Positions 1 through 64,000 of a DNA stretch of 64,000 nt are shown piece by piece. Numbering within the stretch: the stretch's first letter is position 1; each line of letters begins with the position of its first letter. A program made the position numbers and the translations under genes. The stretch covers positions 56,178 through 120,177 of the forward strand of contig JBFMCT010000005.1 in NCBI GenBank assembly GCA_040754375.1, written 5' to 3'. This stretch comes from Actinomycetota bacterium. GTDB taxonomy: Bacteria > Actinomycetota > Acidimicrobiia > Acidimicrobiales > AC-14. The notes under the pieces are model-generated. The model searched no databases and was not told where the DNA came from. It worked only from the letters and a program-made list of their open reading frames with translations.

Positions 1-1
1 G

Positions 2-607
2 GCCACCAACCAGGTGCTGCCGTTCTCGTTCCTCGTCCTGGTGATGTTCGCCTTTGCCCTCGACGCCGACCGGGGCCTGCTGTCGGGGGTGGCGGCCGGG
101 CTGTTCTGGGTGACGGTGCTCTTCTCGGGGCTGCTCGCCATCGCCCGCTCGTTCGCCATCGAAGCCGGAGACGACGCCCGCGACGCCCTGCGCCTGTCCG
201 GCCTCGACGGGGCCGGGATCTTCCTGGGCAAGGCGGGGGCGGTGGCCGTGCAGCTCCTGGCCCTGGAGGTCGTCCTGGCCGTGGGGGCGGTCGTGCTCTA
301 CGACGTGTCCCTACGGGGGGCCGGCCTGCTGGTGGTCACCTGCCTGCTGGCCACGGGTGGCATCGCCGCCGCGGGCACGATCTACGGGGCGGTGGCTGCC
401 GGCCTGCGGGTCCGTGAGACACTGTTGCCTCTGCTGTTGCTGCCCGTGCTCGCGCCCGTCCTGCTGGCGGCAGCCCGGGCCTCGGAGGCTGCTCTCGACG
501 TCACGACGGCCGACGGGTGGCCGTGGGTCAGGCTCCTGGCGGTCTTCACGGCGGCTTACGTGGCCTTCGGCGTCGTCGCCTTCGGCCCTCTCCTGGAGGA
601 ATCTTGA
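2..607 (+). CDS. ccmB: CcmB, heme exporter permease (5' end cut by window)
   Basis: This is the membrane subunit of the CcmAB transporter, which acts in loading heme onto CcmE during cytochrome c maturation. The frame is open to the left window edge (ATNQVLPFSF before the first Met), so the true start lies upstream, probably after ccmA. About 200 residues are visible against roughly 220 in the family, so only a short N-terminal piece is missing. Several hydrophobic segments (LLVVTCLLATGGIAAAG, LLPLLLLPVLAPVLLAA) fit the six-TM CcmB fold. The stop overlaps the TTG start of ccmC. The family call rests on sequence character plus operon position. Confidence 0.85.
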   Translation, partial: ATNQVLPFSFLVLVMFAFALDADRGLLSGVAAGLFWVTVLFSGLLAIARSFAIEAGDDARDALRLSGLDGAGIFLGKAGAVAVQLLALEVVLAVGAVVLYDVSLRGAGLLVVTCLLATGGIAAAGTIYGAVAAGLRVRETLLPLLLLPVLAPVLLAAARASEAALDVTTADGWPWVRLLAVFTAAYVAFGVVAFGPLLEES

Positions 608-1401
608 GCACCGTCGGTACCCGTGCCCTCGGATGGATGGCCGGCGTCATGCTGGCCCTGGTCGCCGTTCTGGGCCTGGTGGTCACACCGCCCGATGTCG
701 TGCAGCGCGACGCCGTGCGCCTGCTCTACATCCACGTGCCCACGGCCTGGCTGGCCATGTACCTCTCGTTCGGGGTCACCACCGTGGCCAGCGCCCTCTA
801 CCTGTGGAAGCGCACCCGCCGGCCTTTCTGGGACACGCTGGCCGGCGCCTCGGCCGAGATCGGCCTCGTCTTCATCGGCCTGACGCTGGTCACGGGCTCG
901 ATCTGGGGCCGCACCACCTGGGGCGTGTGGTGGACGTGGGACGCCCGCCTCACCAGCACGGCTGTCCTGTTCGTGACCTACCTCGGTTACCTGGCCGTCA
1001 GGCGCATCCCCGGCGACCCCCTGGTGCGCAGCCGCCGAGCGGCCATCGTGGCCTTGGCCGCCTTTCTCAACGTCCCCCTGGTCCACCAGTCGGTCGAGTG
1101 GTGGCGCACTCTCCACCAGCCGGCTTCGATCCTCGACCAGCGCCGCCTGGGCGACCCCCAGATCCAGGGTTCGATGCTGGCCACCCTGCTGCTGGCCGTG
1201 CTGGCCTTCACGCTCCTCTACGGTTGGCTGCTGGTCCATCGGTTCCGGCTGGCCTCCACCGAGGAACAGGTGGAATCGGCCCAGCTCGACGAGGCCCTGG
1301 CCGAACGGCGGGCCGAGGCCAACGCGGCCGACGCCGGACCGGGAGCCGGCGACCTGGGTGCCAGCCAGCTGGACGCGCCCGTGGGGGAGCGGTCGTCATG
1401 A
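604..1401 (+). CDS. ccmC: CcmC, heme handling protein
   Basis: CcmC delivers heme to CcmE at the outer face of the membrane. The tryptophan-rich signature WGVWWTWDARLT, diagnostic of CcmC/CcmF heme-handling proteins, is at about residues 107-118. Several TM helices surround it, with conserved His in the IHVPTAW and PLVHQSVEWW regions. The frame is open further upstream, but a GGAGGA Shine-Dalgarno just before the TTG at 604 and the overlap with the ccmB stop (TTGA) favour that start, giving 265 aa. The C-terminus past residue 220 is Ala/Glu-rich and is probably a disordered cytoplasmic tail. Confidence 0.93.
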   Translation: MSTVGTRALGWMAGVMLALVAVLGLVVTPPDVVQRDAVRLLYIHVPTAWLAMYLSFGVTTVASALYLWKRTRRPFWDTLAGASAEIGLVFIGLTLVTGSIWGRTTWGVWWTWDARLTSTAVLFVTYLGYLAVRRIPGDPLVRSRRAAIVALAAFLNVPLVHQSVEWWRTLHQPASILDQRRLGDPQIQGSMLATLLLAVLAFTLLYGWLLVHRFRLASTEEQVESAQLDEALAERRAEANAADAGPGAGDLGASQLDAPVGERSS

Positions 1402-1426
1402 CCGGCCCGGGAGGAGGGCCCAACCA

Positions 1427-1570
1427 GTGACCCACGCGGCTTACGTCTACGCCGGTTACATCGTCACGGCCGGCACCCTGGGGGCTTACGCCGCCTGGGT
1501 GATCGCCAAGACCCGGCGCGCCCGGCGCTACACCACGGGCGGGGACCGGTCCGGGAGCCCGCCCCGGTGA
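1427..1570 (+). CDS. ccmD: CcmD-like single-TM protein
   Basis: This is a 47-residue protein with one TM segment (YAGYIVTAGTLGAYAAWVI) followed by a basic stretch (AKTRRARR), the usual shape of CcmD, which helps release holo-CcmE from CcmC. The GTG start at 1427 follows a GAGGAGG Shine-Dalgarno at about 1411-1417. Its stop overlaps the ccmE start. CcmD sequences are poorly conserved, so the call rests on size, topology and position between ccmC and ccmE. Confidence 0.8.
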   Translation: MTHAAYVYAGYIVTAGTLGAYAAWVIAKTRRARRYTTGGDRSGSPPR

Positions 1571-2001
1571 GCGCGGCGGCCCGCAGCACCAAGAGGCTGT
1601 GGCTGGCCGGCGCGGTGGTGGCCGTGGCCCTGGGGTTCCTGCTCGTGCAGGGACTGGGCAACGCCACGTTGTACTTCCGCACGGCCGACGAGGCCGTGGC
1701 CCAGCGCGACAGCCTGGGTGAGCGGCGCTTCCGCCTCCAGGGCACGGTGGTGGCCGGGAGCGTGGACACCCGGGGCAACCAGGTGCTGTTCGACGTGACG
1801 GCCAACGACGTGACGGTGCCCATCGTCCACCAGGGTGACCCGCCCGAGCTGTTCCAGCCGGGCATCCCCGTCGTGCTCGAAGGCCGCTTTCAAGGTGAGC
1901 ACTTCGCCAGCGACCGGATCCTGGTCAAGCACACCGAGACCTATGTGGCCGACAACCCGGCCCGGGTGACCTCCTCCTCGGTCCCCTTCCCCGACCGGTG
2001 A
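1567..2001 (+). CDS. ccmE: CcmE, periplasmic heme chaperone
   Basis: CcmE binds heme covalently and passes it to the CcmF/H synthetase. The protein has 144 aa, with an N-terminal TM anchor (about residues 10-30), an OB-fold beta domain, and the heme attachment motif KHTETY carrying His122 with Tyr126 four residues on. The covalent ligand is therefore His, as in Escherichia coli, and not the Cys seen in some archaeal and Gram-positive CcmE. The GTG start overlaps the ccmD stop and its own stop overlaps ccmF, so translation is probably coupled. Confidence 0.95.
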   Translation: MSAAARSTKRLWLAGAVVAVALGFLLVQGLGNATLYFRTADEAVAQRDSLGERRFRLQGTVVAGSVDTRGNQVLFDVTANDVTVPIVHQGDPPELFQPGIPVVLEGRFQGEHFASDRILVKHTETYVADNPARVTSSSVPFPDR

Positions 2002-4091
2002 GCGCCGTCGCCGGGGCGGGGGCCGTGGCCCTGGCCCTGGCCTCGTCGGTGCTGGGCATGGTGACGCTGGCCATCGGCCTGCGCCGCAACGACGCCCGCC
2101 TGCTGCGGGGGGCGCAGCGCTACGTGTGGATGGTGCTGGCCGGGGCCGTTCTGGCCACCTTGGCCATGCAGTACGCCCTGCTCACCCACGACTTCTCCCT
2201 GCAGTACGTGGCCGACAACGGCAGCCGGGCCACCCCGCTGCTCTACCAGGTCACCACCATGTGGTCGGCCCTCGAGGGTTCGATCCTGCTGTGGGGGTTG
2301 GTGCTGGCCGGTTACCTGGCGGTCATGGCCCACCGCTTCCGCGACCGGGCAGCCGACCCCATGGTGGCCTGGGCCACGCTGTTCGGCCTGGCCGTGGCCG
2401 TCTTCTTCTTCGCCCTCATGGCCGGCCCCGCCAACCCCTTCCAGGTGGTGGCCGGCGAGGTGCCCCTCGACGGCCCCGGTCCCAACCCCCTGTTGCAGAA
2501 CCACCCCCTGGTCGCCTTCCACCCGCCCATGCTCTACCTGGGTTACGTGGGTTTCACCGTGCCCTTCGCCTTGGCCCTGGCCGCCCTGGCCACGGGCCGC
2601 ATGGGTGAGGGCTGGCTGGTCGAGGCCCGGCGCTGGACGCTGTTCGCCTGGGGCTTTCTCACGGCCGGCATCATCCTGGGCGCGTGGTGGTCCTACGAGG
2701 TGCTGGGGTGGGGCGGCTACTGGGCGTGGGACCCGGTCGAGAACGCTTCCCTGCTCCCGTGGCTGACGGCCACCGCCTACCTGCACTCGGTGATGGTCCA
2801 GGAACGGCGGGGCATGTTGCGGGTCTGGAACCTGTCGTTGCTGGTGGCCACCTTCTCGCTCACGATCCTGGGCACGTTCCTCACCCGTTCGGGGGTCCTC
2901 GAGTCGGTCCACGCCTTCACCGAGTCACCCATCGGGCCGTGGATCCTGGCCTTCTTCGGGGTGGTCGTGGCCGTGTCGATCGGGCTCATCGGCTGGCGGG
3001 GCGACCGCCTGCGCTCGCCCGGGGCCATCGACTCGCCCATCTCCCGCGAGGGCGCCTTCTTGGCCAACAACCTCGGCTTCGCGGCGTTCACGTTCGTCGT
3101 GCTGCTGGGGACGGTCTTCCCGCTGCTGGCCGAGGCCGTCAACGGTGAACTGCTGTCGGTGGGCTCGCCTTACTTCAACCGCATGACCGCCCCCATAGGG
3201 CTCACCCTGCTGTTCCTGATGGCGGTGGCCCCCGTGCTCCCGTGGCGCAAGGCCTCGGGGGAGGTGCTGCACCACCGCCTGGTGGCGCCCGCGTGGACGG
3301 CGACGGCCGTCGTGGTCGTGTGCGTGGCCGCCGGGGTGAGGGGCCTGGGCCCCCTGGCCGCCTTCGGCCTGGGGACTTTCGCGGGCACGACGGCCGTGCG
3401 CCAGCTCGGTCTGGCCGTGCGGGCCGCCCGCCGCCAGGGGACGCGGCTGGGCCGGGCCTTCATCGGCCGCACCAACGGGGGCATGATCGTCCACCTGGGG
3501 GTGGTGGTCATAGGCATCGCCTTCGCGGCCAGCTCGTCCTACGGCGAGAGCCGCCAGTTCCGGCTGGCCCCCGGCCAGTCGGCCACGCTGTCGGGTTACA
3601 CCCTGACCTACCTGGGCCTGCAGACCGTCGAGCGGGCCAACCACACCAGCACCCAGGCCCGTGTCCAGATCGACGGGGGCAAGGTCTACGCCCCCAGCCT
3701 CAACCAGTACCCGTTCGCCACCCAGGCCATCGGTACCCCGTCGGTGCGCAATGGCCTGCGCGAGGACGTCTACCTCACCCTGGTGGCTGCCCCCGACGAC
3801 CCCGCGAGCCCGGCCGTGATCGGCGTGAGGGTGCAGCCCCTGGTCGTGTGGCTGTGGATCGGCGGGGGGATCATGGCCCTGGGCACCCTGCTGGCGGCCT
3901 GGCCCGCGGGCCGCCGCCGGCGCCTGGAGGTGGCCGAAGGCCCGACCGAGGTCGACCCCGAACCCGCCCTGGCGGCGGGCACGGTCGAGCCCGCGACGGC
4001 CACAGCCGGCCCAGCGGCCGGGGGCGAGCCCGAAGCCCAGCCGGGGGCCGAACCCGCGGGGCCGGGGCGGCCGGCGGCGGTGCCGCGGTGA
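1998..4091 (+). CDS. ccmF: CcmF, cytochrome c heme lyase subunit
   Basis: CcmF is a large polytopic protein (697 aa) that receives heme from CcmE and ligates it to apocytochrome c together with CcmH. The WWD motif WGGYWAWDPVEN is at about residue 237, with the conserved PLVAFHPPMLYLGYVG stretch near 170 and many TM helices. The last 60 residues are an Ala/Pro/Glu-rich tail not typical of the family core. The GTG start at 1998 overlaps the ccmE stop (GTGA), and the stop overlaps ccmH in the same way. Confidence 0.96.
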   Translation: MSAVAGAGAVALALASSVLGMVTLAIGLRRNDARLLRGAQRYVWMVLAGAVLATLAMQYALLTHDFSLQYVADNGSRATPLLYQVTTMWSALEGSILLWGLVLAGYLAVMAHRFRDRAADPMVAWATLFGLAVAVFFFALMAGPANPFQVVAGEVPLDGPGPNPLLQNHPLVAFHPPMLYLGYVGFTVPFALALAALATGRMGEGWLVEARRWTLFAWGFLTAGIILGAWWSYEVLGWGGYWAWDPVENASLLPWLTATAYLHSVMVQERRGMLRVWNLSLLVATFSLTILGTFLTRSGVLESVHAFTESPIGPWILAFFGVVVAVSIGLIGWRGDRLRSPGAIDSPISREGAFLANNLGFAAFTFVVLLGTVFPLLAEAVNGELLSVGSPYFNRMTAPIGLTLLFLMAVAPVLPWRKASGEVLHHRLVAPAWTATAVVVVCVAAGVRGLGPLAAFGLGTFAGTTAVRQLGLAVRAARRQGTRLGRAFIGRTNGGMIVHLGVVVIGIAFAASSSYGESRQFRLAPGQSATLSGYTLTYLGLQTVERANHTSTQARVQIDGGKVYAPSLNQYPFATQAIGTPSVRNGLREDVYLTLVAAPDDPASPAVIGVRVQPLVVWLWIGGGIMALGTLLAAWPAGRRRRLEVAEGPTEVDPEPALAAGTVEPATATAGPAAGGEPEAQPGAEPAGPGRPAAVPR

Positions 4092-4552
4092 GCGTCGGAC
4101 GGCGCCGGGCGTTGGGCCTGTCGTGGGGGGCCATGGCCATGGTGCTGGTCGTCGCTCTGGCCGTGGGCAGCCAGGGAGGTTCGGCGCCCCCGACCGACGC
4201 CGAGCGGGCCCAGAGCATCTCCGAGGTTGTCCGTTGCCCGACCTGCCGCAGCCAGTCGATAGCGGACTCCGATGCCCCGGCCGCCCGCCAGGGCCGAGAC
4301 GAGATCCTGCGCCTGGTGGGTGAGGGACTCTCCGACGCCGAGGTCAAGCAGTGGTTCGTCGACCGGTTCGGCACCGACATCCTGCTCGACCCCCCCAAGC
4401 GGGGGGTGAGCGCCCTGGTGTGGGCCCTGCCCGTCGTCTCGCTGGGGGCCGCCGCGGCTGGCCTGGTGGTCGCCTTCAAGCGGTGGCGGCCGGGGCACCG
4501 CCGGGTCAGCGACTCCGACCGGGCGCTCGTCGAGCGGGCGTTGGACCAGTGA
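4088..4552 (+). CDS. ccmH: CcmH/CycL, apocytochrome c thiol reductase subunit
   Basis: CcmH reduces the CXXCH cysteines of apocytochrome c before heme ligation. A signal or TM segment at about residues 10-30 is followed by VVRCPTCRSQSIADSDAPAA, the CcmH signature with the redox pair in RCPTC. A second TM (ALVWALPVVSLGAAAAGLVV) and a short basic tail follow. The protein has 154 aa. The GTG start at 4088 overlaps the ccmF stop; an in-frame extension upstream exists but lies inside ccmF. No ccmG (thioredoxin-like partner) is present in the visible part of the operon. Confidence 0.93.
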   Translation: MSVGRRRALGLSWGAMAMVLVVALAVGSQGGSAPPTDAERAQSISEVVRCPTCRSQSIADSDAPAARQGRDEILRLVGEGLSDAEVKQWFVDRFGTDILLDPPKRGVSALVWALPVVSLGAAAAGLVVAFKRWRPGHRRVSDSDRALVERALDQ

Positions 4553-5286
4553 GCGACCGGTCCGACCTGGAGGAGGAGCGCCAGTTCCTGCTGGAGTCGT
4601 TGCGTGACCTCGACCGCGAGCGCCAAGCGGGCGAGATCGACGAGGCCGACTACCAGTCCCTGCGCGACGACTACACCTCCCGGGCCGCCGAGGTGCTGCG
4701 CGCCCTCGAGGCCCACGGCGACCGGCCCGACGACCGGCCCGTTCGGGGCGCCACCCGCCACTCGACCTCCCGCCGGGCGTTGGCCCTGGGGCTGATCGCG
4801 GCCTTCGTACTGGTGGCCGGGGCCAGCGTCTTCATGGTGGCTGCCGACCGCCAGCCCGGTGCACCCATCACCGGGTCCCTGCCTGAGACGCCCGCCCAGA
4901 AGCTGGCCCTGGCCCACGAGCTGGAGGCCCGAGGCGAGGCCCTGGAGGCCCTCAAGCTCTACGACTCGGTCCTCGAGGAGGACCCGGCCAACGTCGAGGC
5001 CCTCACCTACCGGGGCTGGCTGCTCAAGCTGGCGGGCCTGGCCGACGAGGCCCAGGCGTCCTTCGAACGGGCGATGGCCATCGACCCCCGCTACCCGGAC
5101 GTGCGCTTCTTCTACGGCATGCTGCTCTACCAGGACCGCGACGACCCGGCGGCGGCCGTCGTCGAGTTCGAGACCTTCCTGGCCTCGAGCCCCCCACCGG
5201 GCACGGCCGAGGCCGTCCAGGGTGTGCTCGACCGCGCCCGCTCCGATGCCGATGCCCGGTCGGCGACGACAACCACCGCCCCATAG
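4549..5286 (+). CDS. CcmI-like TPR protein of cytochrome c maturation
   Basis: The 245-residue protein has a cytoplasmic acidic N-terminus (LEEERQFLLESLRDLDRERQ), one TM helix (ALGLIAAFVLVAGASVFMVA, about residues 80-100), and an exported C-terminal half with TPR-like repeats (LALAHELEARGEALEALKLY and ALTYRGWLLKLAGLADEAQA). This matches CcmI/CycH proteins, which hold apocytochrome c for the heme lyase. The N-terminal motif resembles the cytochrome c biogenesis region that precedes the TPR part in CcmI. The GTG start overlaps the ccmH stop. Sequence similarity to proteobacterial CcmI is only general, so no gene symbol is given. Confidence 0.8.
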   Translation: MSDRSDLEEERQFLLESLRDLDRERQAGEIDEADYQSLRDDYTSRAAEVLRALEAHGDRPDDRPVRGATRHSTSRRALALGLIAAFVLVAGASVFMVAADRQPGAPITGSLPETPAQKLALAHELEARGEALEALKLYDSVLEEDPANVEALTYRGWLLKLAGLADEAQASFERAMAIDPRYPDVRFFYGMLLYQDRDDPAAAVVEFETFLASSPPPGTAEAVQGVLDRARSDADARSATTTTAP

Positions 5287-5301
5287 GGCAAGACTGGCCG
5301 G

Positions 5302-5550
5302 ATGGGATTCATATCTGTCCTCATCTCCACGGTCATCGTCGGGCTGGTCGTGGGCGCGCTGGGCCGGCTGGCTCTTCCCGGCCCCAACCCCATGACCATC
5401 GGCATGACGATCCTGGTGGGTATCGGAGGCGCCTTCGTCGGGGGTCTGGTGGCATCTCTTCTGGGAGCCGAGGCCGGGATCACCCTGATCCTGCAGGTGG
5501 CCGCGGCGGCGGGCATCGTCTACCTGATGGAGCGCCGCCGCCGGGCGTAG
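5302..5550 (+). CDS. GlsB/YeaQ/YmgE family small membrane protein
   Basis: The 82-residue protein has three hydrophobic segments and the Gly-rich signature of the transglycosylase-associated family: LVVGALGRLALPGPNPMTIG, then GIGGAFVGGLVASLLG. It ends in a short RRRR tail. Members are small inner-membrane proteins induced by stress; their molecular role is not established. It lies 15 bp after the CcmI-like gene, so it may ride on the ccm transcript, but nothing suggests a part in heme attachment. Confidence 0.85.
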   Translation: MGFISVLISTVIVGLVVGALGRLALPGPNPMTIGMTILVGIGGAFVGGLVASLLGAEAGITLILQVAAAAGIVYLMERRRRA

Positions 5551-5653
5551 GGCCCGGGGGGCCGCTCACCCTCGGTGGCGAGCGTGGCTACGCTGGCCGG
5601 TGCCCTGACGGGGAACCAGCCGGTGTGGCCCGGGCGGGGACCGAGAGGTGGTT

Positions 5654-7579
5654 ATGGAGCCTTCCGAGCAGTTGCGCCCCAGAGACCTGGCCATTCCCGC
5701 GGCCGTACCGCCCCCCCGGCCGCGCCACCTCGACGACCTCCGCTTCCGGCCCCAGCCCGCCACTCGGTGGTTCAGCCCGGGCGTGCTGGCCCAGTCGGGC
5801 CTGCGGGTGGCCCTGTCGGGGGCGTTCGGGCAGTTCCTCGACAAGCGCGAGCTCCAGGCGTCGGTGGAGGCCGGGCCCCTCTCGTTCGGGGTGGCGCCTA
5901 CCCCCGCGCCCCACTCCGCGGCCGCGAGCGACGAGCTCTGGGTCGACTTCATCGCCGACACGGGCGACGGGTTCGGCGCCACCTACACGGTGGCCTGGCT
6001 CTCGGCCCAGCACGAGCTGCGTTTCCCGGGGGTCGACCAGCCGTTGCCCCGGGCCGACGTGGTGGTGCTGGGCGGGGACGAGGTCTACCCGGTGGGCGAC
6101 GCCGAGACCTACGAGCAGCGCTTCGTGGGGCCGTTCCGGGCCGCCCTGCCGTGGACGTGGGAGCCCCACCCCGAGCTGTTCGCCCTGGCCGGCAACCACG
6201 ACTGGTACGACGGGCTGACGGCCTTCATGCGGATCTTCTGCCAGCGCAAGTGGGTAGGGGGCCGCCAGACCCGCCAGACCCGGAGCTACTTCGCTGTCGA
6301 GCTGCCCCACCGTTGGTGGCTTTGGGGCATCGACATCCAGCTCGACTCCTACATCGACGAACCTCAGCTCCGCTACTTCGAGGACGCCGTCAAGCGCATG
6401 CGCCCCGGCGACCGGGTGGTCCTGTGCACGGCCGAGCCCAGTTGGCTAGACGCCAGCCCCAGCTCGCGGGGGCGCAAGAACCTGGCCTTCCTGGAGAACC
6501 GGCTGATCCGCCCTAGCGGGGCCCGGCTGATGCTCACCCTCTCGGGCGACCTCCACCACTACTCGCACTATGTGGGCGAGGACGCCTCGCACAAGGTCAC
6601 GGCCGGCGGCGGCGGGGCCTTCCTGCACCCGACGCACACCCTGGCCCCCGAGATCGAGACCCAGATCGACCCGGCCGACGAGAAGACCCGGCGGCGCTTC
6701 ACCCGCACGGCCTGTTACCCCGACCAGGTGACCAGCCGGCGGCTGGCGTGGGGGGCGGTCTCGCTGCCGGTGCGCAACCCGTCGTTCATGGTGGTGCCGG
6801 CCGTCGTCTACGTGCTGCTGGCGTGGTCGAGCCAGTTCTCCCTGCGGGCCTTCGGCGGGCCGGGCGAGCCTGGTGAGATAAGCCGGGCGGCGCCGGGCTA
6901 CGGCTGGGTCGACGTGGTCTTGGGCCTCGTTCGCAACCCCCTCTCGATCCTGCTCGTCCTCGCCTTCGCGGGCGGGCTCATCGCCTTTGCCAAACCACCC
7001 AAGCGATGGCCCGACAACCCCCACCGGCTGGCCGCCAAGATCGTGATGGGCACCGTCCACCTGGCGCTGCATCTGGCCCTGGTGGTCGTGCTCGGCCTGC
7101 TGGCCGTCAAGGTGGCGTCGGCCCTGTTCGACCGGGGGGCGTGGTTCACGGCCACGCTGCTGGTGCTCATGGGCGCCTTCGGGGGCTTCTTCGGGGGGCT
7201 GGCCACGGGGCTCTACCTGGCCGTGGCCAACGCCGTGCCCGGCACCGACGCCCACTCCAACGAGGCCTTCTCGGCCATGCGCCTGACCAGCTACAAGAAC
7301 TTCCTGCGGCTTCACTTCGACGCCGCGGGCGTTCTCCACGTCTACCCCGTCGGGGTACGCCGAGCCCATAAGGACTGGGTGCTCGACCCCGACAACGCCG
7401 ACGCCGAGGCGCCCTGGCTGGCGCCCGACGGCGACCCCCCGGTCGCCCATCTCATCGAACGGCCGTTCTCGATCGACGGGCGAACGGGCGGGCCGGTGGT
7501 GCCTCCGCCCCGGGACGACGACCGCCAACCACAGGTCCTGCCGCTCAAGAAGCCAGGGTCGGGGAGTATGGAGACGTGA
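5654..7579 (+). CDS. Membrane-anchored calcineurin-type metallophosphoesterase (paralog 1)
   Basis: The N-terminal half (to about residue 340) carries metallophosphoesterase motifs: DTGDG near 102, GGDEVYP near 140, GNHDWYDG near 180 and SGDLHHYSHY near 297, followed by a Gly-rich TAGGGGAF loop. These supply the usual Asp, Asn and His metal ligands. The C-terminal half has about four TM helices between residues 370 and 540, then a soluble tail. ATG 5654 is preferred because GAGAGG sits 6 nt upstream; GTG 5648 is possible. The stop overlaps the next gene (GTGA). It is clearly paralogous to the gene at 10011, with matching motifs and the shared HRWWLWGIDIQ and DEPQLRYF blocks. Substrate unknown. 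Confidence 0.82.
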   Translation: MEPSEQLRPRDLAIPAAVPPPRPRHLDDLRFRPQPATRWFSPGVLAQSGLRVALSGAFGQFLDKRELQASVEAGPLSFGVAPTPAPHSAAASDELWVDFIADTGDGFGATYTVAWLSAQHELRFPGVDQPLPRADVVVLGGDEVYPVGDAETYEQRFVGPFRAALPWTWEPHPELFALAGNHDWYDGLTAFMRIFCQRKWVGGRQTRQTRSYFAVELPHRWWLWGIDIQLDSYIDEPQLRYFEDAVKRMRPGDRVVLCTAEPSWLDASPSSRGRKNLAFLENRLIRPSGARLMLTLSGDLHHYSHYVGEDASHKVTAGGGGAFLHPTHTLAPEIETQIDPADEKTRRRFTRTACYPDQVTSRRLAWGAVSLPVRNPSFMVVPAVVYVLLAWSSQFSLRAFGGPGEPGEISRAAPGYGWVDVVLGLVRNPLSILLVLAFAGGLIAFAKPPKRWPDNPHRLAAKIVMGTVHLALHLALVVVLGLLAVKVASALFDRGAWFTATLLVLMGAFGGFFGGLATGLYLAVANAVPGTDAHSNEAFSAMRLTSYKNFLRLHFDAAGVLHVYPVGVRRAHKDWVLDPDNADAEAPWLAPDGDPPVAHLIERPFSIDGRTGGPVVPPPRDDDRQPQVLPLKKPGSGSMET

Positions 7580-10008
7580 GCGACACCCACTTCGACACGA
7601 TCGTGGTCGGTTCCGGGTTCGGCGGGTCGGTGACCGCCTACCGGCTGGCCGAGGCCGGCCAGCGGGTCTGCCTTCTGGAGCGGGGCAAGTCCTACCCGCC
7701 CGAGTCATTCGCCCGCCGGCCCCATGAGATGGCCCGCAATTTCTGGGACCCGAGCCGGGGCTACCAGGGCCTGTTCGACGTGTGGAGCTTCCGGGGGATC
7801 GAGGCCCTGATCGCCAGCGGTCTCGGCGGCGGATCGCTGATCTACGCCAACGTTCTGCTGCGCAAGGACGAGCGCTGGTTCGTGCACGAGAGCCCGGTGG
7901 GCAAGGGCTACGAGAACTGGCCCATCAGCCGGGCCGACCTCGACCCCCACTACGACGCCGTGGAGTCGATGATGGGCGCCACCCGCTTCCCCTTCGGCCA
8001 GCCCGGGTTCGACACCCACAAGACCCAGGCCCTGAAGGACGCGGCCGCCACGTTGGACCTGGAGTGGGCGCTCCCACCCCTGGCCGTTAGCTTCTCGCCC
8101 CGGCCCGGCGAACCTCCCGTCATCGCCGAGCCCGTGGCCCCGGCCCCCTACGGCAACGTCCACGGCAAGCTGCGCACCACGTGCCGGCTGTGCGGCGAGT
8201 GCGACCTGGGCTGCAACTACGGCAGCAAGAACACCCTCGACCACAACTACATCTCCGCCGCCTGCCACCACGGGGCCGAGGTCCGCACCCGCTCGGAGGT
8301 CAAGCGCATCGGCCGCCGGCCCGAGGGCGGTTACACGGTCAGCTACGTCGAGCACCGGCCCGATCGCGAGGGTGTGGCCACCGACACGTCCAAGCTGCCC
8401 CAGACCACGATCACCGCCGACCGGCTCGTGCTGAGCGCCGGCACCCTGGGCAGCCCCTACCTGCTGCTTCGCAACCGCTCGGCCTTTCCCAACCTGTCCA
8501 AGGCGCTGGGCAGCCGCTTCTGCGGCAACGGTGACCTGCTGAGCTTCGTCATCAACGCCACCGAGGAGGACGGCGGCCGCCGGGTGCCGCGCAACATCGA
8601 AGGCAGCCGGGGGCCGGTCATCACCAGCTATCTGCGGGTGCCCGACCAGGTCGACGGCGGGACCGGTCGGGGCTACTACGTGGAAGACGCCGGCTACCCG
8701 GCGTGGCTCGACTGGGTGGTCGAGACCGCCACCCTGCCCCGGACGGTCTCGAGGGTGGTCCGCTTCGCCGGCCGCCGGGTACTCCACCACCTGACCCGTA
8801 GCCCCCGCAGCGACCTCAGCGCCGAGATCGGGTACCTGGTGGGCCCGTGCACCCTGTCGTCCACCTCGATGCCCCTACTGGGCATGGGCCGAGACGTGCC
8901 CGACGGGGTCATGAAGCTGCGCCGGGGGTACCTCGACATCGACTGGTCGACCAAGACCTCCCAGGACTACTTCGAGCGGGTCCGGGGCACCATGGAAGGC
9001 ATCGCCTCAGCTCTCGGTGCCGACTTCAAGGACAGCTTCTTGTGGTGGCTCAAGCGGGTCATCACCGTCCACCCCCTGGGCGGCTGCCCCATGGGCCGCC
9101 ACGAGGGCGAGGGCGTGGTCGACCAGTGGGGCGAGGTCTTCGGTTACCCCGGCCTGTACGTGGCCGACGGGTCGGTGATGCCCGGCCCCGTCGGGCCCAA
9201 CCCCTCGCTGACGATCGCCGCCTTCGCCGACCGCATGGCCACCCGCATCCTCGAGTCGGCCCCGCCCGCCCGCCGACCTGTCCACCCGCCCGTCCCGGTC
9301 CCGGTCCCCGAGCCGGAGCCGGCGCCTCCAGGCCCGGAGCCCGCCCCCGAGCCCGGCGACGGCGCGACCACCTCGTTGGAGTTCACCGAGGAGATGAAGG
9401 GCCACGTCACCTTCGGGGAGACCGACTTCGAAAAGGGCGCCAAGCAGGGCCGCAAGGACCGCAACTTCTTCATGTTCCGCCTGACGATCGTGCTTGATGA
9501 CGTGAACGCCTTCCTGGCCGACCCCGACCGCCAGGCCCGGGCCGGGGGCTGGGTGTCGTGCGAGGCCCTGGGCGGCCGGCGGCCCGTAGACCGGGGCACC
9601 TTCAACCTGTTCGTCGACACCGAGGACCCCGACCTGAAGAAGATGCTCTACCGGCTGTGGTTCACCGACGGCAGCGGCCACCCCCTCACGATGACGGGGT
9701 TCAAGCTGGTCAAGGACGACCCCGGCTTCGACCTGTGGTCGGACACGACGACGCTCTACGTCCGGCTGCTGGCCGGCCACGTCGAGCCCGACGGCGACGG
9801 GGCCGCCGAGGTCGTGGCGTCGGGCATCATCACCATCTACCTGAAGGACTTCGCCCGCCAGCTCACCACCTTCCGCACCCGGGGCGGCAGCCTGTCCGAC
9901 CGAGCCACCGCCCTGGCCCGCTTCGGCAAGCTGTTCCTGGGCGATCTGTGGGACGTGTACGGCGGGCGGGCCAGCGATAGCGCCGGCGACAGTGACGTGA
10001 GGGCCTAG
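7576..10008 (+). CDS. GMC-family flavin oxidoreductase, cholesterol-oxidase-like, with C-terminal extra domain
   Basis: This 810-residue protein begins with the FAD Rossmann motif VVGSGFGGSVTAYRL. The GMC active site is near residue 498 (VHPLGGCPMG, catalytic His) and 540 (GPNPSLTIAAFADRMA, Asn). A cysteine cluster C203-x2-C206-x2-C209-x3-C213, followed by NYGSKNTLDHNYI, is a feature of a GMC subgroup and resembles a ferredoxin spacing. After the oxidase domain (to about 570) comes a Pro/Glu linker and a 210-residue C-terminal domain that I cannot name. There is no signal peptide. Likely substrates are sterols or long-chain alcohols, which is an inference. The start overlaps the preceding phosphoesterase and a second one follows directly. 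Confidence 0.88.
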   Translation: MSDTHFDTIVVGSGFGGSVTAYRLAEAGQRVCLLERGKSYPPESFARRPHEMARNFWDPSRGYQGLFDVWSFRGIEALIASGLGGGSLIYANVLLRKDERWFVHESPVGKGYENWPISRADLDPHYDAVESMMGATRFPFGQPGFDTHKTQALKDAAATLDLEWALPPLAVSFSPRPGEPPVIAEPVAPAPYGNVHGKLRTTCRLCGECDLGCNYGSKNTLDHNYISAACHHGAEVRTRSEVKRIGRRPEGGYTVSYVEHRPDREGVATDTSKLPQTTITADRLVLSAGTLGSPYLLLRNRSAFPNLSKALGSRFCGNGDLLSFVINATEEDGGRRVPRNIEGSRGPVITSYLRVPDQVDGGTGRGYYVEDAGYPAWLDWVVETATLPRTVSRVVRFAGRRVLHHLTRSPRSDLSAEIGYLVGPCTLSSTSMPLLGMGRDVPDGVMKLRRGYLDIDWSTKTSQDYFERVRGTMEGIASALGADFKDSFLWWLKRVITVHPLGGCPMGRHEGEGVVDQWGEVFGYPGLYVADGSVMPGPVGPNPSLTIAAFADRMATRILESAPPARRPVHPPVPVPVPEPEPAPPGPEPAPEPGDGATTSLEFTEEMKGHVTFGETDFEKGAKQGRKDRNFFMFRLTIVLDDVNAFLADPDRQARAGGWVSCEALGGRRPVDRGTFNLFVDTEDPDLKKMLYRLWFTDGSGHPLTMTGFKLVKDDPGFDLWSDTTTLYVRLLAGHVEPDGDGAAEVVASGIITIYLKDFARQLTTFRTRGGSLSDRATALARFGKLFLGDLWDVYGGRASDSAGDSDVRA

Positions 10009-10010
10009 CC

Positions 10011-11828
10011 ATGTCCGAAGGTCCCCCGCCCCGCCCGCAGTCGATGGCGGACACCGAGATCGGCTTCGTGCCCCAGCCGATGGTGTGCTGGCTCTCGCCC
10101 AAGGGCCTGGCCACCACCGGGATGCAGGTGCTGCTGTCGGGGATCTTCGGCTCGTACTCCGACAAGCGCGAGCTACAGGCTGCCCTCCAGCGCTGCGACG
10201 CCTTCGACCACTCCGAGGGTGAGGAGATCTGGATCGACTACATCTCCGACCTGGGCGACGGCTTCGAGCCCACCTATCACATGGCCCACCTGCTGGCCCA
10301 GGAAGAGCTGGCGGTCGAGAGGGCCGACGGCGGCGACGAGGGGGAGGTCCGCCTGCCGGCGGGCGAGATCCTGGTCATGGGGGGCGACCAGGTCTACCCC
10401 ACGGCGTCCAAGGTCGAGTACGAGAACCGGCTGATCGGGCCCTACCGGGCGGCGCTGCCGTGGAGCTACCGCGGGCGCCACCTCTATGCCATCCCCGGCA
10501 ACCACGACTGGTACGACGGGCTGACCTCGTTCATCCGGGTGTTCTGCCAGAACGACTGGATCGGCGGATGGAAGACCGAGCAGCCCCGCAGCTACTTCGC
10601 CCTGCAGCTGCCGCACCGGTGGTGGCTGTGGGGCATCGACATCCAGTTCGACAACTACATCGACGAGCCCCAGCTCCGTTACTTCAGCGACATCGTGGGG
10701 TCTCGGCTCCAGCCCGGCGACTCGATAATCCTCTGTTCGGCCAAGCCGAGCTGGGTCAAATGCCAGCTTGACCAGCCGGAGGCCTTCGTCAACCTCGACT
10801 ACTTCGCACGCAAGGTGATCAGCCGGCGCGGCGCCGAGGTGCGGCTCTACCTGACGGGCGACACCCACCACTACGCCCACTACGAGCCGGTGGACCACGA
10901 CGGCCCTCACTTCTTCACCGCCGGCGGCGGCGGGGCCTACCTGTCGGCCACCCACCACCTGCCTGACGAGCTCGAGCTGCCGCCGCCCGCGTCGCGCGAC
11001 CCGGGCAAGACGGCCCCCTCGTCCCGGTTCCGGCTCAAGGCTGCCTTTCCGGAGAAGAAGGCTTCCAGCCGGATGCGCAAGGGCGTGCTCGACCTCCCCA
11101 TCCAGAACGTCAGCTTCTGGGCGCTGGTCGCGGCCCTGCACATCACCTTCGGCTGGCTGGTGGCCTCCACCCTGCGGGGCGGCGGGATCAGCATCGCCGA
11201 CCGGCTCCAGGCCCTGTCGCTGCACGGCCTGGCTGACGTGTTGTTCCGCAGCACCCTGGGTGTCGGGGCGCTGATCCTCCTGGTCATAGGGCTGACCACC
11301 TTCACCCAGAAGGAATCCCCCCTGAAACGGTGGCTGCTGGGCGGGGCGCACGCCCTCGTCCAGTTCGCGGTGATCGTGGCCACCATGAGGGTGGCGTCGC
11401 TCCTGCTCGCCGACCTGGAGGGCGTGGCCTTCTGGGTGCCGTTCTTCGCCTTCATCGGCGTCATCGGCGGCTTCGTCGGCAGCCTGCTGACCGGCTTCTA
11501 CCTCTACGTGGCCGACGGCTTCGGCTGCAACAGCAACGAGCTGTTCGCGGCCCAGCGCATCGTCGACTACAAGAACTTCCTGCGCCTGCGGGTCTCGGCC
11601 GAGGGCGTTACGGTCCACCCTGTCGGGGTCGACAAGACATGCCGGTCGTGGGCCGTGAAGACCGACGGCGAACGCCACCAGCCCTGGTTCGAGCCAGACG
11701 GCCCTTACCACCCGCCCCGGCTCATCGAGGAACCCGTACTCGTCCGGCCGGCGACGCCCCCCGGCACACCCCCGTCCCCGCCCCCGTCCCCGTCGGCTTC
11801 CTCGTCACAGGAGGCTTCGCACCCATGA
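10011..11828 (+). CDS. Membrane-anchored calcineurin-type metallophosphoesterase (paralog 2)
   Basis: This is the second copy of the phosphoesterase at 5654: 605 aa with LGDG near residue 78, GGDQVYP near 124, GNHDWYDG near 163, and TGDTHHYAHY with TAGGGGAYLSATHH near 282-305. About four TM helices follow (for example FWALVAALHITFGWLVAS and WVPFFAFIGVIGGFVGSLL), then a soluble region shared with paralog 1 (DYKNFLRLR, VHPVGVDK) and a Pro/Ser-rich end. The start lies 2 bp after the GMC stop and the stop overlaps the hydrolase start (ATGA). Keeping both copies with intact metal motifs suggests non-redundant roles; substrate unknown. Confidence 0.82.
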   Translation: MSEGPPPRPQSMADTEIGFVPQPMVCWLSPKGLATTGMQVLLSGIFGSYSDKRELQAALQRCDAFDHSEGEEIWIDYISDLGDGFEPTYHMAHLLAQEELAVERADGGDEGEVRLPAGEILVMGGDQVYPTASKVEYENRLIGPYRAALPWSYRGRHLYAIPGNHDWYDGLTSFIRVFCQNDWIGGWKTEQPRSYFALQLPHRWWLWGIDIQFDNYIDEPQLRYFSDIVGSRLQPGDSIILCSAKPSWVKCQLDQPEAFVNLDYFARKVISRRGAEVRLYLTGDTHHYAHYEPVDHDGPHFFTAGGGGAYLSATHHLPDELELPPPASRDPGKTAPSSRFRLKAAFPEKKASSRMRKGVLDLPIQNVSFWALVAALHITFGWLVASTLRGGGISIADRLQALSLHGLADVLFRSTLGVGALILLVIGLTTFTQKESPLKRWLLGGAHALVQFAVIVATMRVASLLLADLEGVAFWVPFFAFIGVIGGFVGSLLTGFYLYVADGFGCNSNELFAAQRIVDYKNFLRLRVSAEGVTVHPVGVDKTCRSWAVKTDGERHQPWFEPDGPYHPPRLIEEPVLVRPATPPGTPPSPPPSPSASSSQEASHP

Positions 11829-12874
11829 CCGACTCTTCGACCACAAGGGGCACGTCCCGCCCGCTGCGGCTGGGCGACCCCGAGGTCCACGCCGTCCGCA
11901 CACCTGACAACGTCGAGCTGAGGCTCACCCGCCACAAGGGTGGGCCCAAGGGCCCGGTGATCCTGGCCCCCGGGTATGGGACCTCGACGCTGGCCCTGGC
12001 CACCCCCACGGTGGAGACCAACTTTCCCGAGTACCTCTACGAGCGGGGCTACGACGTGTGGCTGTTCGACTACCGGGCCAGCCCGGTGCTGCCCTCGGCC
12101 GCCACCCAGTACTCGGCCGACGAGATCGCCACCCACGACTGGCCCACGGCCGTGAAGGCGGTGATCGACGCCTCGGGGGCGGGCTCGGTGCAGGTCGGGG
12201 CCCACTGCATCGGCTCGATGACCCTCAACATGGCCCTGGCCGCGGGGATGAAGGGGGTGCGGTCGGCCATCAGCTCCCAGGTGGCCCTCCACCCCAAGGT
12301 GGTGCCCATGGTGCGGGCCAAGGCCGTGCTGCGACTGGCCACCCTGCTCAAGCTGGTGGGGGCCAAGACCCTGAGCAGCAACTACTCAGGGTCTGCGGGC
12401 CACCGGGCCATGGACCTGGCCATGCACCTGTGGCCCACCCACGAGCGCTGCGACAGCCCCGTGTGCCGGCGCATCCTCTTCCTCTACGGCGAGGTCTTCC
12501 GCCACGACTACCTCAACGACGAGACCCACGCCACCGTGCCCGAGATGTTCGGCATCGCCAACCTCACGTTCTTCGAGCACGTGAGCCGCATCTGCGCCGC
12601 CGGCCGGGTGGTCGACGCCCAGGGCGAGGACACCTACCTGTCCCACGTGGACAACATGGACCTGCCCATCACCTGGGTCCACGGGGAGCGCAACAACTTC
12701 TTCCCGCCCGTGGGCACCAAGATGACCTACGACCTGCTGAGCAAGGTAAACGGCCCCGACCTCTACCGGCGGGTCGTCGTGCCCGGCTACGCCCACATGG
12801 ACTTCTTCATCGGCCGCGACGCCCACCGCGACATCTTCCCCCTCCTCCACGAAGACATGGAGCGGTTCAACTGA
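11825..12874 (+). CDS. Alpha/beta hydrolase with Cys nucleophile elbow
   Basis: This is a 349-residue alpha/beta hydrolase. The oxyanion-side segment VILAPGYGTST and the elbow VGAHCIGSMT are clear. The nucleophile position (residue 128) is Cys, not Ser, in a GxCxG arrangement. A late Asp/Glu region (ITWVHGERNNFFPP) and His (PGYAHMDFF) complete a plausible triad. I recall related hydrolase domains fused to GMC oxidases in bifunctional actinobacterial proteins; here the two activities are separate genes of one operon. ATG 11825 overlaps the preceding stop. The last 8 bp overlap the 3' end of the convergent VTC gene. Confidence 0.85.
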   Translation: MTDSSTTRGTSRPLRLGDPEVHAVRTPDNVELRLTRHKGGPKGPVILAPGYGTSTLALATPTVETNFPEYLYERGYDVWLFDYRASPVLPSAATQYSADEIATHDWPTAVKAVIDASGAGSVQVGAHCIGSMTLNMALAAGMKGVRSAISSQVALHPKVVPMVRAKAVLRLATLLKLVGAKTLSSNYSGSAGHRAMDLAMHLWPTHERCDSPVCRRILFLYGEVFRHDYLNDETHATVPEMFGIANLTFFEHVSRICAAGRVVDAQGEDTYLSHVDNMDLPITWVHGERNNFFPPVGTKMTYDLLSKVNGPDLYRRVVVPGYAHMDFFIGRDAHRDIFPLLHEDMERFN

Positions 12875-13640
12875 GGACGTGAACGGTGCGGGCCCAGCGG
12901 TTGGCCGGCAGCGACGGGAACAGGGCGGCGAGCCCGGTCGCGTACTTGCTGATCGCCACCGGCCGGCGACCCATCGCCCACAGCACCCGGTCGGCGGGGG
13001 ATCGGCCCAGCGCCGACTTGGTTTCGACGACGACGGCGCCGGGGGCGGCCACTGACTCGCCACCGGGCGACCGGCACGTCAGGCCGGAGTCGATCGTGAG
13101 CCGGTAGCCGGCGTCGAGGTCCACGAGCGTCGCCCGCTGGTAGGTGGTCACCAGGGTCGGTCCCAGGGCGGCTGCCAACCCGGCCCCCACCGCGTGCTCG
13201 GACAGGAACGCCAAAGCCGCCGGCCCGAGCCGGTCCTTCTCCGCCGCCGGGTGTGGGGTGCGGTGCTTCACGGTTTCGCCCCTCCCGCCCGCCAACTTCA
13301 CTTCGAGCACGCACGACCCGCTGTCGAGGTATGTCCGGGCTCGCACCTTGAACCGCCGGCGCCGGCCATGGGCCGCTCCCCGGTACGAGGCCAGGTCGGG
13401 GGTGTCGAAGTAGACCGACTCGTAGGAGAACGACCGCCGGCCGTCGATCTCGAGGGCGGCGACACCGCTGGGCAGGGCCGCCACCAGTTCCGCGACCTCG
13501 CCAGCGCATAGGACGTACTTGCGGTCGGTGCGGTCGAGCAACGGGGCCCCGGCCAGCACCTGGTCGAGCGTCACCGGACCGAGGGCGGCGGTGGCGGCCA
13601 GTACGGGCCCGGTGGCCGGTCCCGCAACGCTCGGGTTCAC
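12867..13640 (-). CDS. VTC-domain (polyphosphate-polymerase-like) protein
   Basis: The 257-residue protein has a VTC/triphosphate-tunnel fold. Supporting motifs are TDRKYVL (basic residue near the start), SFSYESVYFDTPDL, RRRRFKVRARTYLDSGSCVLEVKL with alternating charged residues in beta strands, and VVVETKSAL plus SKYATG near the end. VTC domains in yeast polymerise polyphosphate from ATP; bacterial members of this cluster type are not functionally settled. The GTG start overlaps the stop of the DUF4956 gene by 4 bp, so the two are co-translated, and a CotH gene diverges from them. Confidence 0.85.
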   Translation of the reverse strand: MNPSVAGPATGPVLAATAALGPVTLDQVLAGAPLLDRTDRKYVLCAGEVAELVAALPSGVAALEIDGRRSFSYESVYFDTPDLASYRGAAHGRRRRFKVRARTYLDSGSCVLEVKLAGGRGETVKHRTPHPAAEKDRLGPAALAFLSEHAVGAGLAAALGPTLVTTYQRATLVDLDAGYRLTIDSGLTCRSPGGESVAAPGAVVVETKSALGRSPADRVLWAMGRRPVAISKYATGLAALFPSLPANRWARTVHVLS

Positions 13641-14305
13641 AACGACCGGGCCTGGTGGTGCGCAGGGGGGCCGTCGAGAGTGTCGAGGTTGTGCCGGCGG
13701 TCACGCCCGTGGAGGGAGCGCCCGGCCCGGGCCCCGCCGGCTGGGCTCTTCGTCCCGGTTGGCGCACGGAAGCGCACGTCTACCACGGTCAGGTCGCGAA
13801 CCAGGTCGACGTGGGTCACGACCGCCCTCCGGACGGGCGCCCCGACCATGGCCTCGATCACGGCGACGACCTGGGCCTCGTCGGTGTAGGCCGAGTCGAG
13901 GGTCATCGTCTGGCGGCGCCACCGCTCGAGCACGCGAGGGTGGTCGGCGATGGTCACCGTCGCGACGACGAGGGTGATCAGGGCCGGGGCGACCCAACGG
14001 GGCTGGGGCCCGAAGCCGGCCACCAGGCCCATCGTGAGCGAGGCGAAGTAGTAGGCGACCTCCTCGTGGGCGATCTCCGACGACCGCAGGCGGATCAGCG
14101 ACAGCACCCCGAACAGCCCGAGCCCGAGCCCGAGCCCGAACCCGACCTCGGCGGTGGCGAGCACCCCGGTGACGGCCACCACCCCGACGTTGAGGCCGAC
14201 GAAGGCCAGAGGCATGTCCGGTCGCCGGTGGCGCCGGAAGTAGACCCCGTAGGCCAGCACGGTGATGGCCACCAGGTCGAAGGCGATGATGAGCGGGTCG
14301 AGCAT
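13637..14305 (-). CDS. DUF4956 membrane protein
   Basis: The 222-residue protein has four or five N-terminal TM helices (FDLVAITVLAYGVYF, MPLAFVGLNVGVVAVTGVLA, FGLGLGLGLFGVLSLIRLRS) and the DUF4956 block EIAHEEVAYYFASLTMGL. A soluble C-terminal domain follows. The chosen ATG at 14305 sits 9 nt after a perfect GAGGAGGT Shine-Dalgarno, which decides it over the upstream GTG at 14332. DUF4956, VTC and CotH genes commonly occur together in bacteria, pointing to one envelope-related function that is still undefined. The Arg-rich end may be disordered. Confidence 0.85.
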   Translation of the reverse strand: MLDPLIIAFDLVAITVLAYGVYFRRHRRPDMPLAFVGLNVGVVAVTGVLATAEVGFGLGLGLGLFGVLSLIRLRSSEIAHEEVAYYFASLTMGLVAGFGPQPRWVAPALITLVVATVTIADHPRVLERWRRQTMTLDSAYTDEAQVVAVIEAMVGAPVRRAVVTHVDLVRDLTVVDVRFRAPTGTKSPAGGARAGRSLHGRDRRHNLDTLDGPPAHHQARSL

Positions 14306-14457
14306 CGTCGGCTTACCTCCTCGGTCGGGCACTTTCTAGGTGGCGGTCCTCGGAGTTCCCTATGAACGGGCCGGGAAGTTGCCGCTGACGGGGGTCTCAT
14401 GGCCAGTTCCCAGGCTGCTGCGATGGGCCTCCGAGGGCGGCGCGGTGGGATCTGACC

Positions 14458-15909
14458 ATGACCAGCCCTCTGTTCCCTGGTGCACGACCTGGTGGGCTTC
14501 CCGCTCCTGCCCGCTTGCGGTGGCCCGCCTGGATCGCCGTCCCCACGCTGGCGGTGACCCTGGCCGGGGCGTGTAGCCCGGTGAAGGTCAGCCCGGCGTC
14601 GTCACCAGGAGTGGTGGCCGACCGGGCGGTCGTCGCCACCGGCGACCTTTTCGACGCGTCGACGGTGCGGGACATCGACGTCGTGTTCGACGCCGGCGAC
14701 TACGGGGCCATGGTCGAGGCCTACTCGGCCACCGGCGACAAGAAGTGGGTCGAGGCCACCGTGACCATCGACGGCGTCACCTTCGAGCGAGCCGGCATGC
14801 GTCTCAAGGGCAACTCGTCGCTGCGGGGCCTCACCCGGGCGGGCCGGGCGGCTGCCGGGGAGGAGGCTGGGACCGCAGGACCGGCTGAACCGAGCACGCT
14901 GCCTTGGCTCATCCGACTCGACCGCAATGTCGCCGGCCAGAACTACGGGGGCATCAGCGAACTGGTCGTGAGGGCCAACGGCAGCCGGACGTCGCTCAAC
15001 GAGGCCGTGGCCCTCGAACTGATCGGGTTGGCGGGGGTGCCAACCCAGCGGGCGGTGGCGGCCCGCTTTAGCGTGAACGGCTCTGGCGAAGTGCTGCGCC
15101 TGGTGGTCGAGCACCCCGACGACACGTGGCGGGACGCGTCGTTCGGCGGCGACGGCGTCCTCTACAAGGCCGAGAGCACCGGCGACTACAGCTACCGGGG
15201 CACCGACCCGGCGGCCTACGAGAACGTGTTCGACCAGGAGACGGGCAGCGAGGACGACCTCGGGCCGCTGATCGCGTTCTTGGACTTCGTCAACAACAGC
15301 TCGGACGCAGCGTTCGCCTCCGAGCTCGACCGCCACCTCGACGTGGCCGGGTTCGCCCGCTACCTGGCCGTGCAGGAACTGGTCGCCAACTGGGACGACA
15401 TCGACGGGCCGGGCAACAATTCCTATCTCCACTACGACCCTGCTACCGGGCGTATGTCGGTCGTCTCGTGGGACCTCAACCTCGCCTTCGGCGTGTCCCC
15501 GGGCGGCGGGGGCGGCGGGGCTGGCCCCGGCGCGGCGGGCCCCGGCGGGGGCGGGGCCGGTCCTGGCGGGGAACCTGGCATCGGTCTTGGCCCTGGCCCG
15601 GGAGCCGGTGGTCCCGGTGGACGCGGGCCGGCCGGCCCTGGCGCCGGGGCGCCGGGGGGTCGCGGGGGCGGGCCGGGCGGGCGTTCGAACGTGCTGGTGC
15701 AGCGGTTCATGGCCACCTCCCCGTTCCTGGCCCTTTACCAGCAGGCGGTGGCCGAACTGAGGGCCGAGCTCTACGGCGACGGCACCGCCTCGGCGGTGCT
15801 GGACAGGTGGGTATCGGTTCTGTCCTCAGGTGCTGGCGACCTGGTGACGGCCGAGGTCGTGACCGCCGAGGCGGCGGCGATCTCCGCCTACTTCCGCCCC
15901 ACGGTCTGA
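14458..15909 (+). CDS. CotH-kinase family lipoprotein
   Basis: CotH proteins are atypical protein kinases first known from Bacillus spore coat. This 483-residue protein starts with a signal peptide ending in a lipobox-like LAGAC (Cys39). The CotH core follows: DIDVVFDAGDYGAMV, MRLKGNSSLRG, LPWLIRLDRN, YGGISELVVRANGSR, VLYKAESTGDYSYRG, QELVANWDDIDGPGNNSYLH and the metal-binding SWDLNLAFG. Immediately after SWDLNLAFG there is a Gly/Pro/Ala insert of about 65 residues before NVLVQRFMA. It lies divergently next to VTC and DUF4956, its usual partners. Surface location is inferred from the lipobox. Confidence 0.88.
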   Translation: MTSPLFPGARPGGLPAPARLRWPAWIAVPTLAVTLAGACSPVKVSPASSPGVVADRAVVATGDLFDASTVRDIDVVFDAGDYGAMVEAYSATGDKKWVEATVTIDGVTFERAGMRLKGNSSLRGLTRAGRAAAGEEAGTAGPAEPSTLPWLIRLDRNVAGQNYGGISELVVRANGSRTSLNEAVALELIGLAGVPTQRAVAARFSVNGSGEVLRLVVEHPDDTWRDASFGGDGVLYKAESTGDYSYRGTDPAAYENVFDQETGSEDDLGPLIAFLDFVNNSSDAAFASELDRHLDVAGFARYLAVQELVANWDDIDGPGNNSYLHYDPATGRMSVVSWDLNLAFGVSPGGGGGGAGPGAAGPGGGGAGPGGEPGIGLGPGPGAGGPGGRGPAGPGAGAPGGRGGGPGGRSNVLVQRFMATSPFLALYQQAVAELRAELYGDGTASAVLDRWVSVLSSGAGDLVTAEVVTAEAAAISAYFRPTV

Positions 15910-15917
15910 ACCAGGTG

Positions 15918-16460
15918 TCAGTGCGGTTCGGTGGGGGCGGTGTAGCCGCCGAAAGCCCGTTTCATGGTGCGGGTCGCGCCCAGGGCGATGCGGGGGAGCG
16001 ACGCCACGATCTTGCCGTAGCGCTTCTGGCGGGCGAACAGCTTGGGGGCCGACGCCCACCAGATGTCGTTGATCATCTGCTGGTCCCACTCGAACAGCCA
16101 GTACTCGTGGATCTTGCCGCCGCCCACCCGCAGCAGGCCGGTGGCCCGGCCCGGGAGCCACTTGCCGGCGACCACCTTGATCCGGTAGCTGAGCACCACG
16201 GCGTCGTAGCTGCCGTCGGGGGTGGAGGCCAGCGCCCGCAGCTTGCCGTCGAACAGTTCCTGGCCGAGGCTGGTGACGGTTTCGTAGAGGCCGCACACCT
16301 CCTCGACGCCGTGGTAGTCACCCGACAGGTAGTGCTGGCCCGGGTAGTGGAAGACGGCGTCGTCGGCGATGATGGGCCGCAGCAAGGGAATGTTGCCGGT
16401 GATGGTGGCCTCCCAGTACTGGCGGAGGACCTCTTCGTTGGAAGGGCTGTTGTCGCTCAC
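15918..16460 (-). CDS. SnoaL/NTF2-like protein
   Basis: The 180-residue protein has an NTF2-like cone fold: VLRQYWEATITGNIPLLRPIIADDAVFHYPGQ at the N-terminus, then the beta strands SYDAVVLSYRIKVVAGKWLP and RATGLLRVGGGKIHEYWLFEWD. A basic C-terminal extension follows. Such proteins can be isomerases, hydrolases or ligand-binding subunits, and nothing here fixes a substrate. The GTG start at 16460 has GAGAGGAAAGG upstream. It is convergent with the CotH gene (8 bp between stops). Confidence 0.75.
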   Translation of the reverse strand: MSDNSPSNEEVLRQYWEATITGNIPLLRPIIADDAVFHYPGQHYLSGDYHGVEEVCGLYETVTSLGQELFDGKLRALASTPDGSYDAVVLSYRIKVVAGKWLPGRATGLLRVGGGKIHEYWLFEWDQQMINDIWWASAPKLFARQKRYGKIVASLPRIALGATRTMKRAFGGYTAPTEPH

Positions 16461-16516
16461 GGTGGCCTTTCCTCTCGTCCCGCAACGATCCCCGGCAGCC
16501 TACCCAGCCCAGCCGG

Positions 16517-16522
16517 TAGCCT
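16517..16522 (+). promoter_or_regulatory. Candidate -10 box for leaderless transcript of the NnrU-like gene
   Basis: TAGCCT fits the actinobacterial -10 consensus TAnnnT and lies 7 nt before GTG 16530, where transcription would begin at or next to the start codon. No Shine-Dalgarno is visible. Confidence 0.5.
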
Positions 16523-16529
16523 CCCCTGG

Positions 16530-17183
16530 GTGAGCGCCGCCCGCCGGCCCCGCGACCGGACGACCGCCGTCGTAGTGGCCTTCATCGTGGCCAAGAGCGT
16601 TCTGGCCAGCCGCCAGGCCAAAGACCTGGTCGAGCGCCGCCTGGGGGCCCGGGCCCGCAACGGTCTCTACCGGCCCCTCTACATCCTGTTCTCGGGGGTG
16701 GGGGCGGTGCTGATCGTGCGCAAGGTGTACCAGGGGCCCCACCGGGTGCTCTACGAGGTGCGCCCGCCGTTCTCGTGGCTCATGCGAGCCGGCCAGGCGG
16801 CGTGCGTGGTGGCCACCATGGAGGCCACCCGGGTCATCGGCCCGGGTTTCTTCGGGGCGCCTCAGCTCAAGGCCTTCGTGGGCGGGGGCGACCCCGTCGC
16901 CGAACCCGAGGCCCAGGGGCCGGGCCTCGAACCCGACGGGGAGCTGTCGAGCCGCACCGTCTTCGGCCTGACCCGCCACCCCAACAACTGGTTCCCGACC
17001 TCGATCTTCCTGCTGGAACCGAAGATGACCGACAAGCGGGCCGCGTTCTGCGCGCTGGTGGCCCTGCACGGCCTGGTGGGCTCGGTCCACGAGGAGTACC
17101 GCCTGAAGCGGGCCTACGGCGACGCCCCTTACCGGCGGTACATGGGCAAGGCCCCCTTCCTCTTCGGCCGCCGCCGCCCCTAG
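16530..17183 (+). CDS. NnrU/isoprenylcysteine-methyltransferase-like membrane protein
   Basis: The 217-residue polytopic protein has TM segments near residues 10-25, 48-66 and 85-105 and the C-terminal signature FGLTRHPNNWFPTSIFLLEP followed by HEEYRLKRAYGDAPYRRYMG. The RHP-N-W motif and the late EE...YRRY pattern are shared by NnrU and ICMT/PEMT-type membrane methyltransferases. A longer open frame extends upstream, but the GTG at 16530 is preceded by TAGCCT seven bases upstream, consistent with a leaderless transcript. Substrate unknown. Confidence 0.72.
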   Translation: MSAARRPRDRTTAVVVAFIVAKSVLASRQAKDLVERRLGARARNGLYRPLYILFSGVGAVLIVRKVYQGPHRVLYEVRPPFSWLMRAGQAACVVATMEATRVIGPGFFGAPQLKAFVGGGDPVAEPEAQGPGLEPDGELSSRTVFGLTRHPNNWFPTSIFLLEPKMTDKRAAFCALVALHGLVGSVHEEYRLKRAYGDAPYRRYMGKAPFLFGRRRP

Positions 17184-17205
17184 ACGGGCGGCACCAGCCT
17201 ACGAA

Positions 17206-17222
17206 CGACGCGGACCGCGTCG
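17206..17222. promoter_or_regulatory. Perfect short palindrome CGACGCGG-A-CCGCGTCG
   Basis: Two 8-bp arms are separated by one base in the gap between the NnrU-like gene and the ABC transporter. It could be an operator or part of a terminator. A second, larger hairpin follows within 10 bp. Confidence 0.45.
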
Positions 17223-17228
17223 CCGCTG

Positions 17229-17260
17229 GCCACTCGGGCGCTCTGTCGCGCCCGAGTGGC
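17229..17260. terminator. 13-bp perfect hairpin, probable terminator
   Basis: GCCACTCGGGCGC and its exact reverse complement are separated by the 6-nt loop TCTGTC. It lies 45 bp after the NnrU-like stop and 118 bp before the ABC transporter. There is no U-tract, as is usual for high-GC actinobacterial terminators. Confidence 0.6.
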
Positions 17261-17364
17261 GTCCCGTACCGCCGTTCCGTGCCAGCAAGCCGTGCAGGGC
17301 TGCGTACTGCGTAGGTCGTAGCGGGCGACTGCGCCAGGAGGATTCGCCGAAGGTCGGTCCTTCG

Positions 17365-17370
17365 TACCGT
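17365..17370 (+). promoter_or_regulatory. Candidate -10 box for leaderless ABC-transporter operon
   Basis: TACCGT within TCGTACCGT lies 7 nt before the GTG start at 17378. The same TCGTACCGT sequence recurs before the histidine kinase gene (TACCGT at 19115-19120). Confidence 0.5.
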
Positions 17371-17377
17371 CGAGGTC

Positions 17378-18316
17378 GTGATCGAGGTTTCGAGGGTGAC
17401 GAAGCGCTACGGGCGGACCGTGGCTGTACGGGACCTGTCCTTCATGGTGCATCCCGGACAGGTGACCGGGTTCCTGGGCCCGAACGGGTCGGGGAAGTCG
17501 ACGACCATGAGGGTGATCCTCGGCCTGGACGGCCCGACCGCGGGTGAGGCTCGGGTCGCCGGTCGCCGGTACATCGACTTCCGTGCGCCCCTGCGCGAAG
17601 TCGGGGCCATGCTGGATGGCCGAGCGGTCCACCCCGGACGCACAGCGCATGACCACTTGCTGGCGTTGGCCAGGTCCAACCGCATCCCCAGGGCGCGGGT
17701 GGGCGAGGTGCTGGGCACAGTCGGGCTGTCCGACGTCGCTGGTCGCCGGGCCGGGGGGTTCTCGCTGGGGATGAGCCAGCGGCTTGGGATCGCCGCTGCC
17801 CTCTTGGGGGATCCTGGCGTGTTGCTCCTCGACGAGCCGGTCAACGGTCTGGACACCGAGGGGATCCGATGGGCCCGCTCTCTGATGAAGGGACTGGCAG
17901 CCGAAGGCCGGACGGTGTTCGTGTCGAGTCACCTGATGAGCGAGATGGAGCTGACCGCCGACCGGCTGGTCGTGATCGGCCGGGGACGGCTCGTCGCCGA
18001 GGCCACGGTGTCGGACCTCATTGACGCACACTCCATGAAGGCCACCCTGGTGCGCTCACCGGAGGCAGCTCGCTTGCGGGGTGTCCTCGAGCAGGCTGGC
18101 GGCGAGGTGGACCTCGAGCCGAGTGGAGGGTGGCGTGTGCGCGGCCTTGACGCGGCCACGGTTGGCGACTTGGCGCTCGCGAACAGGGTGGTCGTGCACG
18201 AGCTGCGGCCGCTGCGGTCCTCGCTCGAGGACGTCTACAGCCAGCTCACCGACAGCAGCGTCGAGTACCGCGCCGAACGCGACGGTGAGGCACGCCGGCA
18301 CGAGGCCCTTCGATGA
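17378..18316 (+). CDS. ABC transporter ATP-binding protein
   Basis: The 312-residue ATPase has Walker A GPNGSGKST (about residues 35-43), signature FSLGMSQRLGIAAAL, Walker B VLLLDEPVNGLD and the H-loop VFVSSHLMSEMEL. The extra C-terminal region beyond residue 215 fits the drug-, bacitracin- or antibiotic-exporter group (CcmA/DrrA type). It overlaps the permease by 4 bp and is followed by a two-component system, the arrangement of many peptide-antibiotic defence or export systems. The GTG start has no clear Shine-Dalgarno. Confidence 0.92.
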   Translation: MIEVSRVTKRYGRTVAVRDLSFMVHPGQVTGFLGPNGSGKSTTMRVILGLDGPTAGEARVAGRRYIDFRAPLREVGAMLDGRAVHPGRTAHDHLLALARSNRIPRARVGEVLGTVGLSDVAGRRAGGFSLGMSQRLGIAAALLGDPGVLLLDEPVNGLDTEGIRWARSLMKGLAAEGRTVFVSSHLMSEMELTADRLVVIGRGRLVAEATVSDLIDAHSMKATLVRSPEAARLRGVLEQAGGEVDLEPSGGWRVRGLDAATVGDLALANRVVVHELRPLRSSLEDVYSQLTDSSVEYRAERDGEARRHEALR

Positions 18317-19101
18317 CCACGGTCGCAAGCGCCAGCCGCTTCGGCACGGGCCGCGCCGGCTTCCGGGAAGCGCTGTGGTCCGAGTGGACCAAGCTGGTCA
18401 CCCTCCGCTCGACTTGGGCCCTGGTTGCCGTACTCGGGCTCGCCCTGCCCGTCTTGTCGGCGATCGTCTCTGCGACCGGCAGCCTGCAGGACGACGACAC
18501 GATCCTGGGTGCCAGCCTGCTGGGCGGCGCGGTGCTGGCCCAGGTCCTAGCCGCAGTGCTGGGTGCCGGACTGATCACCAGCGAGTTCAAGACCGGGACG
18601 GTCCGCGTCACCCTGGCAGCCTGCCCGCGCCGGTTGGTGGTTCTCGGAGCCAAAGCTGCCGTGGCCGCGGCGATGGCGTTCTCGGTCACCCTCGTCTCCG
18701 GCGCGGTCGCCTACGGGATCGGGCTCGTGATGCTCGACCAGGACCGGTACGCGACCGGGGACGCCTGGCCCGCACTGGTGGGCGTGGCCATGGCGATCTC
18801 GTCGATCGCGGTTCTGGGCGTCGGCATCGGCACCGTCGTGCGCCACTCGGCTGGCGCGGTGGTCGTCGCCATAGGGGTCGTGCTTCTGCCGGGCCTGCTG
18901 GCGCCCGTGCTGGGCAGCTGGCGACGCTGGCTCGGCGGGGCTTCGTTGAACGGGGTGATGCAGAAGCTGACGCAGAGCTCAGACGCAACCCACGACGCGG
19001 TCGGCAGCCTCGGGGCGTGGCCGTCGATAGGCGTCGTGGCCGCGTACACGATCGGCTTCGTGCTGGCCGCGGTGTCGGTCCTTCGCAACCGCGACACCTG
19101 A
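18313..19101 (+). CDS. ABC-2 type permease
   Basis: The 262-residue protein has about six TM helices: the first after SEWTKLVTLRSTW, then LLGGAVLAQVLAAVLGAGLI, AVAAAMAFSVTLVSGAVAYG, VAMAISSIAVLGVGIGTVV, GAVVVAIGVVLLPGLLAPVL and IGVVAAYTIGFVLAAVSVL. The motif TSEFKTGTVRVTL after TM2 is typical of ABC-2 permeases. ATG 18313 overlaps the ATPase stop (ATGA). Together they form one exporter; cargo unknown. Confidence 0.9.
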   Translation: MTTVASASRFGTGRAGFREALWSEWTKLVTLRSTWALVAVLGLALPVLSAIVSATGSLQDDDTILGASLLGGAVLAQVLAAVLGAGLITSEFKTGTVRVTLAACPRRLVVLGAKAAVAAAMAFSVTLVSGAVAYGIGLVMLDQDRYATGDAWPALVGVAMAISSIAVLGVGIGTVVRHSAGAVVVAIGVVLLPGLLAPVLGSWRRWLGGASLNGVMQKLTQSSDATHDAVGSLGAWPSIGVVAAYTIGFVLAAVSVLRNRDT

Positions 19102-19122
19102 GCCGGAGGGCTCGTACCGTTG

Positions 19123-20268
19123 ATGGCTGTGCAGCTGGCAGCTCGCTTCCGATCAGCGTCGCCGCGGGCCGTCGATGCTCTCGTCGTGGCCGCGGTGGCG
19201 TTCCCGACGTTCATGGACGCGTGGTGGAACGAGCCGGGCACGCGCCAGGCCGACGCTGCCACCTATCTGCTCGCGGCAACTTCGGTCCTGGCCCTGCTGG
19301 TCCGTCGCCGTTGGCCCGTGCCGGTCGCCATCGGCTGCGGGGCGTCACTGTCGGGCCTGTACGTGCTCGGCCACCACGGTGAGCTGTTGAACCTGCCGGC
19401 GATGGTCTCCCTCTACACCGTCGCCGTGCAGACCGATCGCCGAGCGGCCGTCGTCACGGCGGTGGTCGCGAGCGCGTGGTCGGGGCTGCTCGGGTTCACC
19501 AGCGACGACCCCATCGGCGCCCGCGGTGGGTCGCCGGTGCTCGAGATGATCTGGCCACTCGTCCCGCTCGCGCTGGGCGAAGCCGTCCGGTCGCGCCGGC
19601 AGCTCGTCGAGTTCGCAGATGCTGAGCGTGAACGTGAGGCGCAACGCCGGGTCGAGGCAGAACGTCTGCGCATGGCCCGCGAGTTCCACGATGTCGTCGC
19701 CCACACCATGGCCGCCGTCAACGTGCAGATGGCTGCCGCAGTCGCCGCCTTTGACACCGATCCCGAGACCGCCCGTCGTGCGTTGCACCAGGCCCGCTCC
19801 TCCAGCAAGGCGGCCCTCCAGGAGCTGCGAGCGACGGTCGCGCTCAACCGTGACACCGAACCCATGGCGCCCGCACCCACACTCGAACGAGTCCATGAGC
19901 TCGTCGAACCGGCACGGGCCGCAGGCATCGAGGTCGCTTTCCGCGACGAGCACGCAAGAGCCGAGCTCTCCGGCGCAGCCGAGCTCGCCGCCTACCGCGT
20001 GGTCCAGGAGGCAATCACCAATGTCGTCCGCCACAGCAACGCCCACCACGTCGCCGTCTCGCTCCGCAGCGAGCCGGAGGGCCTCGTCATCGAGATCACC
20101 GACGACGGCCCGAGCGCGGCCTCCGGGCCGCCGGTGAACAGCGGCTTCGGGCTCACCGGCATGGCCGAGCGCGTCCACGCCGTCGGTGGCCGCCTCGAGC
20201 ACGGACCGACCCCCTCAGGCGGCTACCGCGTGCGTGCCCTCCTGCCCACGACGTCGAGCTCGCTATGA
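19123..20268 (+). CDS. Sensor histidine kinase (HisKA_3 type)
   Basis: An N-terminal block of about five hydrophobic helices (residues 15-150) is followed by a coiled coil rich in Glu and Arg, the HisKA_3 motif REFHDVVAHTMAAVNVQM with the phospho-acceptor His, and an ATPase domain with N box QEAITNVVRHSNAHH and G box GFGLTGMAERV. The protein has about 381 aa. TTG 19120, ATG 19123 or GTG 19129 could each be the start. GGAGGG at 19105 favours the first two; TACCGT at 19115-19120 would suit a leaderless GTG 19129. It is a NarL-type partner of the next gene. Confidence 0.9.
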   Translation: MAVQLAARFRSASPRAVDALVVAAVAFPTFMDAWWNEPGTRQADAATYLLAATSVLALLVRRRWPVPVAIGCGASLSGLYVLGHHGELLNLPAMVSLYTVAVQTDRRAAVVTAVVASAWSGLLGFTSDDPIGARGGSPVLEMIWPLVPLALGEAVRSRRQLVEFADAEREREAQRRVEAERLRMAREFHDVVAHTMAAVNVQMAAAVAAFDTDPETARRALHQARSSSKAALQELRATVALNRDTEPMAPAPTLERVHELVEPARAAGIEVAFRDEHARAELSGAAELAAYRVVQEAITNVVRHSNAHHVAVSLRSEPEGLVIEITDDGPSAASGPPVNSGFGLTGMAERVHAVGGRLEHGPTPSGGYRVRALLPTTSSSL

Positions 20269-20951
20269 CCATCCGCGTGCTGCTCGTCGACGATCAGGCA
20301 GTGGTTCGCGCGGGGTTGCGGACGCTGCTCCAGATGGCGGCTGACGTGGTCGTCGTGGGCGAAGCCGCCAGCGGCCGTGAAGCGATCGATCTCGCCCGTC
20401 GCTACCGGCCCGACATCGTGCTCATGGACATCCGCATGCCGGACCTCGACGGCATCGAAGCGACCCGCGCCATCGTCGCCGACCCCCACCTAGGGGGCGT
20501 TCGCGTGCTCGTGCTCACCACTTTCGAGATCGACGACTACGTGTTCGGAGCGCTGCGCGCTGGTGCGAGCGGCTTCCTCCTCAAGGACCTCGACGCCGAC
20601 GAGCTCCACGGCGCCGTGCGGACCGTCGCCGCCGGCCAGAGCCTGCTCGACCCCGTAGTCACCCGCCGGGTCATCGAGGAGTTCTCCGGTCGCCATGCCC
20701 CAGGCCCGATCGCCCCCGAACGCCTCGACGCTCTGACCGACCGCGAACGAGAGGCCGTGCGGCTCGCCGCCCACGGCCTCAGCAACGACGAGATCGCCAC
20801 CGAGCTCATCATCAGCCCTCTCACGGCCAAGACCCACCTAAACCGCGCCATGACCAAGCTCGGTGCCCGAGGCCGCGCGCAGCTCGTCATCGTCGCCTAC
20901 GAGACCGGCCTGGCCCGAGTCGGCGATCGCCGTCAAAGCGGTCAACCCTGA
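20265..20951 (+). CDS. NarL/LuxR-type response regulator
   Basis: The 228-residue regulator has a receiver domain (VLLVDDQAVVRAGLRTLL, phospho-acceptor Asp in IVLMDIRMPDLDG, conserved Lys in GFLLKDLDADE) and a C-terminal LuxR helix-turn-helix (LTDREREAVRLAAHGLSNDE, then ELIISPLTAKTHLNRAMTKL). ATG 20265 overlaps the kinase stop. It very likely controls the ABC exporter encoded upstream in the same operon. Confidence 0.94.
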   Translation: MTIRVLLVDDQAVVRAGLRTLLQMAADVVVVGEAASGREAIDLARRYRPDIVLMDIRMPDLDGIEATRAIVADPHLGGVRVLVLTTFEIDDYVFGALRAGASGFLLKDLDADELHGAVRTVAAGQSLLDPVVTRRVIEEFSGRHAPGPIAPERLDALTDREREAVRLAAHGLSNDEIATELIISPLTAKTHLNRAMTKLGARGRAQLVIVAYETGLARVGDRRQSGQP

Positions 20952-20996
20952 GAAGTCGCTCTTGCCAGGGACGCGACCGCGGCGTGGGCAGGAAGT

Positions 20997-21002
20997 TATA
21001 CT
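20997..21002 (+). promoter_or_regulatory. Candidate -10 box for leaderless AbrB antitoxin
   Basis: TATACT lies 7 nt before ATG 21010, so transcription would start on or beside the A of the start codon. No good -35 is seen at 17-18 bp. Confidence 0.6.
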
Positions 21003-21009
21003 GATAGGT

Positions 21010-21240
21010 ATGACTCATCGGGTGGGGCCCAAGGGGCAGGTCGTCATTCCGAAGGAACTGCGCGACGAGCTCGGGATCCAACCCGGTGACGAGGTGAGCT
21101 TCTGGCGCCATGGGGACCACGTGGCGGTCCGCCCCGCGAGCCAGCGCCGGCCACTTCGCGGCCGGTTCCGAGGCTCGTCATTGGTCGACGATCTCGCCCG
21201 CGAGCGCGAAGCCGACCGCCTGCGCGAGTCGGCCTCGTGA
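21010..21240 (+). CDS. AbrB/MazE-type antitoxin
   Basis: The 76-residue protein begins with the swapped-hairpin DNA-binding motif MTHRVGPKGQVVIPKELRDE, LGIQPGDEVSFWRHGDHVAV, typical of AbrB/MazE/SpoVT antitoxins. The C-terminal tail (SSLVDDLAREREADRLRES) would wrap the toxin. ATG 21010 is chosen because the domain starts there and the -10 box TATACT lies 7 nt upstream. The stop overlaps the PIN toxin by 4 bp, the classical antitoxin-first layout, and the complex probably represses its own promoter. Confidence 0.9.
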   Translation: MTHRVGPKGQVVIPKELRDELGIQPGDEVSFWRHGDHVAVRPASQRRPLRGRFRGSSLVDDLAREREADRLRESAS

Positions 21241-21629
21241 CGGTCGTGCTCGACTCCTGGGCGGTCCTGCGCTACCTCGAGGACACCGAGCCCGCGGCGG
21301 AGTTGGTAGGCGACCTCCTCGGGGTCGAACGACCATTGATGTCGTGGGTCAACCTCGGCGAAGTCCACTACGTCCTCCGGCGCTCCCAGGGTGAGGACGC
21401 TGCCACCGAGACCGTACGTGACCTACGCGACGTCATCGAAGTCCGCCTGCCCGACGAGCACCTCGTGCTCGGCGCCGCACGGGTCAAGGCCGACTATCCC
21501 ATGGCCTACGCCGACGCCTTTGGAGCCGCTCTGTCCATCGCGCAGGACGCAACGCTGTGGACCGGCGATCCCGAGCTCCTTGTTGAAGGTTCGCCCTGGC
21601 ACTGGCGCGATCTCCGCGGCTCCCCCTGA
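21237..21629 (+). CDS. PIN-domain toxin, VapC-like
   Basis: The 130-residue PIN nuclease has its four acidic metal ligands visible: Asp6 (VVLDSWA), Glu42 (VNLGEVHYVL), Asp93 (AYADAFGAAL) and Asp111 (TGDPELL). VapC toxins cut tRNA or rRNA and are neutralised by the cognate antitoxin. The GTG start overlaps the antitoxin stop (GTGA), ensuring coupled synthesis. All catalytic residues are present, so the toxin looks functional. Confidence 0.92.
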   Translation: MTVVLDSWAVLRYLEDTEPAAELVGDLLGVERPLMSWVNLGEVHYVLRRSQGEDAATETVRDLRDVIEVRLPDEHLVLGAARVKADYPMAYADAFGAALSIAQDATLWTGDPELLVEGSPWHWRDLRGSP

Positions 21630-21717
21630 CCAGGTCGCACGAATGTGGACAGCCGGCGGCGACGGTGGAGCGTATTCGTCCCGTCTCCTCCGTGGCCCGA
21701 CGCCGGCCGCCTGCTGG

Positions 21718-23154
21718 TCACCCGCCCGCGGCCAGTGCGCGGAGGGCGGACAGGCTCGGCCTGAACAGGTACTCCCCACCCTTGATGACGCTGAACATGG
21801 GCTGGGGGGTGAGGATGAACGGGGGCGAACCCTGCACGGTCATCTTGTTGGTGGAGGTGCCGTCGCCGATCAGGAAGTCCTTGTCGGCCCCTGTGTGCAG
21901 GCCGTCACCGTCGTCCACCCACAGGGCCTGGATGGTCTCGAAGCCCCGGGCGATGCTGGCCTGGAAGCAGCGGAAGATGAGGCCCCGCTCGACGCCGTCG
22001 TCCTCGGTGACGCCGGCCGGCAGGGGCGGGCCGTAGGGCCGGCCCCGGCGGATGATGCGGTGGCGGTTGGAGAGCTTGCCGCCGAACATGCCGTCGTGGT
22101 CGCGGGGGTTGGTGCGCCGGATGTGGGCGCCCAAGGGGCATTTCACGCCCTCGGGGTCGTCCTCGTAGAGGAAGTCGTTGACCCGCTCGGGGTCGTTGGC
22201 GATGGCCGGGTCGGGCCGGTCGGGGGACAGGCTCAGCGGCGTGCCGTCGGGCCAGCGCCCGACGACCTTGGCGGCCAGCATCTCCGCCCCGCCCGGGTAG
22301 TGCCGGGCGGCCTCGGCGAAGTAGCGGCGGAACCCGGCCACGTCCATATGCATCTTGCGGTAGACCTCGAACGTGGCGTTGCGGTCGAAGGGCGGGGCCG
22401 GCGCCTCGGGCAGCCCCCCGTCCTCGTCCTCGTAGCCGAGCACGAACTCGCCGGCGCGGATCGAACGCCAACCCCCACCGGGGACGGGCAGGCCGTCTCC
22501 CGGGCGGGCGGCCAGCCCCGACCCCCTGATCGCCGGGCGGGCAATGCCGTCGGCGAACCCGAAGTGGTCGTGCCCGCCGGCCAGCAGGTCGGCCCGCTGG
22601 TCGTGGACCACCACCACCGCCCCGCCGGTGGCGTCGATGCCGGCGTGGAGCCAGGCGCACCGTTCGTCGAGGGTCTCGTTGTCGACGGCGTGGATATCGA
22701 CCTTGACGTGGGCCTCGCCCGTGCCCAGCCCTTCGTCCCAGTTCCCGGGGGCGCTGGGGCCGCGGTCACCGAGCCACTGGTGGCGGGCCGCCATACCCTG
22801 GCGGAACTCCTCCGGGAAACTGTCCAGCACCCCCTGGTCGACCCCGAGGGCGGCCAGCCCCGTCCATGTGAACGAGATGTTGAGGGTGGTGGCGGGGACC
22901 TCCCGCCACGGTTCGGCGGTCGTCACATGTTCGAGCAGGCTGCCCAGCCATCGGCGAGCCCCGGCCGCGTCGGCCACCCGTACGAACACGTAGGCCGCGT
23001 CGGTGTGGCTGTAGCCGTTGATCACGTTGCCCTGGATGTCGGCGACCTCGAGTTCGGGCGCCCCGACGTGGGCCCGGTGGGGCAGGTGGGACCGGGCCAG
23101 GCCCGGGGGGTTGGCGGGCGAACCGGCTACGCCCCGGGGCTCGTAGCCGTTCAC
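21718..23154 (-). CDS. DyP-type heme peroxidase
   Basis: The 478-residue protein carries the DyP signature FGFADGIARP (GFADG at 199-203, catalytic Asp), the proximal heme His344 in CPLGAHIRRTNPR, and the distal Arg region HRIIRRGRPYG. The C-terminal GLIFRCFQASIARGFETIQ is also conserved. No Tat or Sec signal is visible, so it should be cytoplasmic or packaged. Encapsulin is not seen nearby. It is the last gene of an operon with an amidase and two small paralogous proteins, and its start overlaps the upstream stop (ATGA). Confidence 0.93.
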   Translation of the reverse strand: MNGYEPRGVAGSPANPPGLARSHLPHRAHVGAPELEVADIQGNVINGYSHTDAAYVFVRVADAAGARRWLGSLLEHVTTAEPWREVPATTLNISFTWTGLAALGVDQGVLDSFPEEFRQGMAARHQWLGDRGPSAPGNWDEGLGTGEAHVKVDIHAVDNETLDERCAWLHAGIDATGGAVVVVHDQRADLLAGGHDHFGFADGIARPAIRGSGLAARPGDGLPVPGGGWRSIRAGEFVLGYEDEDGGLPEAPAPPFDRNATFEVYRKMHMDVAGFRRYFAEAARHYPGGAEMLAAKVVGRWPDGTPLSLSPDRPDPAIANDPERVNDFLYEDDPEGVKCPLGAHIRRTNPRDHDGMFGGKLSNRHRIIRRGRPYGPPLPAGVTEDDGVERGLIFRCFQASIARGFETIQALWVDDGDGLHTGADKDFLIGDGTSTNKMTVQGSPPFILTPQPMFSVIKGGEYLFRPSLSALRALAAGG

Positions 23155-23762
23155 CGCCGCTCGCCCCGGTGGCCGAACTCGGCCAGGAACTCGCGGTGGA
23201 GGGTGGCCGTGTCCATGCCCTGGGCCCGGGCCGCGAACTCGGCTACCCGGGTGCGGGCCTCCAGCCCCTGGCGCACGTCACGCACGGTGGCGTCGGGGTA
23301 GTGGCCCAGGAAGTAGTGGTTGTCCACCTGGTTGTGGCGCACCCAGCCCCGGAACGCCCTGGCGTCGTCGGTGCCGGGGTAGCCCACGCAGTGGCGCCAC
23401 AGGGCGTCGGCTTCGGTCGCCATCTCGGCCACCACGTCGTCGAGGAACTCGTCGAGCCCGCCGTCGAAGCTGGCCGTGAATACCAGGTAAGACGACTGGA
23501 GGGGCTCGGGCACCTGGGGATCGCCCTGGTAGACGAGCTCGTCGAGCACGTGCACCCGCGAGCAGTGGAGCTGGCGAAGGCGGGCCAGGGGGCTCTGGCC
23601 GCCGTCGCCCCACCCCGCCAGCTCGGCGGCCACCGCCTCGGCCTGGCCGGGCGCGATGGCGGCGAACATCGTGAGCCCGTAGGCCTGGCCCGACACGTTG
23701 CCGTCGGCGTGGCGCGCCGCCCGCCGCAGTGCCCCCACTGCCCGGGCCAGCGAGAGGCTCAT
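23151..23762 (-). CDS. DyP-operon small protein A (uncharacterised)
   Basis: The 203-residue protein has no family I can name. Blocks such as YLVFTASFDGGLDEFLDDVV, then HCVGYPGTDDARAFRGWVRH, then NHYFLGHYPDATVRDVRQGL match the neighbouring 205-residue protein closely, so the two are paralogs. The FTASFDG...DEFLDDV pattern suggests a ferredoxin-like beta-alpha-beta fold. ATG 23762 overlaps the upstream stop and the gene's stop overlaps the DyP start, so all three are translationally coupled. A role with the peroxidase is inferred from this coupling only. Confidence 0.7.
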   Translation of the reverse strand: MSLSLARAVGALRRAARHADGNVSGQAYGLTMFAAIAPGQAEAVAAELAGWGDGGQSPLARLRQLHCSRVHVLDELVYQGDPQVPEPLQSSYLVFTASFDGGLDEFLDDVVAEMATEADALWRHCVGYPGTDDARAFRGWVRHNQVDNHYFLGHYPDATVRDVRQGLEARTRVAEFAARAQGMDTATLHREFLAEFGHRGERR

Positions 23763-24376
23763 ATGTCCACCTGAACGTCGGTGAGGAACCGTTCGTAGGC
23801 CGCCCGGAACTGCTCGGGGCCCATTCGTCCGGCGTCGCGGACGAGCTGGTCGAGGCGCTTGCGTACCCGCAGGCCGGAGTCGACCATACGCACGCTGGCG
23901 TCGGGGTAGGCGTGGTAGTAGTGGTTGCCGGGCAGGGCGTTGCGGGCGATCCACCGCTTGAGGGGCTCGGCCGGCGGCGGGCCCGGGAAGGCGAACCCCC
24001 GGCCCCAGATGACCCTGATGTCGCGGGGGATCACGTAGGCGAAGGCGTCGATGTACTTCTGCCACGGCGTGTCGAAGTTGCTCTCGAAGAACAGGTACTG
24101 GTAGCGCAGCTTGTCGGGGACCTGCGGTGGGCCGTTGTCGGCCAGCTTGGAGAACACCGCCCACCGCACGTAGTAGATGAACCGGAACTGCAGGCTGTGG
24201 TTGCGGAAGTAGGAGTGGTAGCGCGACGTCCAGATGATGGCCCGCAGGAAGGTCCCCCACCCCGGGCGGACCGGGGTGAGCATGGTCAGCACCCGGGCGC
24301 GGCCCAACTGGTGGCCCCGAGGGGGTGCCGTGGGCTCCTCGGCGGGGGACTGGGCGAGCTGGGGGTCAGCTGGCAT
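23759..24376 (-). CDS. DyP-operon small protein B (uncharacterised, paralog of A)
   Basis: The 205-residue protein shows YLFFESNFDTPWQKYIDAFA, a Trp- and Pro-Gly-containing middle (VIWGRGFAFPG), and NHYYHAYPDASVRMVDSGLR near the C-terminus, each aligning with protein A. It has an extra aromatic N-terminal region (RYHSYFRNHSLQFRFIYYVR) that A lacks. No signal peptide or catalytic motif is recognised. It lies 24 bp after the amidase stop. Confidence 0.7.
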   Translation of the reverse strand: MPADPQLAQSPAEEPTAPPRGHQLGRARVLTMLTPVRPGWGTFLRAIIWTSRYHSYFRNHSLQFRFIYYVRWAVFSKLADNGPPQVPDKLRYQYLFFESNFDTPWQKYIDAFAYVIPRDIRVIWGRGFAFPGPPPAEPLKRWIARNALPGNHYYHAYPDASVRMVDSGLRVRKRLDQLVRDAGRMGPEQFRAAYERFLTDVQVDI

Positions 24377-24400
24377 GGGACCTGACCGACGGTACCGCGC

Positions 24401-25981
24401 TCAGCACGGCGGGTCGACGGGGTAGTCGGGCTGGGCCCGGAAGTGGTCCTCCAGGGCGGCCATCACCGCCAGTGCGACGTCGTCGCACCAGTGCCAGGCG
24501 GCCACCTGCACGCCCACGGGAAGCCCGGCGCTGCCCTTCTCGGCTCGGCCCGCGGCCCGCTGCACCACGTCGAGGCCGCAACTGCGGTCGCTCTCCTCGC
24601 CGGGCCGCACCCGGGTGGCGGCCACCACGCCCGCGGGCATACCGAGCACGTTGAAGCGCACCGAGTAGCTGGTGGTGTCGAACAGCAGCCGGCTCTCGCC
24701 GTGGTGGAGGGCGGGCACGGCGTGGGGCGGGCAGATGACGGCCTCGAAGCCGCCCTCCCCGAGCGCGTGCAGGAAGCGGTGCTCCCAGCCGTCCCGCTCG
24801 GCCGACAGCCGCCAGAACCGGCGGGTGGACAAGCGCTGGGAGGCCATGATCGTGCGGGCCAGGCGCCGCTGCCCGGCGGCCCGCAAGGCGGCTGCCACGG
24901 GCGGCTTCAGGCGGTTGGGTACCGCCGCGATCTGGGCCACCATCCGTATACGGCTGTCGACCTTGTTCCCGGCCAGGTGGGGCTTGGCCCAGGCCAGGCC
25001 GTCGGCCATGAGGAACGAGAAGTACAGGCGGGCCGCCATCTCCGGCTCGGGAGGGCTGAACGGCTCGACCACCGCGCCGCGCGCCCGTAGGGCGTCGGCC
25101 GCTTCGTGGACGGCCCGGCGGATGGCCGGTGACGCCCCCCAGTAACCGTCGTCGTCGAACATGGCCACCCGCAGCCCCTCGACGGCTACCGGACCGGGTT
25201 CCCGCCAGGGGACGGGTGGGATGCGAGGGTCGACCCGTTCCTGGCCGGGCTGGGCCAGTACCCGCATGGCCAGGGCTAGGTCTTCGACGTGGCGGGCCAT
25301 GGGCCCGGGGTCGAGGGCGATCTGGTTGAAGCCCGGGAAGAACAGCTCGGGCGGCGAGTCGAGGTTGGTCAAACGCCACGACGTCGGCCGGAACCCGGAG
25401 ATGCCGCAGAAGTGGGCCGGGGTGCGGATGCTGCCGCCCACATCGGCGGCCAGGCCCAGGGGCGAGCCACCGGCGGCGATGATGGCGCCCTCCCCACCGC
25501 TGCCCCCGCCCGCGGTGCGGTCGAGGGCCCACGGGTTCGCCGTCCGCCCGAACAGGGGGTTGTCGGCCTCCTGGTAGAAGAGGAACTGGGCGACGTTGGT
25601 CTTGCCCATGATGACGGCCCCGGCCTCGCGCAGGCGGGCCAGCAGGGGGCCCTCGTGGCGGGCCACCCGGTCGCGACGGTTGGGCAGCCCGAAGGTGGTG
25701 GCCAGGCCGGCCACGTCGAACTGCTCCTTGACCGTCATGGGCACGCCCGCCAGCGGCCCGAGGGCCTCGCCCCGGGCGCGGGCGGCGTCCACGGCCATGG
25801 CCTCGGAGCGGGCCTCGGGGTAGCGGCGGGCCACGACCGCCCCCAGGCGCCCGTTGACCTCCTCGATACGGGCGATGTGGGCGTCGACGACCTCGAGGGC
25901 CGACAGCTCGCCACTGGCCACCGCCGCGGCCATGGCCGTGGCGCTCAGCTTGGTGATGGCCTGACCGCTCGAAGCCGACAC
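24401..25981 (-). CDS. Amidase-signature hydrolase
   Basis: The 526-residue amidase has the Lys-Ser-Ser triad of the family: Lys85 (PMTVKEQFDV), Ser161 in the Gly-rich GGGSGGEGA and the nucleophile Ser184 in ADVGGSIRTPAHFCG. It would hydrolyse an amide such as an aryl or fatty amide; substrate not predictable. GTG 25981 is preferred over the longer frame because TAGGAGC lies about 9 nt upstream and the protein then starts at the usual point (KLSATAMAAAVASGELSALE). It heads the operon ending in the DyP peroxidase. Confidence 0.9.
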   Translation of the reverse strand: MSASSGQAITKLSATAMAAAVASGELSALEVVDAHIARIEEVNGRLGAVVARRYPEARSEAMAVDAARARGEALGPLAGVPMTVKEQFDVAGLATTFGLPNRRDRVARHEGPLLARLREAGAVIMGKTNVAQFLFYQEADNPLFGRTANPWALDRTAGGGSGGEGAIIAAGGSPLGLAADVGGSIRTPAHFCGISGFRPTSWRLTNLDSPPELFFPGFNQIALDPGPMARHVEDLALAMRVLAQPGQERVDPRIPPVPWREPGPVAVEGLRVAMFDDDGYWGASPAIRRAVHEAADALRARGAVVEPFSPPEPEMAARLYFSFLMADGLAWAKPHLAGNKVDSRIRMVAQIAAVPNRLKPPVAAALRAAGQRRLARTIMASQRLSTRRFWRLSAERDGWEHRFLHALGEGGFEAVICPPHAVPALHHGESRLLFDTTSYSVRFNVLGMPAGVVAATRVRPGEESDRSCGLDVVQRAAGRAEKGSAGLPVGVQVAAWHWCDDVALAVMAALEDHFRAQPDYPVDPPC

Positions 25982-26075
25982 TGGCCCGCTCCTACCCTGT
26001 AACCGTCGCCCGGCCGCAGCGATGGTAGCGGGGGCTACGCTCGGCCCGACGGACGAGCTAGCGAGGCGGATGCCC

Positions 26076-27521
26076 ATGGACGCCAGAGAAGGACAGGGCC
26101 CGGCCGGCGGGCACCCCGGGTTGACCGACCTGTTCGCCTACCCCCTGATGGCCTGCTTGCAAGACCGGCGGACCCGGCGGGTGGCCCGGGGAGTTTCGAT
26201 CACGGCCGGTGACGCCAGCCACCAGAGCACCAACGCCCCTTCGCCCTTGTCGCCTCTGGAGGAGGCGGTGCTCATCGGGTCGATCGGCGTCACCGGGGCC
26301 GTCATGCACGACGGGCCCACCGACTTCGGGGCCCAGAAGGAGCTGGGCAGCCCGTTCCTCAACGTCGTGGCCCGGGCCGCCAGCAGCCCCGACAACGCCC
26401 AGGCGACGTCGTTCTTCATGATCAACGACGAGGCCATCTGGCTGATCCGCCGGCTCAAGGGCCGTGAGGCCCTCGACTTGGCCAACAGCGTGCCGCCCCG
26501 GTGGGAGGACCGTAGCGAGGACGACTGGCTGGCGGCGGCCGCGGCCGTCAAGCAGAAGGTCCACGACGGGCGCATGGAGTTCCCCCGGGACTGGCCCTAC
26601 TACCTGGGCTGGAACCGCCAGCACTCCAACGCCCCGGGCACGACCGTGTTCCTGCCCGTGGTCGACAACACCCGCCAGTACATCAACGCCCTGCTGATCC
26701 TGGCCTCGGAGCCCAAGGGCATCGCCCCCCTGTTCATCGACGACTACCGCCGGTTCACGCCCCGGGGCGCCATGGAGTGGCTGGCGTGGGCCGCCATGTG
26801 GGTGGGCCTGGCGCCCAACATCCCCTACCAGCCCATCGGGGGGGTCAAGCGCGTCCGCCAGGGCTACTTCAGCAAGGACAACCCGATCACCCTCAACGCC
26901 GTGGGATCGGCCCGCACCGACCACGAGGCCTTCCTGGCCATGCAGAACCTGCTGCTGGCGGCCGAGGGCCTGCGCCTGGGGGGCTGGGTCCACTCGGGCA
27001 TCCTGCCGCCCCACATCTGGAAGCGCGACCCTTCCAAAGGCCTGCTGGGCCTGGGCTTTCGCGAGCACGGTCCGGCCAAGCCCGGCCGCTTCGCCCGCTG
27101 GCCCCCGGCGCCCGCCTCCCAGCCCAACATCGTGGGCCTCGACGGCGTGCTGGAGGGGCTGTGCCCCCCCTACGTGACGGACATGGACGCGGCCGTCGAC
27201 CAGGTGCTGGATGACAAGTACGGCCCGGGCGGCGTTTATGGTGACAAGGAGCTGTTCGCCCAGGCCTACAAGGACCAGGCGGCGGCCGACGCTTACCTGC
27301 GCAACCAGGCGCCGCACCCTCCGGAGGCGGTGGCCTACACCAAGGAGATCTGCCGTTACCTCTACGAGACCTACGGGCGGTTCCCGGCCCATACCGACGC
27401 GTTCTACCTCCCCGGCCTCTGGGTCCAGGTCTCGCGGCTCGAACTGGAGTACTACGAGAAGTTCGCCAACCCGGCCCACTTCCGGCGCCAGGCCGAACGC
27501 CCGTCCGTCTGGGGGGAGTGA
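26076..27521 (+). CDS. Uncharacterised protein, weakly nitroreductase-like
   Basis: The protein has about 481 residues and I cannot assign it firmly. SPLSPLEEAVLIGSIGVTG near the start and MQNLLLAAEGLRLGGWVHSG in the second half recall the start and the conserved late helix of nitroreductase-fold flavoproteins, but no FMN-binding pattern is certain. Other conserved-looking stretches are MINDEAIWLIRRLKGREAL and IPYQPIGGVKRVRQGYF. There is no signal peptide. ATG 26076 sits about 6 nt after GAGGCGG; ATG 26070 is equally possible. It diverges from the amidase-DyP operon, so a redox role alongside the peroxidase is conceivable. Confidence 0.55.
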   Translation: MDAREGQGPAGGHPGLTDLFAYPLMACLQDRRTRRVARGVSITAGDASHQSTNAPSPLSPLEEAVLIGSIGVTGAVMHDGPTDFGAQKELGSPFLNVVARAASSPDNAQATSFFMINDEAIWLIRRLKGREALDLANSVPPRWEDRSEDDWLAAAAAVKQKVHDGRMEFPRDWPYYLGWNRQHSNAPGTTVFLPVVDNTRQYINALLILASEPKGIAPLFIDDYRRFTPRGAMEWLAWAAMWVGLAPNIPYQPIGGVKRVRQGYFSKDNPITLNAVGSARTDHEAFLAMQNLLLAAEGLRLGGWVHSGILPPHIWKRDPSKGLLGLGFREHGPAKPGRFARWPPAPASQPNIVGLDGVLEGLCPPYVTDMDAAVDQVLDDKYGPGGVYGDKELFAQAYKDQAAADAYLRNQAPHPPEAVAYTKEICRYLYETYGRFPAHTDAFYLPGLWVQVSRLELEYYEKFANPAHFRRQAERPSVWGE

Positions 27522-27531
27522 CCGGCGGGGG

Positions 27532-28449
27532 TTGGCTCTGGCGGTCGTCGGGGCCGTCGGGGCCGTGCTCGCCGTCATGGTGGGCACCGTCTCGCCGGCC
27601 GCCGGGCAGGTGACCGTGGAGGTGAACCGGGCCGTTCAGTACGGCGAGGGCAGCGGGGCGCCGCTGCTGCTCGACGCCTACGTGCCGGCGGCCGAGGGGA
27701 CCGACCGGCGTCCCGCGGTCGTGCTGGTCCACGGGGGCGGAGGGCGTGAGGTGTTCGACCGCGAGGCCCGGTTGATCGCGGCCAAGGGGTGGGTGGCGTT
27801 CACCATCGACTACCGCCCGGGGGCGGTCGCGGCCGTCGAGGACATGAGCGTGGCTGTCACCTGGGTACGGGCCAACGCCGACCGCTACCGGGTCGAGCCG
27901 GGCCGTATCGCCGCCTTGGGCGAGTCCTTCGGCGGCTACCTGGTGGGGATGGCCGCGGTGGTGGGCCGGGGCGACCGCAGCGAGGGCTCGCGGGTACGGG
28001 CCGCGGTGTCGTGGTCGGGCCCCATGGACCTGGCCGCGCTGGCCCGTGAGCAGGGCGAGGCGGCCGTCGCCCCGATGGTGGGGTGCCGGCTGGCCGACTG
28101 CCCCGACCTCTACGCCGACCTGTCCCCGATCACCCACGTCGACCCGACCGACGCCCCCCTCTACATGATCAGCGGGACCGGGGAACCGGTGATCCGGGCT
28201 CAGGCTACGGCCATGGCCACCCGCATCGAGGACGTCGGGGGCCGCACCCAGCTCCAGGCCGTGGAGGGCTCCCGGACGGCTCTGGAGTACCGCGAGGACG
28301 TCTGGGCCCCCACCGAGCTGTTCCTGGAGCGCCAGCTCGTCCCCCAACCGGCCACGTCCATCGGGACGCTGGTGTTCGCCCTGACCATGGCCCTGGTGGC
28401 GGCGGGCGCCGTCTACGGCCTCCGCCGGCGGGCCGGCTCCCGGACCTGA
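27532..28449 (+). CDS. Exported alpha/beta-hydrolase esterase with C-terminal membrane anchor
   Basis: The N-terminal hydrophobic segment (ALAVVGAVGAVLAVMVGTVS) reads as a signal peptide. Then come PAVVLVHGGGGREVFDREAR (oxyanion HGGG), the nucleophile elbow LGESFGGYLVG, and PLYMISGTGEPVI where the Asp/Glu region is expected. A C-terminal TM helix (TLVFALTMALVAAGAVYGL) with RRRAGSR would anchor it with the enzyme outside. It resembles the BD-FAE esterase group. The TTG start is uncertain; the frame is open upstream inside the preceding gene. A palindromic repeat follows the stop. Confidence 0.78.
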   Translation: MALAVVGAVGAVLAVMVGTVSPAAGQVTVEVNRAVQYGEGSGAPLLLDAYVPAAEGTDRRPAVVLVHGGGGREVFDREARLIAAKGWVAFTIDYRPGAVAAVEDMSVAVTWVRANADRYRVEPGRIAALGESFGGYLVGMAAVVGRGDRSEGSRVRAAVSWSGPMDLAALAREQGEAAVAPMVGCRLADCPDLYADLSPITHVDPTDAPLYMISGTGEPVIRAQATAMATRIEDVGGRTQLQAVEGSRTALEYREDVWAPTELFLERQLVPQPATSIGTLVFALTMALVAAGAVYGLRRRAGSRT

Positions 28450-28454
28450 CCCGG

Positions 28455-28538
28455 CCGCCACCCCACGAAACCCGCGCGGGAATCGTGGGCGTTTTGCCCA
28501 CGATTCCCGCGCAGGTTTGGCCGTTTGTGGGGCGGAGT
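28455..28538. repeat. Palindromic repeat copy 1
   Basis: The core is a 23-bp arm at 28468-28490 (containing GCGCGGGAATCGTGGGC), a 5-nt loop GTTTT and a near-perfect reverse complement at 28496-28518 (one mismatch). Imperfect outer arms (CCACCCCACGAAAC against GTTTGTGGGGCGG) extend it. Copies 2 and 3 are at 31549 and 63814. It follows the esterase stop by a few bases. Confidence 0.85.
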
Positions 28539-28687
28539 TGTCCTGGGGTTGGCTCAACCTGGCCGGCCGATGTGCCGACTAGGGCAGTAACGGATGTGAA
28601 GAAAGCACAGCCGAGCGGCCGACGGCCGTGGCGTACAGCGGCGGCGCCCGCCTCCGCGGCGCAGTCTGACGACAGGAGGACAGGGCG

Positions 28688-30361
28688 ATGGCCGAAGACG
28701 GGATGACCGGCAGAGACGGTTCCCCTTCACGATCACAATCCCCGCTGGACCGTCTCCGCGAGGCGGCCGCTCGGATGGCCGAGGCCGACGGCGGTGCGGC
28801 CGCGCCCGGACCGGCACGGCCCGCGAACGCGACGTCGGCCGGCGCCGCGGCCAGGCCCACGAAGTCGACCAGGTCGGCCGCAGCCGGCGCTGCCTCCAAG
28901 TCGACCAGGTCGGCCGCAGCCAAGTCGGCCGTAGCCAAGTCGGCCGCCGCCCCCAAGTCCGCCGCCGCCAAGTCGACCAGGTCGGCCAAGTCGGCCGCCG
29001 CCGCCAAGTCCGCCGCCCCCAAGTCGGCCGCCGCCGGCAGGGTCAGCCGGTCAGCCGCCGCCGCCAAGTCCAACGGGCCGGCGGCAGCCGGTGGTCAGGC
29101 CGGGCTCGGCACCCGTGGACGAGCGGGGGCCAGCGACAGGCCGGTCCAGGCTCGAGCGGCTGCTCCCGAAGGCGCCTCCTCTACCGACGCCCGGATCCCT
29201 TCCGTACCGCCGGTCTCGCCCCGTCCCATGTTCCGTCCGCTGGGGGCTCCGGCCGAGGCCGGGTCGCCAGGTGGATGGTCGCCCTCCGTCGCTCCTGCCG
29301 CCGTGCCGGTCCAGCCGGCCGGGCCGATGCCCTCGTCCGGCCCGGGTTCGCGGGCTGTGGCCTGGGAGCCTCCGCCCCCGTCCGCCCCGCCGCCCTACTA
29401 TCCGCCCCCGGCGACGCCGCCGTTCGGGGCTACCCCCGGGCCGGCCCCCTCCAACTACGGCGCCCCGCCCGAACGGGGCGGGCGCAAGACGCTCGTCATC
29501 GGGCTGGTGGTTGGCGCACTGGCCTTGGCGGGCACGGGCGTGGGCTTCACTCTGGCCAACCGGGCCCCGTCCAAAGCCGAGTACGTGGCGTCCGCCGAGC
29601 AGGTGTGCGCTCCGGCCAACGCCGAAGTGGCGGCCGTCACCCGGCCCACGAGTTACCCCGAGCTGGCCTCGGCCACGGGCACGGTGGCTGCCGCCATGGG
29701 CACGCAGGCCACCGCCCTGCGCGACCTCGAACGTCCTCGTGACGGCGGTGCCGCGCTCGACGCCGCCCTGGTGTCGCTCGACTCGTCCCGGGCCGCGGTC
29801 GAGCGCCTCGGGGCGGCCGCCGGCTCGTCCGACGACGGGGCCACGGTGGCCGCCAGCAACGAGGTGTCGGCCGCCTTTGCGGACGCGTCGACCAAGGCGG
29901 CCGCCTTCGGGTTCACGGGCTGCGTGATGGGCATGAAGGCCGGGTTCGACTCGATGGCGGGTGGCAGCCACGGCATCCTCAAGACGGCCTACGTGGCCCG
30001 GGCCGAGGGCTTCTGCCGGTCGGCGGCCAGCAGGATGGACGCCGTCCCCTTCCCCACGAGCGCTACCCCGGCCGCCCTGGCCCGGTTCCTCGGCCAGTTC
30101 GCGACCATCGCCGACCAACTCCTGGCCGACCTCAAGGGGATCACGGTGCCGCCCGGCGACGAAGCGGCCGTGGCCGACATGCTGGCTGCCCAGGAGCAGG
30201 TGAACGCCAAGGGCCACGAGCTGATCGCGGCCGTGAGGGCCGACGACGAAGCCGCCTTCATCGCTGTCGACCGGGACATGGTCCGGCTGGTCACAGCGGC
30301 CGATGCCAAGCTCGACGCGTACGGCCTCACGGTTTGCGGTTCCAACTTCGGTGAGTACTGA
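28688..30361 (+). CDS. Membrane protein with histone-H1-like Lys/Ala/Ser tail and duplicated exported domain
   Basis: The 557-residue protein has a strong Shine-Dalgarno (ACAGGAGGACAGGGCG) before ATG 28688. Residues about 57-128 are low-complexity Lys-Ser-Ala repeats (KSAAAKSTRSAKSAAAAKS), like the tails of bacterial H1-type DNA-binding proteins. A Pro-rich linker and one TM helix (about 268-290) follow. The exported part holds two tandem repeats of about 120 aa, each with one Cys near its start (AEQVCAPA; AEGFCRSA) and one at its end (FTGCVMG; LTVCGSN), probably disulfide-linked. By the positive-inside rule the basic tail is cytoplasmic. The next gene overlaps its end by 11 bp. Confidence 0.75.
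   Translation: MAEDGMTGRDGSPSRSQSPLDRLREAAARMAEADGGAAAPGPARPANATSAGAAARPTKSTRSAAAGAASKSTRSAAAKSAVAKSAAAPKSAAAKSTRSAKSAAAAKSAAPKSAAAGRVSRSAAAAKSNGPAAAGGQAGLGTRGRAGASDRPVQARAAAPEGASSTDARIPSVPPVSPRPMFRPLGAPAEAGSPGGWSPSVAPAAVPVQPAGPMPSSGPGSRAVAWEPPPPSAPPPYYPPPATPPFGATPGPAPSNYGAPPERGGRKTLVIGLVVGALALAGTGVGFTLANRAPSKAEYVASAEQVCAPANAEVAAVTRPTSYPELASATGTVAAAMGTQATALRDLERPRDGGAALDAALVSLDSSRAAVERLGAAAGSSDDGATVAASNEVSAAFADASTKAAAFGFTGCVMGMKAGFDSMAGGSHGILKTAYVARAEGFCRSAASRMDAVPFPTSATPAALARFLGQFATIADQLLADLKGITVPPGDEAAVADMLAAQEQVNAKGHELIAAVRADDEAAFIAVDRDMVRLVTAADAKLDAYGLTVCGSNFGEY
28859..29071 (+). repeat. In-frame tandem repeats encoding KSAAA/KSTRSA units
   Basis: Imperfect 12-24 bp units of the type AAGTCGGCCGCCGCC and AAGTCGACCAGGTCGGCC alternate here. 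All are multiples of three, so slippage would change tail length and charge without breaking the frame. Confidence 0.8.
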
Positions 30362-31532
30362 GCCGGCCTGCCGCCGGCTGGTGGTGGCGGCCGTGGCCCT
30401 GGTCACGGCCGTCACCGCCATGAACACGGCCGTTACCGCGGGGGCCAGCGACGACCCGCTCTTCGGCGACCAGTGGTCGCTGGAGCAGATCGGGGCGCCC
30501 GCCGCCTGGGCGGCGTCGACTGGCGAGGGTGTGCTGGTGGGCATCGTCGACACCGGCGTTGACGCCAGCCATCCGGACCTGAGGGACAAGATCGAGGCCC
30601 AAGTCACGTGCACGGGGGGAACGTGCCGGGAGGGCTCGGCCCGCGACGGCCACGGCCACGGGACGGCCGTGGCCGGTGTGATCGCGGCCAGCACCGGCAA
30701 CGGCACGGGGATCGCGGGGGTCGCCCCCGGGGCCCGGCTGATCGTGGCCAAGGCCATGGACGACGACGGCCGGGGGGGGACCCTCGACATCAACGCCGCC
30801 ATCGCCTGGGTAGTCGAGCGAGGGGCCAAGGTCGTGAACCTCAGCCTCGGTGACCCCGACCTGCGGCTGACGTCGCTGATCGGTTCGCCCCTGCGTTCGG
30901 GGATCGAGTACGCCTGGAGCCGGGGGGCCATCCCCGTCCTGGCTTCGGGTAACTACGACGACGGCGCGGCCGCCGGAGCGGGCCTCAGCGCCAACTACGG
31001 CGACCTCAACGCGGTGGTCGTCGGGGCCACCGACCGCAACGGCCGGGTGCCGAGTTATTCGACTTCGCTGGGCAACGCCAAGTGGGGCGTGGTCGCCCCC
31101 GGGGGCAGCGGGCGGGCAGCCGGAGCCGGGGTCCTGTCCACGGCCAGGTCGGGGCGCTACGGCTGGTCCTCGGGAACGTCGCTGGCCGCCCCCCACGTGT
31201 CGGGGGCTCTGGCCCTGCTGCTGGCCCAGGGCCTGCCGCCGTCGGTCGCTGTCGAACGGCTGCTGTCGACCGCCGACGGTTCACCGTGCGGCGAGGGATG
31301 CCAAGGCCGGCTCCGGGCCGATGCGGCCGTGGCCGTTGCCGCGGCCGGCGAAGTCGTGGCCGCCTCCCCGGACGGCTCGCCGCTGGCCGCCGCGGGTGCG
31401 CCCGGCATGGACGGCGCGGGGGGCGGGGGCGGCGCGGGCCGGGCGCCGCTCATCGGGCTGGCCGCCGTCTTGGTGGCGGCCGCCGGGGCGTCCACCGCAG
31501 CCACCGCCATCTGGTCTCGCCGCCGGGCCTGA
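30351..31532 (+). CDS. Mycosin-like subtilisin protease, membrane-anchored
   Basis: The 393-residue S8 protease has Asp67 (VGIVDTGVDASHPDL), His103 (DGHGHGTAVAGV), oxyanion Asn201 (LASGNYDDG) and Ser277 (GTSLAAPHVSG). A signal peptide spans about residues 8-30, and the C-terminus has a Gly-rich spacer and TM helix (IGLAAVLVAAAGASTAATAI) ending in SRRRA. This is the architecture of MycP mycosins of type VII secretion, but no ESX genes are visible. The GTG start at 30351 lies inside the end of the previous gene, so expression is linked. A palindromic repeat follows. Confidence 0.9.
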   Translation: MSTEPACRRLVVAAVALVTAVTAMNTAVTAGASDDPLFGDQWSLEQIGAPAAWAASTGEGVLVGIVDTGVDASHPDLRDKIEAQVTCTGGTCREGSARDGHGHGTAVAGVIAASTGNGTGIAGVAPGARLIVAKAMDDDGRGGTLDINAAIAWVVERGAKVVNLSLGDPDLRLTSLIGSPLRSGIEYAWSRGAIPVLASGNYDDGAAAGAGLSANYGDLNAVVVGATDRNGRVPSYSTSLGNAKWGVVAPGGSGRAAGAGVLSTARSGRYGWSSGTSLAAPHVSGALALLLAQGLPPSVAVERLLSTADGSPCGEGCQGRLRADAAVAVAAAGEVVAASPDGSPLAAAGAPGMDGAGGGGGAGRAPLIGLAAVLVAAAGASTAATAIWSRRRA

Positions 31533-31548
31533 TCGCAGCGGCCCCACC

Positions 31549-31613
31549 GGCTGCCACCCCACGAAACCCGCGCGGGAACCGGGGGCGAAACGCCCACGAT
31601 TCCCGCGCAGGTC
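31549..31613. repeat. Palindromic repeat copy 2
   Basis: The left arm 31564-31586 differs from copy 1 at two positions (CCGGGGGC for TCGTGGGC), the loop is GAAAC, and the right arm 31592-31612 is conserved. It sits between the convergent subtilase and sortase genes, 17 bp after the subtilase stop. Confidence 0.85.
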
Positions 31614-31641
31614 GATGGGAGTGCCGGCTTTACCCAGGTCC

Positions 31642-32280
31642 TCAGGTGGGGACGGCGGCGGCCCAGACGACGAGGTTGGCCGAGTAGCTGCGGGCCCGGC
31701 GGTCGAACGAGCCGTCACACGTGATCAGGCGCAGCTCAGGGCCGGGCGTCGGGCCGTACACGAAGGCCGTGGGAAAGGCGTCCTTCTCGTAGGAGCCCGA
31801 GCCCCGTACGACGAACGTGACCGTGCCCTCGGCGTAGTCGACGTGGACGGCGTCGCCCGGATCGAGCTCGCCCAGCCGGTGGAAGACCGATGGCCCGCTC
31901 GTCGAATCGAGATGAGCGGCGATCACCGCCGGCCCGGTCGCCCCCGGCCTCGTCCCCAGCGAGTACCAGCCGGCGTCGTCGTAGCCGGGCACCTCCAGGG
32001 TGCCGTCGGGGTTGAGGCCCAGGAGGACGAGATCAGCCGAGACCCCGATGGCCGGGGCCCGGACCCGTAGGGGCTGGCCCTCGGGGACGACTACCGCCCA
32101 GGACGGCCCGGCCCGACCGAGCACGGCCCCGGGCGCGGGCACGGCCAAAGTGGCGGCCGCCGGTCCCGGGCCCCGGACCATCACCGCAGCCAGGGCGGTA
32201 CACGCGGCGACGACCGCGGCCACCAGTAGGCCCACGGTCCGGCCGCTGGGCGGCTCCCGGGCGATCCCCAGGTTGGTCAA
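31642..32280 (-). CDS. Class F-type sortase
   Basis: The 212-residue sortase has an N-terminal TM helix (VGLLVAAVVAACTALAAVMV) and a sortase domain with His123 (VIAAHLDS), Cys188 (LRLITCDGSF) and Arg197 (RARSYSANLVV). The short size, single N-terminal anchor and TCDG context fit class F enzymes of actinobacteria. The start is TTG at 32280. It lies 27 bp downstream of a lipoprotein gene on the same strand, a possible partner. Confidence 0.88.
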   Translation of the reverse strand: MTNLGIAREPPSGRTVGLLVAAVVAACTALAAVMVRGPGPAAATLAVPAPGAVLGRAGPSWAVVVPEGQPLRVRAPAIGVSADLVLLGLNPDGTLEVPGYDDAGWYSLGTRPGATGPAVIAAHLDSTSGPSVFHRLGELDPGDAVHVDYAEGTVTFVVRGSGSYEKDAFPTAFVYGPTPGPELRLITCDGSFDRRARSYSANLVVWAAAVPT

Positions 32281-32307
32281 CCCGCCAGGACGAACGCTGG
32301 TCGCCGG

Positions 32308-32628
32308 TTACCCGGCCGCCCGCCGCCGCCAGGCCGCTCCCGCGCCGGCCGCTACGGCCGCCGCCGCGGCTACGCCCGCGGCAGGCGCGAGCAGGCCGGG
32401 CCCGGCTTGGGTGGCGGTGCCCCCGCCACCGGTGGCCACCGCACCGATCGGCGCGGCCGGTGCCGGGATGGTCGTGGTGATGGGTTGGGCGGCAGTGGTG
32501 GGCACCGGGACGAAGCTCGTCGTCGGGGCCGTCTGCTCGTCGTCGTCACCGCACGCCGCCAAGGCCAGGGCCATCACCGCCGCCGCGGCCGCTGATCCCC
32601 ACCGGGTGCTCCGTGGAAGGTTGCGCAT
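32308..32628 (-). CDS. Small lipoprotein with C-terminal hydrophobic tail
   Basis: The 106-residue protein has a signal peptide ending in a lipobox (ALALAACGDD, Cys26), a Thr/Pro-rich middle (TTSFVPVPTTAAQPITTTIP), and a C-terminal hydrophobic stretch followed by RRR, like a sorting signal. No LPxTG motif is seen; LLAPAAG precedes the hydrophobic part. An AGGAGG Shine-Dalgarno precedes ATG 32628. Its position just upstream of the sortase suggests they work together, which is inference. Confidence 0.7.
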   Translation of the reverse strand: MRNLPRSTRWGSAAAAAVMALALAACGDDDEQTAPTTSFVPVPTTAAQPITTTIPAPAAPIGAVATGGGGTATQAGPGLLAPAAGVAAAAAVAAGAGAAWRRRAAG

Positions 32629-32733
32629 GTCCGCCTCCTGTTCCCGCAGTTGCTCGGAACCCTACCCGCTGGCGCGGCAGCCGACTCCTGCCCTGGGGGC
32701 CGGCTTGGCTGACGCCCGTGGCACACTCGTGCG

Positions 32734-34353
32734 ATGTCGCGAGCGACGGCGGCCCTCTTGGCCGTGTCCCTGGCCGCCGGGCCGGGCGTCTTGGTCCCGA
32801 CGATGGCGACCGCCATGGCGCCGACTGCCCAGGCGGGCCCGGTCCCCGACGCCCCGCCCCTGCCGGCCGTGCCCGCCGGTTTCCGGGACGATGTCGTGGC
32901 ATCGGTCGGGGCCCCGACGGCTCTGGCGTTCACGCCCGACGGCCGCATGCTGGTCACGACCCAGGGCGGCACCGTGCGGGTCATAAAGGACCAGACCCTC
33001 ATGCCCACGGCGGCCCTGGACCTGTCCGGCCAGATCTGCTCCAACTCCGAGCGCGGCCTGCTGGGCGTGGCCGTCGACCCCGAGTTCGCCTCCAACGGCT
33101 ACGTGTTCCTGTACTACTCGTTCCGCAAGACGGCTGTGTGCGACTCGACCACGGTCAACCGGGTGTCGCGGTTCGTGATGGACGGTGACACCCTGGCCGG
33201 TGAGGTCGTGCTCATCGACAACATCCCCTCGCCTGCCGGCAACCACAACGCCGGCGACCTCGACTTCGGCAAGGACGGCCTGCTCTACGCGAGCGTGGGT
33301 GACGGCGGTTGCGACTACCCCGGTGGCACTCCCAGCGGCTGTGGCGGCAACAACGACGCCGCCCGCGACGAGCACGCCCTGGTCGGCAAGGTCCTGCGCG
33401 TCGACCGCGACGGGGGGGTCCCGGCCACCAACCCGTTCCAGGGCCCGGGCACGGCCCGGTGCCACCAGAGCGGCGTGGTGGCCGCCGGCCTCAAATGCCA
33501 GGAGACGTTCGCCTGGGGCCTGCGAAACCCGTTCCGCATGGCCTTCGACCCCAACGACGCCGGCACCCGGTTCTACGTGAACGACGTGGGCCAGTCGACC
33601 TGGGAGGAGGTCAACCTGGCCACCGCCGGAGCCGACTACGGGTGGAACGTCCGGGAAGGGCCCTGCGCCCGGGGGTCCACGTCGGACTGCGGGTTGCCGC
33701 CTGCCGGGATGGTCAACCCCGTCTACGCCTACGGCCACGGTGACGGCTGCCGCTCGATCACCGGCGGGGCGTTCGTCCCCGACGGGTTGTGGCCGGCCGA
33801 GTACCACGGCAAGTACCTGTTCGCCGACTACGTCTGCGGGCGCATCTTCCGCCTCGACCCGGACGGGAGCGGTGGCTTTACCCGGGTCGACTTCGCCACC
33901 GGGCTGGGGGGCGGGTCGGCCGTCCACCTGCGCTTCGGGCCCTACCGGTCGACCCAGGCCCTCTACTACACGACCTACGCCGGGGGCGGGCAGGTGCGCC
34001 GCATCGCCCGCAGCAGCGACGTGCCGGCCGTCGAGGTCATCGGGTTCACGTGGTACCGCGACGGGGCGGCCTCAGCCTCGGGGCCCTCGCCGACAGCCAT
34101 TTCGCTCTACGGCACGGGCCTGAAGGCCTCGACCGCCTACCGGCTGGTGACGGCCCCTCCCGAGGCCGAGGCCCACCTGACGTGCAGCCGCAACCTCCAG
34201 GCCGTGAACGCGACAGTGCGGATGTCGAGCAGCACCGGGTTCATCCCCGTCACCGGCGGGCCGGTCGGCCGGCCACCCGGGACGTGGAACGTGTGCTGGC
34301 GGTCGATCGACGGCACGTCGGCCAGCGCCCCGGTCTCGTTCACGGTGGGCTAG
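32734..34353 (+). CDS. Secreted PQQ-dependent sugar dehydrogenase-like protein
   Basis: The 539-residue protein has a signal peptide (ALLAVSLAAGPGVLVPTMATA) and the six-bladed propeller of glucose/sorbosone dehydrogenases: RGLLGVAVDPEFASNGYVFL, then AGNHNAGDLDFGKDGLLYAS (catalytic His region), then FAWGLRNPFRMAFDP and ADYGWNVREG. A C-terminal beta domain of about 110 residues follows. It would oxidise a sugar outside the cell using PQQ. No PQQ synthesis genes are in the window. The last 14 bp overlap the convergent fusion gene. Confidence 0.88.
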   Translation: MSRATAALLAVSLAAGPGVLVPTMATAMAPTAQAGPVPDAPPLPAVPAGFRDDVVASVGAPTALAFTPDGRMLVTTQGGTVRVIKDQTLMPTAALDLSGQICSNSERGLLGVAVDPEFASNGYVFLYYSFRKTAVCDSTTVNRVSRFVMDGDTLAGEVVLIDNIPSPAGNHNAGDLDFGKDGLLYASVGDGGCDYPGGTPSGCGGNNDAARDEHALVGKVLRVDRDGGVPATNPFQGPGTARCHQSGVVAAGLKCQETFAWGLRNPFRMAFDPNDAGTRFYVNDVGQSTWEEVNLATAGADYGWNVREGPCARGSTSDCGLPPAGMVNPVYAYGHGDGCRSITGGAFVPDGLWPAEYHGKYLFADYVCGRIFRLDPDGSGGFTRVDFATGLGGGSAVHLRFGPYRSTQALYYTTYAGGGQVRRIARSSDVPAVEVIGFTWYRDGAASASGPSPTAISLYGTGLKASTAYRLVTAPPEAEAHLTCSRNLQAVNATVRMSSSTGFIPVTGGPVGRPPGTWNVCWRSIDGTSASAPVSFTVG

Positions 34354-36778
34354 TGGGGGGGGCGGACCGGCGGTCGAGGTCGGCCCACAGAGAAGGGCCG
34401 ATGGGGTCGGACGCCTCCTCGGCCAGGTGGGCCACCAGGCCGGCCGTACGGGCGATCAGGGCAAAGCCCCGGGCGCTGCCGGGTGGGACGCCCAGGTCGG
34501 CCAGGGCCGCCCCCGCGGCCCCCGCCCCGTTGATGGGCAGGGCCCGGCCCGTCGCCTCCGCGTAGGCCGCGGCCACCGCCTCCAGCAGGCGCATGTGGGG
34601 CCCGAGCAGCCCTTCTTCCCGGGCGAGTGCGTACAGCCGGGGGACGCGGGGGTCGAGCTGCCGGTGCAGCGGATGGCCCAGCCCCGGGACCCGCTGGCGG
34701 GCGTCCAGCCGGGCCGCCACCACCTCCCGGGCCAGCCCGGCCAGCGCCTGGTCATCGGGCCAGTCCCCGCCCTCGGCCTCCCCACGGGCGCCGCCCGCGG
34801 CCTCCCCACCCGCCCCACCCGCCCCACCCGCCCCGCCCGCGGCCTCCCCACCCGCCCCACCCGCCCCGCCCGCGGCCTCCCCACCGGCGCCGCCCGCGGC
34901 CTCCCCGCCCGCGCCGCCCGCCCCGCCCATCCGGAGGGCGGCGGCCAGCATCTCGGCGGTGTCCCCGGTGGGGCCGAGGAACACGCTGCCCGCGCCCAGC
35001 AGGCCGGCGGCCACGGCCGCCTGGGGTGCCTCGGGGGCGCCCGTGTAGGTGAGGCGGGCGGCCATGGCCGAGGGGGTGAGGCCGTGGTCGGCCAGCGACA
35101 CCAGCACGGCGTCGAGCAGCCGGGTCTGGCCCGGGGCCGGGGCCCGGCGGGTCACGAGCAGGTAGGCCAACTCGGTCAGGGTGAGCTGGCCCATGACCTC
35201 GCCCGGCAGGTCCCGCCCGCCCACCGTTATCGACTCGGCGGTGGCCGACCCGATCCACGAGCGGGGCCCGGTCGCCGCACGGGCGTGCGGGCCTTGATCG
35301 GCCTCCATGTCGACCTCCTTCTCGGTACGCCCGGTAGGGAGCATGTGCTTGGCCAGCCGGCCGGTGGCGGTGTGGGGCAGGTCGTCCACCACCTCGAAGT
35401 AGCGGGGGACCTTGTAGCCGGCCAGCCGGGCCGCCGCGAACTCGCGCAGTCCGGCGATGTCCACCCCGCGCCCCCCGGGGGCGGGCACCACGAAGGCCTT
35501 GACGTCCTCCTCCGACAGGGCGGAGGGCACCCCCACGACGGCCGCCTCGGCCACTTCGGGGTGGCGTTCGAGCACGGCCTCGACCTCGGCGGGCGAGAGG
35601 TTCTCACCCCGCCGGCGGATCACCTGTTTCTTGCGGCCCACGAACGTGTACGTGCCGTCGTGGTTGTCGGTGACCAGGTCGCCGGTCCGCAGCCAGCCGT
35701 CGACCAGCACCTCGGCCGTCTCGGCGGCCATGCCGAAGTAACCGGCCATCACCGCCGGGTTGCGCAGCTCCAGCTCGCCGTCAGCGGCGACGCGGGCCTC
35801 GTTGACCCGGCCCAGCACCGGGTGCTGGCGGGGAGCGCCGAGCGTGCCGTAGGGGCGCTGGCCGCGGGGCCAGATGAGCCCGTAGGGGGTCTCGGACAGG
35901 GCGTAGCCGCACGTGACCTCCCAGCCGAACCGGCGCTCGATCTCCAGGTGGCGCTCCTTGTCCGGCGAGGGCCCGGTGTAGCAAAGGCGCACCGGGTTGT
36001 CGGCGTCGTCGGGCCGGGGGGGCTGGCGCATGAGGATCTCGACCATGGCCCCGATGGCGTTGAACTGGGTGGCCCCGTAGCGGCGGGCGCTGTCGAGGAA
36101 CCCGCGCGCCGAGAACGACGGCAGGAGCACGAGGCTGGCCCGGGCTGCCATCGACCCCAACACTGAGTAGGCCGGGGCGTTGATGTGGAACAGGGGGAGC
36201 GAGGTCATCAGGCGGTCGTCGCCCGTCAGCCCCAGCCACCACGGGAAGCCCTCGGCCGCCATCACGTAAGCCCGGTGGGTCTGCATTACCAACTTGGAGC
36301 GGCCGGTCGTGCCCGAGGTGGGGATCATCACGGCCACGTCGCCCGGGCTCACGTCGGCGGGGCCGTCGTCATCGCCCCCGGCGGGCACCCCGAACAAGTC
36401 CTCGACGGCCACCACCGCCGTCCCGGCCGTGCCCGGCGTGGGGCCCGACGGCGTCACGACCAGCCGGGGCTCGACCTGGCGGACGAAGCCGGCCAGCTCC
36501 TCGTCGGTACCTCGCGGGTTGACCGGCACCTGCACGGCCCCCAGCTCCATGAGGGCCAGCCAGGTGAACACCGTGCGGGGCGTGCTGGGGGCCACCTCCA
36601 GCACTCGGTCGCCCGGGCCGACACCCGCCTCCCCCAGGGCGGCGGCCGCGGCCCGCACCTCGGCCAGGGCTTCGGCGTAGGTGTACTGCTCGTCGCCGAA
36701 GACCAGCCAGACCTTGCCCGGGGCGTCGGCCACCGCCCGCCGGAAGTGGGCGGCGATCCCTCCCTCGCCGGGCGTCAA
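34340..36778 (-). CDS. Acyl-CoA ligase fused to citryl-CoA-lyase-like (citrate synthase family) domain
   Basis: The single 812-residue frame has two complete parts. Residues 1 to about 480 are an ANL ligase: IPTSGTTGRSKLVMQTH, then GYALSETPYGLIWP, then DGWLRTGDLVT and the end motif LPHTATGRLAKHML. From about 500 to 812 is a citrate-synthase-family lyase: TELAYLLVTRRAPAPGQTRL, then VPGLGHPLHRQLDPRVPRLY (catalytic His) and INGAGAAGAALADLG. A GGA/GGEAA repeat of about 52 residues interrupts the lyase part. ATG at residue 491 has its own AAGGAGGT, so the lyase may also be made alone. The TTG start at 36778 lies 10 bp after the VOC gene. Confidence 0.85.
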   Translation of the reverse strand: MTPGEGGIAAHFRRAVADAPGKVWLVFGDEQYTYAEALAEVRAAAAALGEAGVGPGDRVLEVAPSTPRTVFTWLALMELGAVQVPVNPRGTDEELAGFVRQVEPRLVVTPSGPTPGTAGTAVVAVEDLFGVPAGGDDDGPADVSPGDVAVMIPTSGTTGRSKLVMQTHRAYVMAAEGFPWWLGLTGDDRLMTSLPLFHINAPAYSVLGSMAARASLVLLPSFSARGFLDSARRYGATQFNAIGAMVEILMRQPPRPDDADNPVRLCYTGPSPDKERHLEIERRFGWEVTCGYALSETPYGLIWPRGQRPYGTLGAPRQHPVLGRVNEARVAADGELELRNPAVMAGYFGMAAETAEVLVDGWLRTGDLVTDNHDGTYTFVGRKKQVIRRRGENLSPAEVEAVLERHPEVAEAAVVGVPSALSEEDVKAFVVPAPGGRGVDIAGLREFAAARLAGYKVPRYFEVVDDLPHTATGRLAKHMLPTGRTEKEVDMEADQGPHARAATGPRSWIGSATAESITVGGRDLPGEVMGQLTLTELAYLLVTRRAPAPGQTRLLDAVLVSLADHGLTPSAMAARLTYTGAPEAPQAAVAAGLLGAGSVFLGPTGDTAEMLAAALRMGGAGGAGGEAAGGAGGEAAGGAGGAGGEAAGGAGGAGGAGGEAAGGARGEAEGGDWPDDQALAGLAREVVAARLDARQRVPGLGHPLHRQLDPRVPRLYALAREEGLLGPHMRLLEAVAAAYAEATGRALPINGAGAAGAALADLGVPPGSARGFALIARTAGLVAHLAEEASDPIGPSLWADLDRRSAPPTSPP
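34773..34929 (-). repeat. In-frame GGA/GGEAA tandem repeat in the lyase domain
   Basis: Nine-base units (Gly-Gly-Ala) and fifteen-base units (GGEAA) alternate in five blocks. All are in-frame, so the linker could vary in length between strains. Confidence 0.85.
35306..35320 (-). promoter_or_regulatory. Internal ribosome binding site and ATG within the fusion gene
   Basis: AAGGAGGT, 4 nt, then ATG (35308), in frame at residue 491, exactly at the ligase-lyase junction. It would allow a separate lyase polypeptide of about 322 residues. Confidence 0.65.
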
Positions 36779-36788
36779 CTCCCGTTCG

Positions 36789-37400
36789 TCAATCGCCGGT
36801 GGGCAGCTTGTACAGGTCCTTGGTGACCTCGCTGACCAGCGTGGTGCGGGGCGTCCACTCCAGGCGGCCCGTGGCGCGCAGCTCGCGCACTGCCGGCACC
36901 GGGTCGGGGTCGGCGAAGAACCGGTCGTCGCCGTAGTCGACGGGCCGACCGGTGGCGTCGGCCGTCCACCACGACGCCTCCAGGGCGATGCCGTTGGGGT
37001 CGGTGAAGTAGATCGACCGCAGGGTGCCGTGGTCGACCACGTCGGTCACCTCGCAGTCGTGGGACTTCAGCCTGTCGCGCAGGCGGAGCAGGGCCTCCTC
37101 GTCGGCCAGGCCCAGGGCCAAGTGGTCGAACTGGCTGGCCTGCGGGAAGGGGACGCCCGCCGGCTTGGAGAACTGCTCGATGGGCTCGCCGACGTATTCG
37201 AAGAAGGCCAGCGCGTTGCCCGGGGCGATGTCGAAGAAGTAGTGCTTGAAGGCCGGCGTGGCGATGGTCATCACCAGCCGGGCACCGAGCACTCCGTGGT
37301 AGAAGCGGACGGTGGCGTCCATGTCGGACGTGACCAGGGCGAGGTGGTGGACGCCCCGCCAGTACACGTCATCGGTGGTGGTGTGGTCGGTGGCGGACAT
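36789..37400 (-). CDS. VOC-superfamily protein (glyoxalase/dioxygenase fold)
   Basis: The 203-residue protein has a vicinal oxygen chelate fold with a likely metal triad: His in WRGVHHLALVTSDMDATVRF, His in ASQFDHLALGLADEEALLRL, and Glu in DPNGIALEASWWTAD. It fits a dioxygenase or isomerase; no substrate can be read off. It lies 10 bp after the NifS-like gene and 10 bp before the ligase-lyase fusion, so the three form one transcription unit. Confidence 0.85.
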   Translation of the reverse strand: MSATDHTTTDDVYWRGVHHLALVTSDMDATVRFYHGVLGARLVMTIATPAFKHYFFDIAPGNALAFFEYVGEPIEQFSKPAGVPFPQASQFDHLALGLADEEALLRLRDRLKSHDCEVTDVVDHGTLRSIYFTDPNGIALEASWWTADATGRPVDYGDDRFFADPDPVPAVRELRATGRLEWTPRTTLVSEVTKDLYKLPTGD

Positions 37401-37410
37401 GCCCGTAATG

Positions 37411-38556
37411 CTACGCCCGCGGCCGTCCTTCGGCACCGGCGCGCCCCAGCGAGCGCAGCCGGCCCACCACCGCCGGCAGCGCCCGGGCGAACGCGGCCAC
37501 GTCCTGCTCGGTGGTCGACCACCCCACCGATACCCGTAGGGACCGGGCCGCGTCCACGCCCATGGCCTCAAGTACCGGGGAGGGCTCCAGCGACTCGGAC
37601 GAGCACGCGCTGCCGGAGTGGACGGCCACCCCGGCCTGGTCGAGGCCCAGCAGGACGGCCTCGGCCTCCACGCCTTCGACCCCCAGGCACACGATGTGGG
37701 GGAGGCGGCCCCCGGGGCTCGTGTCCCCATAGGCCACCACCCCGGGGACGGCCAGGGCGCCAGCCAGGGCGGTGCCGGTCAACTGGAGCTGGCGCTCGGC
37801 TTCGGCTTCCAGGCCCCCGGCCGCGATGTGGGCGGCGGCCGCCCCGAACCCGACGATCCCGGCCACGTTCTCCATGCCCGCCCGCCGGCCCCGTTCCTGC
37901 TGGCCGCCGACGAGGAGGGGCTCGAGCCGCAGCCCCCGGCGCACGACCAGGGCGCCCACCCCCTGGGGACCGCCCAGCTTGTGGGCCGAGACGGACATGA
38001 GGTCGGCCCCGGTGGCCGCGAAGTCGACGGCCACGTGGCCCGCGGCCGCCGCCGCGTCCACGTGGACGAGCACTCCCCGCTCCCGGCACGCCTCCACGAC
38101 CTCGCGCACGGGTTGGACAGTGCCGACCTCGTGGTTGGCCCACTGGACGTGTACGGCTGCGGTCTCCCCGGGCCGTACGGCCGCGGCCACGGCCGACGGG
38201 CTCACCCGGCCCAGCCCGTCGACCGCCACCACCGTCACGTCATGGCGGGCGGCCGCGTCCCGGACGGCCGAGTGCTCCACGGCCGTGACCACCTGATGGG
38301 GCCCCCGCCCGGCGGCGCCCCACACGGCGGCCGCGATGGCCTCGGTCGCCCCGCTGGTGAACACCACCTCCCGGGGCCGCGCCCCCAAGAGGTCGCCCAC
38401 CTGCTGGCGGGCCAGCTCCACCGCGGCCCGGGCCTCATGGCCCTCGTGGTGGGCTCGCCCGGGGTCGGCCGCGAACCCCAGCCACGACCACATGGCCTCG
38501 ACCACCCCCGGCCGGGCCGGCGATGTCGACGCGTGGTCGAGGTAAGCCCGGCTCAC
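37411..38556 (-). CDS. Cysteine desulfurase (NifS/IscS family)
   Basis: The 381-residue PLP enzyme has the Schiff-base Lys193 in SVSAHKLGGPQGVGAL and the persulfide Cys318 in VHSGSACSSESLEPS, with AYLDHASTSPARP at the N-terminus and FTSGATEA. The long Cys loop fits group I (NifS/IscS) enzymes that supply sulfur for Fe-S clusters or tRNA thiolation. It starts at GTG 38556. No scaffold or thiouridylase gene lies beside it. Confidence 0.92.
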   Translation of the reverse strand: MSRAYLDHASTSPARPGVVEAMWSWLGFAADPGRAHHEGHEARAAVELARQQVGDLLGARPREVVFTSGATEAIAAAVWGAAGRGPHQVVTAVEHSAVRDAAARHDVTVVAVDGLGRVSPSAVAAAVRPGETAAVHVQWANHEVGTVQPVREVVEACRERGVLVHVDAAAAAGHVAVDFAATGADLMSVSAHKLGGPQGVGALVVRRGLRLEPLLVGGQQERGRRAGMENVAGIVGFGAAAAHIAAGGLEAEAERQLQLTGTALAGALAVPGVVAYGDTSPGGRLPHIVCLGVEGVEAEAVLLGLDQAGVAVHSGSACSSESLEPSPVLEAMGVDAARSLRVSVGWSTTEQDVAAFARALPAVVGRLRSLGRAGAEGRPRA

Positions 38557-38612
38557 GACCGCGACAGCCGATGCACGGCTTTCAGGTTACGTCCCGCGTC
38601 CCGCCCCGCCGG

Positions 38613-38852
38613 TCAGCGGCTCCCCGTGAGCATGGCGAAGAAGGCGTGGCAGGCCTCGTCCTCGGAGGGGAACCGGCGGGCAACCGTGTGGGCCCCCCGC
38701 TCGAACACACCGATCTCCCAGCTGTCCGGCCCCGGGCGCAGGAACAGGAAGTCGGGCGCGGGTGGAACGGGCTCGTGGGTACCGGCGATCTCGTAGATCC
38801 CATCGGGCACGCCCGCTCCCACCAGCGCGGCCCGCAAGGCGGCCGTGTCCAT
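38613..38852 (-). CDS. Probable immunity protein for the TNT toxin
   Basis: The 79-residue acidic protein (ALRAALVGAGVPDGIYEIAG, then DSWEIGVFERGAHTVARRFP, then EDEACHAFFAMLTG) resembles the small proteins that accompany TNT-domain toxins, which have a GVP-x-G start, a Y/WEVxxxERG strand and a SEDEAC helix. Its ATG immediately follows the toxin stop, the expected toxin-immunity order. It has no signal peptide, as needed for a cytosolic NADase inhibitor. Recognition is from memory of the family pattern. Confidence 0.7.
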   Translation of the reverse strand: MDTAALRAALVGAGVPDGIYEIAGTHEPVPPAPDFLFLRPGPDSWEIGVFERGAHTVARRFPSEDEACHAFFAMLTGSR

Positions 38853-39488
38853 TCAGTTGGTGCGATCGAGGTAGCCGTTGTCGACCAGCCACAGCACGCT
38901 CAGCGGCGCCGGGGCCCCGGGCAGGAGGCTGGCGTCGAGCTGGTACTGCAGGCCGAGGCCCATCTGCTCGAACCACGGGGCGATGGGCCCGAGGCGTACC
39001 GGCAACCGCTTGGCCACCCGGTAGGTGTGGTAGTTGCACGGGTAGGCCGGGTCGAACGTGTTCAGGCTCTGCGGCGGGATGGCCCGCTGCTGGTAGCGGG
39101 TCAACCGGGGTGCCAGGAACGACCCGAACTCGCTGCCGAACCGGTCGACCTGGGTGCCGACCGGGAGCGAGCCCGCGACCATCACCGCCCGGTAATAGCC
39201 GTCGTCGGGCGGGAAGATGTAGCTCCCGCGGCCGTCGTTGGCCGCCGCGTCCCAATAACGATGGAGGAACTCGGCCGACGACAGGTCGCCGAAGCGCCGC
39301 CAGTTGCTGACCATGATGGCCACCGGCCCGGTCGTCGGCAGGTCGGACGGGCCGAGGCGCGGGTCGCCGTCGAGGGGGATGCTGCAGGCGACGACCGCCG
39401 CCGCCGTGCCCGCGGCGGCCGGCACGGGGACCGTGGCCAGGCAGAGGACCGCGCCCAGGACCGCTAGTGAATGCCGCAACCGCCTCAT
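38853..39488 (-). CDS. Sec-exported TNT-domain NAD+ glycohydrolase toxin
   Basis: The 211-residue protein has a Sec signal peptide (to about residue 34) and a C-terminal TNT domain as in Mycobacterium tuberculosis CpnT: LPVGTQVDRFGSEFGSFLAP, then RAIPPQSLNTF, then YHTYRVAKRLPVRLGPIAPW, FEQMGLGLQYQL and a final LVDNGYL. Candidate active-site residues by family comparison are Arg116, His154 and Gln181. TNT cleaves NAD+ and kills cells lacking the immunity factor. Here the toxin has only a signal peptide and about 60 extra residues, with no ESX or polymorphic-toxin trafficking domains. GGAGGG lies 8 nt before ATG 39488. Confidence 0.82.
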   Translation of the reverse strand: MRRLRHSLAVLGAVLCLATVPVPAAAGTAAAVVACSIPLDGDPRLGPSDLPTTGPVAIMVSNWRRFGDLSSAEFLHRYWDAAANDGRGSYIFPPDDGYYRAVMVAGSLPVGTQVDRFGSEFGSFLAPRLTRYQQRAIPPQSLNTFDPAYPCNYHTYRVAKRLPVRLGPIAPWFEQMGLGLQYQLDASLLPGAPAPLSVLWLVDNGYLDRTN

Positions 39489-39565
39489 GGGGGCCGCCCT
39501 CCGTGCCGTGCCGGGGACCGCCCCCTGGCGCTGGTCAGCCTATGCGGGCAGGCAGGCCCGCGCCG

Positions 39566-40300
39566 CTACACGACTGTGACGCAGATCTGGTCGCCCTGGG
39601 GGCGGGAGGCCTCGGTCTCGGGGACGGTCTCGCCGTAGAGGGTGCCGAGCATGCCCTTGATGATGCCCCGGTCGACGGCGCAGATGAACGGGTGCTGGAC
39701 GGCGGCGTCGCCGAACGGGCACTGCTCGGCGATTATGGCCAGCGAGCCACCCCGGGGCTCGGCGTGGGCCGCGAAGCCGTGGGCCGTGAGGGCGTCGGCC
39801 ACGGCATGGAGCGAGACCCGGAAGGAGCGGTGGCCGTCACCCGGGGACATGGAGTGGGCCAGGGCCTCGCCGTACTCGATGCCCACCTGCTCGGCCACCT
39901 CCTCGGCCGTCTCGGGCGGGAGCAGGCGCAAGGCCCGCACGAGCAGGGTGATGAGCAGGTCGTCGCGGCGGGCCGGGAACTCGAGGCCGGTCTCTTTGGC
40001 CGTGGCCCGGTAGCGCTTGGACGGCCGGCCCGCGCCGGAGCCCTCGACCCGCTCGACCCCGACGTCGAGGTAGCCCCCGGCGGCCAGCTTGTCGAGGTGG
40101 TGGCGGGCCACGTTGGGGTGCAGCTCGAAGCGCTCGGCCACCTCCCCGGCGGTGACGCCTTGGTCGGCGTGGCGCAGGAACAGGTAGATCTCGCGGCGGG
40201 TGGGATCGCCGAAGGCGGCGGTGGCGGCGGCCACCCCGGCCGCGAACTCGTCGGCGGTCAGCGACGCCAGCGGTCTCAGCGGTAGGGGAGCGTCCACCAT
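39566..40300 (-). CDS. SufR-like Fe-S responsive transcriptional regulator
   Basis: The 244-residue regulator has a DeoR/ArsR-type winged helix (DPTRREIYLFLRHADQGVTA, then HPNVARHHLDKLAAGGYLDV) and a C-terminal domain with Cys194, Cys207 (exact C-x12-C spacing of SufR) and Cys240. SufR uses such cysteines to hold a cluster and repress Fe-S assembly genes. It diverges from mrp, an Fe-S carrier gene, which supports the role. ATG 40300 has TACAAT 6 nt upstream and no Shine-Dalgarno, indicating leaderless expression. Confidence 0.8.
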   Translation of the reverse strand: MVDAPLPLRPLASLTADEFAAGVAAATAAFGDPTRREIYLFLRHADQGVTAGEVAERFELHPNVARHHLDKLAAGGYLDVGVERVEGSGAGRPSKRYRATAKETGLEFPARRDDLLITLLVRALRLLPPETAEEVAEQVGIEYGEALAHSMSPGDGHRSFRVSLHAVADALTAHGFAAHAEPRGGSLAIIAEQCPFGDAAVQHPFICAVDRGIIKGMLGTLYGETVPETEASRPQGDQICVTVV

Positions 40301-40306
40301 CTCGAT

Positions 40307-40312
40307 ATTGTA
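40307..40312 (-). promoter_or_regulatory. -10 box (TACAAT) for the SufR-like gene; overlaps a divergent TATTGT
   Basis: On the minus strand TACAAT lies 6 nt before ATG 40300. On the plus strand the overlapping TATTGT (40306-40311) could be the -10 of mrp, so both promoters share bases. Confidence 0.6.
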
Positions 40313-40313
40313 A

Positions 40314-40325
40314 CTACGGACGTAG
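40314..40325. promoter_or_regulatory. Candidate operator CTACG-GA-CGTAG between regulator and mrp
   Basis: A perfect 5-2-5 palindrome lies just downstream of the plus-strand -10 and upstream of the minus-strand -10. A regulator bound here would control both genes. Confidence 0.5.
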
Positions 40326-40346
40326 GAGAAATAGGAGCCCCACTGC

Positions 40347-41489
40347 ATGGTCACCCGCGAGCAGGTCATCGACGCACTGCGACCGGTGCAGGACCCCGAG
40401 CTCCAGATGAGCGTCGTCGAGCTCGACATGGTCCGCGACGTGAGGATCGACGGGGGCGCCGTGGCCGTCACGATCGCCCTCACGGTGGTCGGCTGCCCGC
40501 TGCGGGCCGAGATCGAACGCCGGGTCACCGAAGCCGTGGGCCCGCTGGCGGGCGTCGAGAGCGTGTCGGTCGAGCTGACCGTCATGACCGACGAGGAGCG
40601 GGCCCAGGTCAAGCAGAAAGTCCAGGGCGGCCACGGCCAGGCCGGCCACGCTCATCCCCACGGCGGGGGGGAGGGTGCCCCCGAGGTGGTGCTGCCGTTC
40701 GCGGACCCGTCGTCCAAGACCCGGGTGCTGGGCCTGTCGTCGGGCAAGGGCGGGGTGGGCAAGTCGTCGGTGAGCGTCAACCTGGCCATTGCCCTGGCCC
40801 GGCTCGGCCACGAGGTGGCCATCCTCGACGCCGACGTCTACGGCTTCTCCGTGCCCAAGATGCTGGGCATCGACCACGAGCCGGTGGTCATCGACCAGAT
40901 GATCGTCCCCCCGGTGGGCCACGGCGTGAAGGTCATCTCCACCGGCTTCTTCGTGCCCGACGACCAGCCCGTGATCTGGCGGGGCCCCATGCTGCACAAG
41001 GCCCTCGAGCAGTTCCTCACCGACGTGCTGTGGGGCGAGCCCGACTACCTGCTCATCGACATGCCCCCGGGCACGGGGGACGTGGCCCTGTCGATGGCCA
41101 AGTTCATGCCCCGGGCCGAGGTGCTGGTGGTCACCACGCCCCAGCCGGCGGCCCAGCGGGTGGCCCAGCGGTCGGCCTACGCAGCCCGCAAGGTCAACCT
41201 GGCGGTGCGGGGCGTGATCGAGAACATGAGCTGGTTCACCGGCGACGACGGCCGGCGCTACGAGATCTTCGGGTCTGGAGGCGGCGAGCTGCTGGCCCAG
41301 CAGCTGGGCGTTCCCATGCTGGGCCAGGTGCCCCTGGTCACGGCCCTGCGCGAGGGGGGCGACACCGGGGCCCCGGTCACCGTGACCGACCCCGGCGGGG
41401 AGGCTTCCCAGGCGTTCGCGGCCATCGCCAGCCGCATCGGGGAACTGGGCCCGACCCGGGTCTACCGCCCCGAGCTGCGTATCAGTTGA
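40347..41489 (+). CDS. mrp: Mrp/ApbC-type Fe-S cluster carrier ATPase
   Basis: The 380-residue protein has an N-terminal MIP18 (DUF59) domain (VIDALRPVQDPELQMSVVEL), a His/Gly-rich linker, and the deviant Walker A SSGKGGVGKSSVSVNLA with IDMPPGTGDVALS downstream. Mrp proteins bind and pass on 4Fe-4S clusters. The usual CxxC after NMSxF is absent: the sequence reads NMSWFTGDDGRRYEIFGSGG. The Shine-Dalgarno is AGGAG, 10 nt before ATG 40347. The divergent SufR-like regulator suggests Fe-S dependent control. Confidence 0.93.
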   Translation: MVTREQVIDALRPVQDPELQMSVVELDMVRDVRIDGGAVAVTIALTVVGCPLRAEIERRVTEAVGPLAGVESVSVELTVMTDEERAQVKQKVQGGHGQAGHAHPHGGGEGAPEVVLPFADPSSKTRVLGLSSGKGGVGKSSVSVNLAIALARLGHEVAILDADVYGFSVPKMLGIDHEPVVIDQMIVPPVGHGVKVISTGFFVPDDQPVIWRGPMLHKALEQFLTDVLWGEPDYLLIDMPPGTGDVALSMAKFMPRAEVLVVTTPQPAAQRVAQRSAYAARKVNLAVRGVIENMSWFTGDDGRRYEIFGSGGGELLAQQLGVPMLGQVPLVTALREGGDTGAPVTVTDPGGEASQAFAAIASRIGELGPTRVYRPELRIS

Positions 41490-41516
41490 GCCGGCCGAGG
41501 CTGTAGAAAGAACTGA

Positions 41517-42437
41517 ATGCTCGGGGCCATCTCCTACACGCCGATCGTCGACATCGACATCGGCCCGCTCACCGTCTCGCCCCACGGGATCGGCATCGCC
41601 GTGGGCTTTCTCATCGGCGCCCGGTTCATGCTGCCCCGCTCCCGGGCGCGGGGGATCCCCGACGACCTCGTCTACCCCCTTTTCACACTGGCCGCCATCG
41701 GCGCCATCGTCGGCGCCCGGGTGGCCTACGTGATGAACCACTTCAGCTCCTACGAGTCGCCGGCCGACGCCCTGCGGGTGTGGGAGGGGGGCATCTCGCT
41801 CATCGGCGGCATGTTCGGGGCGATCTTGTTCGCCATGCCGAAGATCAAGAAGTCGAAGCTCTCGTTCTGGAAGGTGATGGACTCGGCCGCCCCGGGCATG
41901 GCGTTGGGGGTCATGGTCGGGCGCATCGGCGACCTGGTGGTGGCCGACCACCTGGGCAAGACCACCGACTTCTTCCTGGGCTACCGGTGCCCGCCCATCG
42001 ACGTGGCCACCGCTTCGCCGTGCGCCCCGACGGAGTTCGCCTCCCGCACGGTCGGCGCCGTCGTCCACCAGACGGCCCTCTACGACCTGATCTTCGCGGG
42101 GATCATCTTGGTGGTCCTGCTCGCCTTCGAGAAGCGAAAGCGGTTCGAGGGGTTCCTGATCATGACGTTCGGGGCCGGCTACGGGATCGCCCGCATTATC
42201 GAGGACTTCCTGCGCGAGGACCTGCGCCGGTTCGGCCTCACCGGCAGCCAGTGGGTGGCCATCGCCGTGCTCACCATCGCCTTAGTCAACCTGCTGGTCC
42301 TGAGACGGTCGCCCCGCTGGGGCCACTGGGACGAAGGCGGGGACGCGCCGGCCCCCGAAGATCAACCTACGCTGGGGGACGAACAGGCCGAAGCCGCCGA
42401 GCCCGCGGTAGTCACAGAGCCAGAGGAGAGAACTTGA
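41517..42437 (+). CDS. lgt: Lgt, prolipoprotein diacylglyceryl transferase
   Basis: Lgt attaches diacylglycerol to the lipobox Cys of prolipoproteins. The 306-residue protein has about seven TM helices and the conserved blocks SPHGIGIAVGFLIGARF, then ISLIGGMFGA, then VGRIGDLVVADHLG (the GRIGN motif, with Asp for Asn) and HQTALYD. The C-terminal tail is acidic and Pro-rich. The stop overlaps the TTG start of the DUF3107 gene. Lipoprotein substrates in the window include the CotH-kinase protein and the lipoprotein next to the sortase. Confidence 0.94.
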   Translation: MLGAISYTPIVDIDIGPLTVSPHGIGIAVGFLIGARFMLPRSRARGIPDDLVYPLFTLAAIGAIVGARVAYVMNHFSSYESPADALRVWEGGISLIGGMFGAILFAMPKIKKSKLSFWKVMDSAAPGMALGVMVGRIGDLVVADHLGKTTDFFLGYRCPPIDVATASPCAPTEFASRTVGAVVHQTALYDLIFAGIILVVLLAFEKRKRFEGFLIMTFGAGYGIARIIEDFLREDLRRFGLTGSQWVAIAVLTIALVNLLVLRRSPRWGHWDEGGDAPAPEDQPTLGDEQAEAAEPAVVTEPEERT

Positions 42438-42670
42438 ACATCCGGATCGGGATGATCTACACGCCCAAGGAGCTGGAGATCGAGCTGGCCGACGACCAGG
42501 ACGGGCCCAAGATCATCGACCAGGTGACCGAGTCGGTGGGCCAGGAGGCCTCCATGCTCTGGCTGACCGACCGCAAGGGCCGCCGGGTGGGCGTGGCCAC
42601 CTCCAAGATCGCCTGGGTCGAGGTCGGCCCCGAGGTCGAGGGCCGCAGGGTCGGGTTCAGCGCCCTGTGA
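42434..42670 (+). CDS. DUF3107 family protein
   Basis: The 78-residue protein starts at TTG 42434 (CAGAGGAGAG Shine-Dalgarno; TTGA overlap with lgt). It shows IRIGMIYTPKELEIELADDQ at the N-terminus and LWLTDRKGRRVGVATSKIAW, then VEVGPEVEGRRVGF, the beta-rich pattern of DUF3107, a small actinobacterial family of unknown function. A 16-bp tandem repeat array begins soon after its stop. Confidence 0.85.
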   Translation: MNIRIGMIYTPKELEIELADDQDGPKIIDQVTESVGQEASMLWLTDRKGRRVGVATSKIAWVEVGPEVEGRRVGFSAL

Positions 42671-42680
42671 GCCGGGCCGG

Positions 42681-42728
42681 TGAGCCGGTGAGCCTCTGAA
42701 CCGATGAACTTCTGAGCCGATGAACCTG
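42681..42728 (+). repeat. Three 16-bp tandem repeats creating mini-ORFs before the first ArsA gene
   Basis: Units 42681-42696, 42697-42712 and 42713-42728 follow TGARCCGRTGARCYTS. Units 1 and 2 each contain a start, two codons and then the TGA of the next unit (GTG AGC CTC TGA; ATG AAC TTC TGA). Unit 3 holds the real start ATG AAC CTG at 42720. Confidence 0.8.
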
Positions 42729-43673
42729 CTCGACCGCCGGCTGCTGTTCGTCACCGGCAAGGGTGGGGTGGGCAAGAGCACGGTGGCCGCCGCCCTGTCG
42801 CTGCTGGCCGCCCAGCACGCCAAGAAGGCGCTGGCCTGCGAGGTCGACGCCAAGGGCGACCTGGCCGCCCTGTTCGAGACGGCCCCTCTCGACTTCGAGC
42901 CCCGCCAGATCTTCCCCGGGCTGTCGGGGATGGCCATGCACACCGAGGCCTCCCTCGACGAGTACCTGCGCCTCCAGCTCCGGGTACCGGGTGTGAGCAA
43001 GATCGGGCCGCTGGCCAAGGCCTTCGAGTTCGTGGCCACGGCCGCCCCCGGTGTGCGCGAGATCCTCACCGTGGGCAAGCTGGCCCACGAGGTGCGCGAA
43101 CGCCACTACGACATCGTGGTGGCCGACGCGGCCGCCACCGGCCACGTCGTGGGCCAGCTCACGGCCCCCCAGGCCATCAACTCGCTGGTGCGGGTGGGGG
43201 CCATCCGCAACCAGACGGGGTGGGTGCTCGACATCCTCGCCGACCCGGCCCAGACCGCCCTCGTGGTCGTCACCACGCCCGAGGAGATGCCGGTGCGCGA
43301 GACGGTCGACCTGGTCCGCCGGGTGCGGGCCGAGACCCCCGTCCACGTGGCCGCCGTCGTGGTCAACCGGGTGCTGCCCGAGCTGTTCAGCCACAGCGAC
43401 GAAGAGGTGTTCGAGCGGTTGCGGGAACCGGCCGTGGCCCGCAAGCTGGCCCGGGCGGCCAAGGGACGGGTGGGCCAGCTCCAGCCCGTCTTCGACGGCG
43501 CCCGCCTGGCCGTGACCCTGCGCCGCAGCCGCACCGGGCACCTGGACATGCTGCGCCGCGAGCTGGGGCCCGACCTCCCCCTGCTCTATGTACCCGAGCT
43601 GTTCACCCGCGGTTACGGGCTGCGGACCACCGGGCAGGTGGCCGACGCCCTGGCCGCCGAGCTGGGTTACTGA
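42720..43673 (+). CDS. ArsA/Get3-like ATPase 1
   Basis: The 317-residue protein has a deviant Walker A FVTGKGGVGKSTVAAALSLL, the switch regions CEVDAKGDLAAL and VVADAAATGHVVG, and late VVVNRVLP. It pairs with the next gene as Rv3679-Rv3680 do in Mycobacterium tuberculosis, where the two ArsA-like subunits are thought to act together, possibly in targeting tail-anchored-type membrane proteins. The start codon lies in the third unit of a 16-bp repeat and has no obvious Shine-Dalgarno. Confidence 0.88.
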   Translation: MNLLDRRLLFVTGKGGVGKSTVAAALSLLAAQHAKKALACEVDAKGDLAALFETAPLDFEPRQIFPGLSGMAMHTEASLDEYLRLQLRVPGVSKIGPLAKAFEFVATAAPGVREILTVGKLAHEVRERHYDIVVADAAATGHVVGQLTAPQAINSLVRVGAIRNQTGWVLDILADPAQTALVVVTTPEEMPVRETVDLVRRVRAETPVHVAAVVVNRVLPELFSHSDEEVFERLREPAVARKLARAAKGRVGQLQPVFDGARLAVTLRRSRTGHLDMLRRELGPDLPLLYVPELFTRGYGLRTTGQVADALAAELGY

Positions 43674-43674
43674 C

Positions 43675-44832
43675 ATGGCCGACGGCGAGCGCACCCTCGA
43701 ACAGCTCATGGCGGCCAAGGAGATCGTCGTGTGCTGCGGCTCCGGGGGCGTGGGCAAGACCACCACGGCCGCGGCCGCAGCCGCCATGTCGGCCGTCTCG
43801 CTGGGGGCCAAGACCCTGGTCCTCACCGTCGACCCAGCCCGGCGGCTGGCCGACGCCCTGGGCGTGGGGGACCTGGGCAACGTCGAGCGCCAGGTGGCGC
43901 CCGAGGCCTTCAAGGAGGCCGGCGTCCAACCCCATGGCGAACTGTGGGCCGCCATGCTCGACACCAAGAAGTCCTGGGACGAGCTGGTCGTGCGCCACTC
44001 GCCCGACCCGGCCACCGCCGAGCGCATCCTGTCCAACGCCCTCTACCAGAACGTGGCCGGGCGCTTCGTCCAGAGCCACGAGTACATCGCCATGGAGCGC
44101 CTCTACGAGGCCCACAGCTCCGGGCGCTACGACCTGATCGTCGTCGACACGCCGCCCACCCGCAACGCCGCCGACTTCCTCCAGGCCCCCGACCGCATGG
44201 CCGACTTCTTCGCCAGCCGCCTGCTGCGCTGGCTGACCATGCCCGCCCGGTCCCGGCTGCTGACCCTGGCCAGCCGCCCCTTCTACCAGGTGGCCGACCG
44301 CATCCTGGGCTCGCAGTTCCTGGAGGACGTGGCCGAGTTCTTCCTGCTCTTCCAGTCGATGTACGACGGGTTCAGCGAGCGGGCCGAGGCCGTCAAGCGG
44401 CTGCTGCACGACCGGCGCACCACGTTCGTGGTCGTGTCCACCCTGGAGCCCGCGCCGCTGCGCGAGGGGGAGGCGTTCCTGCGCGAGCTGGTGGCCCAGA
44501 AGTTCCACCCAGGGGCGCTGGTGCTCAACAAGGTGCTGCCCGACTACCTCCGCGACCCCGACCTGGCCGCCCTGGCCGAACGGCTGGCGGGCGACGCCCC
44601 GGCCCTGGCCGCCGCCGTGGGGCCCGACGTCGGGCCCCCCGAGGCCGTGGCCCGGGTGCTGGGGGAGGTGGCCGACAGCTACCGCAACTTCTCGGTGGTG
44701 GCCAAGCGGGAGGCCGAGCAACGGGCCGAGCTGGGGGCCACGCCCGACGTGGTCGTCTCCGTCCCCTACTTCGACGACGACATCGGCGACCTCGCCGGCC
44801 TGCTGCGGCTGGGTCGGTCCCTGTGGGCCTGA
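43675..44832 (+). CDS. ArsA/Get3-like ATPase 2
   Basis: The 385-residue partner ATPase has CCGSGGVGKTTTAAAAAAMS (Walker A), LVLTVDPARRLADALG (the ArsA switch I pattern), IVVDTPPTRNAADFL (switch II) and VLNKVLPDYL. The hydrophobic region FEAFLLFQSMYDGF-like (EDVAEFFLLFQSMYDGFSER) could bind client helices. It starts at ATG 43675, one base after the stop of ATPase 1. The two probably form a heterodimer. Confidence 0.88.
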   Translation: MADGERTLEQLMAAKEIVVCCGSGGVGKTTTAAAAAAMSAVSLGAKTLVLTVDPARRLADALGVGDLGNVERQVAPEAFKEAGVQPHGELWAAMLDTKKSWDELVVRHSPDPATAERILSNALYQNVAGRFVQSHEYIAMERLYEAHSSGRYDLIVVDTPPTRNAADFLQAPDRMADFFASRLLRWLTMPARSRLLTLASRPFYQVADRILGSQFLEDVAEFFLLFQSMYDGFSERAEAVKRLLHDRRTTFVVVSTLEPAPLREGEAFLRELVAQKFHPGALVLNKVLPDYLRDPDLAALAERLAGDAPALAAAVGPDVGPPEAVARVLGEVADSYRNFSVVAKREAEQRAELGATPDVVVSVPYFDDDIGDLAGLLRLGRSLWA

Positions 44833-44877
44833 GGCCGGTGCTGGGCTATCCCGACGGCTGCCGGCGCCCCCGGTCCC

Positions 44878-44883
44878 TACCAT
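44878..44883 (+). promoter_or_regulatory. Candidate -10 box for leaderless pdtaS
   Basis: TACCAT lies 6 nt before GTG 44890. No Shine-Dalgarno precedes this start. Confidence 0.5.
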
Positions 44884-44889
44884 GGGCCG

Positions 44890-46374
44890 GTGGCCTCCTT
44901 CTCTGAGCTGATCCGCCTGACCGGGCTCGACGAGGCCGCTGCCGCCCACGTCGAGCGTCTCGTCGTGTCGTGGGGTTTCCTGGCCGACCTGTGCTTCGCC
45001 GACCTGCTGCTGTTCGTCCCGGTGGCTCCCGTCGGCGACGCTCCTGGGCAGTTCGTGGTGGTGGGCCAGATGCGGCCCACCACCAGCCAGACCCTCTACC
45101 GCGACGACCAGGTCGGGCGCCTGGTCGGGCCCGGGGAGCGTCCCGACGTGACCCGGGCCTGGGGCCTGGGCCAGATCATCGACGACGAGGTCAGGTTGGG
45201 CGAGGTAGCCAGCGTGCAGTGCATCCCCGTTCGTTGGAAGGACCAGCTGGTGGGCATCCTCACCCGAGAGTCGGCCCCTTCGGTGGGCCGCCGCCCGGGT
45301 GAGCTGGAGCGGGTCTACGTCGAGATCTTCGACCGGTTCGCCCGCATGATCGCGGCCGGGGAGTACCCCTTCGAGGCCGACGACACGGGGTCCAACGAGG
45401 CCCCCCGGGTCGGTGACGGCGTGGCCCGCCTCGACGCCACCGGCCGGGTCGACTACGCCTCGCCCAACTTTGTGTCCGCCCTGCACCGCATGGGCCTGCA
45501 CGGCAACGCCCGTGACGCCCGCCTGGCCGAGGTCGGCATGGACGAGTCGGCGGTGCGGGCCGCCTTCGCGATCGGGCTGCCCATCACCGAGGAGATCGAG
45601 CGCAACGACGTCGTGCTGCTCGTGCGGTGCATCCCCCTGCTGGAGAGGGGCCGGGTGGCAGGTGCAGTGGTGGCCGTGCGCGATGTGTCCGACCTGCGGC
45701 GCCGGGACCGGCTGCTGATCTCCAAGGACGTGACGATCCGCGAGATGCACCACCGGGTCAAGAACAACCTCCAGACCATCTCCTCGCTGTTGCGGCTCCA
45801 GGCCCGGCGGCTGGAGTCGGCCGAGGCCCGCCAGGCCATCGAGGACGCGGTGGCCCGCATCCGTTCGATCGCCCTCGTGCACGAGACCCTCTCGTCCACC
45901 ACCGGAGCCAGCCAGGAGGTCGACTTCGACGAGATCGTCCGACCCCTCGTGCGCCTCGTGGAGGAGGGCCTGCTCTCGCCCGACCGCCACGTGCGCATGA
46001 TCGTGGAGGGCGAGGCCGGGGCGTTGCGGGCCGAGGTCGCCACCCCGTTGGCCGTGGTGCTGACCGAGTTGCTCCAGAACGCCGTGCGCCACGGGTTCCC
46101 CGAGGACCGCTCCCAGGGGACGGTCAGGGTTTGCCTCGACCATGACGCCAGCCGGGTCAGCCTCAAGGTGGTGGACGACGGGGTGGGCCTGGGCGGTGAC
46201 GGCCGTGGCGGGGCTGACCTGATGGCCGAGATCGACGGTTCCACCAGCCTGGGGCTGACCATCGTGCGTACCCTCGTCAACGAGCTGGGCGGCACCCTCA
46301 CGGCCAGCAGCGACAACGGCACGACGTTCGAGTTGGCCATCCCCCTGGCCGTGGCCCGCGGTCAGCCCTCCTAA
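44890..46374 (+). CDS. pdtaS: PdtaS-like sensor histidine kinase
   Basis: The 494-residue cytosolic kinase has an N-terminal GAF-like domain (about 1-150), a PAS-like domain (about 165-270; GVARLDATGRVDYASPNFVS), a HisKA_2 phospho-acceptor in IREMHHRVKNNLQTISSLLR, and an ATPase domain (LTELLQNAVRHGF; VDDGVGLGG; LGLTIVRTLVNELGG). No TM helices are present. This is the PdtaS layout, whose partner is an ANTAR-type antiterminator not seen in the window. As in mycobacteria it lies next to a WhiB1-like gene and a DagK gene. Confidence 0.9.
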   Translation: MASFSELIRLTGLDEAAAAHVERLVVSWGFLADLCFADLLLFVPVAPVGDAPGQFVVVGQMRPTTSQTLYRDDQVGRLVGPGERPDVTRAWGLGQIIDDEVRLGEVASVQCIPVRWKDQLVGILTRESAPSVGRRPGELERVYVEIFDRFARMIAAGEYPFEADDTGSNEAPRVGDGVARLDATGRVDYASPNFVSALHRMGLHGNARDARLAEVGMDESAVRAAFAIGLPITEEIERNDVVLLVRCIPLLERGRVAGAVVAVRDVSDLRRRDRLLISKDVTIREMHHRVKNNLQTISSLLRLQARRLESAEARQAIEDAVARIRSIALVHETLSSTTGASQEVDFDEIVRPLVRLVEEGLLSPDRHVRMIVEGEAGALRAEVATPLAVVLTELLQNAVRHGFPEDRSQGTVRVCLDHDASRVSLKVVDDGVGLGGDGRGGADLMAEIDGSTSLGLTIVRTLVNELGGTLTASSDNGTTFELAIPLAVARGQPS

Positions 46375-46382
46375 CGCCGCCA

Positions 46383-46428
46383 ACCGGTGTGCCAAACGCG
46401 CCAGAAATGGCGCGTTCCCGACACCGGT
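46383..46428. terminator. Bidirectional terminator hairpin between pdtaS and whiB
   Basis: The outer arms ACCGGTGT/ACACCGGT enclose the inner stem AACGCGCCA-GAAA-TGGCGCGTT with a GAAA tetraloop. It lies between two convergent stops. Confidence 0.75.
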
Positions 46429-46452
46429 CCGGAGAGGGGGGAGCTCAGCGGG

Positions 46453-46743
46453 TCAGGAAGCCCGGCGACGGCGGGCCAGCCACGCCTTACGCAGCTTGCG
46501 GCGCTCCTCCTCGGAGGTGGCGCCCCATACCCCGGCCTCCTGGTTGGTGGCCAAGGCGAACTCGAGGCACTGGGCCTGGGCGTCGCACGCCCGGCACACG
46601 GCCTTGGCTGCTTCGATCTGGTCGATCGCCGGCCCGGTTGTCCCGATAGGAAAGAACAGGTCGGGGTCGGTGTCGCGGCAGGCAGCCCGGTGGCGCCAGT
46701 CGTCGACGTCCCAGTCGTAGGTGCGGCTCCAAGTCAGGGCCAC
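46453..46743 (-). CDS. whiB1: WhiB-family Fe-S regulator, WhiB1-like
   Basis: The 96-residue protein has the four Wbl cysteines Cys22, Cys50, Cys53 and Cys59 (C-x2-C-x5-C), the turn GVWGATSEEER and a basic C-terminus (RRKLRKAWLARRRR). WhiB1 binds a nitric-oxide-sensitive 4Fe-4S cluster and sigma region 4 and is essential in Mycobacterium tuberculosis. Orthology to WhiB1 is supported by the DagK and PdtaS neighbours. The GTG start has GGGAGGG upstream. A consensus CRP-type site lies 41 bp upstream. Confidence 0.88.
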   Translation of the reverse strand: MALTWSRTYDWDVDDWRHRAACRDTDPDLFFPIGTTGPAIDQIEAAKAVCRACDAQAQCLEFALATNQEAGVWGATSEEERRKLRKAWLARRRRAS

Positions 46744-46783
46744 GGTTCCCTCCCACGAGTCAAGCTTGCCTGTGAAGACCTGA

Positions 46784-46801
46784 TTGTGAAAACATTCACA
46801 A
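46784..46801 (-). promoter_or_regulatory. CRP/FNR-type binding site upstream of whiB
   Basis: TTGTGAA-AACA-TTCACAA is a perfect palindrome and matches TGTGA-N6-TCACA exactly. A further TGTGAA half-site lies about 13 bp closer to whiB (46771-46776). In Mycobacterium tuberculosis, whiB1 is controlled by the cAMP receptor protein. Confidence 0.75.
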
Positions 46802-46824
46802 AGTTAGACCCGCAAACCTGATCG

Positions 46825-46872
46825 GGGCGCTGCGGGGTTCCAAGCTCAAGATTACCCGCGCCCCGCTCACTG
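46825..46872. terminator. Possible hairpin downstream of the DagK gene
   Basis: CGGGGCGCTGCGGGG and CCCGCGCCCCG can pair across a loop of about 18 nt. It lies between the DagK stop and the whiB promoter region. The pairing is imperfect. Confidence 0.35.
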
Positions 46873-46923
46873 CTGCAAGCGGTATGTGTACAAATTCTCT
46901 ATTCCGGCCTTCACCCTGTGTGT

Positions 46924-47850
46924 TCAGGGTGCCACGAGCAGGAGCCGGTCGGGCTCCCAGGTGAAGGACAGCTCCTGAGCCTCGCCCAGGTAGTCCCCGT
47001 CGGCCTGGTAGGGCACACCCGTGCGGCCCGGGGCGGCGGTGACGGTGACCGCCTTCAGCTCGGGCCGGTAGTCGACGTGGGGGCTGGTGCGCAGCTTGCG
47101 CCCCTTGGCCATGGTGGCCCCCAGCAGGGGGAGGAACTTGAACAGCTTGATCGTGCGCAGGGTCACGAGCACGAGGGGGGCGTCGAGGGCGGCGTGCTCG
47201 GGGGCCACCTGCAGGGCCCGGGCGCCCAGGTAGGTATAGGGGTTGGAGTTGAGGCAGATGGCGAAGTAACCGTCGTCGAGGACCGGGGCGCCGTCGCTGC
47301 CGACCACGGCCAGGTGGGGGTTGCGCCGGTCGTAGCCGCGCGACCAGGTGGCCAGGGCGGCGTAGACGAACACCGCCTGGCCGATCTTGCGCTTGAGCTC
47401 GGGCTTCTTCTCGACCTTGGCCACCACCGCGGCGTCGTAGCCGATGCCGACGTGGAACAGGAAGTAGCGGCCGTTGACCAGTCCCAGCCCGATCTGGCGG
47501 GGAGGGAGGTCGAGGGCGTCGAGCAACTGGGGAGCCGCCTTCTTGACCTTGCGGGCGAACCCGACCGTCCGGCAGAAGACGTTTGTCGACCCCCCGGGCA
47601 AGGGGGCCAGGGCCGTGCCCGTGCCGGCCAGGCCGTTGGCCGCCTCGTTGAGGGTGCCGTCGCCGCCCAGCACGACGACGACCTCGGCCCCCTGCTGGGC
47701 CGCCTGGCGGGCCAGCTCGGTGGCGTGGCCCCGGCGGGCCGTCTCCACGACGGTGAGCTCGTGGCGCTGGCCCAGCACCTGCTCGACCACCGCCCGGCGC
47801 TTGGGCTTGTAGGCCGAGGCCATGGGGTTGACGATCAGCGTCAGCTTCAC
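46924..47850 (-). CDS. Diacylglycerol/lipid kinase (DagK family)
   Basis: The 308-residue lipid kinase has VNPMASAYKP at the N-terminus, the catalytic GGDGTLNEAANGLAGTGTAL and the nucleotide-binding PLPGGSTNVFCRTVG, then a C-terminal beta domain. It would phosphorylate diacylglycerol or a related lipid at the membrane. The GTG start is at 47850. The same gene lies beside whiB1 in mycobacteria (Rv3218), so the order is ancestral. The sigma factor gene is 49 bp upstream on the same strand. Confidence 0.88.
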   Translation of the reverse strand: MKLTLIVNPMASAYKPKRRAVVEQVLGQRHELTVVETARRGHATELARQAAQQGAEVVVVLGGDGTLNEAANGLAGTGTALAPLPGGSTNVFCRTVGFARKVKKAAPQLLDALDLPPRQIGLGLVNGRYFLFHVGIGYDAAVVAKVEKKPELKRKIGQAVFVYAALATWSRGYDRRNPHLAVVGSDGAPVLDDGYFAICLNSNPYTYLGARALQVAPEHAALDAPLVLVTLRTIKLFKFLPLLGATMAKGRKLRTSPHVDYRPELKAVTVTAAPGRTGVPYQADGDYLGEAQELSFTWEPDRLLLVAP

Positions 47851-47899
47851 GTGCTCACGCGCCTTTCCGGTCGGTGGGCGGCCCTGCGGGGGCCGGGTT

Positions 47900-48652
47900 T
47901 CATAGGGACCCCGCCGAGTCTTCGCGTAGCTGGGCCAGGCTGCGGGCCAGCAGCCGCGACACGTGCATCTGGCTGATGCCCAGGCGGCTGGCGATCTCGG
48001 ACTGGGTCAGCCCTTGGAAGAAACGCAGGTGGAGGATCATCTGCTCGCGGGGAGCGAAGCGCTCGATGAGCGGGGACAAGGCGGCCCGGTGCTCGCTGTT
48101 GACGAGGTTGGGGTCCTCGGCCCCGAGCTGGTGCGACAGGGCGCTCTCGTCCTCGCCCCCCGCGGGCGCGTCGAGGGACGTGAACCGGTAGGCATGGCCC
48201 GCTTCTATGGCCTCGACCACTTCTTCCTCGGAGACCTTGGCGGCGTCGGCGATCTCGGGGATCGTGGGCGACCGCCCCATCTCCTGGGAGAGGGTGCTGA
48301 TCACGCTGCCCAGGCGCAGGTGCAGCTCCTGGACACGGCGAGGCACCCGCACGGCCCAGCCTTTGTCCCGGAAGTGGCGCTTGAGCTCGCCCACGATGGT
48401 CGGGGTGGCGTAGGTGGAGAACTCCAGGCCCCGGCCCGGGTCGAAGCGGTCGACGGCCTTGAGCAATCCCAGGGCCGCGACCTGCATGAGGTCGTCGAGC
48501 GGTTCGCCCCGGTTGGTGAAGCGGCGGGCCAGGTACTCGGCCAGGCCCATGTGGGCGGTGACCAGCTCGTCGCGCAGGGTGCGGTCGCGCGACTCTGCGT
48601 AGGCCTCGAACTTGCGGCGGAGCTCCTCGCGACCGTCGGGCCCCATCGACAC
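47900..48652 (-). CDS. SigB/SigF-type RNA polymerase sigma factor
   Basis: The 250-residue group 3 sigma factor has region 2 (HMGLAEYLARRFTNRGEPLD, DLMQVAALGLLKAVDRFDPG, FSTYATPTIVGELKRHFRDK, GWAVRVPRRVQEL), region 3 (LSQEMGRSPTIPEIADAAKV) and region 4 (PREQMILHLRFFQGLTQSEI, ASRLGISQMHVSRLLARSL). It is of the SigF stress/sporulation type normally held by an RsbW anti-sigma factor, whose gene lies just upstream (3 bp). GTG 48652 or ATG 48646 may be the start. Confidence 0.93.
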   Translation of the reverse strand: MSMGPDGREELRRKFEAYAESRDRTLRDELVTAHMGLAEYLARRFTNRGEPLDDLMQVAALGLLKAVDRFDPGRGLEFSTYATPTIVGELKRHFRDKGWAVRVPRRVQELHLRLGSVISTLSQEMGRSPTIPEIADAAKVSEEEVVEAIEAGHAYRFTSLDAPAGGEDESALSHQLGAEDPNLVNSEHRAALSPLIERFAPREQMILHLRFFQGLTQSEIASRLGISQMHVSRLLARSLAQLREDSAGSL

Positions 48653-48655
48653 CGC

Positions 48656-49042
48656 TCAGCCCCCCCGGCGGCGCTTGACGAGCCGGAAGGTCGGGCCCTC
48701 GAGACCGGGCTCGAGATGGCACTCGTCGGTCACGGCCCCCAGTATCTGCATCGACATCGGTGAAAGCAGCGGCTCGTGGTGGGCGCCGTCGGTGAATTGG
48801 CCCTCGCCCTCGACGGCCAGCCCGTCGGGCAGGACCTGGTAGCGGACGGTGATCGTTCCCTCCCGGCCCTCGGGGCCGACCAAGGAGAAGCACAGCTCGT
48901 CGATGGCGATACGAAGGTCGTCGACCTCGTCGAAGGTGAACCCCAACCGGCTGGCCACGCCCGCGGCGAGTATGCGCGTCATCCTCAGGTACTCGGGCTG
49001 GGCCGGCACCGCCAGGCGTACTTCTCCCCCGTTCACGGTCAT
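48656..49042 (-). CDS. RsbW-like anti-sigma factor
   Basis: The 128-residue protein has a GHKL ATPase fold: YLRMTRILAAGVASRLGFTF, then EVDDLRIAIDELCFSLVG (N box) and SPMSMQILGAVTDECHLEPG near the end. In the N box the usual E-x3-N Mg-binding Asn is replaced by Ser (ELCFS), which may weaken ATP binding. It is co-transcribed with the sigma factor, as usfX-sigF in mycobacteria. ATG 49042 is chosen for domain fit; its Shine-Dalgarno is weak. No anti-anti-sigma factor is adjacent. Confidence 0.82.
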   Translation of the reverse strand: MTVNGGEVRLAVPAQPEYLRMTRILAAGVASRLGFTFDEVDDLRIAIDELCFSLVGPEGREGTITVRYQVLPDGLAVEGEGQFTDGAHHEPLLSPMSMQILGAVTDECHLEPGLEGPTFRLVKRRRGG

Positions 49043-49118
49043 CCGACCGTAGTCGCTGGCAGGCTGTGGCCGGACGTTGGCCGCGGACTGGAGCGGGGCC
49101 CACCCCGGCCCGGTGCTG

Positions 49119-50393
49119 CTAGGGGGTCGAGGGGGGGCCGAGGTCGTCGAGGGCGGCGGCCAGCAGGTCGGCGGCCGAGTAGCGCCCCTCGGCGCCGGCC
49201 TCGCCCGGCGGGCTGGGGCTGCACGACCAGCCCGTGACCGCGAAGCCCTCGCCCGCCCGGCTGACGGCCACCGAGAGCTCGGCCGCCGGCCCGGTGGCCG
49301 CCAGGGCGGGGCCCAGGGCGGCCAGGAGCCAGCCAGCCAGAAAGGCCCGCACGGCTGCCGGGTCGACACCCGGTGCCAGCCAGAACCGGGGGACCAGTCC
49401 CTCGGGCCGGCTGGTGACGGCGTAGGTGGCGGCATCGGCCTCGGCCCAGCCCGGGCGCGCCCACTCGCCCGGCGCCCGGGTGAACCCCTCGATCGCTCTC
49501 ACCGACTCCCCGGCGGCCCCGACGACGGCCTGCCACAGCCGTTCCGACCCGGGCAGCATCGGGCCCCGCAGCACCTCGACTTGGAGCCGGGCGTAGAGGT
49601 CGCGCACCCGGGCGGCCAGCGCAGGCTCCTCGAGGCGGACGGTCAGCATGTCGCCCTCGGCCTCCAGGCTGGTGTTGAGCGCCCCCCAGGAGACCGCGGT
49701 GTGGTCGGACGTGCCGGCAGTGCCCAGCTCGGCCACCTTGGCCTCCACGGCGTCGCGGGTGACCCCTAGCTCGGCCAGCGCCCGGGCGGCCAGGCTCTGG
49801 TCGTCGTCGAGCAGGCCCAGCAGGTAGTGGTGGGAGGCGACGGGCGCCCCCGCGGCCCGGACCGTGGCCCGCTCGGCGACCTGGGCCGCCCCCGGGGTCA
49901 TGGCCGCCATCGACGCCGCCGGCCGGCGCCAACTGGGGCGCCACCCGGGCCGGCCGGTGGGCGCGGGCAGGCGGGTGGCGACCTCCTGGCGCAGGGCCGC
50001 CAGGTCGGCTCCTTGCCCGGCCAGCACCTCGGCGGCCAGCCCTTCGCCCTCGCGCACGAGCCCGAGCAGGATGTGCTCGGCACCGATGTGGCGGTGGCGG
50101 AGGGCCAGGGCCTCCCGCAGGGACAGCTCGAGCACCTTCTTGGCCCTGGGCGTGAACGGGATGTGGCAAGTGGGGTGGCTCTCGCCCCGGCCGGCGGCGG
50201 CCAGCAGGGCGGCCCGCACGGCTGGGGCGTCGACCCCGACGGCCGCCAGCGTGCTCGCCGCCGGAGAGCCGGGGGCGGCCAGCAGCCCCAGCAGGACGTG
50301 TTCGGTGCCGATGTAGTTGTGGCCTAGGCCGCGGGCCTGCTCCTGGGCCAGCACGACCGTGGCCCGGGCCTCGGGGGTGAACCGCTCGAACAT
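49119..50393 (-). CDS. Orphan Clp N-domain protein
   Basis: The 424-residue protein starts with a canonical Clp_N double repeat (FERFTPEARATVVLAQEQAR, GTEHVLLGLLAAPGS; then FTPRAKKVLELSLREALALR, IGAEHILLGLVREGEG) and a third similar stretch near residue 165-230 (SHHYLLGLLDDDQSLAARAL). It has no AAA+ module and a C-terminal region of about 190 residues that I cannot assign. It may act as an adaptor or substrate trap for a ClpC encoded elsewhere. A MerR-like regulator diverges from it across 51 bp. Confidence 0.82.
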   Translation of the reverse strand: MFERFTPEARATVVLAQEQARGLGHNYIGTEHVLLGLLAAPGSPAASTLAAVGVDAPAVRAALLAAAGRGESHPTCHIPFTPRAKKVLELSLREALALRHRHIGAEHILLGLVREGEGLAAEVLAGQGADLAALRQEVATRLPAPTGRPGWRPSWRRPAASMAAMTPGAAQVAERATVRAAGAPVASHHYLLGLLDDDQSLAARALAELGVTRDAVEAKVAELGTAGTSDHTAVSWGALNTSLEAEGDMLTVRLEEPALAARVRDLYARLQVEVLRGPMLPGSERLWQAVVGAAGESVRAIEGFTRAPGEWARPGWAEADAATYAVTSRPEGLVPRFWLAPGVDPAAVRAFLAGWLLAALGPALAATGPAAELSVAVSRAGEGFAVTGWSCSPSPPGEAGAEGRYSAADLLAAALDDLGPPSTP

Positions 50394-50432
50394 GGCCCTA
50401 TTGTCATACCCCTGTCAAGACCATGGTTGATC

Positions 50433-50438
50433 TATATT
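50433..50438 (+). promoter_or_regulatory. Candidate -10 box for leaderless MerR-like gene
   Basis: TATATT lies 6 nt before ATG 50445. The opposite strand has TTGACA with a downstream TATGACAAT leading to the Clp-N start, so the 51-bp gap holds two promoters. Confidence 0.6.
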
Positions 50439-50444
50439 TCTGAT

Positions 50445-50789
50445 ATGGACGCGTGGGACGAACTGCTGGAGCTGTCCCGGCTGGAGGCCGGCCTCGGTGC
50501 CCAGGACGCCACCTGGGTCACGGTGGCCGAGGCCGAGGAGCGCGCCGGCGTGTCCCGGTCGGCCCTACGGGCCTGGTACCGCAGCGGCGAGCTGCCGTCC
50601 CAGGTCGTCGACGGGCCCCACGGCCCCCAGCGCCTGGTCGCCCTCGAAGCCGTCGAGGCCCGCGCCCGCCGCTCCCCCCGCATTGCCCGCAAGCAGGCCC
50701 GCTCCGTCGGCCTGGAGGCCGAGGTGGCCTCCCTGCGCGACCGGGTGGCCGCCCTCGAACAGCGCTTGGCCGACCTCGAAAGCGGCTGA
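50445..50789 (+). CDS. MerR-like helix-turn-helix regulator with coiled-coil tail
   Basis: The 114-residue protein has a MerR-type HTH (WVTVAEAEERAGVSRSALRA, WYRSGELPSQVVDGPHGPQR) followed by a basic segment and a C-terminal coiled coil (LEAEVASLRDRVAALEQRLA) for dimerisation. No effector domain is present. ATG 50445 is chosen because TATATT lies 6 nt upstream; the TTG at 50427 would include the promoter in the gene. Control of the divergent Clp-N gene is likely from position. Confidence 0.82.
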   Translation: MDAWDELLELSRLEAGLGAQDATWVTVAEAEERAGVSRSALRAWYRSGELPSQVVDGPHGPQRLVALEAVEARARRSPRIARKQARSVGLEAEVASLRDRVAALEQRLADLESG

Positions 50790-50863
50790 CGGCCCACCCC
50801 GACCCCGGTGCCCGCCCGCCCGGTGCCCGACCGCCAGCCGGCCCGGGCCGCGCGGTAACTGGG

Positions 50864-51871
50864 TCAGGCTGGGGGGCGGTCGGTGGCCTCGATGGCGAAC
50901 GACACGCCCCCGGCCGGGCGTTCGGCGGCCAGGCGTAGCGACCACCCGGTGGCCGGCCCGGTCCGGTGCCAGCGGTAGAAGTGCACCTGCCCGAGGTGGG
51001 GACCGAGGTCGGGCCAGGCGTCGAGGGCGGCGTCGCCGGCCAGGGCGGCCGCCGCCCACCAGGCCGCGAACCGGCCCTGGGCCATGCCCCGGCGCCGGCC
51101 CCGGGCACCCCCACTGGCGCCCGCCCAGGCCATGGTGGCCAGGGCGGGGGCCGCGTCCACGGGGACGAGGACCAGACCGCCGTTGCCATCCCCAGCGACC
51201 GCGGCCACGGCGTCGGCCGCGTGGCCCTGCACGGCCACCGCCCGGGCGGTGCCGCCGGACTGGGTGGTCCAGGCCGAGACCAGCTCGACCAGGGCCTCGA
51301 CGGCCATCGCCTCCGCCGCGGGCGCCGGCCCGCCCGCGCCGGTACCGACCTCGCCCTCGCCCTCGCCCTCGCCCTCGACCTCGCCCTCGCCCTCGATGGA
51401 GGTAGGGGCGGGCGCCGCGTCGTCGAAGGTCGCCTCGTAGGCCCGGTAGTGGGCCAGGGGGTAAGCGGGCTCCCACGGCTGGAGGACCAGGGGCAGGTCC
51501 ACGACATGGGGGTCGACCCGGCCGTCGGAGCGCAGGTCCTCACCCCGCACCACCCGTTCGTGGGCCACGAGGGCGGCCTCGGGGGAGAGCGGCAGGTGCG
51601 GGGCCAGCTCGTCCCAGGTGTGGGTGGAGGCCGCCACCTCCGACAACGGCCCCAGGGCGAAGCGACCGGCCCCGGGCTCGACCACCGGGCCGGCCCAGCG
51701 CCCAGGGGCCTCCAGGGCCAGCCGGTACTCGGCGTGGCTGGCCGCGGGCCAAAGCTGGCGGCCCCGCTCGAAGGCCGCCCGGCAGCGCCGGCGCAGGTCG
51801 GCCAGCCCCTCCCAGTCACGGGTGTCGCAGAAGCCGTCGACCCTCCGGAGCAGCTCGTCGAGGTCGCCCAT
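50864..51871 (-). CDS. Uncharacterised protein with acidic Gly-Glu repeat
   Basis: The 335-residue protein has no family I recognise. Its N-terminus is helical (LDELLRRVDGFCDTRDWEGL), and HAEYRLALEAPGRWAGPVVE suggests a globular first domain. A linker of GEGEVEGEGEGEGEVG separates it from a second domain ending WSLRLAAERPAGGVSFAIEA. No TM or signal is seen. ATG 51871 is the first good start; it lies 20 bp after the SCO1664-family stop, so it is the last gene of that operon. Confidence 0.6.
   Translation of the reverse strand: MGDLDELLRRVDGFCDTRDWEGLADLRRRCRAAFERGRQLWPAASHAEYRLALEAPGRWAGPVVEPGAGRFALGPLSEVAASTHTWDELAPHLPLSPEAALVAHERVVRGEDLRSDGRVDPHVVDLPLVLQPWEPAYPLAHYRAYEATFDDAAPAPTSIEGEGEVEGEGEGEGEVGTGAGGPAPAAEAMAVEALVELVSAWTTQSGGTARAVAVQGHAADAVAAVAGDGNGGLVLVPVDAAPALATMAWAGASGGARGRRRGMAQGRFAAWWAAAALAGDAALDAWPDLGPHLGQVHFYRWHRTGPATGWSLRLAAERPAGGVSFAIEATDRPPA
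51345..51400 (-). repeat. 6-bp GGCGAG tandem repeat encoding Gly-Glu
   Basis: About nine near-identical hexamers encode the acidic linker. Their length is a multiple of three, so copy-number change keeps the frame. Confidence 0.75.
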
Positions 51872-51891
51872 GTCGACCAGGTCGGCGACGC

Positions 51892-52587
51892 TCAGATCAG
51901 GGGCCACGGGAACGACCTGGCCGAGCGGGCCGGAGGGAAGACGGGGTGGCGCACAAGGTAGGCAGCCCGGGCCACCAGGGCCTCGGCCTCCTCGCCGCTC
52001 AGGAAAGGGGCCAGGGGGGCCGGGGCGGCGGTCAGCAGGGCCATGCGGGTGATGGCCTCCATGAGCTCGGGCGGGACGGGCTGGCCTTCGAAGTCCCACA
52101 TCACGGTGCGCAGCTTGGGGTGGGCGTGCAGGCACAGGCCGTGGTCGATGGCCCAAACCCGGCGCTGGCTGCCCTCGCCCGCCACCAGGCAGTGGCCCGC
52201 CTTGCGGTCGCCGTTGTTGACCAGCAGGTCGAAAGCGCAGATGGCCTTCAGCCGGGGGTGGTGTTCGGGACGTTCGAGCAGCGTGAAGTAGTGCTCGTCG
52301 AAGTCGGCGTCCACGAAGCGCTGGACCGAACCCGGCCCCAGCGGGCCGTCGCGCTCGACCGTCTCGGGGACCAGGGCCCAGCCCAGCCACTCCGACACCA
52401 AGTAGGCGGCCACCTCCCGGCGGTAGAGGCCGGGCGGGTAGTCCCACAAGGGGCGCTCGCCCCGCAGGGGCTTGTACACCGCCCGGGCCTTCTCGTCCCC
52501 CAGGCAGAGCTCGACTACGAAGCTGGCGTTGGAGCTCCAGGGCAGGCGGCCGCGCACGGCCATCTCGCCTTCGGAGAGGAGCGTCAA
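51892..52587 (-). CDS. SCO1664-family PI3/4-kinase-like protein
   Basis: The 231-residue protein matches the actinobacterial SCO1664 family, distantly kinase-like: ASFVVELCLGDEKARAVYKP (ATP Lys), then RREVAAYLVSEWLGWALVPE, then ICAFDLLVNNGDRKAGHCLV (catalytic DxxxNNxD) and WAIDHGLCLHAHPKLRTVMW (metal Asp). The TTG start at 52587 overlaps the DUF3090 stop (TTGA) and gives the family's usual N-terminus (LLSEGEMAVRGRL). It always travels with DUF3090 and a phosphomutase-like gene; substrate unknown. Confidence 0.87.
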   Translation of the reverse strand: MTLLSEGEMAVRGRLPWSSNASFVVELCLGDEKARAVYKPLRGERPLWDYPPGLYRREVAAYLVSEWLGWALVPETVERDGPLGPGSVQRFVDADFDEHYFTLLERPEHHPRLKAICAFDLLVNNGDRKAGHCLVAGEGSQRRVWAIDHGLCLHAHPKLRTVMWDFEGQPVPPELMEAITRMALLTAAPAPLAPFLSGEEAEALVARAAYLVRHPVFPPARSARSFPWPLI

Positions 52588-53084
52588 CGGCCTCCCAGGT
52601 CGCGGTGGCCGTTGAGGCGGACGCACATGTGGCCATCGGGGTCGAGCGGGCCCCCGCACAGGGGGCAGGGGGGACGGCCGGAAGCGACGACCGTCGAGCC
52701 GTGGCGGGTGAACGCCGCCATCTGGGCGGTCGTGGCCCTGATCAGGGCACGGGCCGGGGGTTCGTCCTCGTCGACCATCTCCTCGGCGACCAGCAGGAAG
52801 CGCTCGTCCTCCTCGTCGTAGGTAACGCCCAGGGACCCGACCACCCACTCGGCCACCACCGGCTCGGCCAGGTCCATGTCCGCGGGAACCGCTTCCACGG
52901 CGGGCAGGTCCTCGAGCATCTCGTCGAGGTAGCGGCACAGGGCGGCCACCTGGGCCTTCTCCAGCCGCAGCGACACGACCCCGCCGGGATGGCGCACTTG
53001 CAGGTAGAAGACGCGCTGGCCCGGGGGCCCGATCGCGCCGGTGGTGATCAGCTCGACCTCGTGCAGTTCGAACGAGCTGCTCAT
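52584..53084 (-). CDS. DUF3090 family protein
   Basis: The 166-residue protein has the DUF3090 pattern FELHEVELITTGAIGPPGQR, then FYLQVRHPGGVVSLRLEKAQ, and a C-terminal zinc-knuckle-like CPLCGGPLDPDGHMC. The ATG start overlaps the phosphomutase stop by 4 bp and its stop overlaps the SCO1664-type start. The three are therefore co-translated, the usual actinobacterial arrangement. The acidic middle (YDEEDERFLLVAEEMVDEDE) suggests protein-protein contacts. Confidence 0.9.
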   Translation of the reverse strand: MSSSFELHEVELITTGAIGPPGQRVFYLQVRHPGGVVSLRLEKAQVAALCRYLDEMLEDLPAVEAVPADMDLAEPVVAEWVVGSLGVTYDEEDERFLLVAEEMVDEDEPPARALIRATTAQMAAFTRHGSTVVASGRPPCPLCGGPLDPDGHMCVRLNGHRDLGGR

Positions 53085-53725
53085 GACGGCCGCGGGGCCA
53101 GCGGGACGGGGACCCAGTTCTGGTGGACGACCATGGGCCCCAGCTCCCCGTAGAAGATGGCCGTGATCGACGCCGGCGAGATCGTTATGCGCTGGAACAT
53201 GTCGAGGTGGGCGCCGGTGGCGTGCCCGGCCGCGGCCTTGATGGTGTCGGCGTGGGAGACGGCCACCACCGTGGTGCCAGGGTGGGCGGCGACGATCCGC
53301 TCGACGGTGGCGACGACCCGGGCCTGCAGCTCGGTGAACGACTCCCCGCCGGGGAACCGGAACCCGCTGGGGTTGCGCTGCACCCGCTGCCAGGCCGGCA
53401 GCTTGGCCACCGCCTTGAGCTCCAGTCCCGTCCACTCCCCGATGTCGAGCTCCAGCAGGCCCTTGTCGGGGACCACCTTGAGGCCCCACGCCGCCGCGAT
53501 AGGAGCGGCCGTCTCCCGGGCGCGCTCGAGGGGCGAGCTGTAAACGGCTTCGACCTTCTTGAGGCCGGCGATGGCGTCAGCCGCGGCCTGGGCCTGGGCC
53601 CGGCCCGCGTCTGACAGGTGCAGGCCGCGCGCCCGCCCGGGCAGGACCTTGCCGGTGGTGGGCGTGAGGCCGTGGCGGACGAACAGGATGGTCGTCGACG
53701 GGAGGGGGGCAGGACGGCGGGCCAT
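53081..53725 (-). CDS. Histidine-phosphatase-superfamily protein (MSMEG_4193 type)
   Basis: The 214-residue protein has the catalytic motif TILFVRHGLTPTTGKVLPGR (RHG), then SPLERARETAAPIAAAWG, the acid-base Glu in LLELDIGEWTGLEL, and the second His in VVAVSHADTIKAA. It belongs to the phosphoglycerate-mutase-like family that accompanies DUF3090 and SCO1664. ATG 53725 is chosen; the longer frame to 53791 overlaps the divergent promoter. Substrate unknown. Confidence 0.88.
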   Translation of the reverse strand: MARRPAPLPSTTILFVRHGLTPTTGKVLPGRARGLHLSDAGRAQAQAAADAIAGLKKVEAVYSSPLERARETAAPIAAAWGLKVVPDKGLLELDIGEWTGLELKAVAKLPAWQRVQRNPSGFRFPGGESFTELQARVVATVERIVAAHPGTTVVAVSHADTIKAAAGHATGAHLDMFQRITISPASITAIFYGELGPMVVHQNWVPVPLAPRPS

Positions 53726-53753
53726 ATCGACCGGCCAACCTACCCTGGCGGAT

Positions 53754-54437
53754 GTGGACGACCGGCCCGTGGACCGTCTGGCCGAGCTCACGGACGAGAT
53801 CGTCGGGTGCCGGGCCTGCCCCCGCCTGGTCGAGTGGCGCGAGCAGGTGGCTGTTGAACGGCGGGCCTCGTTCCGCGACCAGGACTACTGGGGCCGGCCC
53901 GTGCCCGGTTTCGGGGACCCCGACGCCGGCCTGCTCGTGGTCGGCCTGGCCCCGGCGGCCCACGGGGGCAACCGCACGGGCCGGGTGTTCACCGGCGACC
54001 GTTCGGGGGACTGGCTCTACCGCGCCCTGTGGCGGGCCGGCTTCGCCAACCAGCCGGTGAGCGTGTCGATCGACGACGGGCTGGAGCTGCGGGGCGCTTA
54101 CGTGGCGGCCGCCGTCCGCTGCGCCCCCCCGGCCAACAAGCCCACGCCTGCCGAGCGGGACCGCTGCCTGCCTTACCTGGCCCGGGAGATGGACGCCCTG
54201 GGCGGCGTACGGGTGATCGTGGCCCTGGGCCGGTTCGCCCACGACGCCGTGTGCGCCCTGGCCGGCACGGGCCGCCCCCGGCCCACCTTCGCCCACGGGG
54301 CCGAACACGCGCTGCCCGACGGACGGGCCCTGGTCGACTCGTTCCACCCCAGCCAGCAGAACACGTTCACCGGCCGGCTCACCGAACCCGCCTTCGACGC
54401 CGTGTTCACCCAGGCCCGTGCCCACTTGTCGCGCTGA
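53754..54437 (+). CDS. Family 5 uracil-DNA glycosylase (UdgB type)
   Basis: The 227-residue enzyme removes uracil and other deaminated bases from DNA. Motif 1 is VVGLAPAAHGGNRTGRVFTG, motif 2 HPSQQNTFTGRLT, with Cys19 and Cys22 (VGCRACPRL) and further cysteines (VRCAPP, DAVCAL) likely holding a 4Fe-4S cluster. GTG 53754 is preferred: TACCCT lies 7 nt upstream, consistent with leaderless expression. It ends one base before the stop of the convergent FrhB-like gene. Confidence 0.9.
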   Translation: MDDRPVDRLAELTDEIVGCRACPRLVEWREQVAVERRASFRDQDYWGRPVPGFGDPDAGLLVVGLAPAAHGGNRTGRVFTGDRSGDWLYRALWRAGFANQPVSVSIDDGLELRGAYVAAAVRCAPPANKPTPAERDRCLPYLAREMDALGGVRVIVALGRFAHDAVCALAGTGRPRPTFAHGAEHALPDGRALVDSFHPSQQNTFTGRLTEPAFDAVFTQARAHLSR

Positions 54438-55616
54438 TCAGCCCTGCTCCGGTCCAGGGGCGGGGTTCTTCTTCTTGGCCTTCTTCTTCTCGGGGGGGAT
54501 GAGGCGGGGAGCGTCGACCCAGGCCGTCTCGGGCCAGCGCTTGCGCTGGTTGGTCGAGAGCTTGCGCAGCAGGGCGATGGCGCCCGGGTCGTCGTCGCCC
54601 GGGCGGCCGATGATCGTGCCGTCCTCGAGCATCTTGACGAGGACCTCGCGGCCCAGGTCGGTGCGCACGATGGTGAGCGTCCAGTCGTTGAACGCACCGA
54701 TCCCCCCGGTGGCGATGTCGGAGTGCTCGGCCGCGAAGTCGGGGCACATCTTGCAACCCTCACGGGTCCAGGCGTGGCACTCCTTGAGGGGCACCTCGTG
54801 GTAGGAGCCGTCGCGCATCCAGACCTGCAGCGCCCCCTTGATGTTCATCTTGGCGATGTCGGGCCGCTTGAGGCCGTAGCGGGCCTCCAGTAGCTCCTCG
54901 AAGATGGCGTCGTCGAACGTCTTGGAGCACAGCAGCCCGATGTTGAGGGCGAACCGGCGGGCCACCTTGCCCGCTTTGCGCACGTCCATCACCGGGGGCA
55001 CCGAGGACTGGCAGCTCATGCCCACCAGGGCCAGCTTCTCGGCGCCCCCGGCCACGGCTTCGTCGTAGGCCATCGTGTTGGCCGAGTAGGTGTAGCGGCT
55101 GCCGGCCGCGGCCAGCACCTCCTCGCGGGTGCGGGCCACACCCGGGACGGCCTTCCACGACGTGCCGTCGCCCTCCAGGTAGGACACCAGGGCGGCGTCG
55201 ATGTAGCCGTGGTCGAGGGCCCAGATGAGGATGGCCGATACCAACCCGCCGTCCTGGCCGAGCCGGTGGACGGTCTCGTCCGATGCCCGGGCCAGGATGA
55301 TGTCCTTGCTGATCCCGTCGACCTCGTGGCGCTCACGGGGCCGGCCGAACAGGTGGTTGTCGATCTCGGGCTCCCAGGCCCGGAAGCGGGGGCAGGCCCG
55401 GGTGCAGGAGGTGCAGCCCTTGTCGCCGTGGCCGCACCCCTGGGGCCCGCCCTCGGCCTCGAGGTGGAACGGCTTGTAGACGCCCTTGTCGTCGTCGTAG
55501 CCCAGTACGTCGTAGGGGCAGGCCACCACGCAGCCGGCACAGCCCGTGCACAGGCCCGAGGTGACGACCTCGGAGAACAGATGGGACCAGTGCAGGATCT
55601 CGCGCGCGGCGGGCAT
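54438..55616 (-). CDS. FrhB/FdhB-like Fe-S protein (coenzyme F420 hydrogenase/dehydrogenase beta family)
   Basis: The 392-residue protein starts with a 4Fe-4S motif (Cys23, 26, 29, 33 in LCTGCAGCVVACPYDV) and a second set (GCTSCTRACPRF), then the FrhB core QDGGLVSAILIWALDHGYID, then VGMSCQSSVPPVMDVRK, then CKMCPDFAAEHSDIATGGIG. These proteins bind FAD and pass electrons between F420 and a partner. The C-terminus is Lys/Pro-rich (KKKAKKKNPAP). It ends the FdhD-MobA operon, so it may serve a formate or other molybdoenzyme encoded elsewhere. Confidence 0.88.
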   Translation of the reverse strand: MPAAREILHWSHLFSEVVTSGLCTGCAGCVVACPYDVLGYDDDKGVYKPFHLEAEGGPQGCGHGDKGCTSCTRACPRFRAWEPEIDNHLFGRPRERHEVDGISKDIILARASDETVHRLGQDGGLVSAILIWALDHGYIDAALVSYLEGDGTSWKAVPGVARTREEVLAAAGSRYTYSANTMAYDEAVAGGAEKLALVGMSCQSSVPPVMDVRKAGKVARRFALNIGLLCSKTFDDAIFEELLEARYGLKRPDIAKMNIKGALQVWMRDGSYHEVPLKECHAWTREGCKMCPDFAAEHSDIATGGIGAFNDWTLTIVRTDLGREVLVKMLEDGTIIGRPGDDDPGAIALLRKLSTNQRKRWPETAWVDAPRLIPPEKKKAKKKNPAPGPEQG

Positions 55617-55640
55617 GACGCCGCCACTGTAGGTGGGCGG

Positions 55641-55919
55641 TCAGCCGTCCCCGTTCGCCTTCGCTGGCGCCGGCGGCGCTCCGGGCCAGGCCGCGGCCAG
55701 GCGCCGGACGGTCTGGGCGTGGCGATCCAGGCCGGCCGCCCCCGGGCCAGCGGCCAGGCCCAGCAGGAAGGCGGTCACGGGCGCGGCCGGGCGGTCGACG
55801 GCGTGGGCCACCTCGCGGGCCACATCGAGCAGCAGGTCCCGGGCCGCGGCCAGGTCGGCCGGGCCCTGCACACCCAGTTCCTCGACGACGGCCGCCATCC
55901 ACCGCTCCAGCTCGTCCAT
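55641..55919 (-). CDS. DUF6457 family protein
   Basis: The 92-residue helical protein has MDELERWMAAVVEELGV, then LLLDVAREVAHAVDRPAAPV and TAFLLGLAAG, the pattern of DUF6457, a small family found beside MobA and FdhD genes in actinobacteria. No catalytic motif is seen. It lies 24 bp from each neighbour in the operon. A role in molybdenum cofactor handling is suggested only by location. Confidence 0.75.
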   Translation of the reverse strand: MDELERWMAAVVEELGVQGPADLAAARDLLLDVAREVAHAVDRPAAPVTAFLLGLAAGPGAAGLDRHAQTVRRLAAAWPGAPPAPAKANGDG

Positions 55920-55943
55920 CGGCTCTTTCTAGTGCCTCCGGCG

Positions 55944-56567
55944 TCAGGACTGGCCGCCGCCCTGCGCCCAGCGGCGGGCGGCGGCCAGGTCGCCGGGTGT
56001 GTCGCAGTCGAGCCACGGTGGGGGGCCGTCCGCCGGGCCCAGGCCGCTGACCCTCACGACGGGCCGGGCGGCGGCCAACACCCGGTGGGCCGGCAGGCCG
56101 GCGGCCCCCGCCGGGCCGGGCCCGGCCGCCTCCCGCAAGGCGTCCCGCAGCGTCGACGTCGCCCACGCCGAGAGGAGGAACTGGTCGCGCCCCGAGCCGT
56201 CGACAGCCAGGGCCACGCCGCCCGAGGGGGGGACGGCGGCCACCAGGTGGGCGACGGCGGCCGCGTCCACGAACGGCAGGTCGGTGGCCAGCACCACCAC
56301 CCGGCCGGCGGTGACGTGGGCCAGCCCGGCGGCCACGGCCGCCGCCGGCCCACCGCCGGGAGGTTCTTCGTGGACGGCCACCACCTCACGTTCGAGGCCC
56401 GCGGGCACGGGCCCGGCCACGACGACCCGGGTGGCGCCCGCTACCGCGGCCACCACCCGGTGAGCCAGGGGGACGCCGTCGACCACGAGGGAGCCCTTGT
56501 CGGCGCCGCCCATCCGCCGTCCCCGGCCCCCGGTGAGCACGATGGCGTCGAACTCCGGCAAGCTCAT
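55944..56567 (-). CDS. mobA: MobA-like molybdenum cofactor guanylyltransferase
   Basis: The 207-residue nucleotidyltransferase has the signature AIVLTGGRGRRMGGADKGSL, then VVLATDLPFVDAAAVAHLVA (DLP metal site) and WLDCDTPGDLAAARRW at the end. MobA adds GMP to molybdopterin to make the bis-MGD cofactor of formate dehydrogenases and related enzymes. ATG 56567 overlaps the fdhD stop (ATGA). It could also be MobA-like with a different nucleotide specificity. Confidence 0.87.
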   Translation of the reverse strand: MSLPEFDAIVLTGGRGRRMGGADKGSLVVDGVPLAHRVVAAVAGATRVVVAGPVPAGLEREVVAVHEEPPGGGPAAAVAAGLAHVTAGRVVVLATDLPFVDAAAVAHLVAAVPPSGGVALAVDGSGRDQFLLSAWATSTLRDALREAAGPGPAGAAGLPAHRVLAAARPVVRVSGLGPADGPPPWLDCDTPGDLAAARRWAQGGGQS

Positions 56568-57430
56568 GTGCTGACGCGGTGCGCGCCTGCGTACACGTTC
56601 GCCCGCCGGTCGCGGAGGAAGGCCACGAGCGTCAGGCCCAGCTCGTGAGCGGCCTCGACCGCCAGGCTCGACGGGGCGGACACCGCGCACACGACCGGGA
56701 CCGATGCCGCGGCCGCCTTCTGGACGATCTCGAACCCGGCCCGCCCGCTCACGACCAGGACGGCGTCGCGCAAGTCCGCTAGCCGCCCGTTCATCAGGGC
56801 CCAGCCGATGACCTTGTCCACGGTGTTGTGGCGCCCGATGTCCTCGCGGGCACACCACAGCTCGCCCCCGGGCGAGAACAGGCCGGCGGCGTGCAGGCCG
56901 CCGGTGGTGTCGAACGTCCGCTGGGCGGCCCGCAGGGCGTCGGGGAGCGAGTACAGGACCGAGGCGTCCACCACCGGCCCCTCCCCGGGCGCCAGGGGCC
57001 GGGCCCCCCGGGCCCGCAGGCCGTCGAGGGAGGCCTTGCCGCACACGCCGCAGGCGCTGGAGATGGTCCCGTAGCGTTCGAGGGGGGCGAGGTCGGGCAG
57101 GCGGGGCGAGCTGAGGCGCACCGTCACCGTGTTGAAGAGCTGGTCGCTCCCGTCGGTGCAATAGGCGATGCGGTCGAGGTCGCGCCGGCTGGCGATCACC
57201 CCCTCGGTGTGCAGGAAGCCGGCGGCCAGCTCGAAGTCCGAACCGGGCGTGCGCATGGTCACGGCCACCGTGCGGCTATCGGGGCCGGCCGAGAGGCGGA
57301 TCTCCAGCGGTTCCTCGGTGGCCACCTTGTCGTGGCGGGTCACATCGCGGCTGCCGCTGATCACCCTGACGACCGCCGGGGTGGTCGGACCAGGCCTGCG
57401 GGCGGCGCGGTCGGCGGGCGGAGCGCTCAC
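56564..57430 (-). CDS. fdhD: FdhD, sulfur carrier for formate dehydrogenase
   Basis: FdhD transfers sulfur from a cysteine desulfurase to the Mo-bisPGD cofactor. The 288-residue protein has the CxxC pair Cys127/Cys130 (TISSACGVCGK), VATEEPLEIRLSAG near the N-terminus, FDTTGGLHAAGLFSPGGEL and REDIGRHNTVDKVIGWAL. GTG 57430 overlaps the stop of the phosphatase gene (GTGA). Its presence predicts a molybdenum or tungsten formate dehydrogenase outside the window. Confidence 0.95.
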   Translation of the reverse strand: MSAPPADRAARRPGPTTPAVVRVISGSRDVTRHDKVATEEPLEIRLSAGPDSRTVAVTMRTPGSDFELAAGFLHTEGVIASRRDLDRIAYCTDGSDQLFNTVTVRLSSPRLPDLAPLERYGTISSACGVCGKASLDGLRARGARPLAPGEGPVVDASVLYSLPDALRAAQRTFDTTGGLHAAGLFSPGGELWCAREDIGRHNTVDKVIGWALMNGRLADLRDAVLVVSGRAGFEIVQKAAAASVPVVCAVSAPSSLAVEAAHELGLTLVAFLRDRRANVYAGAHRVST

Positions 57431-59931
57431 CAGGAGGCGGGCCGCACCGGGACCTCGAACCAGGCCCGCCGGCCCCGGGCCGTGGCCAGCACGCCCCAGC
57501 CGGCCGCCCCGGCCGTGAGCCGGGCGGCGGCCCGCTCGCCCACGAAACCGACGGCCTCCACGTCCACCTCCGGGGCCAGCCCCACGGGCGGCTGGCCGGG
57601 CCCCGTCGGGGGAGGGCCGGTCGTGGGACCGTGGGCGGCCGCGCCCTCGTCATGGCTCCGGCCCCGGGGCCCGACGGGCGCCGGGCCGCTCCTCGGTCGC
57701 GGCACGGTGCCCTGCGGGGGAGGCCCGCCCGTGTCGAAGCGAAGCCGCGGGGCGGGAGAGCGCCAGCCCCCCAGCCCGGGGCCCACGGGCGGCTGGCGGT
57801 GGGTGGCCAGGGACCCGTCCCCGATCTCGACCCGCAGGCGGGACCCCTGGTAACGCACGATCACGGCCATCGGTCCGGGGTCGCATCGGGGGGCCACGGC
57901 GGGCACCAGTTCGGCCAGGAGGGGCCCGGGCTGGTTCTCCACGAGCTCGGAGAGCCCCCAGCTGTCGAGGGCCTCGTCCACGAAGCGGGCGGCTGCGGCG
58001 GCGGCCGACAGCGGGGCCGGCGGGCCGGTGGGCAGCGGCCCGGTGACCAGCGAGGTGCGGGCCACCCGGGGCGGCCGGGGCCGGGTGGGGAGGTCGCCGT
58101 CCCAGTCGGCCCCGGCCTCGGCCCGGGCGTCGGCTGGTACCCGCAGGACCAAGATGGCGAAGTCGTCGCCCATCGTGCCCCCGGCGAACTCGGTCGCCCC
58201 CCGGCCGATGGACGCGGCCAGGGCGGGGGCATCCATCCCGGCCCCGGCGATCAGGGTGGCGGCCAGTTCCTCATCGGCGAACTGGCCCCCCGCCGGCGAG
58301 CGGGCTTCGGACACGCCGTCGGTGTAGAAGACCAGGGCGTCACCGGGGCCGAGGTCGACACGGTCTGAGGTCAGCTCGGGGTCCTCGAGCACGCCGATGA
58401 GGGTGCCGGGCTGGCCCCGCACGTCGATCCACCCCGCCCGGCGGACGACCACCGGCCGGGGGTGGCCGGCGCACGCCAGCGTCACCCGGGCGCGCCCGCC
58501 GTCCACCTCCACGCAGCCGTAGACAGCCGCGCAGAACCGGTCGTCGGCGTCGGGTTCGAGCATGACGGCGTCGTTGACCCGCCGGAGCACGGCCACCGGG
58601 TCGTCCTCGGCGGTCGCCACCGCCCGCAGCGTGTAGCGGACCAGGGCGGTACGCGAGGCGGCGGCCGCCCCCCGGCCGCAGACGTCACCGATGGCCACGC
58701 CCCAGCGTCCCAGGCCCAGGGGGAACACGTCGTAGAAGTCGCCGCCCACGGCCACCGAGCGGTCCCCGGCCCGGTAGAGGGCCGTCACCTCCAGGCCCGG
58801 CACCTCGGGGGCCCGCGGCGGGAGCAGGCTGCGCTGGAGCGTGCGGGCCGTCTCGCGTTCGAGCTCGTAGAGCCGGGCCCGCTCCAGCGCCTGGGCGCAC
58901 TGGTCGGCCAGCGACTCCAGGAAGTCGGCGTCGTCCTCTTCGAACCGCTGGGGCGAGTCCCACCCGAAGGTGGCCACTCCGAAGACCTGCTCGCCCAGGG
59001 CCAGGGGTATGACGGCCAGGGCCACGCTGCGGGTAGGGTCGGGGTCGAGCTGCGGGTAACGCGAGGCCCACTGCTGCTCGTCGCCCACCAGGACGAGCCG
59101 CCGATCGAGGAGGGCGTCGGTCGTGGGCAGCCGTTCGTCGAGACCGATCCGGGCCCAGCGCCGGCGCAGGTCGCCCTCGTAGCCGAACGAGTGCAGCAGG
59201 CGCAGGGCCGTCCCTCCCTCGGCCAGGACGAACAGCGACGCCCGGTGGCAACCGAGGGCCTCCCCGGCACCCGAGGTGACGACCGCAGCCACCTCGTCTA
59301 CCGTCCCGGCGCCCGCCAGCCGGGCACTGACGGCTTGCATCTGCGAGAGCCGCTCGGCCATGCGTTGGGCCGAGGCCCGGGCCCGGTCGGCGGCCTGGTA
59401 GAGGCGGGCGTTGTCGATGGCGATGGCCGCCGGTGCGACCACGGCGGCCACGACCCGTTCGTGGTTGTCGTCGAAGGTCCCCGGCCGCCCGTGCCCGAGG
59501 ACCAGCGCCCCCAGCACCTCACAGGACCGCGAGACCACGGGGTAGGCCAGCCAACTGCCCTCACCCAGGTCCCCGCCATCGGGCCCGTCCAGGCGCACCG
59601 CGCCCTCGCCGCGGATCACCGGACCGAGGGCGTCGACATGGGCGGCGCTGGGCGCCTGGGCGAGGAGGTGGGGAACGGGGCCCGAGGACGCCCGGGCCAC
59701 GTCGGGCGGTCCGGCCGGCAGGAAGGCCCCGAACTCGGCCCCGACCAGTTCGGCGGCCGCGTCGACCAGGCGCTGGAGGACCCGGGCCAGGTCGAGCTCG
59801 GCGACCAGCGAGGAGGAGACCGACCGGAGGCGGCCGACGATGTCAGGGCTGTACCCGGTCGCCGCCTGCTCGGGCCCCGGCCGAGGCCCGGCGACGGGCG
59901 ACGGCTCGCCGTCATGACCACGCTCGACCAC
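57427..59931 (-). CDS. GAF-GAF-PP2C (SpoIIE-type) serine phosphatase
   Basis: The 834-residue protein has two GAF domains (about 30-170 and 200-350), a coiled coil, then a SpoIIE/RsbU phosphatase domain (AGDRSVAVGGDFYDVFPLGL, VAIGDVCGRGAAAASRTALV, LVFYTDGVSEARSP, GDDFAILVLRV) and a C-terminal region of about 210 residues with a Pro-rich insert, perhaps a degenerate ATPase domain. Such proteins dephosphorylate anti-anti-sigma factors and could feed the SigF/RsbW pair in this window. TAGGCT lies 8 nt before GTG 59931. It overlaps fdhD by 4 bp. Confidence 0.88.
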   Translation of the reverse strand: MVERGHDGEPSPVAGPRPGPEQAATGYSPDIVGRLRSVSSSLVAELDLARVLQRLVDAAAELVGAEFGAFLPAGPPDVARASSGPVPHLLAQAPSAAHVDALGPVIRGEGAVRLDGPDGGDLGEGSWLAYPVVSRSCEVLGALVLGHGRPGTFDDNHERVVAAVVAPAAIAIDNARLYQAADRARASAQRMAERLSQMQAVSARLAGAGTVDEVAAVVTSGAGEALGCHRASLFVLAEGGTALRLLHSFGYEGDLRRRWARIGLDERLPTTDALLDRRLVLVGDEQQWASRYPQLDPDPTRSVALAVIPLALGEQVFGVATFGWDSPQRFEEDDADFLESLADQCAQALERARLYELERETARTLQRSLLPPRAPEVPGLEVTALYRAGDRSVAVGGDFYDVFPLGLGRWGVAIGDVCGRGAAAASRTALVRYTLRAVATAEDDPVAVLRRVNDAVMLEPDADDRFCAAVYGCVEVDGGRARVTLACAGHPRPVVVRRAGWIDVRGQPGTLIGVLEDPELTSDRVDLGPGDALVFYTDGVSEARSPAGGQFADEELAATLIAGAGMDAPALAASIGRGATEFAGGTMGDDFAILVLRVPADARAEAGADWDGDLPTRPRPPRVARTSLVTGPLPTGPPAPLSAAAAAARFVDEALDSWGLSELVENQPGPLLAELVPAVAPRCDPGPMAVIVRYQGSRLRVEIGDGSLATHRQPPVGPGLGGWRSPAPRLRFDTGGPPPQGTVPRPRSGPAPVGPRGRSHDEGAAAHGPTTGPPPTGPGQPPVGLAPEVDVEAVGFVGERAAARLTAGAAGWGVLATARGRRAWFEVPVRPASW

Positions 59932-59960
59932 GCGCCGCCAGCCTAACCGGGCCGGCCGGA

Positions 59961-61502
59961 TCAGGCGCTGGGCGCCACCCGGGTGGGGCCGGAGCCGCCG
60001 TGGACGAGCTGGTGCAGCTCGCCGGCCGTGACCGTCTCACGGTCGAACAGCTCCTGGGCGATGCGGTTGAGGTCGTGCTCGTTGTCGCGCAGGATGGTGC
60101 GGGCAGCCTGCTCGGCTCGCACCAGCAGCTCCCGTATCTCGCGGTTGCCGCCTCCCTCGTCAGTCCCGCCCCGGGGCTTGCCGTCGCCCGGCGAGTCGCC
60201 GGCCAGTTCGAAGCGGCCGGTCATGGCCAGCTTCTCGACCATGCGCCGGGCCAGGGCCGAGGCGTGCTCGAGGTCGTCCTCGGAGCGGGTGCTGGGCTGC
60301 CCGAACACGTTGATCTCGGCCGCACGGCCCCCGAGCAACACGATGAGCTGGGCCATGAGCTCCCGCTTGGTGATGACCTCGCGGTCTTCGGCCGAGGCCC
60401 ACGGGGAGCGCCCGAAGGCGTTGGCCCGGCTGATGATCGAGATGCGGGGCGGCGGGTTGACGCCTCGCAGCAGGACCGACAGCAGTGCGTGGCCCCCCTC
60501 GTGGACGGAGACGAGCTGCTTCTCCTCCTCGCCCATGAGCTTGGCCGTGTGGGTGCCCGACAGGACGCGGGCCGTGGCCTCCTCGACGTCCTCGGGGACC
60601 ACCCGGTCGCGGTGGCGGCGGGCGGCCAGCAGGCACGACTCGTTGACGATGCTGGCCAGTTCGGCGGCCGTGAGCCCAGCCGTGTTGGCGGCCACGTCCG
60701 ACCAGTCGACCCGCCGGGAGATGGGACGGTGCATGGCGTGGAGCATGAGGATCTTCTCCCGCCCGGCCCGGTCCGGACGGTCGACGCGGATGCGCCGGTC
60801 GAAGCGCCCGGGACGCAGCAGGGCGGGGTCGATCAGCTCGGGCCGGTTGGTGGCGCCCAGGATCAGCACGCCGCTGGCCCCCAGGAAGCCGTCGAGCTCG
60901 ACCAGGAGCTGGTTGAGCGTATGGTCGAACTCCCGCTCGCCCGACACGTCGGCGTTGCGGTGGCGGCCCACGGCGTCGAGCTCGTCGATGAACACGATGC
61001 ACGGGGCGTCACGCTTGGCCGCCTCGAACAGTTGGCGCACGCGGGCTGCGCCCAGGCCCACGAACTTCTCCACGAAGCTGGTGGCCGACACGAAGTAGAA
61101 GGGCACCCCGGTCTCGCCCGCCAGCGCCCGGGCCAGCAGGGTCTTGCCGCACCCGGGCATGCCGTAGAGCAGGATGCCCTGGGGCAACTGGGCGCCCAGG
61201 GCCTGGAACCGGGACGGGTCGGAGAGGAACTCGGTCACGTCCCGCAGCTCGGCCTTGGCCTCGTCGAGGCCGGCCACGTCCGAGAACGTGACGGTGCGGC
61301 CCGAGGCGTCGGCCTTCTCCAACTGGAAGGGGGTCTCGCCGCTACCGCCGGCGGTGGCCGCCTTGGCCTTGCTGCCGGAACCTCGGAGCTTGAACGGGTT
61401 GCGGGACGGCCGCGTCATGCGGAGAGCGACGATAGTCGCCACCAGGATGGCCGCGGCGCCACCCAGTACGTCAGGTCTGGTGAGAATGCTGGACGCCAGC
61501 AA
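59961..61502 (-). CDS. FtsH-like AAA+ metalloprotease with single TM helix
   Basis: The 513-residue protein has one N-terminal TM helix (DVLGGAAAILVATIVALRM), Walker A GMPGCGKT (114-121), Walker B IVFIDELDAVG, the second region of homology ATNRPELIDPALLRPGRFD, and the zinc site HEGGH (334-338) in an M41 domain. FtsH normally has two TM helices around a periplasmic domain; both the second helix and that domain are missing. TTG 61502 follows GGATGGAG by about 8 nt; the frame stays open upstream to 61664, so the start is uncertain. Confidence 0.87.
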   Translation of the reverse strand: MLASSILTRPDVLGGAAAILVATIVALRMTRPSRNPFKLRGSGSKAKAATAGGSGETPFQLEKADASGRTVTFSDVAGLDEAKAELRDVTEFLSDPSRFQALGAQLPQGILLYGMPGCGKTLLARALAGETGVPFYFVSATSFVEKFVGLGAARVRQLFEAAKRDAPCIVFIDELDAVGRHRNADVSGEREFDHTLNQLLVELDGFLGASGVLILGATNRPELIDPALLRPGRFDRRIRVDRPDRAGREKILMLHAMHRPISRRVDWSDVAANTAGLTAAELASIVNESCLLAARRHRDRVVPEDVEEATARVLSGTHTAKLMGEEEKQLVSVHEGGHALLSVLLRGVNPPPRISIISRANAFGRSPWASAEDREVITKRELMAQLIVLLGGRAAEINVFGQPSTRSEDDLEHASALARRMVEKLAMTGRFELAGDSPGDGKPRGGTDEGGGNREIRELLVRAEQAARTILRDNEHDLNRIAQELFDRETVTAGELHQLVHGGSGPTRVAPSA

Positions 61503-61620
61503 TGGCGCGCTCCATCCGATCGGGGGAAGTGGCGGGCGCAGATAAGGCCCTAAAGGATCGCGCACAGTTGGCTGGCGCGCCACTGCACCGCAGGAAAAAT
61601 TCTGGTGGTAGACCAGACGG

Positions 61621-62361
61621 GTGGAAGTGGTGACGGCCGGCTCGGCGGGCATCGCCCTGTTCATCCGCTACGCGTTCATGCCCAACCACCTGGGTTACTG
61701 CGGTGGCAACCAGAACGAGTTGCTCCTCGAGCAGGCGGCCACCGGCCAGGCCGGCCCAGCCCTGACACCCCTGCTCACCCAGTTCTCGGGGGCTACTCCC
61801 TACCTGCGGTCAATAGCGGCGGCCAACCGTATCGGTGACCCGTTCGATCGCCGGGTGGTGGAGGCGTACTGGCTGGGCAACGAGCTGCTGGCTGGGGTGG
61901 ACGCTGGCGATCTGTACAAGACGCTCGATGAGCGCTTCGGGAGCCAGCTCCCGCCGAAGCTGCGCGCCCAGGTGCTGCGCAAGCCGCCTGAGGGGGCCAA
62001 ACCGTTCCATCTCTTCCATGTCGTCGACGTTTACCGCCACCTTGAGCGCGAATCGGTGGGAATGGCCGCCATCGAGAGCTGCCGTATCAGCTGGGGCCAG
62101 GTCACGGCCGTCGACGGGGCCGCCCTGATGGTCGCCCGCCAGCCTCTCGTGTGGCGGGACGGCAAGCTGGCCCTGGGCCAACCCCAGCCCGAGCGGGCCT
62201 TGCGTTCGGTCGACGGCCTCGGGTTCGCCGACGACGTGGCCGTGGGGGACTGGGTCTCGGTCCACTGGGGCTGGGCCTGCGAGGTCCTCGACGACCGCAA
62301 GCTGGCCAACCTGCGCCGCTGGACCGCCCACCACCTCACCATCGCCAACCAGACGGTCTGA
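61621..62361 (+). CDS. DUF6390 family protein
   Basis: The 246-residue protein shows ALFIRYAFMPNHLGYCGGNQ, then FSGATPYLRSIAAANRIGDP and VVEAYWLGNELL, then a C-terminal beta-rich part (DDVAVGDWVSVHWGWACEVL). I recognise this as the DUF6390 pattern, which in other actinobacteria I recall near hydrogenase genes; no such genes are seen here. GTG 61621 is used. TAGACC 6 nt upstream is a poor -10. It is divergent from the FtsH-like gene. Confidence 0.65.
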   Translation: MEVVTAGSAGIALFIRYAFMPNHLGYCGGNQNELLLEQAATGQAGPALTPLLTQFSGATPYLRSIAAANRIGDPFDRRVVEAYWLGNELLAGVDAGDLYKTLDERFGSQLPPKLRAQVLRKPPEGAKPFHLFHVVDVYRHLERESVGMAAIESCRISWGQVTAVDGAALMVARQPLVWRDGKLALGQPQPERALRSVDGLGFADDVAVGDWVSVHWGWACEVLDDRKLANLRRWTAHHLTIANQTV

Positions 62362-62374
62362 CCCGCTCCGGGGA

Positions 62375-62803
62375 TCAGAGGTGGACGATGCCGTCGTCCT
62401 CGCCGTCGTCGGCCGTGCGGGCGCACGTCGGGCACCACCAGCGGGCCTCCAGGGCGGTGCCGCACGGGCTGTGGCGCAGGGGTTCGGCGCGGCCGGTGGA
62501 CGCCCCCCACTGGGCCAGCAGGCGCAGGGCGCCCGCCAGCTCGTGGCCGGCGGCCGTGAGTTGGTAGACGACCCGTAGCGGGCGCCGGGAGTAGGGGACG
62601 GCTGTCACCACGCCCTCGCGTTCGAGGTGGCGCAGGCGCTGGGTGAGGACATTGGGGGCGATACCACCCAAGTCGACCTGGAGGTCGTTGAACCGCCGGG
62701 GCCCGGCCAGCAGGGCGTTGACCAGCAGCAGGGCCCACCGGTCGCCCACCCGGGCGACGGCCTCGGCCAGGGGGGAGGGCGGGTCGGCCACGTTCCCCAT
62801 CAT
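62375..62803 (-). CDS. HxlR-family transcriptional regulator with C-terminal zinc-ribbon-like Cys
   Basis: The 142-residue regulator has the HxlR winged helix (VGDRWALLLVNALLAGPRRF, NDLQVDLGGIAPNVLTQRLR, HLEREGVVTAVPYSRRPLRV, YQLTAAGHEL). Its tail has SPCGTALEARWWCPTCAR, three Cys that could bind metal. ATG 62803 or 62800 follows AAGAGGA closely. The HtrA-like gene diverges across a 64-bp gap containing a perfect inverted repeat, a likely operator. Confidence 0.87.
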   Translation of the reverse strand: MMGNVADPPSPLAEAVARVGDRWALLLVNALLAGPRRFNDLQVDLGGIAPNVLTQRLRHLEREGVVTAVPYSRRPLRVVYQLTAAGHELAGALRLLAQWGASTGRAEPLRHSPCGTALEARWWCPTCARTADDGEDDGIVHL

Positions 62804-62838
62804 TCCTCTTGCCGGGCCCTCACGGTTGTGGTGTACTG

Positions 62839-62855
62839 ACTTGCAAGTAGCAAGT
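62839..62855. promoter_or_regulatory. Candidate HxlR operator ACTTGC-N5-GCAAGT
   Basis: Two perfect 6-bp arms are separated by AAGTA. The left arm also starts a 10-bp palindrome ACTTGCAAGT. It lies between the divergent HxlR and HtrA-like genes, 12 bp before the latter's first ATG. Confidence 0.6.
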
Positions 62856-62867
62856 TACTAGGAGGAG

Positions 62868-63803
62868 ATGGACGAGATGCCGGCAAAGGTGCTCGGGGAG
62901 TTGCAGGATGCGGCCCAGGCCGTGGCCCGGACGGCCGGCCGTTCTGTGGTCGGGATCGGCCACGGCTGGGGCCTGGGTTCGGGGGTGGTCATCGGTGACG
63001 GGCTGGTCCTCACCAACGCCCACAACGTGGGCGGTCCCGAGGTGGCGGTGACGTTCGCGGGCGGGCGTACGGTGGCCGGCCAGGTGGTCGGGGCCGACGT
63101 CGACGGCGACCTGGCCGTGGTCCGGGTCGACACCGGCGACACGCCGGCACTGGCCTGGGAACCGACCGGTGACGGCACCGGGGACGATGCCGACGAGGCC
63201 GGGCTGGCCGTGGGGGCGGTGGTGTTCGCCCTGGCTAACCCCGGGGGCCGGGGCCTGCGGGTCACGGTGGGCATGGTCTCGGCCGTCAGCCAGGCCTTCC
63301 GGGGCCCGAGGGGGAGGCGGGTGACGGGCACGGTGGAGCACACCGCCCCGCTGGTGCGGGGGTCGTCGGGCGGGCCCATCGTCGACCTCGAGGGCCGGCT
63401 GGTGGGCATCAACACCAACCGCCTGGGCGAGGGGTTCTACGCCGCCATCCCCGCCGGTGCAGGGCTCAAGGCCCGCGTCGACGCCCTGACCCGGGGCGAG
63501 GCGCCCCACCGGCCCCACCTCGGGGTGGGCCTGGTGCCGGGCCGGGCCGCCCGCCACCTGCGCCGATCGGTCGGGCTCCCGGACCGAGACGGGGTGCTGG
63601 TGCGGGTCGTGGAGCCGGGCGGCCCGGCGGCCGAGGCCGGAGTCCGCGCCGGCGACCTGATCGTGAGCGCGGGCGGCGCCCCTGTCGCCCGGGTGGACGA
63701 CCTGCACGCCGCCCTCGACGCCCTGCCCACTGGCCAGCCGTTGGCCCTGGGCCTGGTCCGCGGCGCCGACGAACTGTCGGTCACCGTCTCCTGGCCCGAG
63801 TAG
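62868..63803 (+). CDS. HtrA/DegP-like serine protease without signal peptide
   Basis: The 311-residue protein has a trypsin-like domain with His52 (VLTNAHNVGG), Asp81 (DVDGDLAVVRVD) and Ser167 (VRGSSGGPIVDLEG), then a PDZ domain (about 225-311; RVVEPGGPAAEAGVRAGDLI). Unlike most HtrA proteins it has no signal peptide or TM helix, so it should be cytosolic. GGAGGAG lies only 2 nt before ATG 62868 and about 9 nt before the in-frame ATG 62877, so Met4 may be the true start. A palindromic repeat copy follows the stop. Confidence 0.88.
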   Translation: MDEMPAKVLGELQDAAQAVARTAGRSVVGIGHGWGLGSGVVIGDGLVLTNAHNVGGPEVAVTFAGGRTVAGQVVGADVDGDLAVVRVDTGDTPALAWEPTGDGTGDDADEAGLAVGAVVFALANPGGRGLRVTVGMVSAVSQAFRGPRGRRVTGTVEHTAPLVRGSSGGPIVDLEGRLVGINTNRLGEGFYAAIPAGAGLKARVDALTRGEAPHRPHLGVGLVPGRAARHLRRSVGLPDRDGVLVRVVEPGGPAAEAGVRAGDLIVSAGGAPVARVDDLHAALDALPTGQPLALGLVRGADELSVTVSWPE

Positions 63804-63813
63804 CGGCGGACAA

Positions 63814-63875
63814 CCCCACCCCACCCCACCCCACGAAACCCGCGCGGGAATCGTGGGCGAAATGCCCACGATTCC
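63814..63875. repeat. Palindromic repeat copy 3, truncated right arm
   Basis: A short CACCC tandem run leads into the left arm 63836-63858 (identical to copy 1), loop GAAAT, and only 12 bp of the right arm (63864-63875) before the sequence diverges. Confidence 0.85.
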
Positions 63876-64000
63876 AGGACTCCTGACATAGTGCGCTGAA
63901 AGCCCTGGTGGCGAGGGCCCCATCCATCATCTGAGGCCGCCGAGCGACGATAATAGATGATGTCGAGTGCTGCGGTCCTGGTGGGTGCTGGACTGGCGAG
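63876..64000. other. Right-edge sequence after the repeat break; possible start of another gene
   Basis: After the repeat stops, an inverted pair CATCATCT (63926) / AGATGATG (63955) flanks a 21-nt loop. Two adjacent ATG codons (63957, 63960) open a frame to the window edge (MMSSAAVLVGAGLA). It may be a partial gene or the edge of an inserted element; too short to tell. Confidence 0.3.

Follow-up and report, generated by a model that had tools for sequence, protein, structure and literature searches.

Four adjacent genes of an Acidimicrobiia genome may encode one cytoplasm-facing, membrane-attached module that removes phosphate and acyl groups from a lipid and oxidises the freed alcohol; we put this reading forward tentatively. 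The genes lie in a 64,000-nucleotide stretch of DNA (contig JBFMCT010000005.1), which is referred to below as the window. They encode two membrane metallophosphoesterases (MPE1 and MPE2), a GMC oxidase with a C-terminal domain (GMC-CTD) and an alpha/beta hydrolase (ABH). Since the genes are packed in an operon-like manner and members of the same families are neighbours or fused to one another in several bacterial phyla, these families likely act together. All four genes are located on the + strand in the order MPE1, GMC, MPE2, ABH across positions 5654-12874, and the features of the locus are as follows:

5654-7579, + strand: MPE1, membrane metallophosphoesterase resembling purple acid phosphatases (PAP-like), tree branch A; 641 aa, ATG start at 5654 (an alternative GTG start at 5648 is possible)
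7576-10008, + strand: GMC-CTD protein; 810 aa, GTG start
7576-9255, + strand: GMC oxidase domain, residues 1-560 of the GMC-CTD protein (Pfam GMC_oxred_N/C; nearest PDB structure is cholesterol oxidase)
9256-9369, + strand: Pro-rich linker from the GMC domain to the CTD, read from the sequence
9370-9984, + strand: CTD, a nine-strand barrel-like module common to patatins, ABHs and an MPE
10011-11828, + strand: MPE2, membrane metallophosphoesterase, PAP-like, tree branch B; 605 aa
11109-11519, + strand: segment of MPE2 (residues 367-503) predicted as four long helices inside the PAP-like fold, from the model, alignment range and hydropathy
11825-12874, + strand: ABH, acid-lipase-like alpha/beta hydrolase with a Cys nucleophile; 349 aa

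The initial annotation described the genes as overlapping or abutting by 4, 2 and 4 bp, and this tight packing was confirmed (spacings of -4, +2 and -4 bp): MPE1 and GMC overlap by 4 bp (GTGA), GMC and MPE2 are separated by 2 bp, and MPE2 and ABH overlap by 4 bp (ATGA). The GC3 values of 0.93-0.96 in all four frames are of the coding type. The operon is preceded by cytochrome c assembly genes, CcmF (1998-4091) among them, and followed by VTC and DUF4956 genes on the opposite strand and then by a CotH gene on the + strand. These VTC-domain, DUF4956 and CotH-kinase genes are grouped directly 3' of the operon (12867-15909), and the convergent VTC gene shares 8 bp with the end of ABH. The genome (3.5 Mb, 105 contigs, 97% complete) has one further GMC elsewhere, as well as another ABH that is more distant in sequence. 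The latter (L010:8309-9604, - strand) is also of the Cys type, adjoins an SDR-like gene and aligns like the ABHs located beside GMC-CTD in the loci L154 and L148.

Residues ~599-803 of the GMC protein form a separate domain of ~200 residues, the CTD, located after the Pro-rich linker; the initial annotation does not mention this domain. No match to the CTD was found in Pfam or NCBIfam and no significant one in the PDB; as no solved relative was found, its role is guessed from its distribution. Typing of the fusion partners by Pfam revealed that the CTD is fused to GMC domains, patatins, ABHs and an MPE (P0191), and full GMC-CTD-ABH chains are present in several phyla. The extension of C-terminally extended patatin-like phospholipases is the same module, but a patatin domain of that type was not found in the genome of the window, where a patatin-CTD query matched only the C-terminal stretch of the window GMC, the sole CTD of this genome. 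Four patatin proteins (P0124, P0125, P0129 and P0134) carry two copies of the CTD. The same GMC, CTD and ABH parts also occur in GMC and alpha/beta hydrolase fusion proteins (recorded as 'alpha/beta fold hydrolase' or 'GMC oxidoreductase'). Those proteins are single chains annotated at 1,120-1,169 aa, whereas the window has GMC-CTD and ABH as separate genes plus two MPE genes.

In order to evaluate the linkage of these families, two surveys with partly shared genomes were used. Up to 16 and 6 candidates per genome were scored in the Acidimicrobiia survey and 3 and 8 in the Actinomycetota survey; because so few were scored, absences set lower bounds on presence. Among 198 Acidimicrobiia genomes, the CTD was present in at least 9 and an MPE in at least 4, and in all four of these MPE genomes the MPE directly adjoined a CTD-bearing gene. 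One of the four is the genome of the window; of the others, G117 contains GMC-CTD followed by MPE, with ABH on the opposite strand, while G138 has a CTD followed by MPE, and G196 has GMC, patatin-CTD and MPE. Nine of the ten CTD places in this survey are fused to GMC, ABH or patatin, three of these nine being full GMC-CTD-ABH chains, and the tenth adjoins an MPE. The 396 genomes of the Actinomycetota survey contained an MPE in at least 9 cases, the CTD in at least 18 and both in 6, and the two were linked in 5; in G290 they are located on separate contigs, and no CTD match was found in 3 of the 9 MPE genomes. With the window genome left out, MPE and CTD co-occurred in 3/3 (P = 4.5e-5, Acidimicrobiia) and 5/8 (P = 4.1e-6, Actinomycetota) MPE genomes, these values treating the genomes as independent, which they are not.

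Over all loci, an MPE beside a CTD was found in Acidimicrobiia, other Actinomycetota, Pseudomonadota and Bacteroidota, so the linkage is not limited to the genome of the window; such a limitation was what the initial annotation had named as speaking against its reading. On a plasmid of Azospirillum oryzae, the MPE is directly followed by a gene for a 1,143-aa protein holding GMC, CTD and ABH. On a plasmid of Arthrobacter StoSoilB13, GMC-CTD is accompanied by ABH, a patatin and an MPE that is spread over two overlapping frames. The split of this MPE (L132:9986-11981) is due to a frameshift or a sequence error. GMC-CTD-ABH chains were also found in the fetched stretches of Rhizobium, Persicobacter, Bernardetia, Variovorax and Leptospira plasmids, and these stretches contained no MPE. 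The other 134 annotated loci included none with an MPE on both sides of GMC; among these loci, the MPE-GMC-MPE order, for which the initial annotation had proposed a search across Acidimicrobiia, was observed in the window only.

The named MPE loci are the best 80 of 545 confirmed ones and include contigs ending inside the flank. Partners were located within the flanks in 7 of these 80 loci, namely in Cesiribacter, Adhaeribacter and Bacteroidetes SW_9_63_38 (Bacteroidota), two Pseudomonadota MAGs, Frankia and Acidimicrobiia nzgw83. In the other 73 of these best 80, the MPE was solo, and by their titles all of them belong to Actinomycetota except for one Acidobacteria MAG. The CTD was absent (E<=1e-5) from 37 of 49 MPE-bearing named genomes, in a search based on 50 of the 80 loci that included every one of the 7 clustered loci. 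Therefore, the MPE does not need the other parts; it is an optional member of the set and also occurs alone in many Actinomycetota. Many CTD genes, in turn, have no nearby MPE. The earlier idea of a dedicated lipid-directed gene set is partly supported: the same families are linked or fused in several phyla, but the solo MPE loci and the MPE genomes without a CTD speak most strongly against a dedicated system.

A tree of 97 MPEs was built by a quick method with a midpoint root and flagged long branches; pieces spanning fewer than 380 residues (L132 in two frames, L143, L157, L163 and L172) were left out. The clustered MPEs grouping with MPE1 were L089, L165 and L167 (support 99). The group of MPE2 (support 97) contained the clustered MPEs of G138, G206, G117 and Frankia as well as 67 solo actinobacterial MPEs. 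As judged from this tree, the two MPEs of the window come from different old branches, and each branch has GMC- or CTD-linked members elsewhere. The identity between MPE1 and MPE2 was 43% (51% for the catalytic, 34% for the TM and 44% for the C-terminal part), and at such a level they are not recent copies; the possibility of recent identical duplicates, raised in the initial annotation, is contradicted by this value and by the different old branches. The clustered label, borne by 17 of the 97 MPEs, needs up to 7 changes on the tree versus 16 in shuffles, while the starred branches force only 3.

It could be supposed that the MPE acts as a membrane phosphatase of general function, which came to lie beside GMC-CTD-ABH genes on several occasions, by chance or convenience, and shares no pathway with them. 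The numerous solo loci, the MPE genomes that lack the CTD and the up to 7 solo/clustered changes are in line with this; however, the adjacency in every MPE genome of the Acidimicrobiia survey, the existence of an MPE-CTD fusion and the presence of clustered members from different families in each of the two old MPE branches argue against it, and we consider such placement unlikely.

The two MPEs reached the Pfam Metallophos profile (PF00149) narrowly, with 21.6 and 24.0 bits against a cut-off of 21.5. Hydropathy analysis gave four peaks for MPE1 (residues 379-513) and five for MPE2, two of them overlapping. The structure model of MPE2 aligns with purple acid phosphatases over residues ~70 to ~582, that is, past the long helices at 367-503, and by this model the MPE has the PAP fold. 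Based on the model and the ends of the alignment range, the four helices of MPE2 appear to be internal and to interrupt the PAP-like fold, and the C-terminal beta segment appears to complete it, as the alignment with PAPs continues beyond the helices. The earlier description of C-terminal four-TM halves has therefore to be corrected. Purple acid phosphatases have seven metal ligands in five motifs, including the motif IV His and GHxH. In the MPEs, two of these canonical ligands are replaced: no His was found at MPE2 positions 239-251 (motif IV) in any of the 97 MPEs, and Asp284 stands in place of the first His of GHxH, which reads GDxH, in 88 of the 97. Thus, the MPEs differ from purple acid phosphatases (PDB 7ov2 and 5uq6) and from GAP50 (3tgh) in the four helices inserted in the fold, the missing motif IV His and the GDxH motif. 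Because of the two replaced ligands, catalysis by the MPEs is not assured.

A third MPE of the genome (contig C58, L008:6415-8184, - strand) is solo and located between genes that were read by eye from their translations as ftsY and ffh. In its metal site, N164 is replaced by Ser and D284 by Gly, and with both residues lost this MPE may be altered or inactive. These features bear on the assumption that the MPEs are not enzymes and serve as PAP-fold membrane anchors for GMC-CTD and ABH, in the way that GAP50 anchors a complex in Plasmodium. GAP50 was the top Foldseek match (E 2.6e-7), and the replaced ligands, the altered metal site of the third MPE and the fusion of one MPE to the CTD are consistent with such a role, which we nevertheless consider improbable.

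Returning to the lipid-processing module, its oxidase belongs to the GMC oxidoreductase superfamily, with scores of 43.9 bits for GMC_oxred_N (cut-off 23) and 67.5 bits for GMC_oxred_C (cut-off 24.6). GMC oxidoreductases have an active-site His and Asn, and the His of HPLGG and the Asn of GPNP were kept in 40 of the 41 GMC domains compared, the remaining one being gapped. The best PDB matches of this part were cholesterol oxidases (4u2l, 1b4v), with which it shares the GMC fold and these motifs. However, its score with the cholesterol oxidase equivalog NF058674 was 203.7 bits, far under the cut-off of 850. Unlike cholesterol oxidase, the window GMC begins right with the FAD motif, and inspection by eye revealed no signal peptide; it also bears the CTD and is adjoined by MPE and ABH genes.

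The ABH exceeded the Pfam cut-off for Abhydrolase_1 (32.5 versus 25.8 bits). The nearest solved relatives of its profile were gastric lipase (PDB 1hlg, E 9.9e-15) and lysosomal acid lipase/cholesteryl ester hydrolase (6v7n, E 1.7e-11), followed by PHA synthase (E 2.5e-6). In contrast to these serine acid lipases, the nucleophile is Cys (HCxG) in all 37 ABHs, encoded in the window by codon 128 (12206-12208), and Asn is found at the acid position in 35 of the 37. For the sterol substrate suggested in the initial annotation, the nearest relatives of GMC and ABH provide only a resemblance, given the low equivalog score and Cys in place of Ser.

A comparison of 41 cluster loci revealed two more recurrent families, each in five loci and each typed on the Cesiribacter copies only: an acetoacetate-decarboxylase (ADC) family matching PF06314 and an anthrone-oxygenase-like family, whose score with PF08592 (25.4 bits) was under the cut-off of 27.3. 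The order in Cesiribacter is ABH, ADC, anthrone-oxygenase-like, DUF4345, patatin, MPE, GMC-CTD, and Adhaeribacter matches it for the typed families. The location of ADC-family and anthrone-oxygenase-like genes beside ABH and patatin in several clusters (L047:4285-5749, L068, L149) hints at a longer pathway. The window cluster showed neither of these families, and an ADC query of the window genome, run with no positive control, gave no match.

These data raise the question of whether the set builds an ester, polyester or ketone lipid, with the Cys-type ABH as an acyltransferase, instead of breaking a lipid down. The invariant Cys nucleophile, the rank of PHA synthase directly after the acid lipases, the location of a Rhizobium leguminosarum GMC-CTD-ABH gene near phaC, phaE and CoA-transferase genes, and the two recurrent families are compatible with biosynthesis. 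On the other hand, acid lipases outscored PHA synthases by far (E 1e-14), the PHA synthase cut-offs were not reached (TIGR01838, 622.65 bits; 11.1 bits for ABH and 18.8 bits for P0133), and the window cluster contains neither ADC nor patatin. Taken together, a biosynthetic role seems rather doubtful.

For the lipid-processing module, the packing of the genes, their families, the fusions, the recurring linkage and the conservation of catalytic residues were observed directly, whereas the substrate, the order of reactions, the membrane side and the formation of a complex are inferred. With the four helices in their PAP-like fold as the membrane anchor, MPE1 and MPE2 would cleave the phosphate ester of a membrane lipid alcohol. 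ABH would cleave or transfer an acyl ester through a Cys-His pair, joined in this by patatin where it is present. Oxidation of the freed hydroxyl to a carbonyl, using O2 or a different acceptor, would fall to the FAD-dependent GMC domain. The CTD may serve as a common docking or lipid-holding part, as it is fused to all four enzyme types.

With more reserve, we suggest that the locus represents an undescribed multi-phylum lipid-processing system, in which a barrel-like module would connect units of four kinds (oxidase, Cys-lipase, patatin and phosphatase) into interchangeable assembly lines, and a phosphatase with a catalytic fold interrupted by its own four-helix membrane anchor would tether them. 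If so, proteins annotated as 'hypothetical', 'metallophosphoesterase', 'cholesterol oxidase' and 'alpha/beta hydrolase' would become parts of one system, a ~200-residue domain unmatched in Pfam and NCBIfam would link four enzyme types, and a soluble phosphatase fold would have become an integral membrane protein via internal helix insertion. The gene combination was not found described in the open-access literature, which leaves out most subscription journals, and the available portions of PMC12542777, PMC13066512, PMC8526041 and PMC9040561 do not treat the gene set. The surveys provide organisms for tests, e.g., the Azospirillum oryzae plasmid pair and the Bacteroidota clusters.

A search of the four operon proteins and P0176 with the PADLOC anti-phage defence profiles gave 0 families at E<=0.01. 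Elsewhere in the window, the - strand encodes a protein with a DyP-type peroxidase N-terminal domain (PF21105; 21721-23277) and a protein with a C-terminal TNT domain (38856-39539; Pfam Tuberculosis necrotizing toxin family, E 6e-31).
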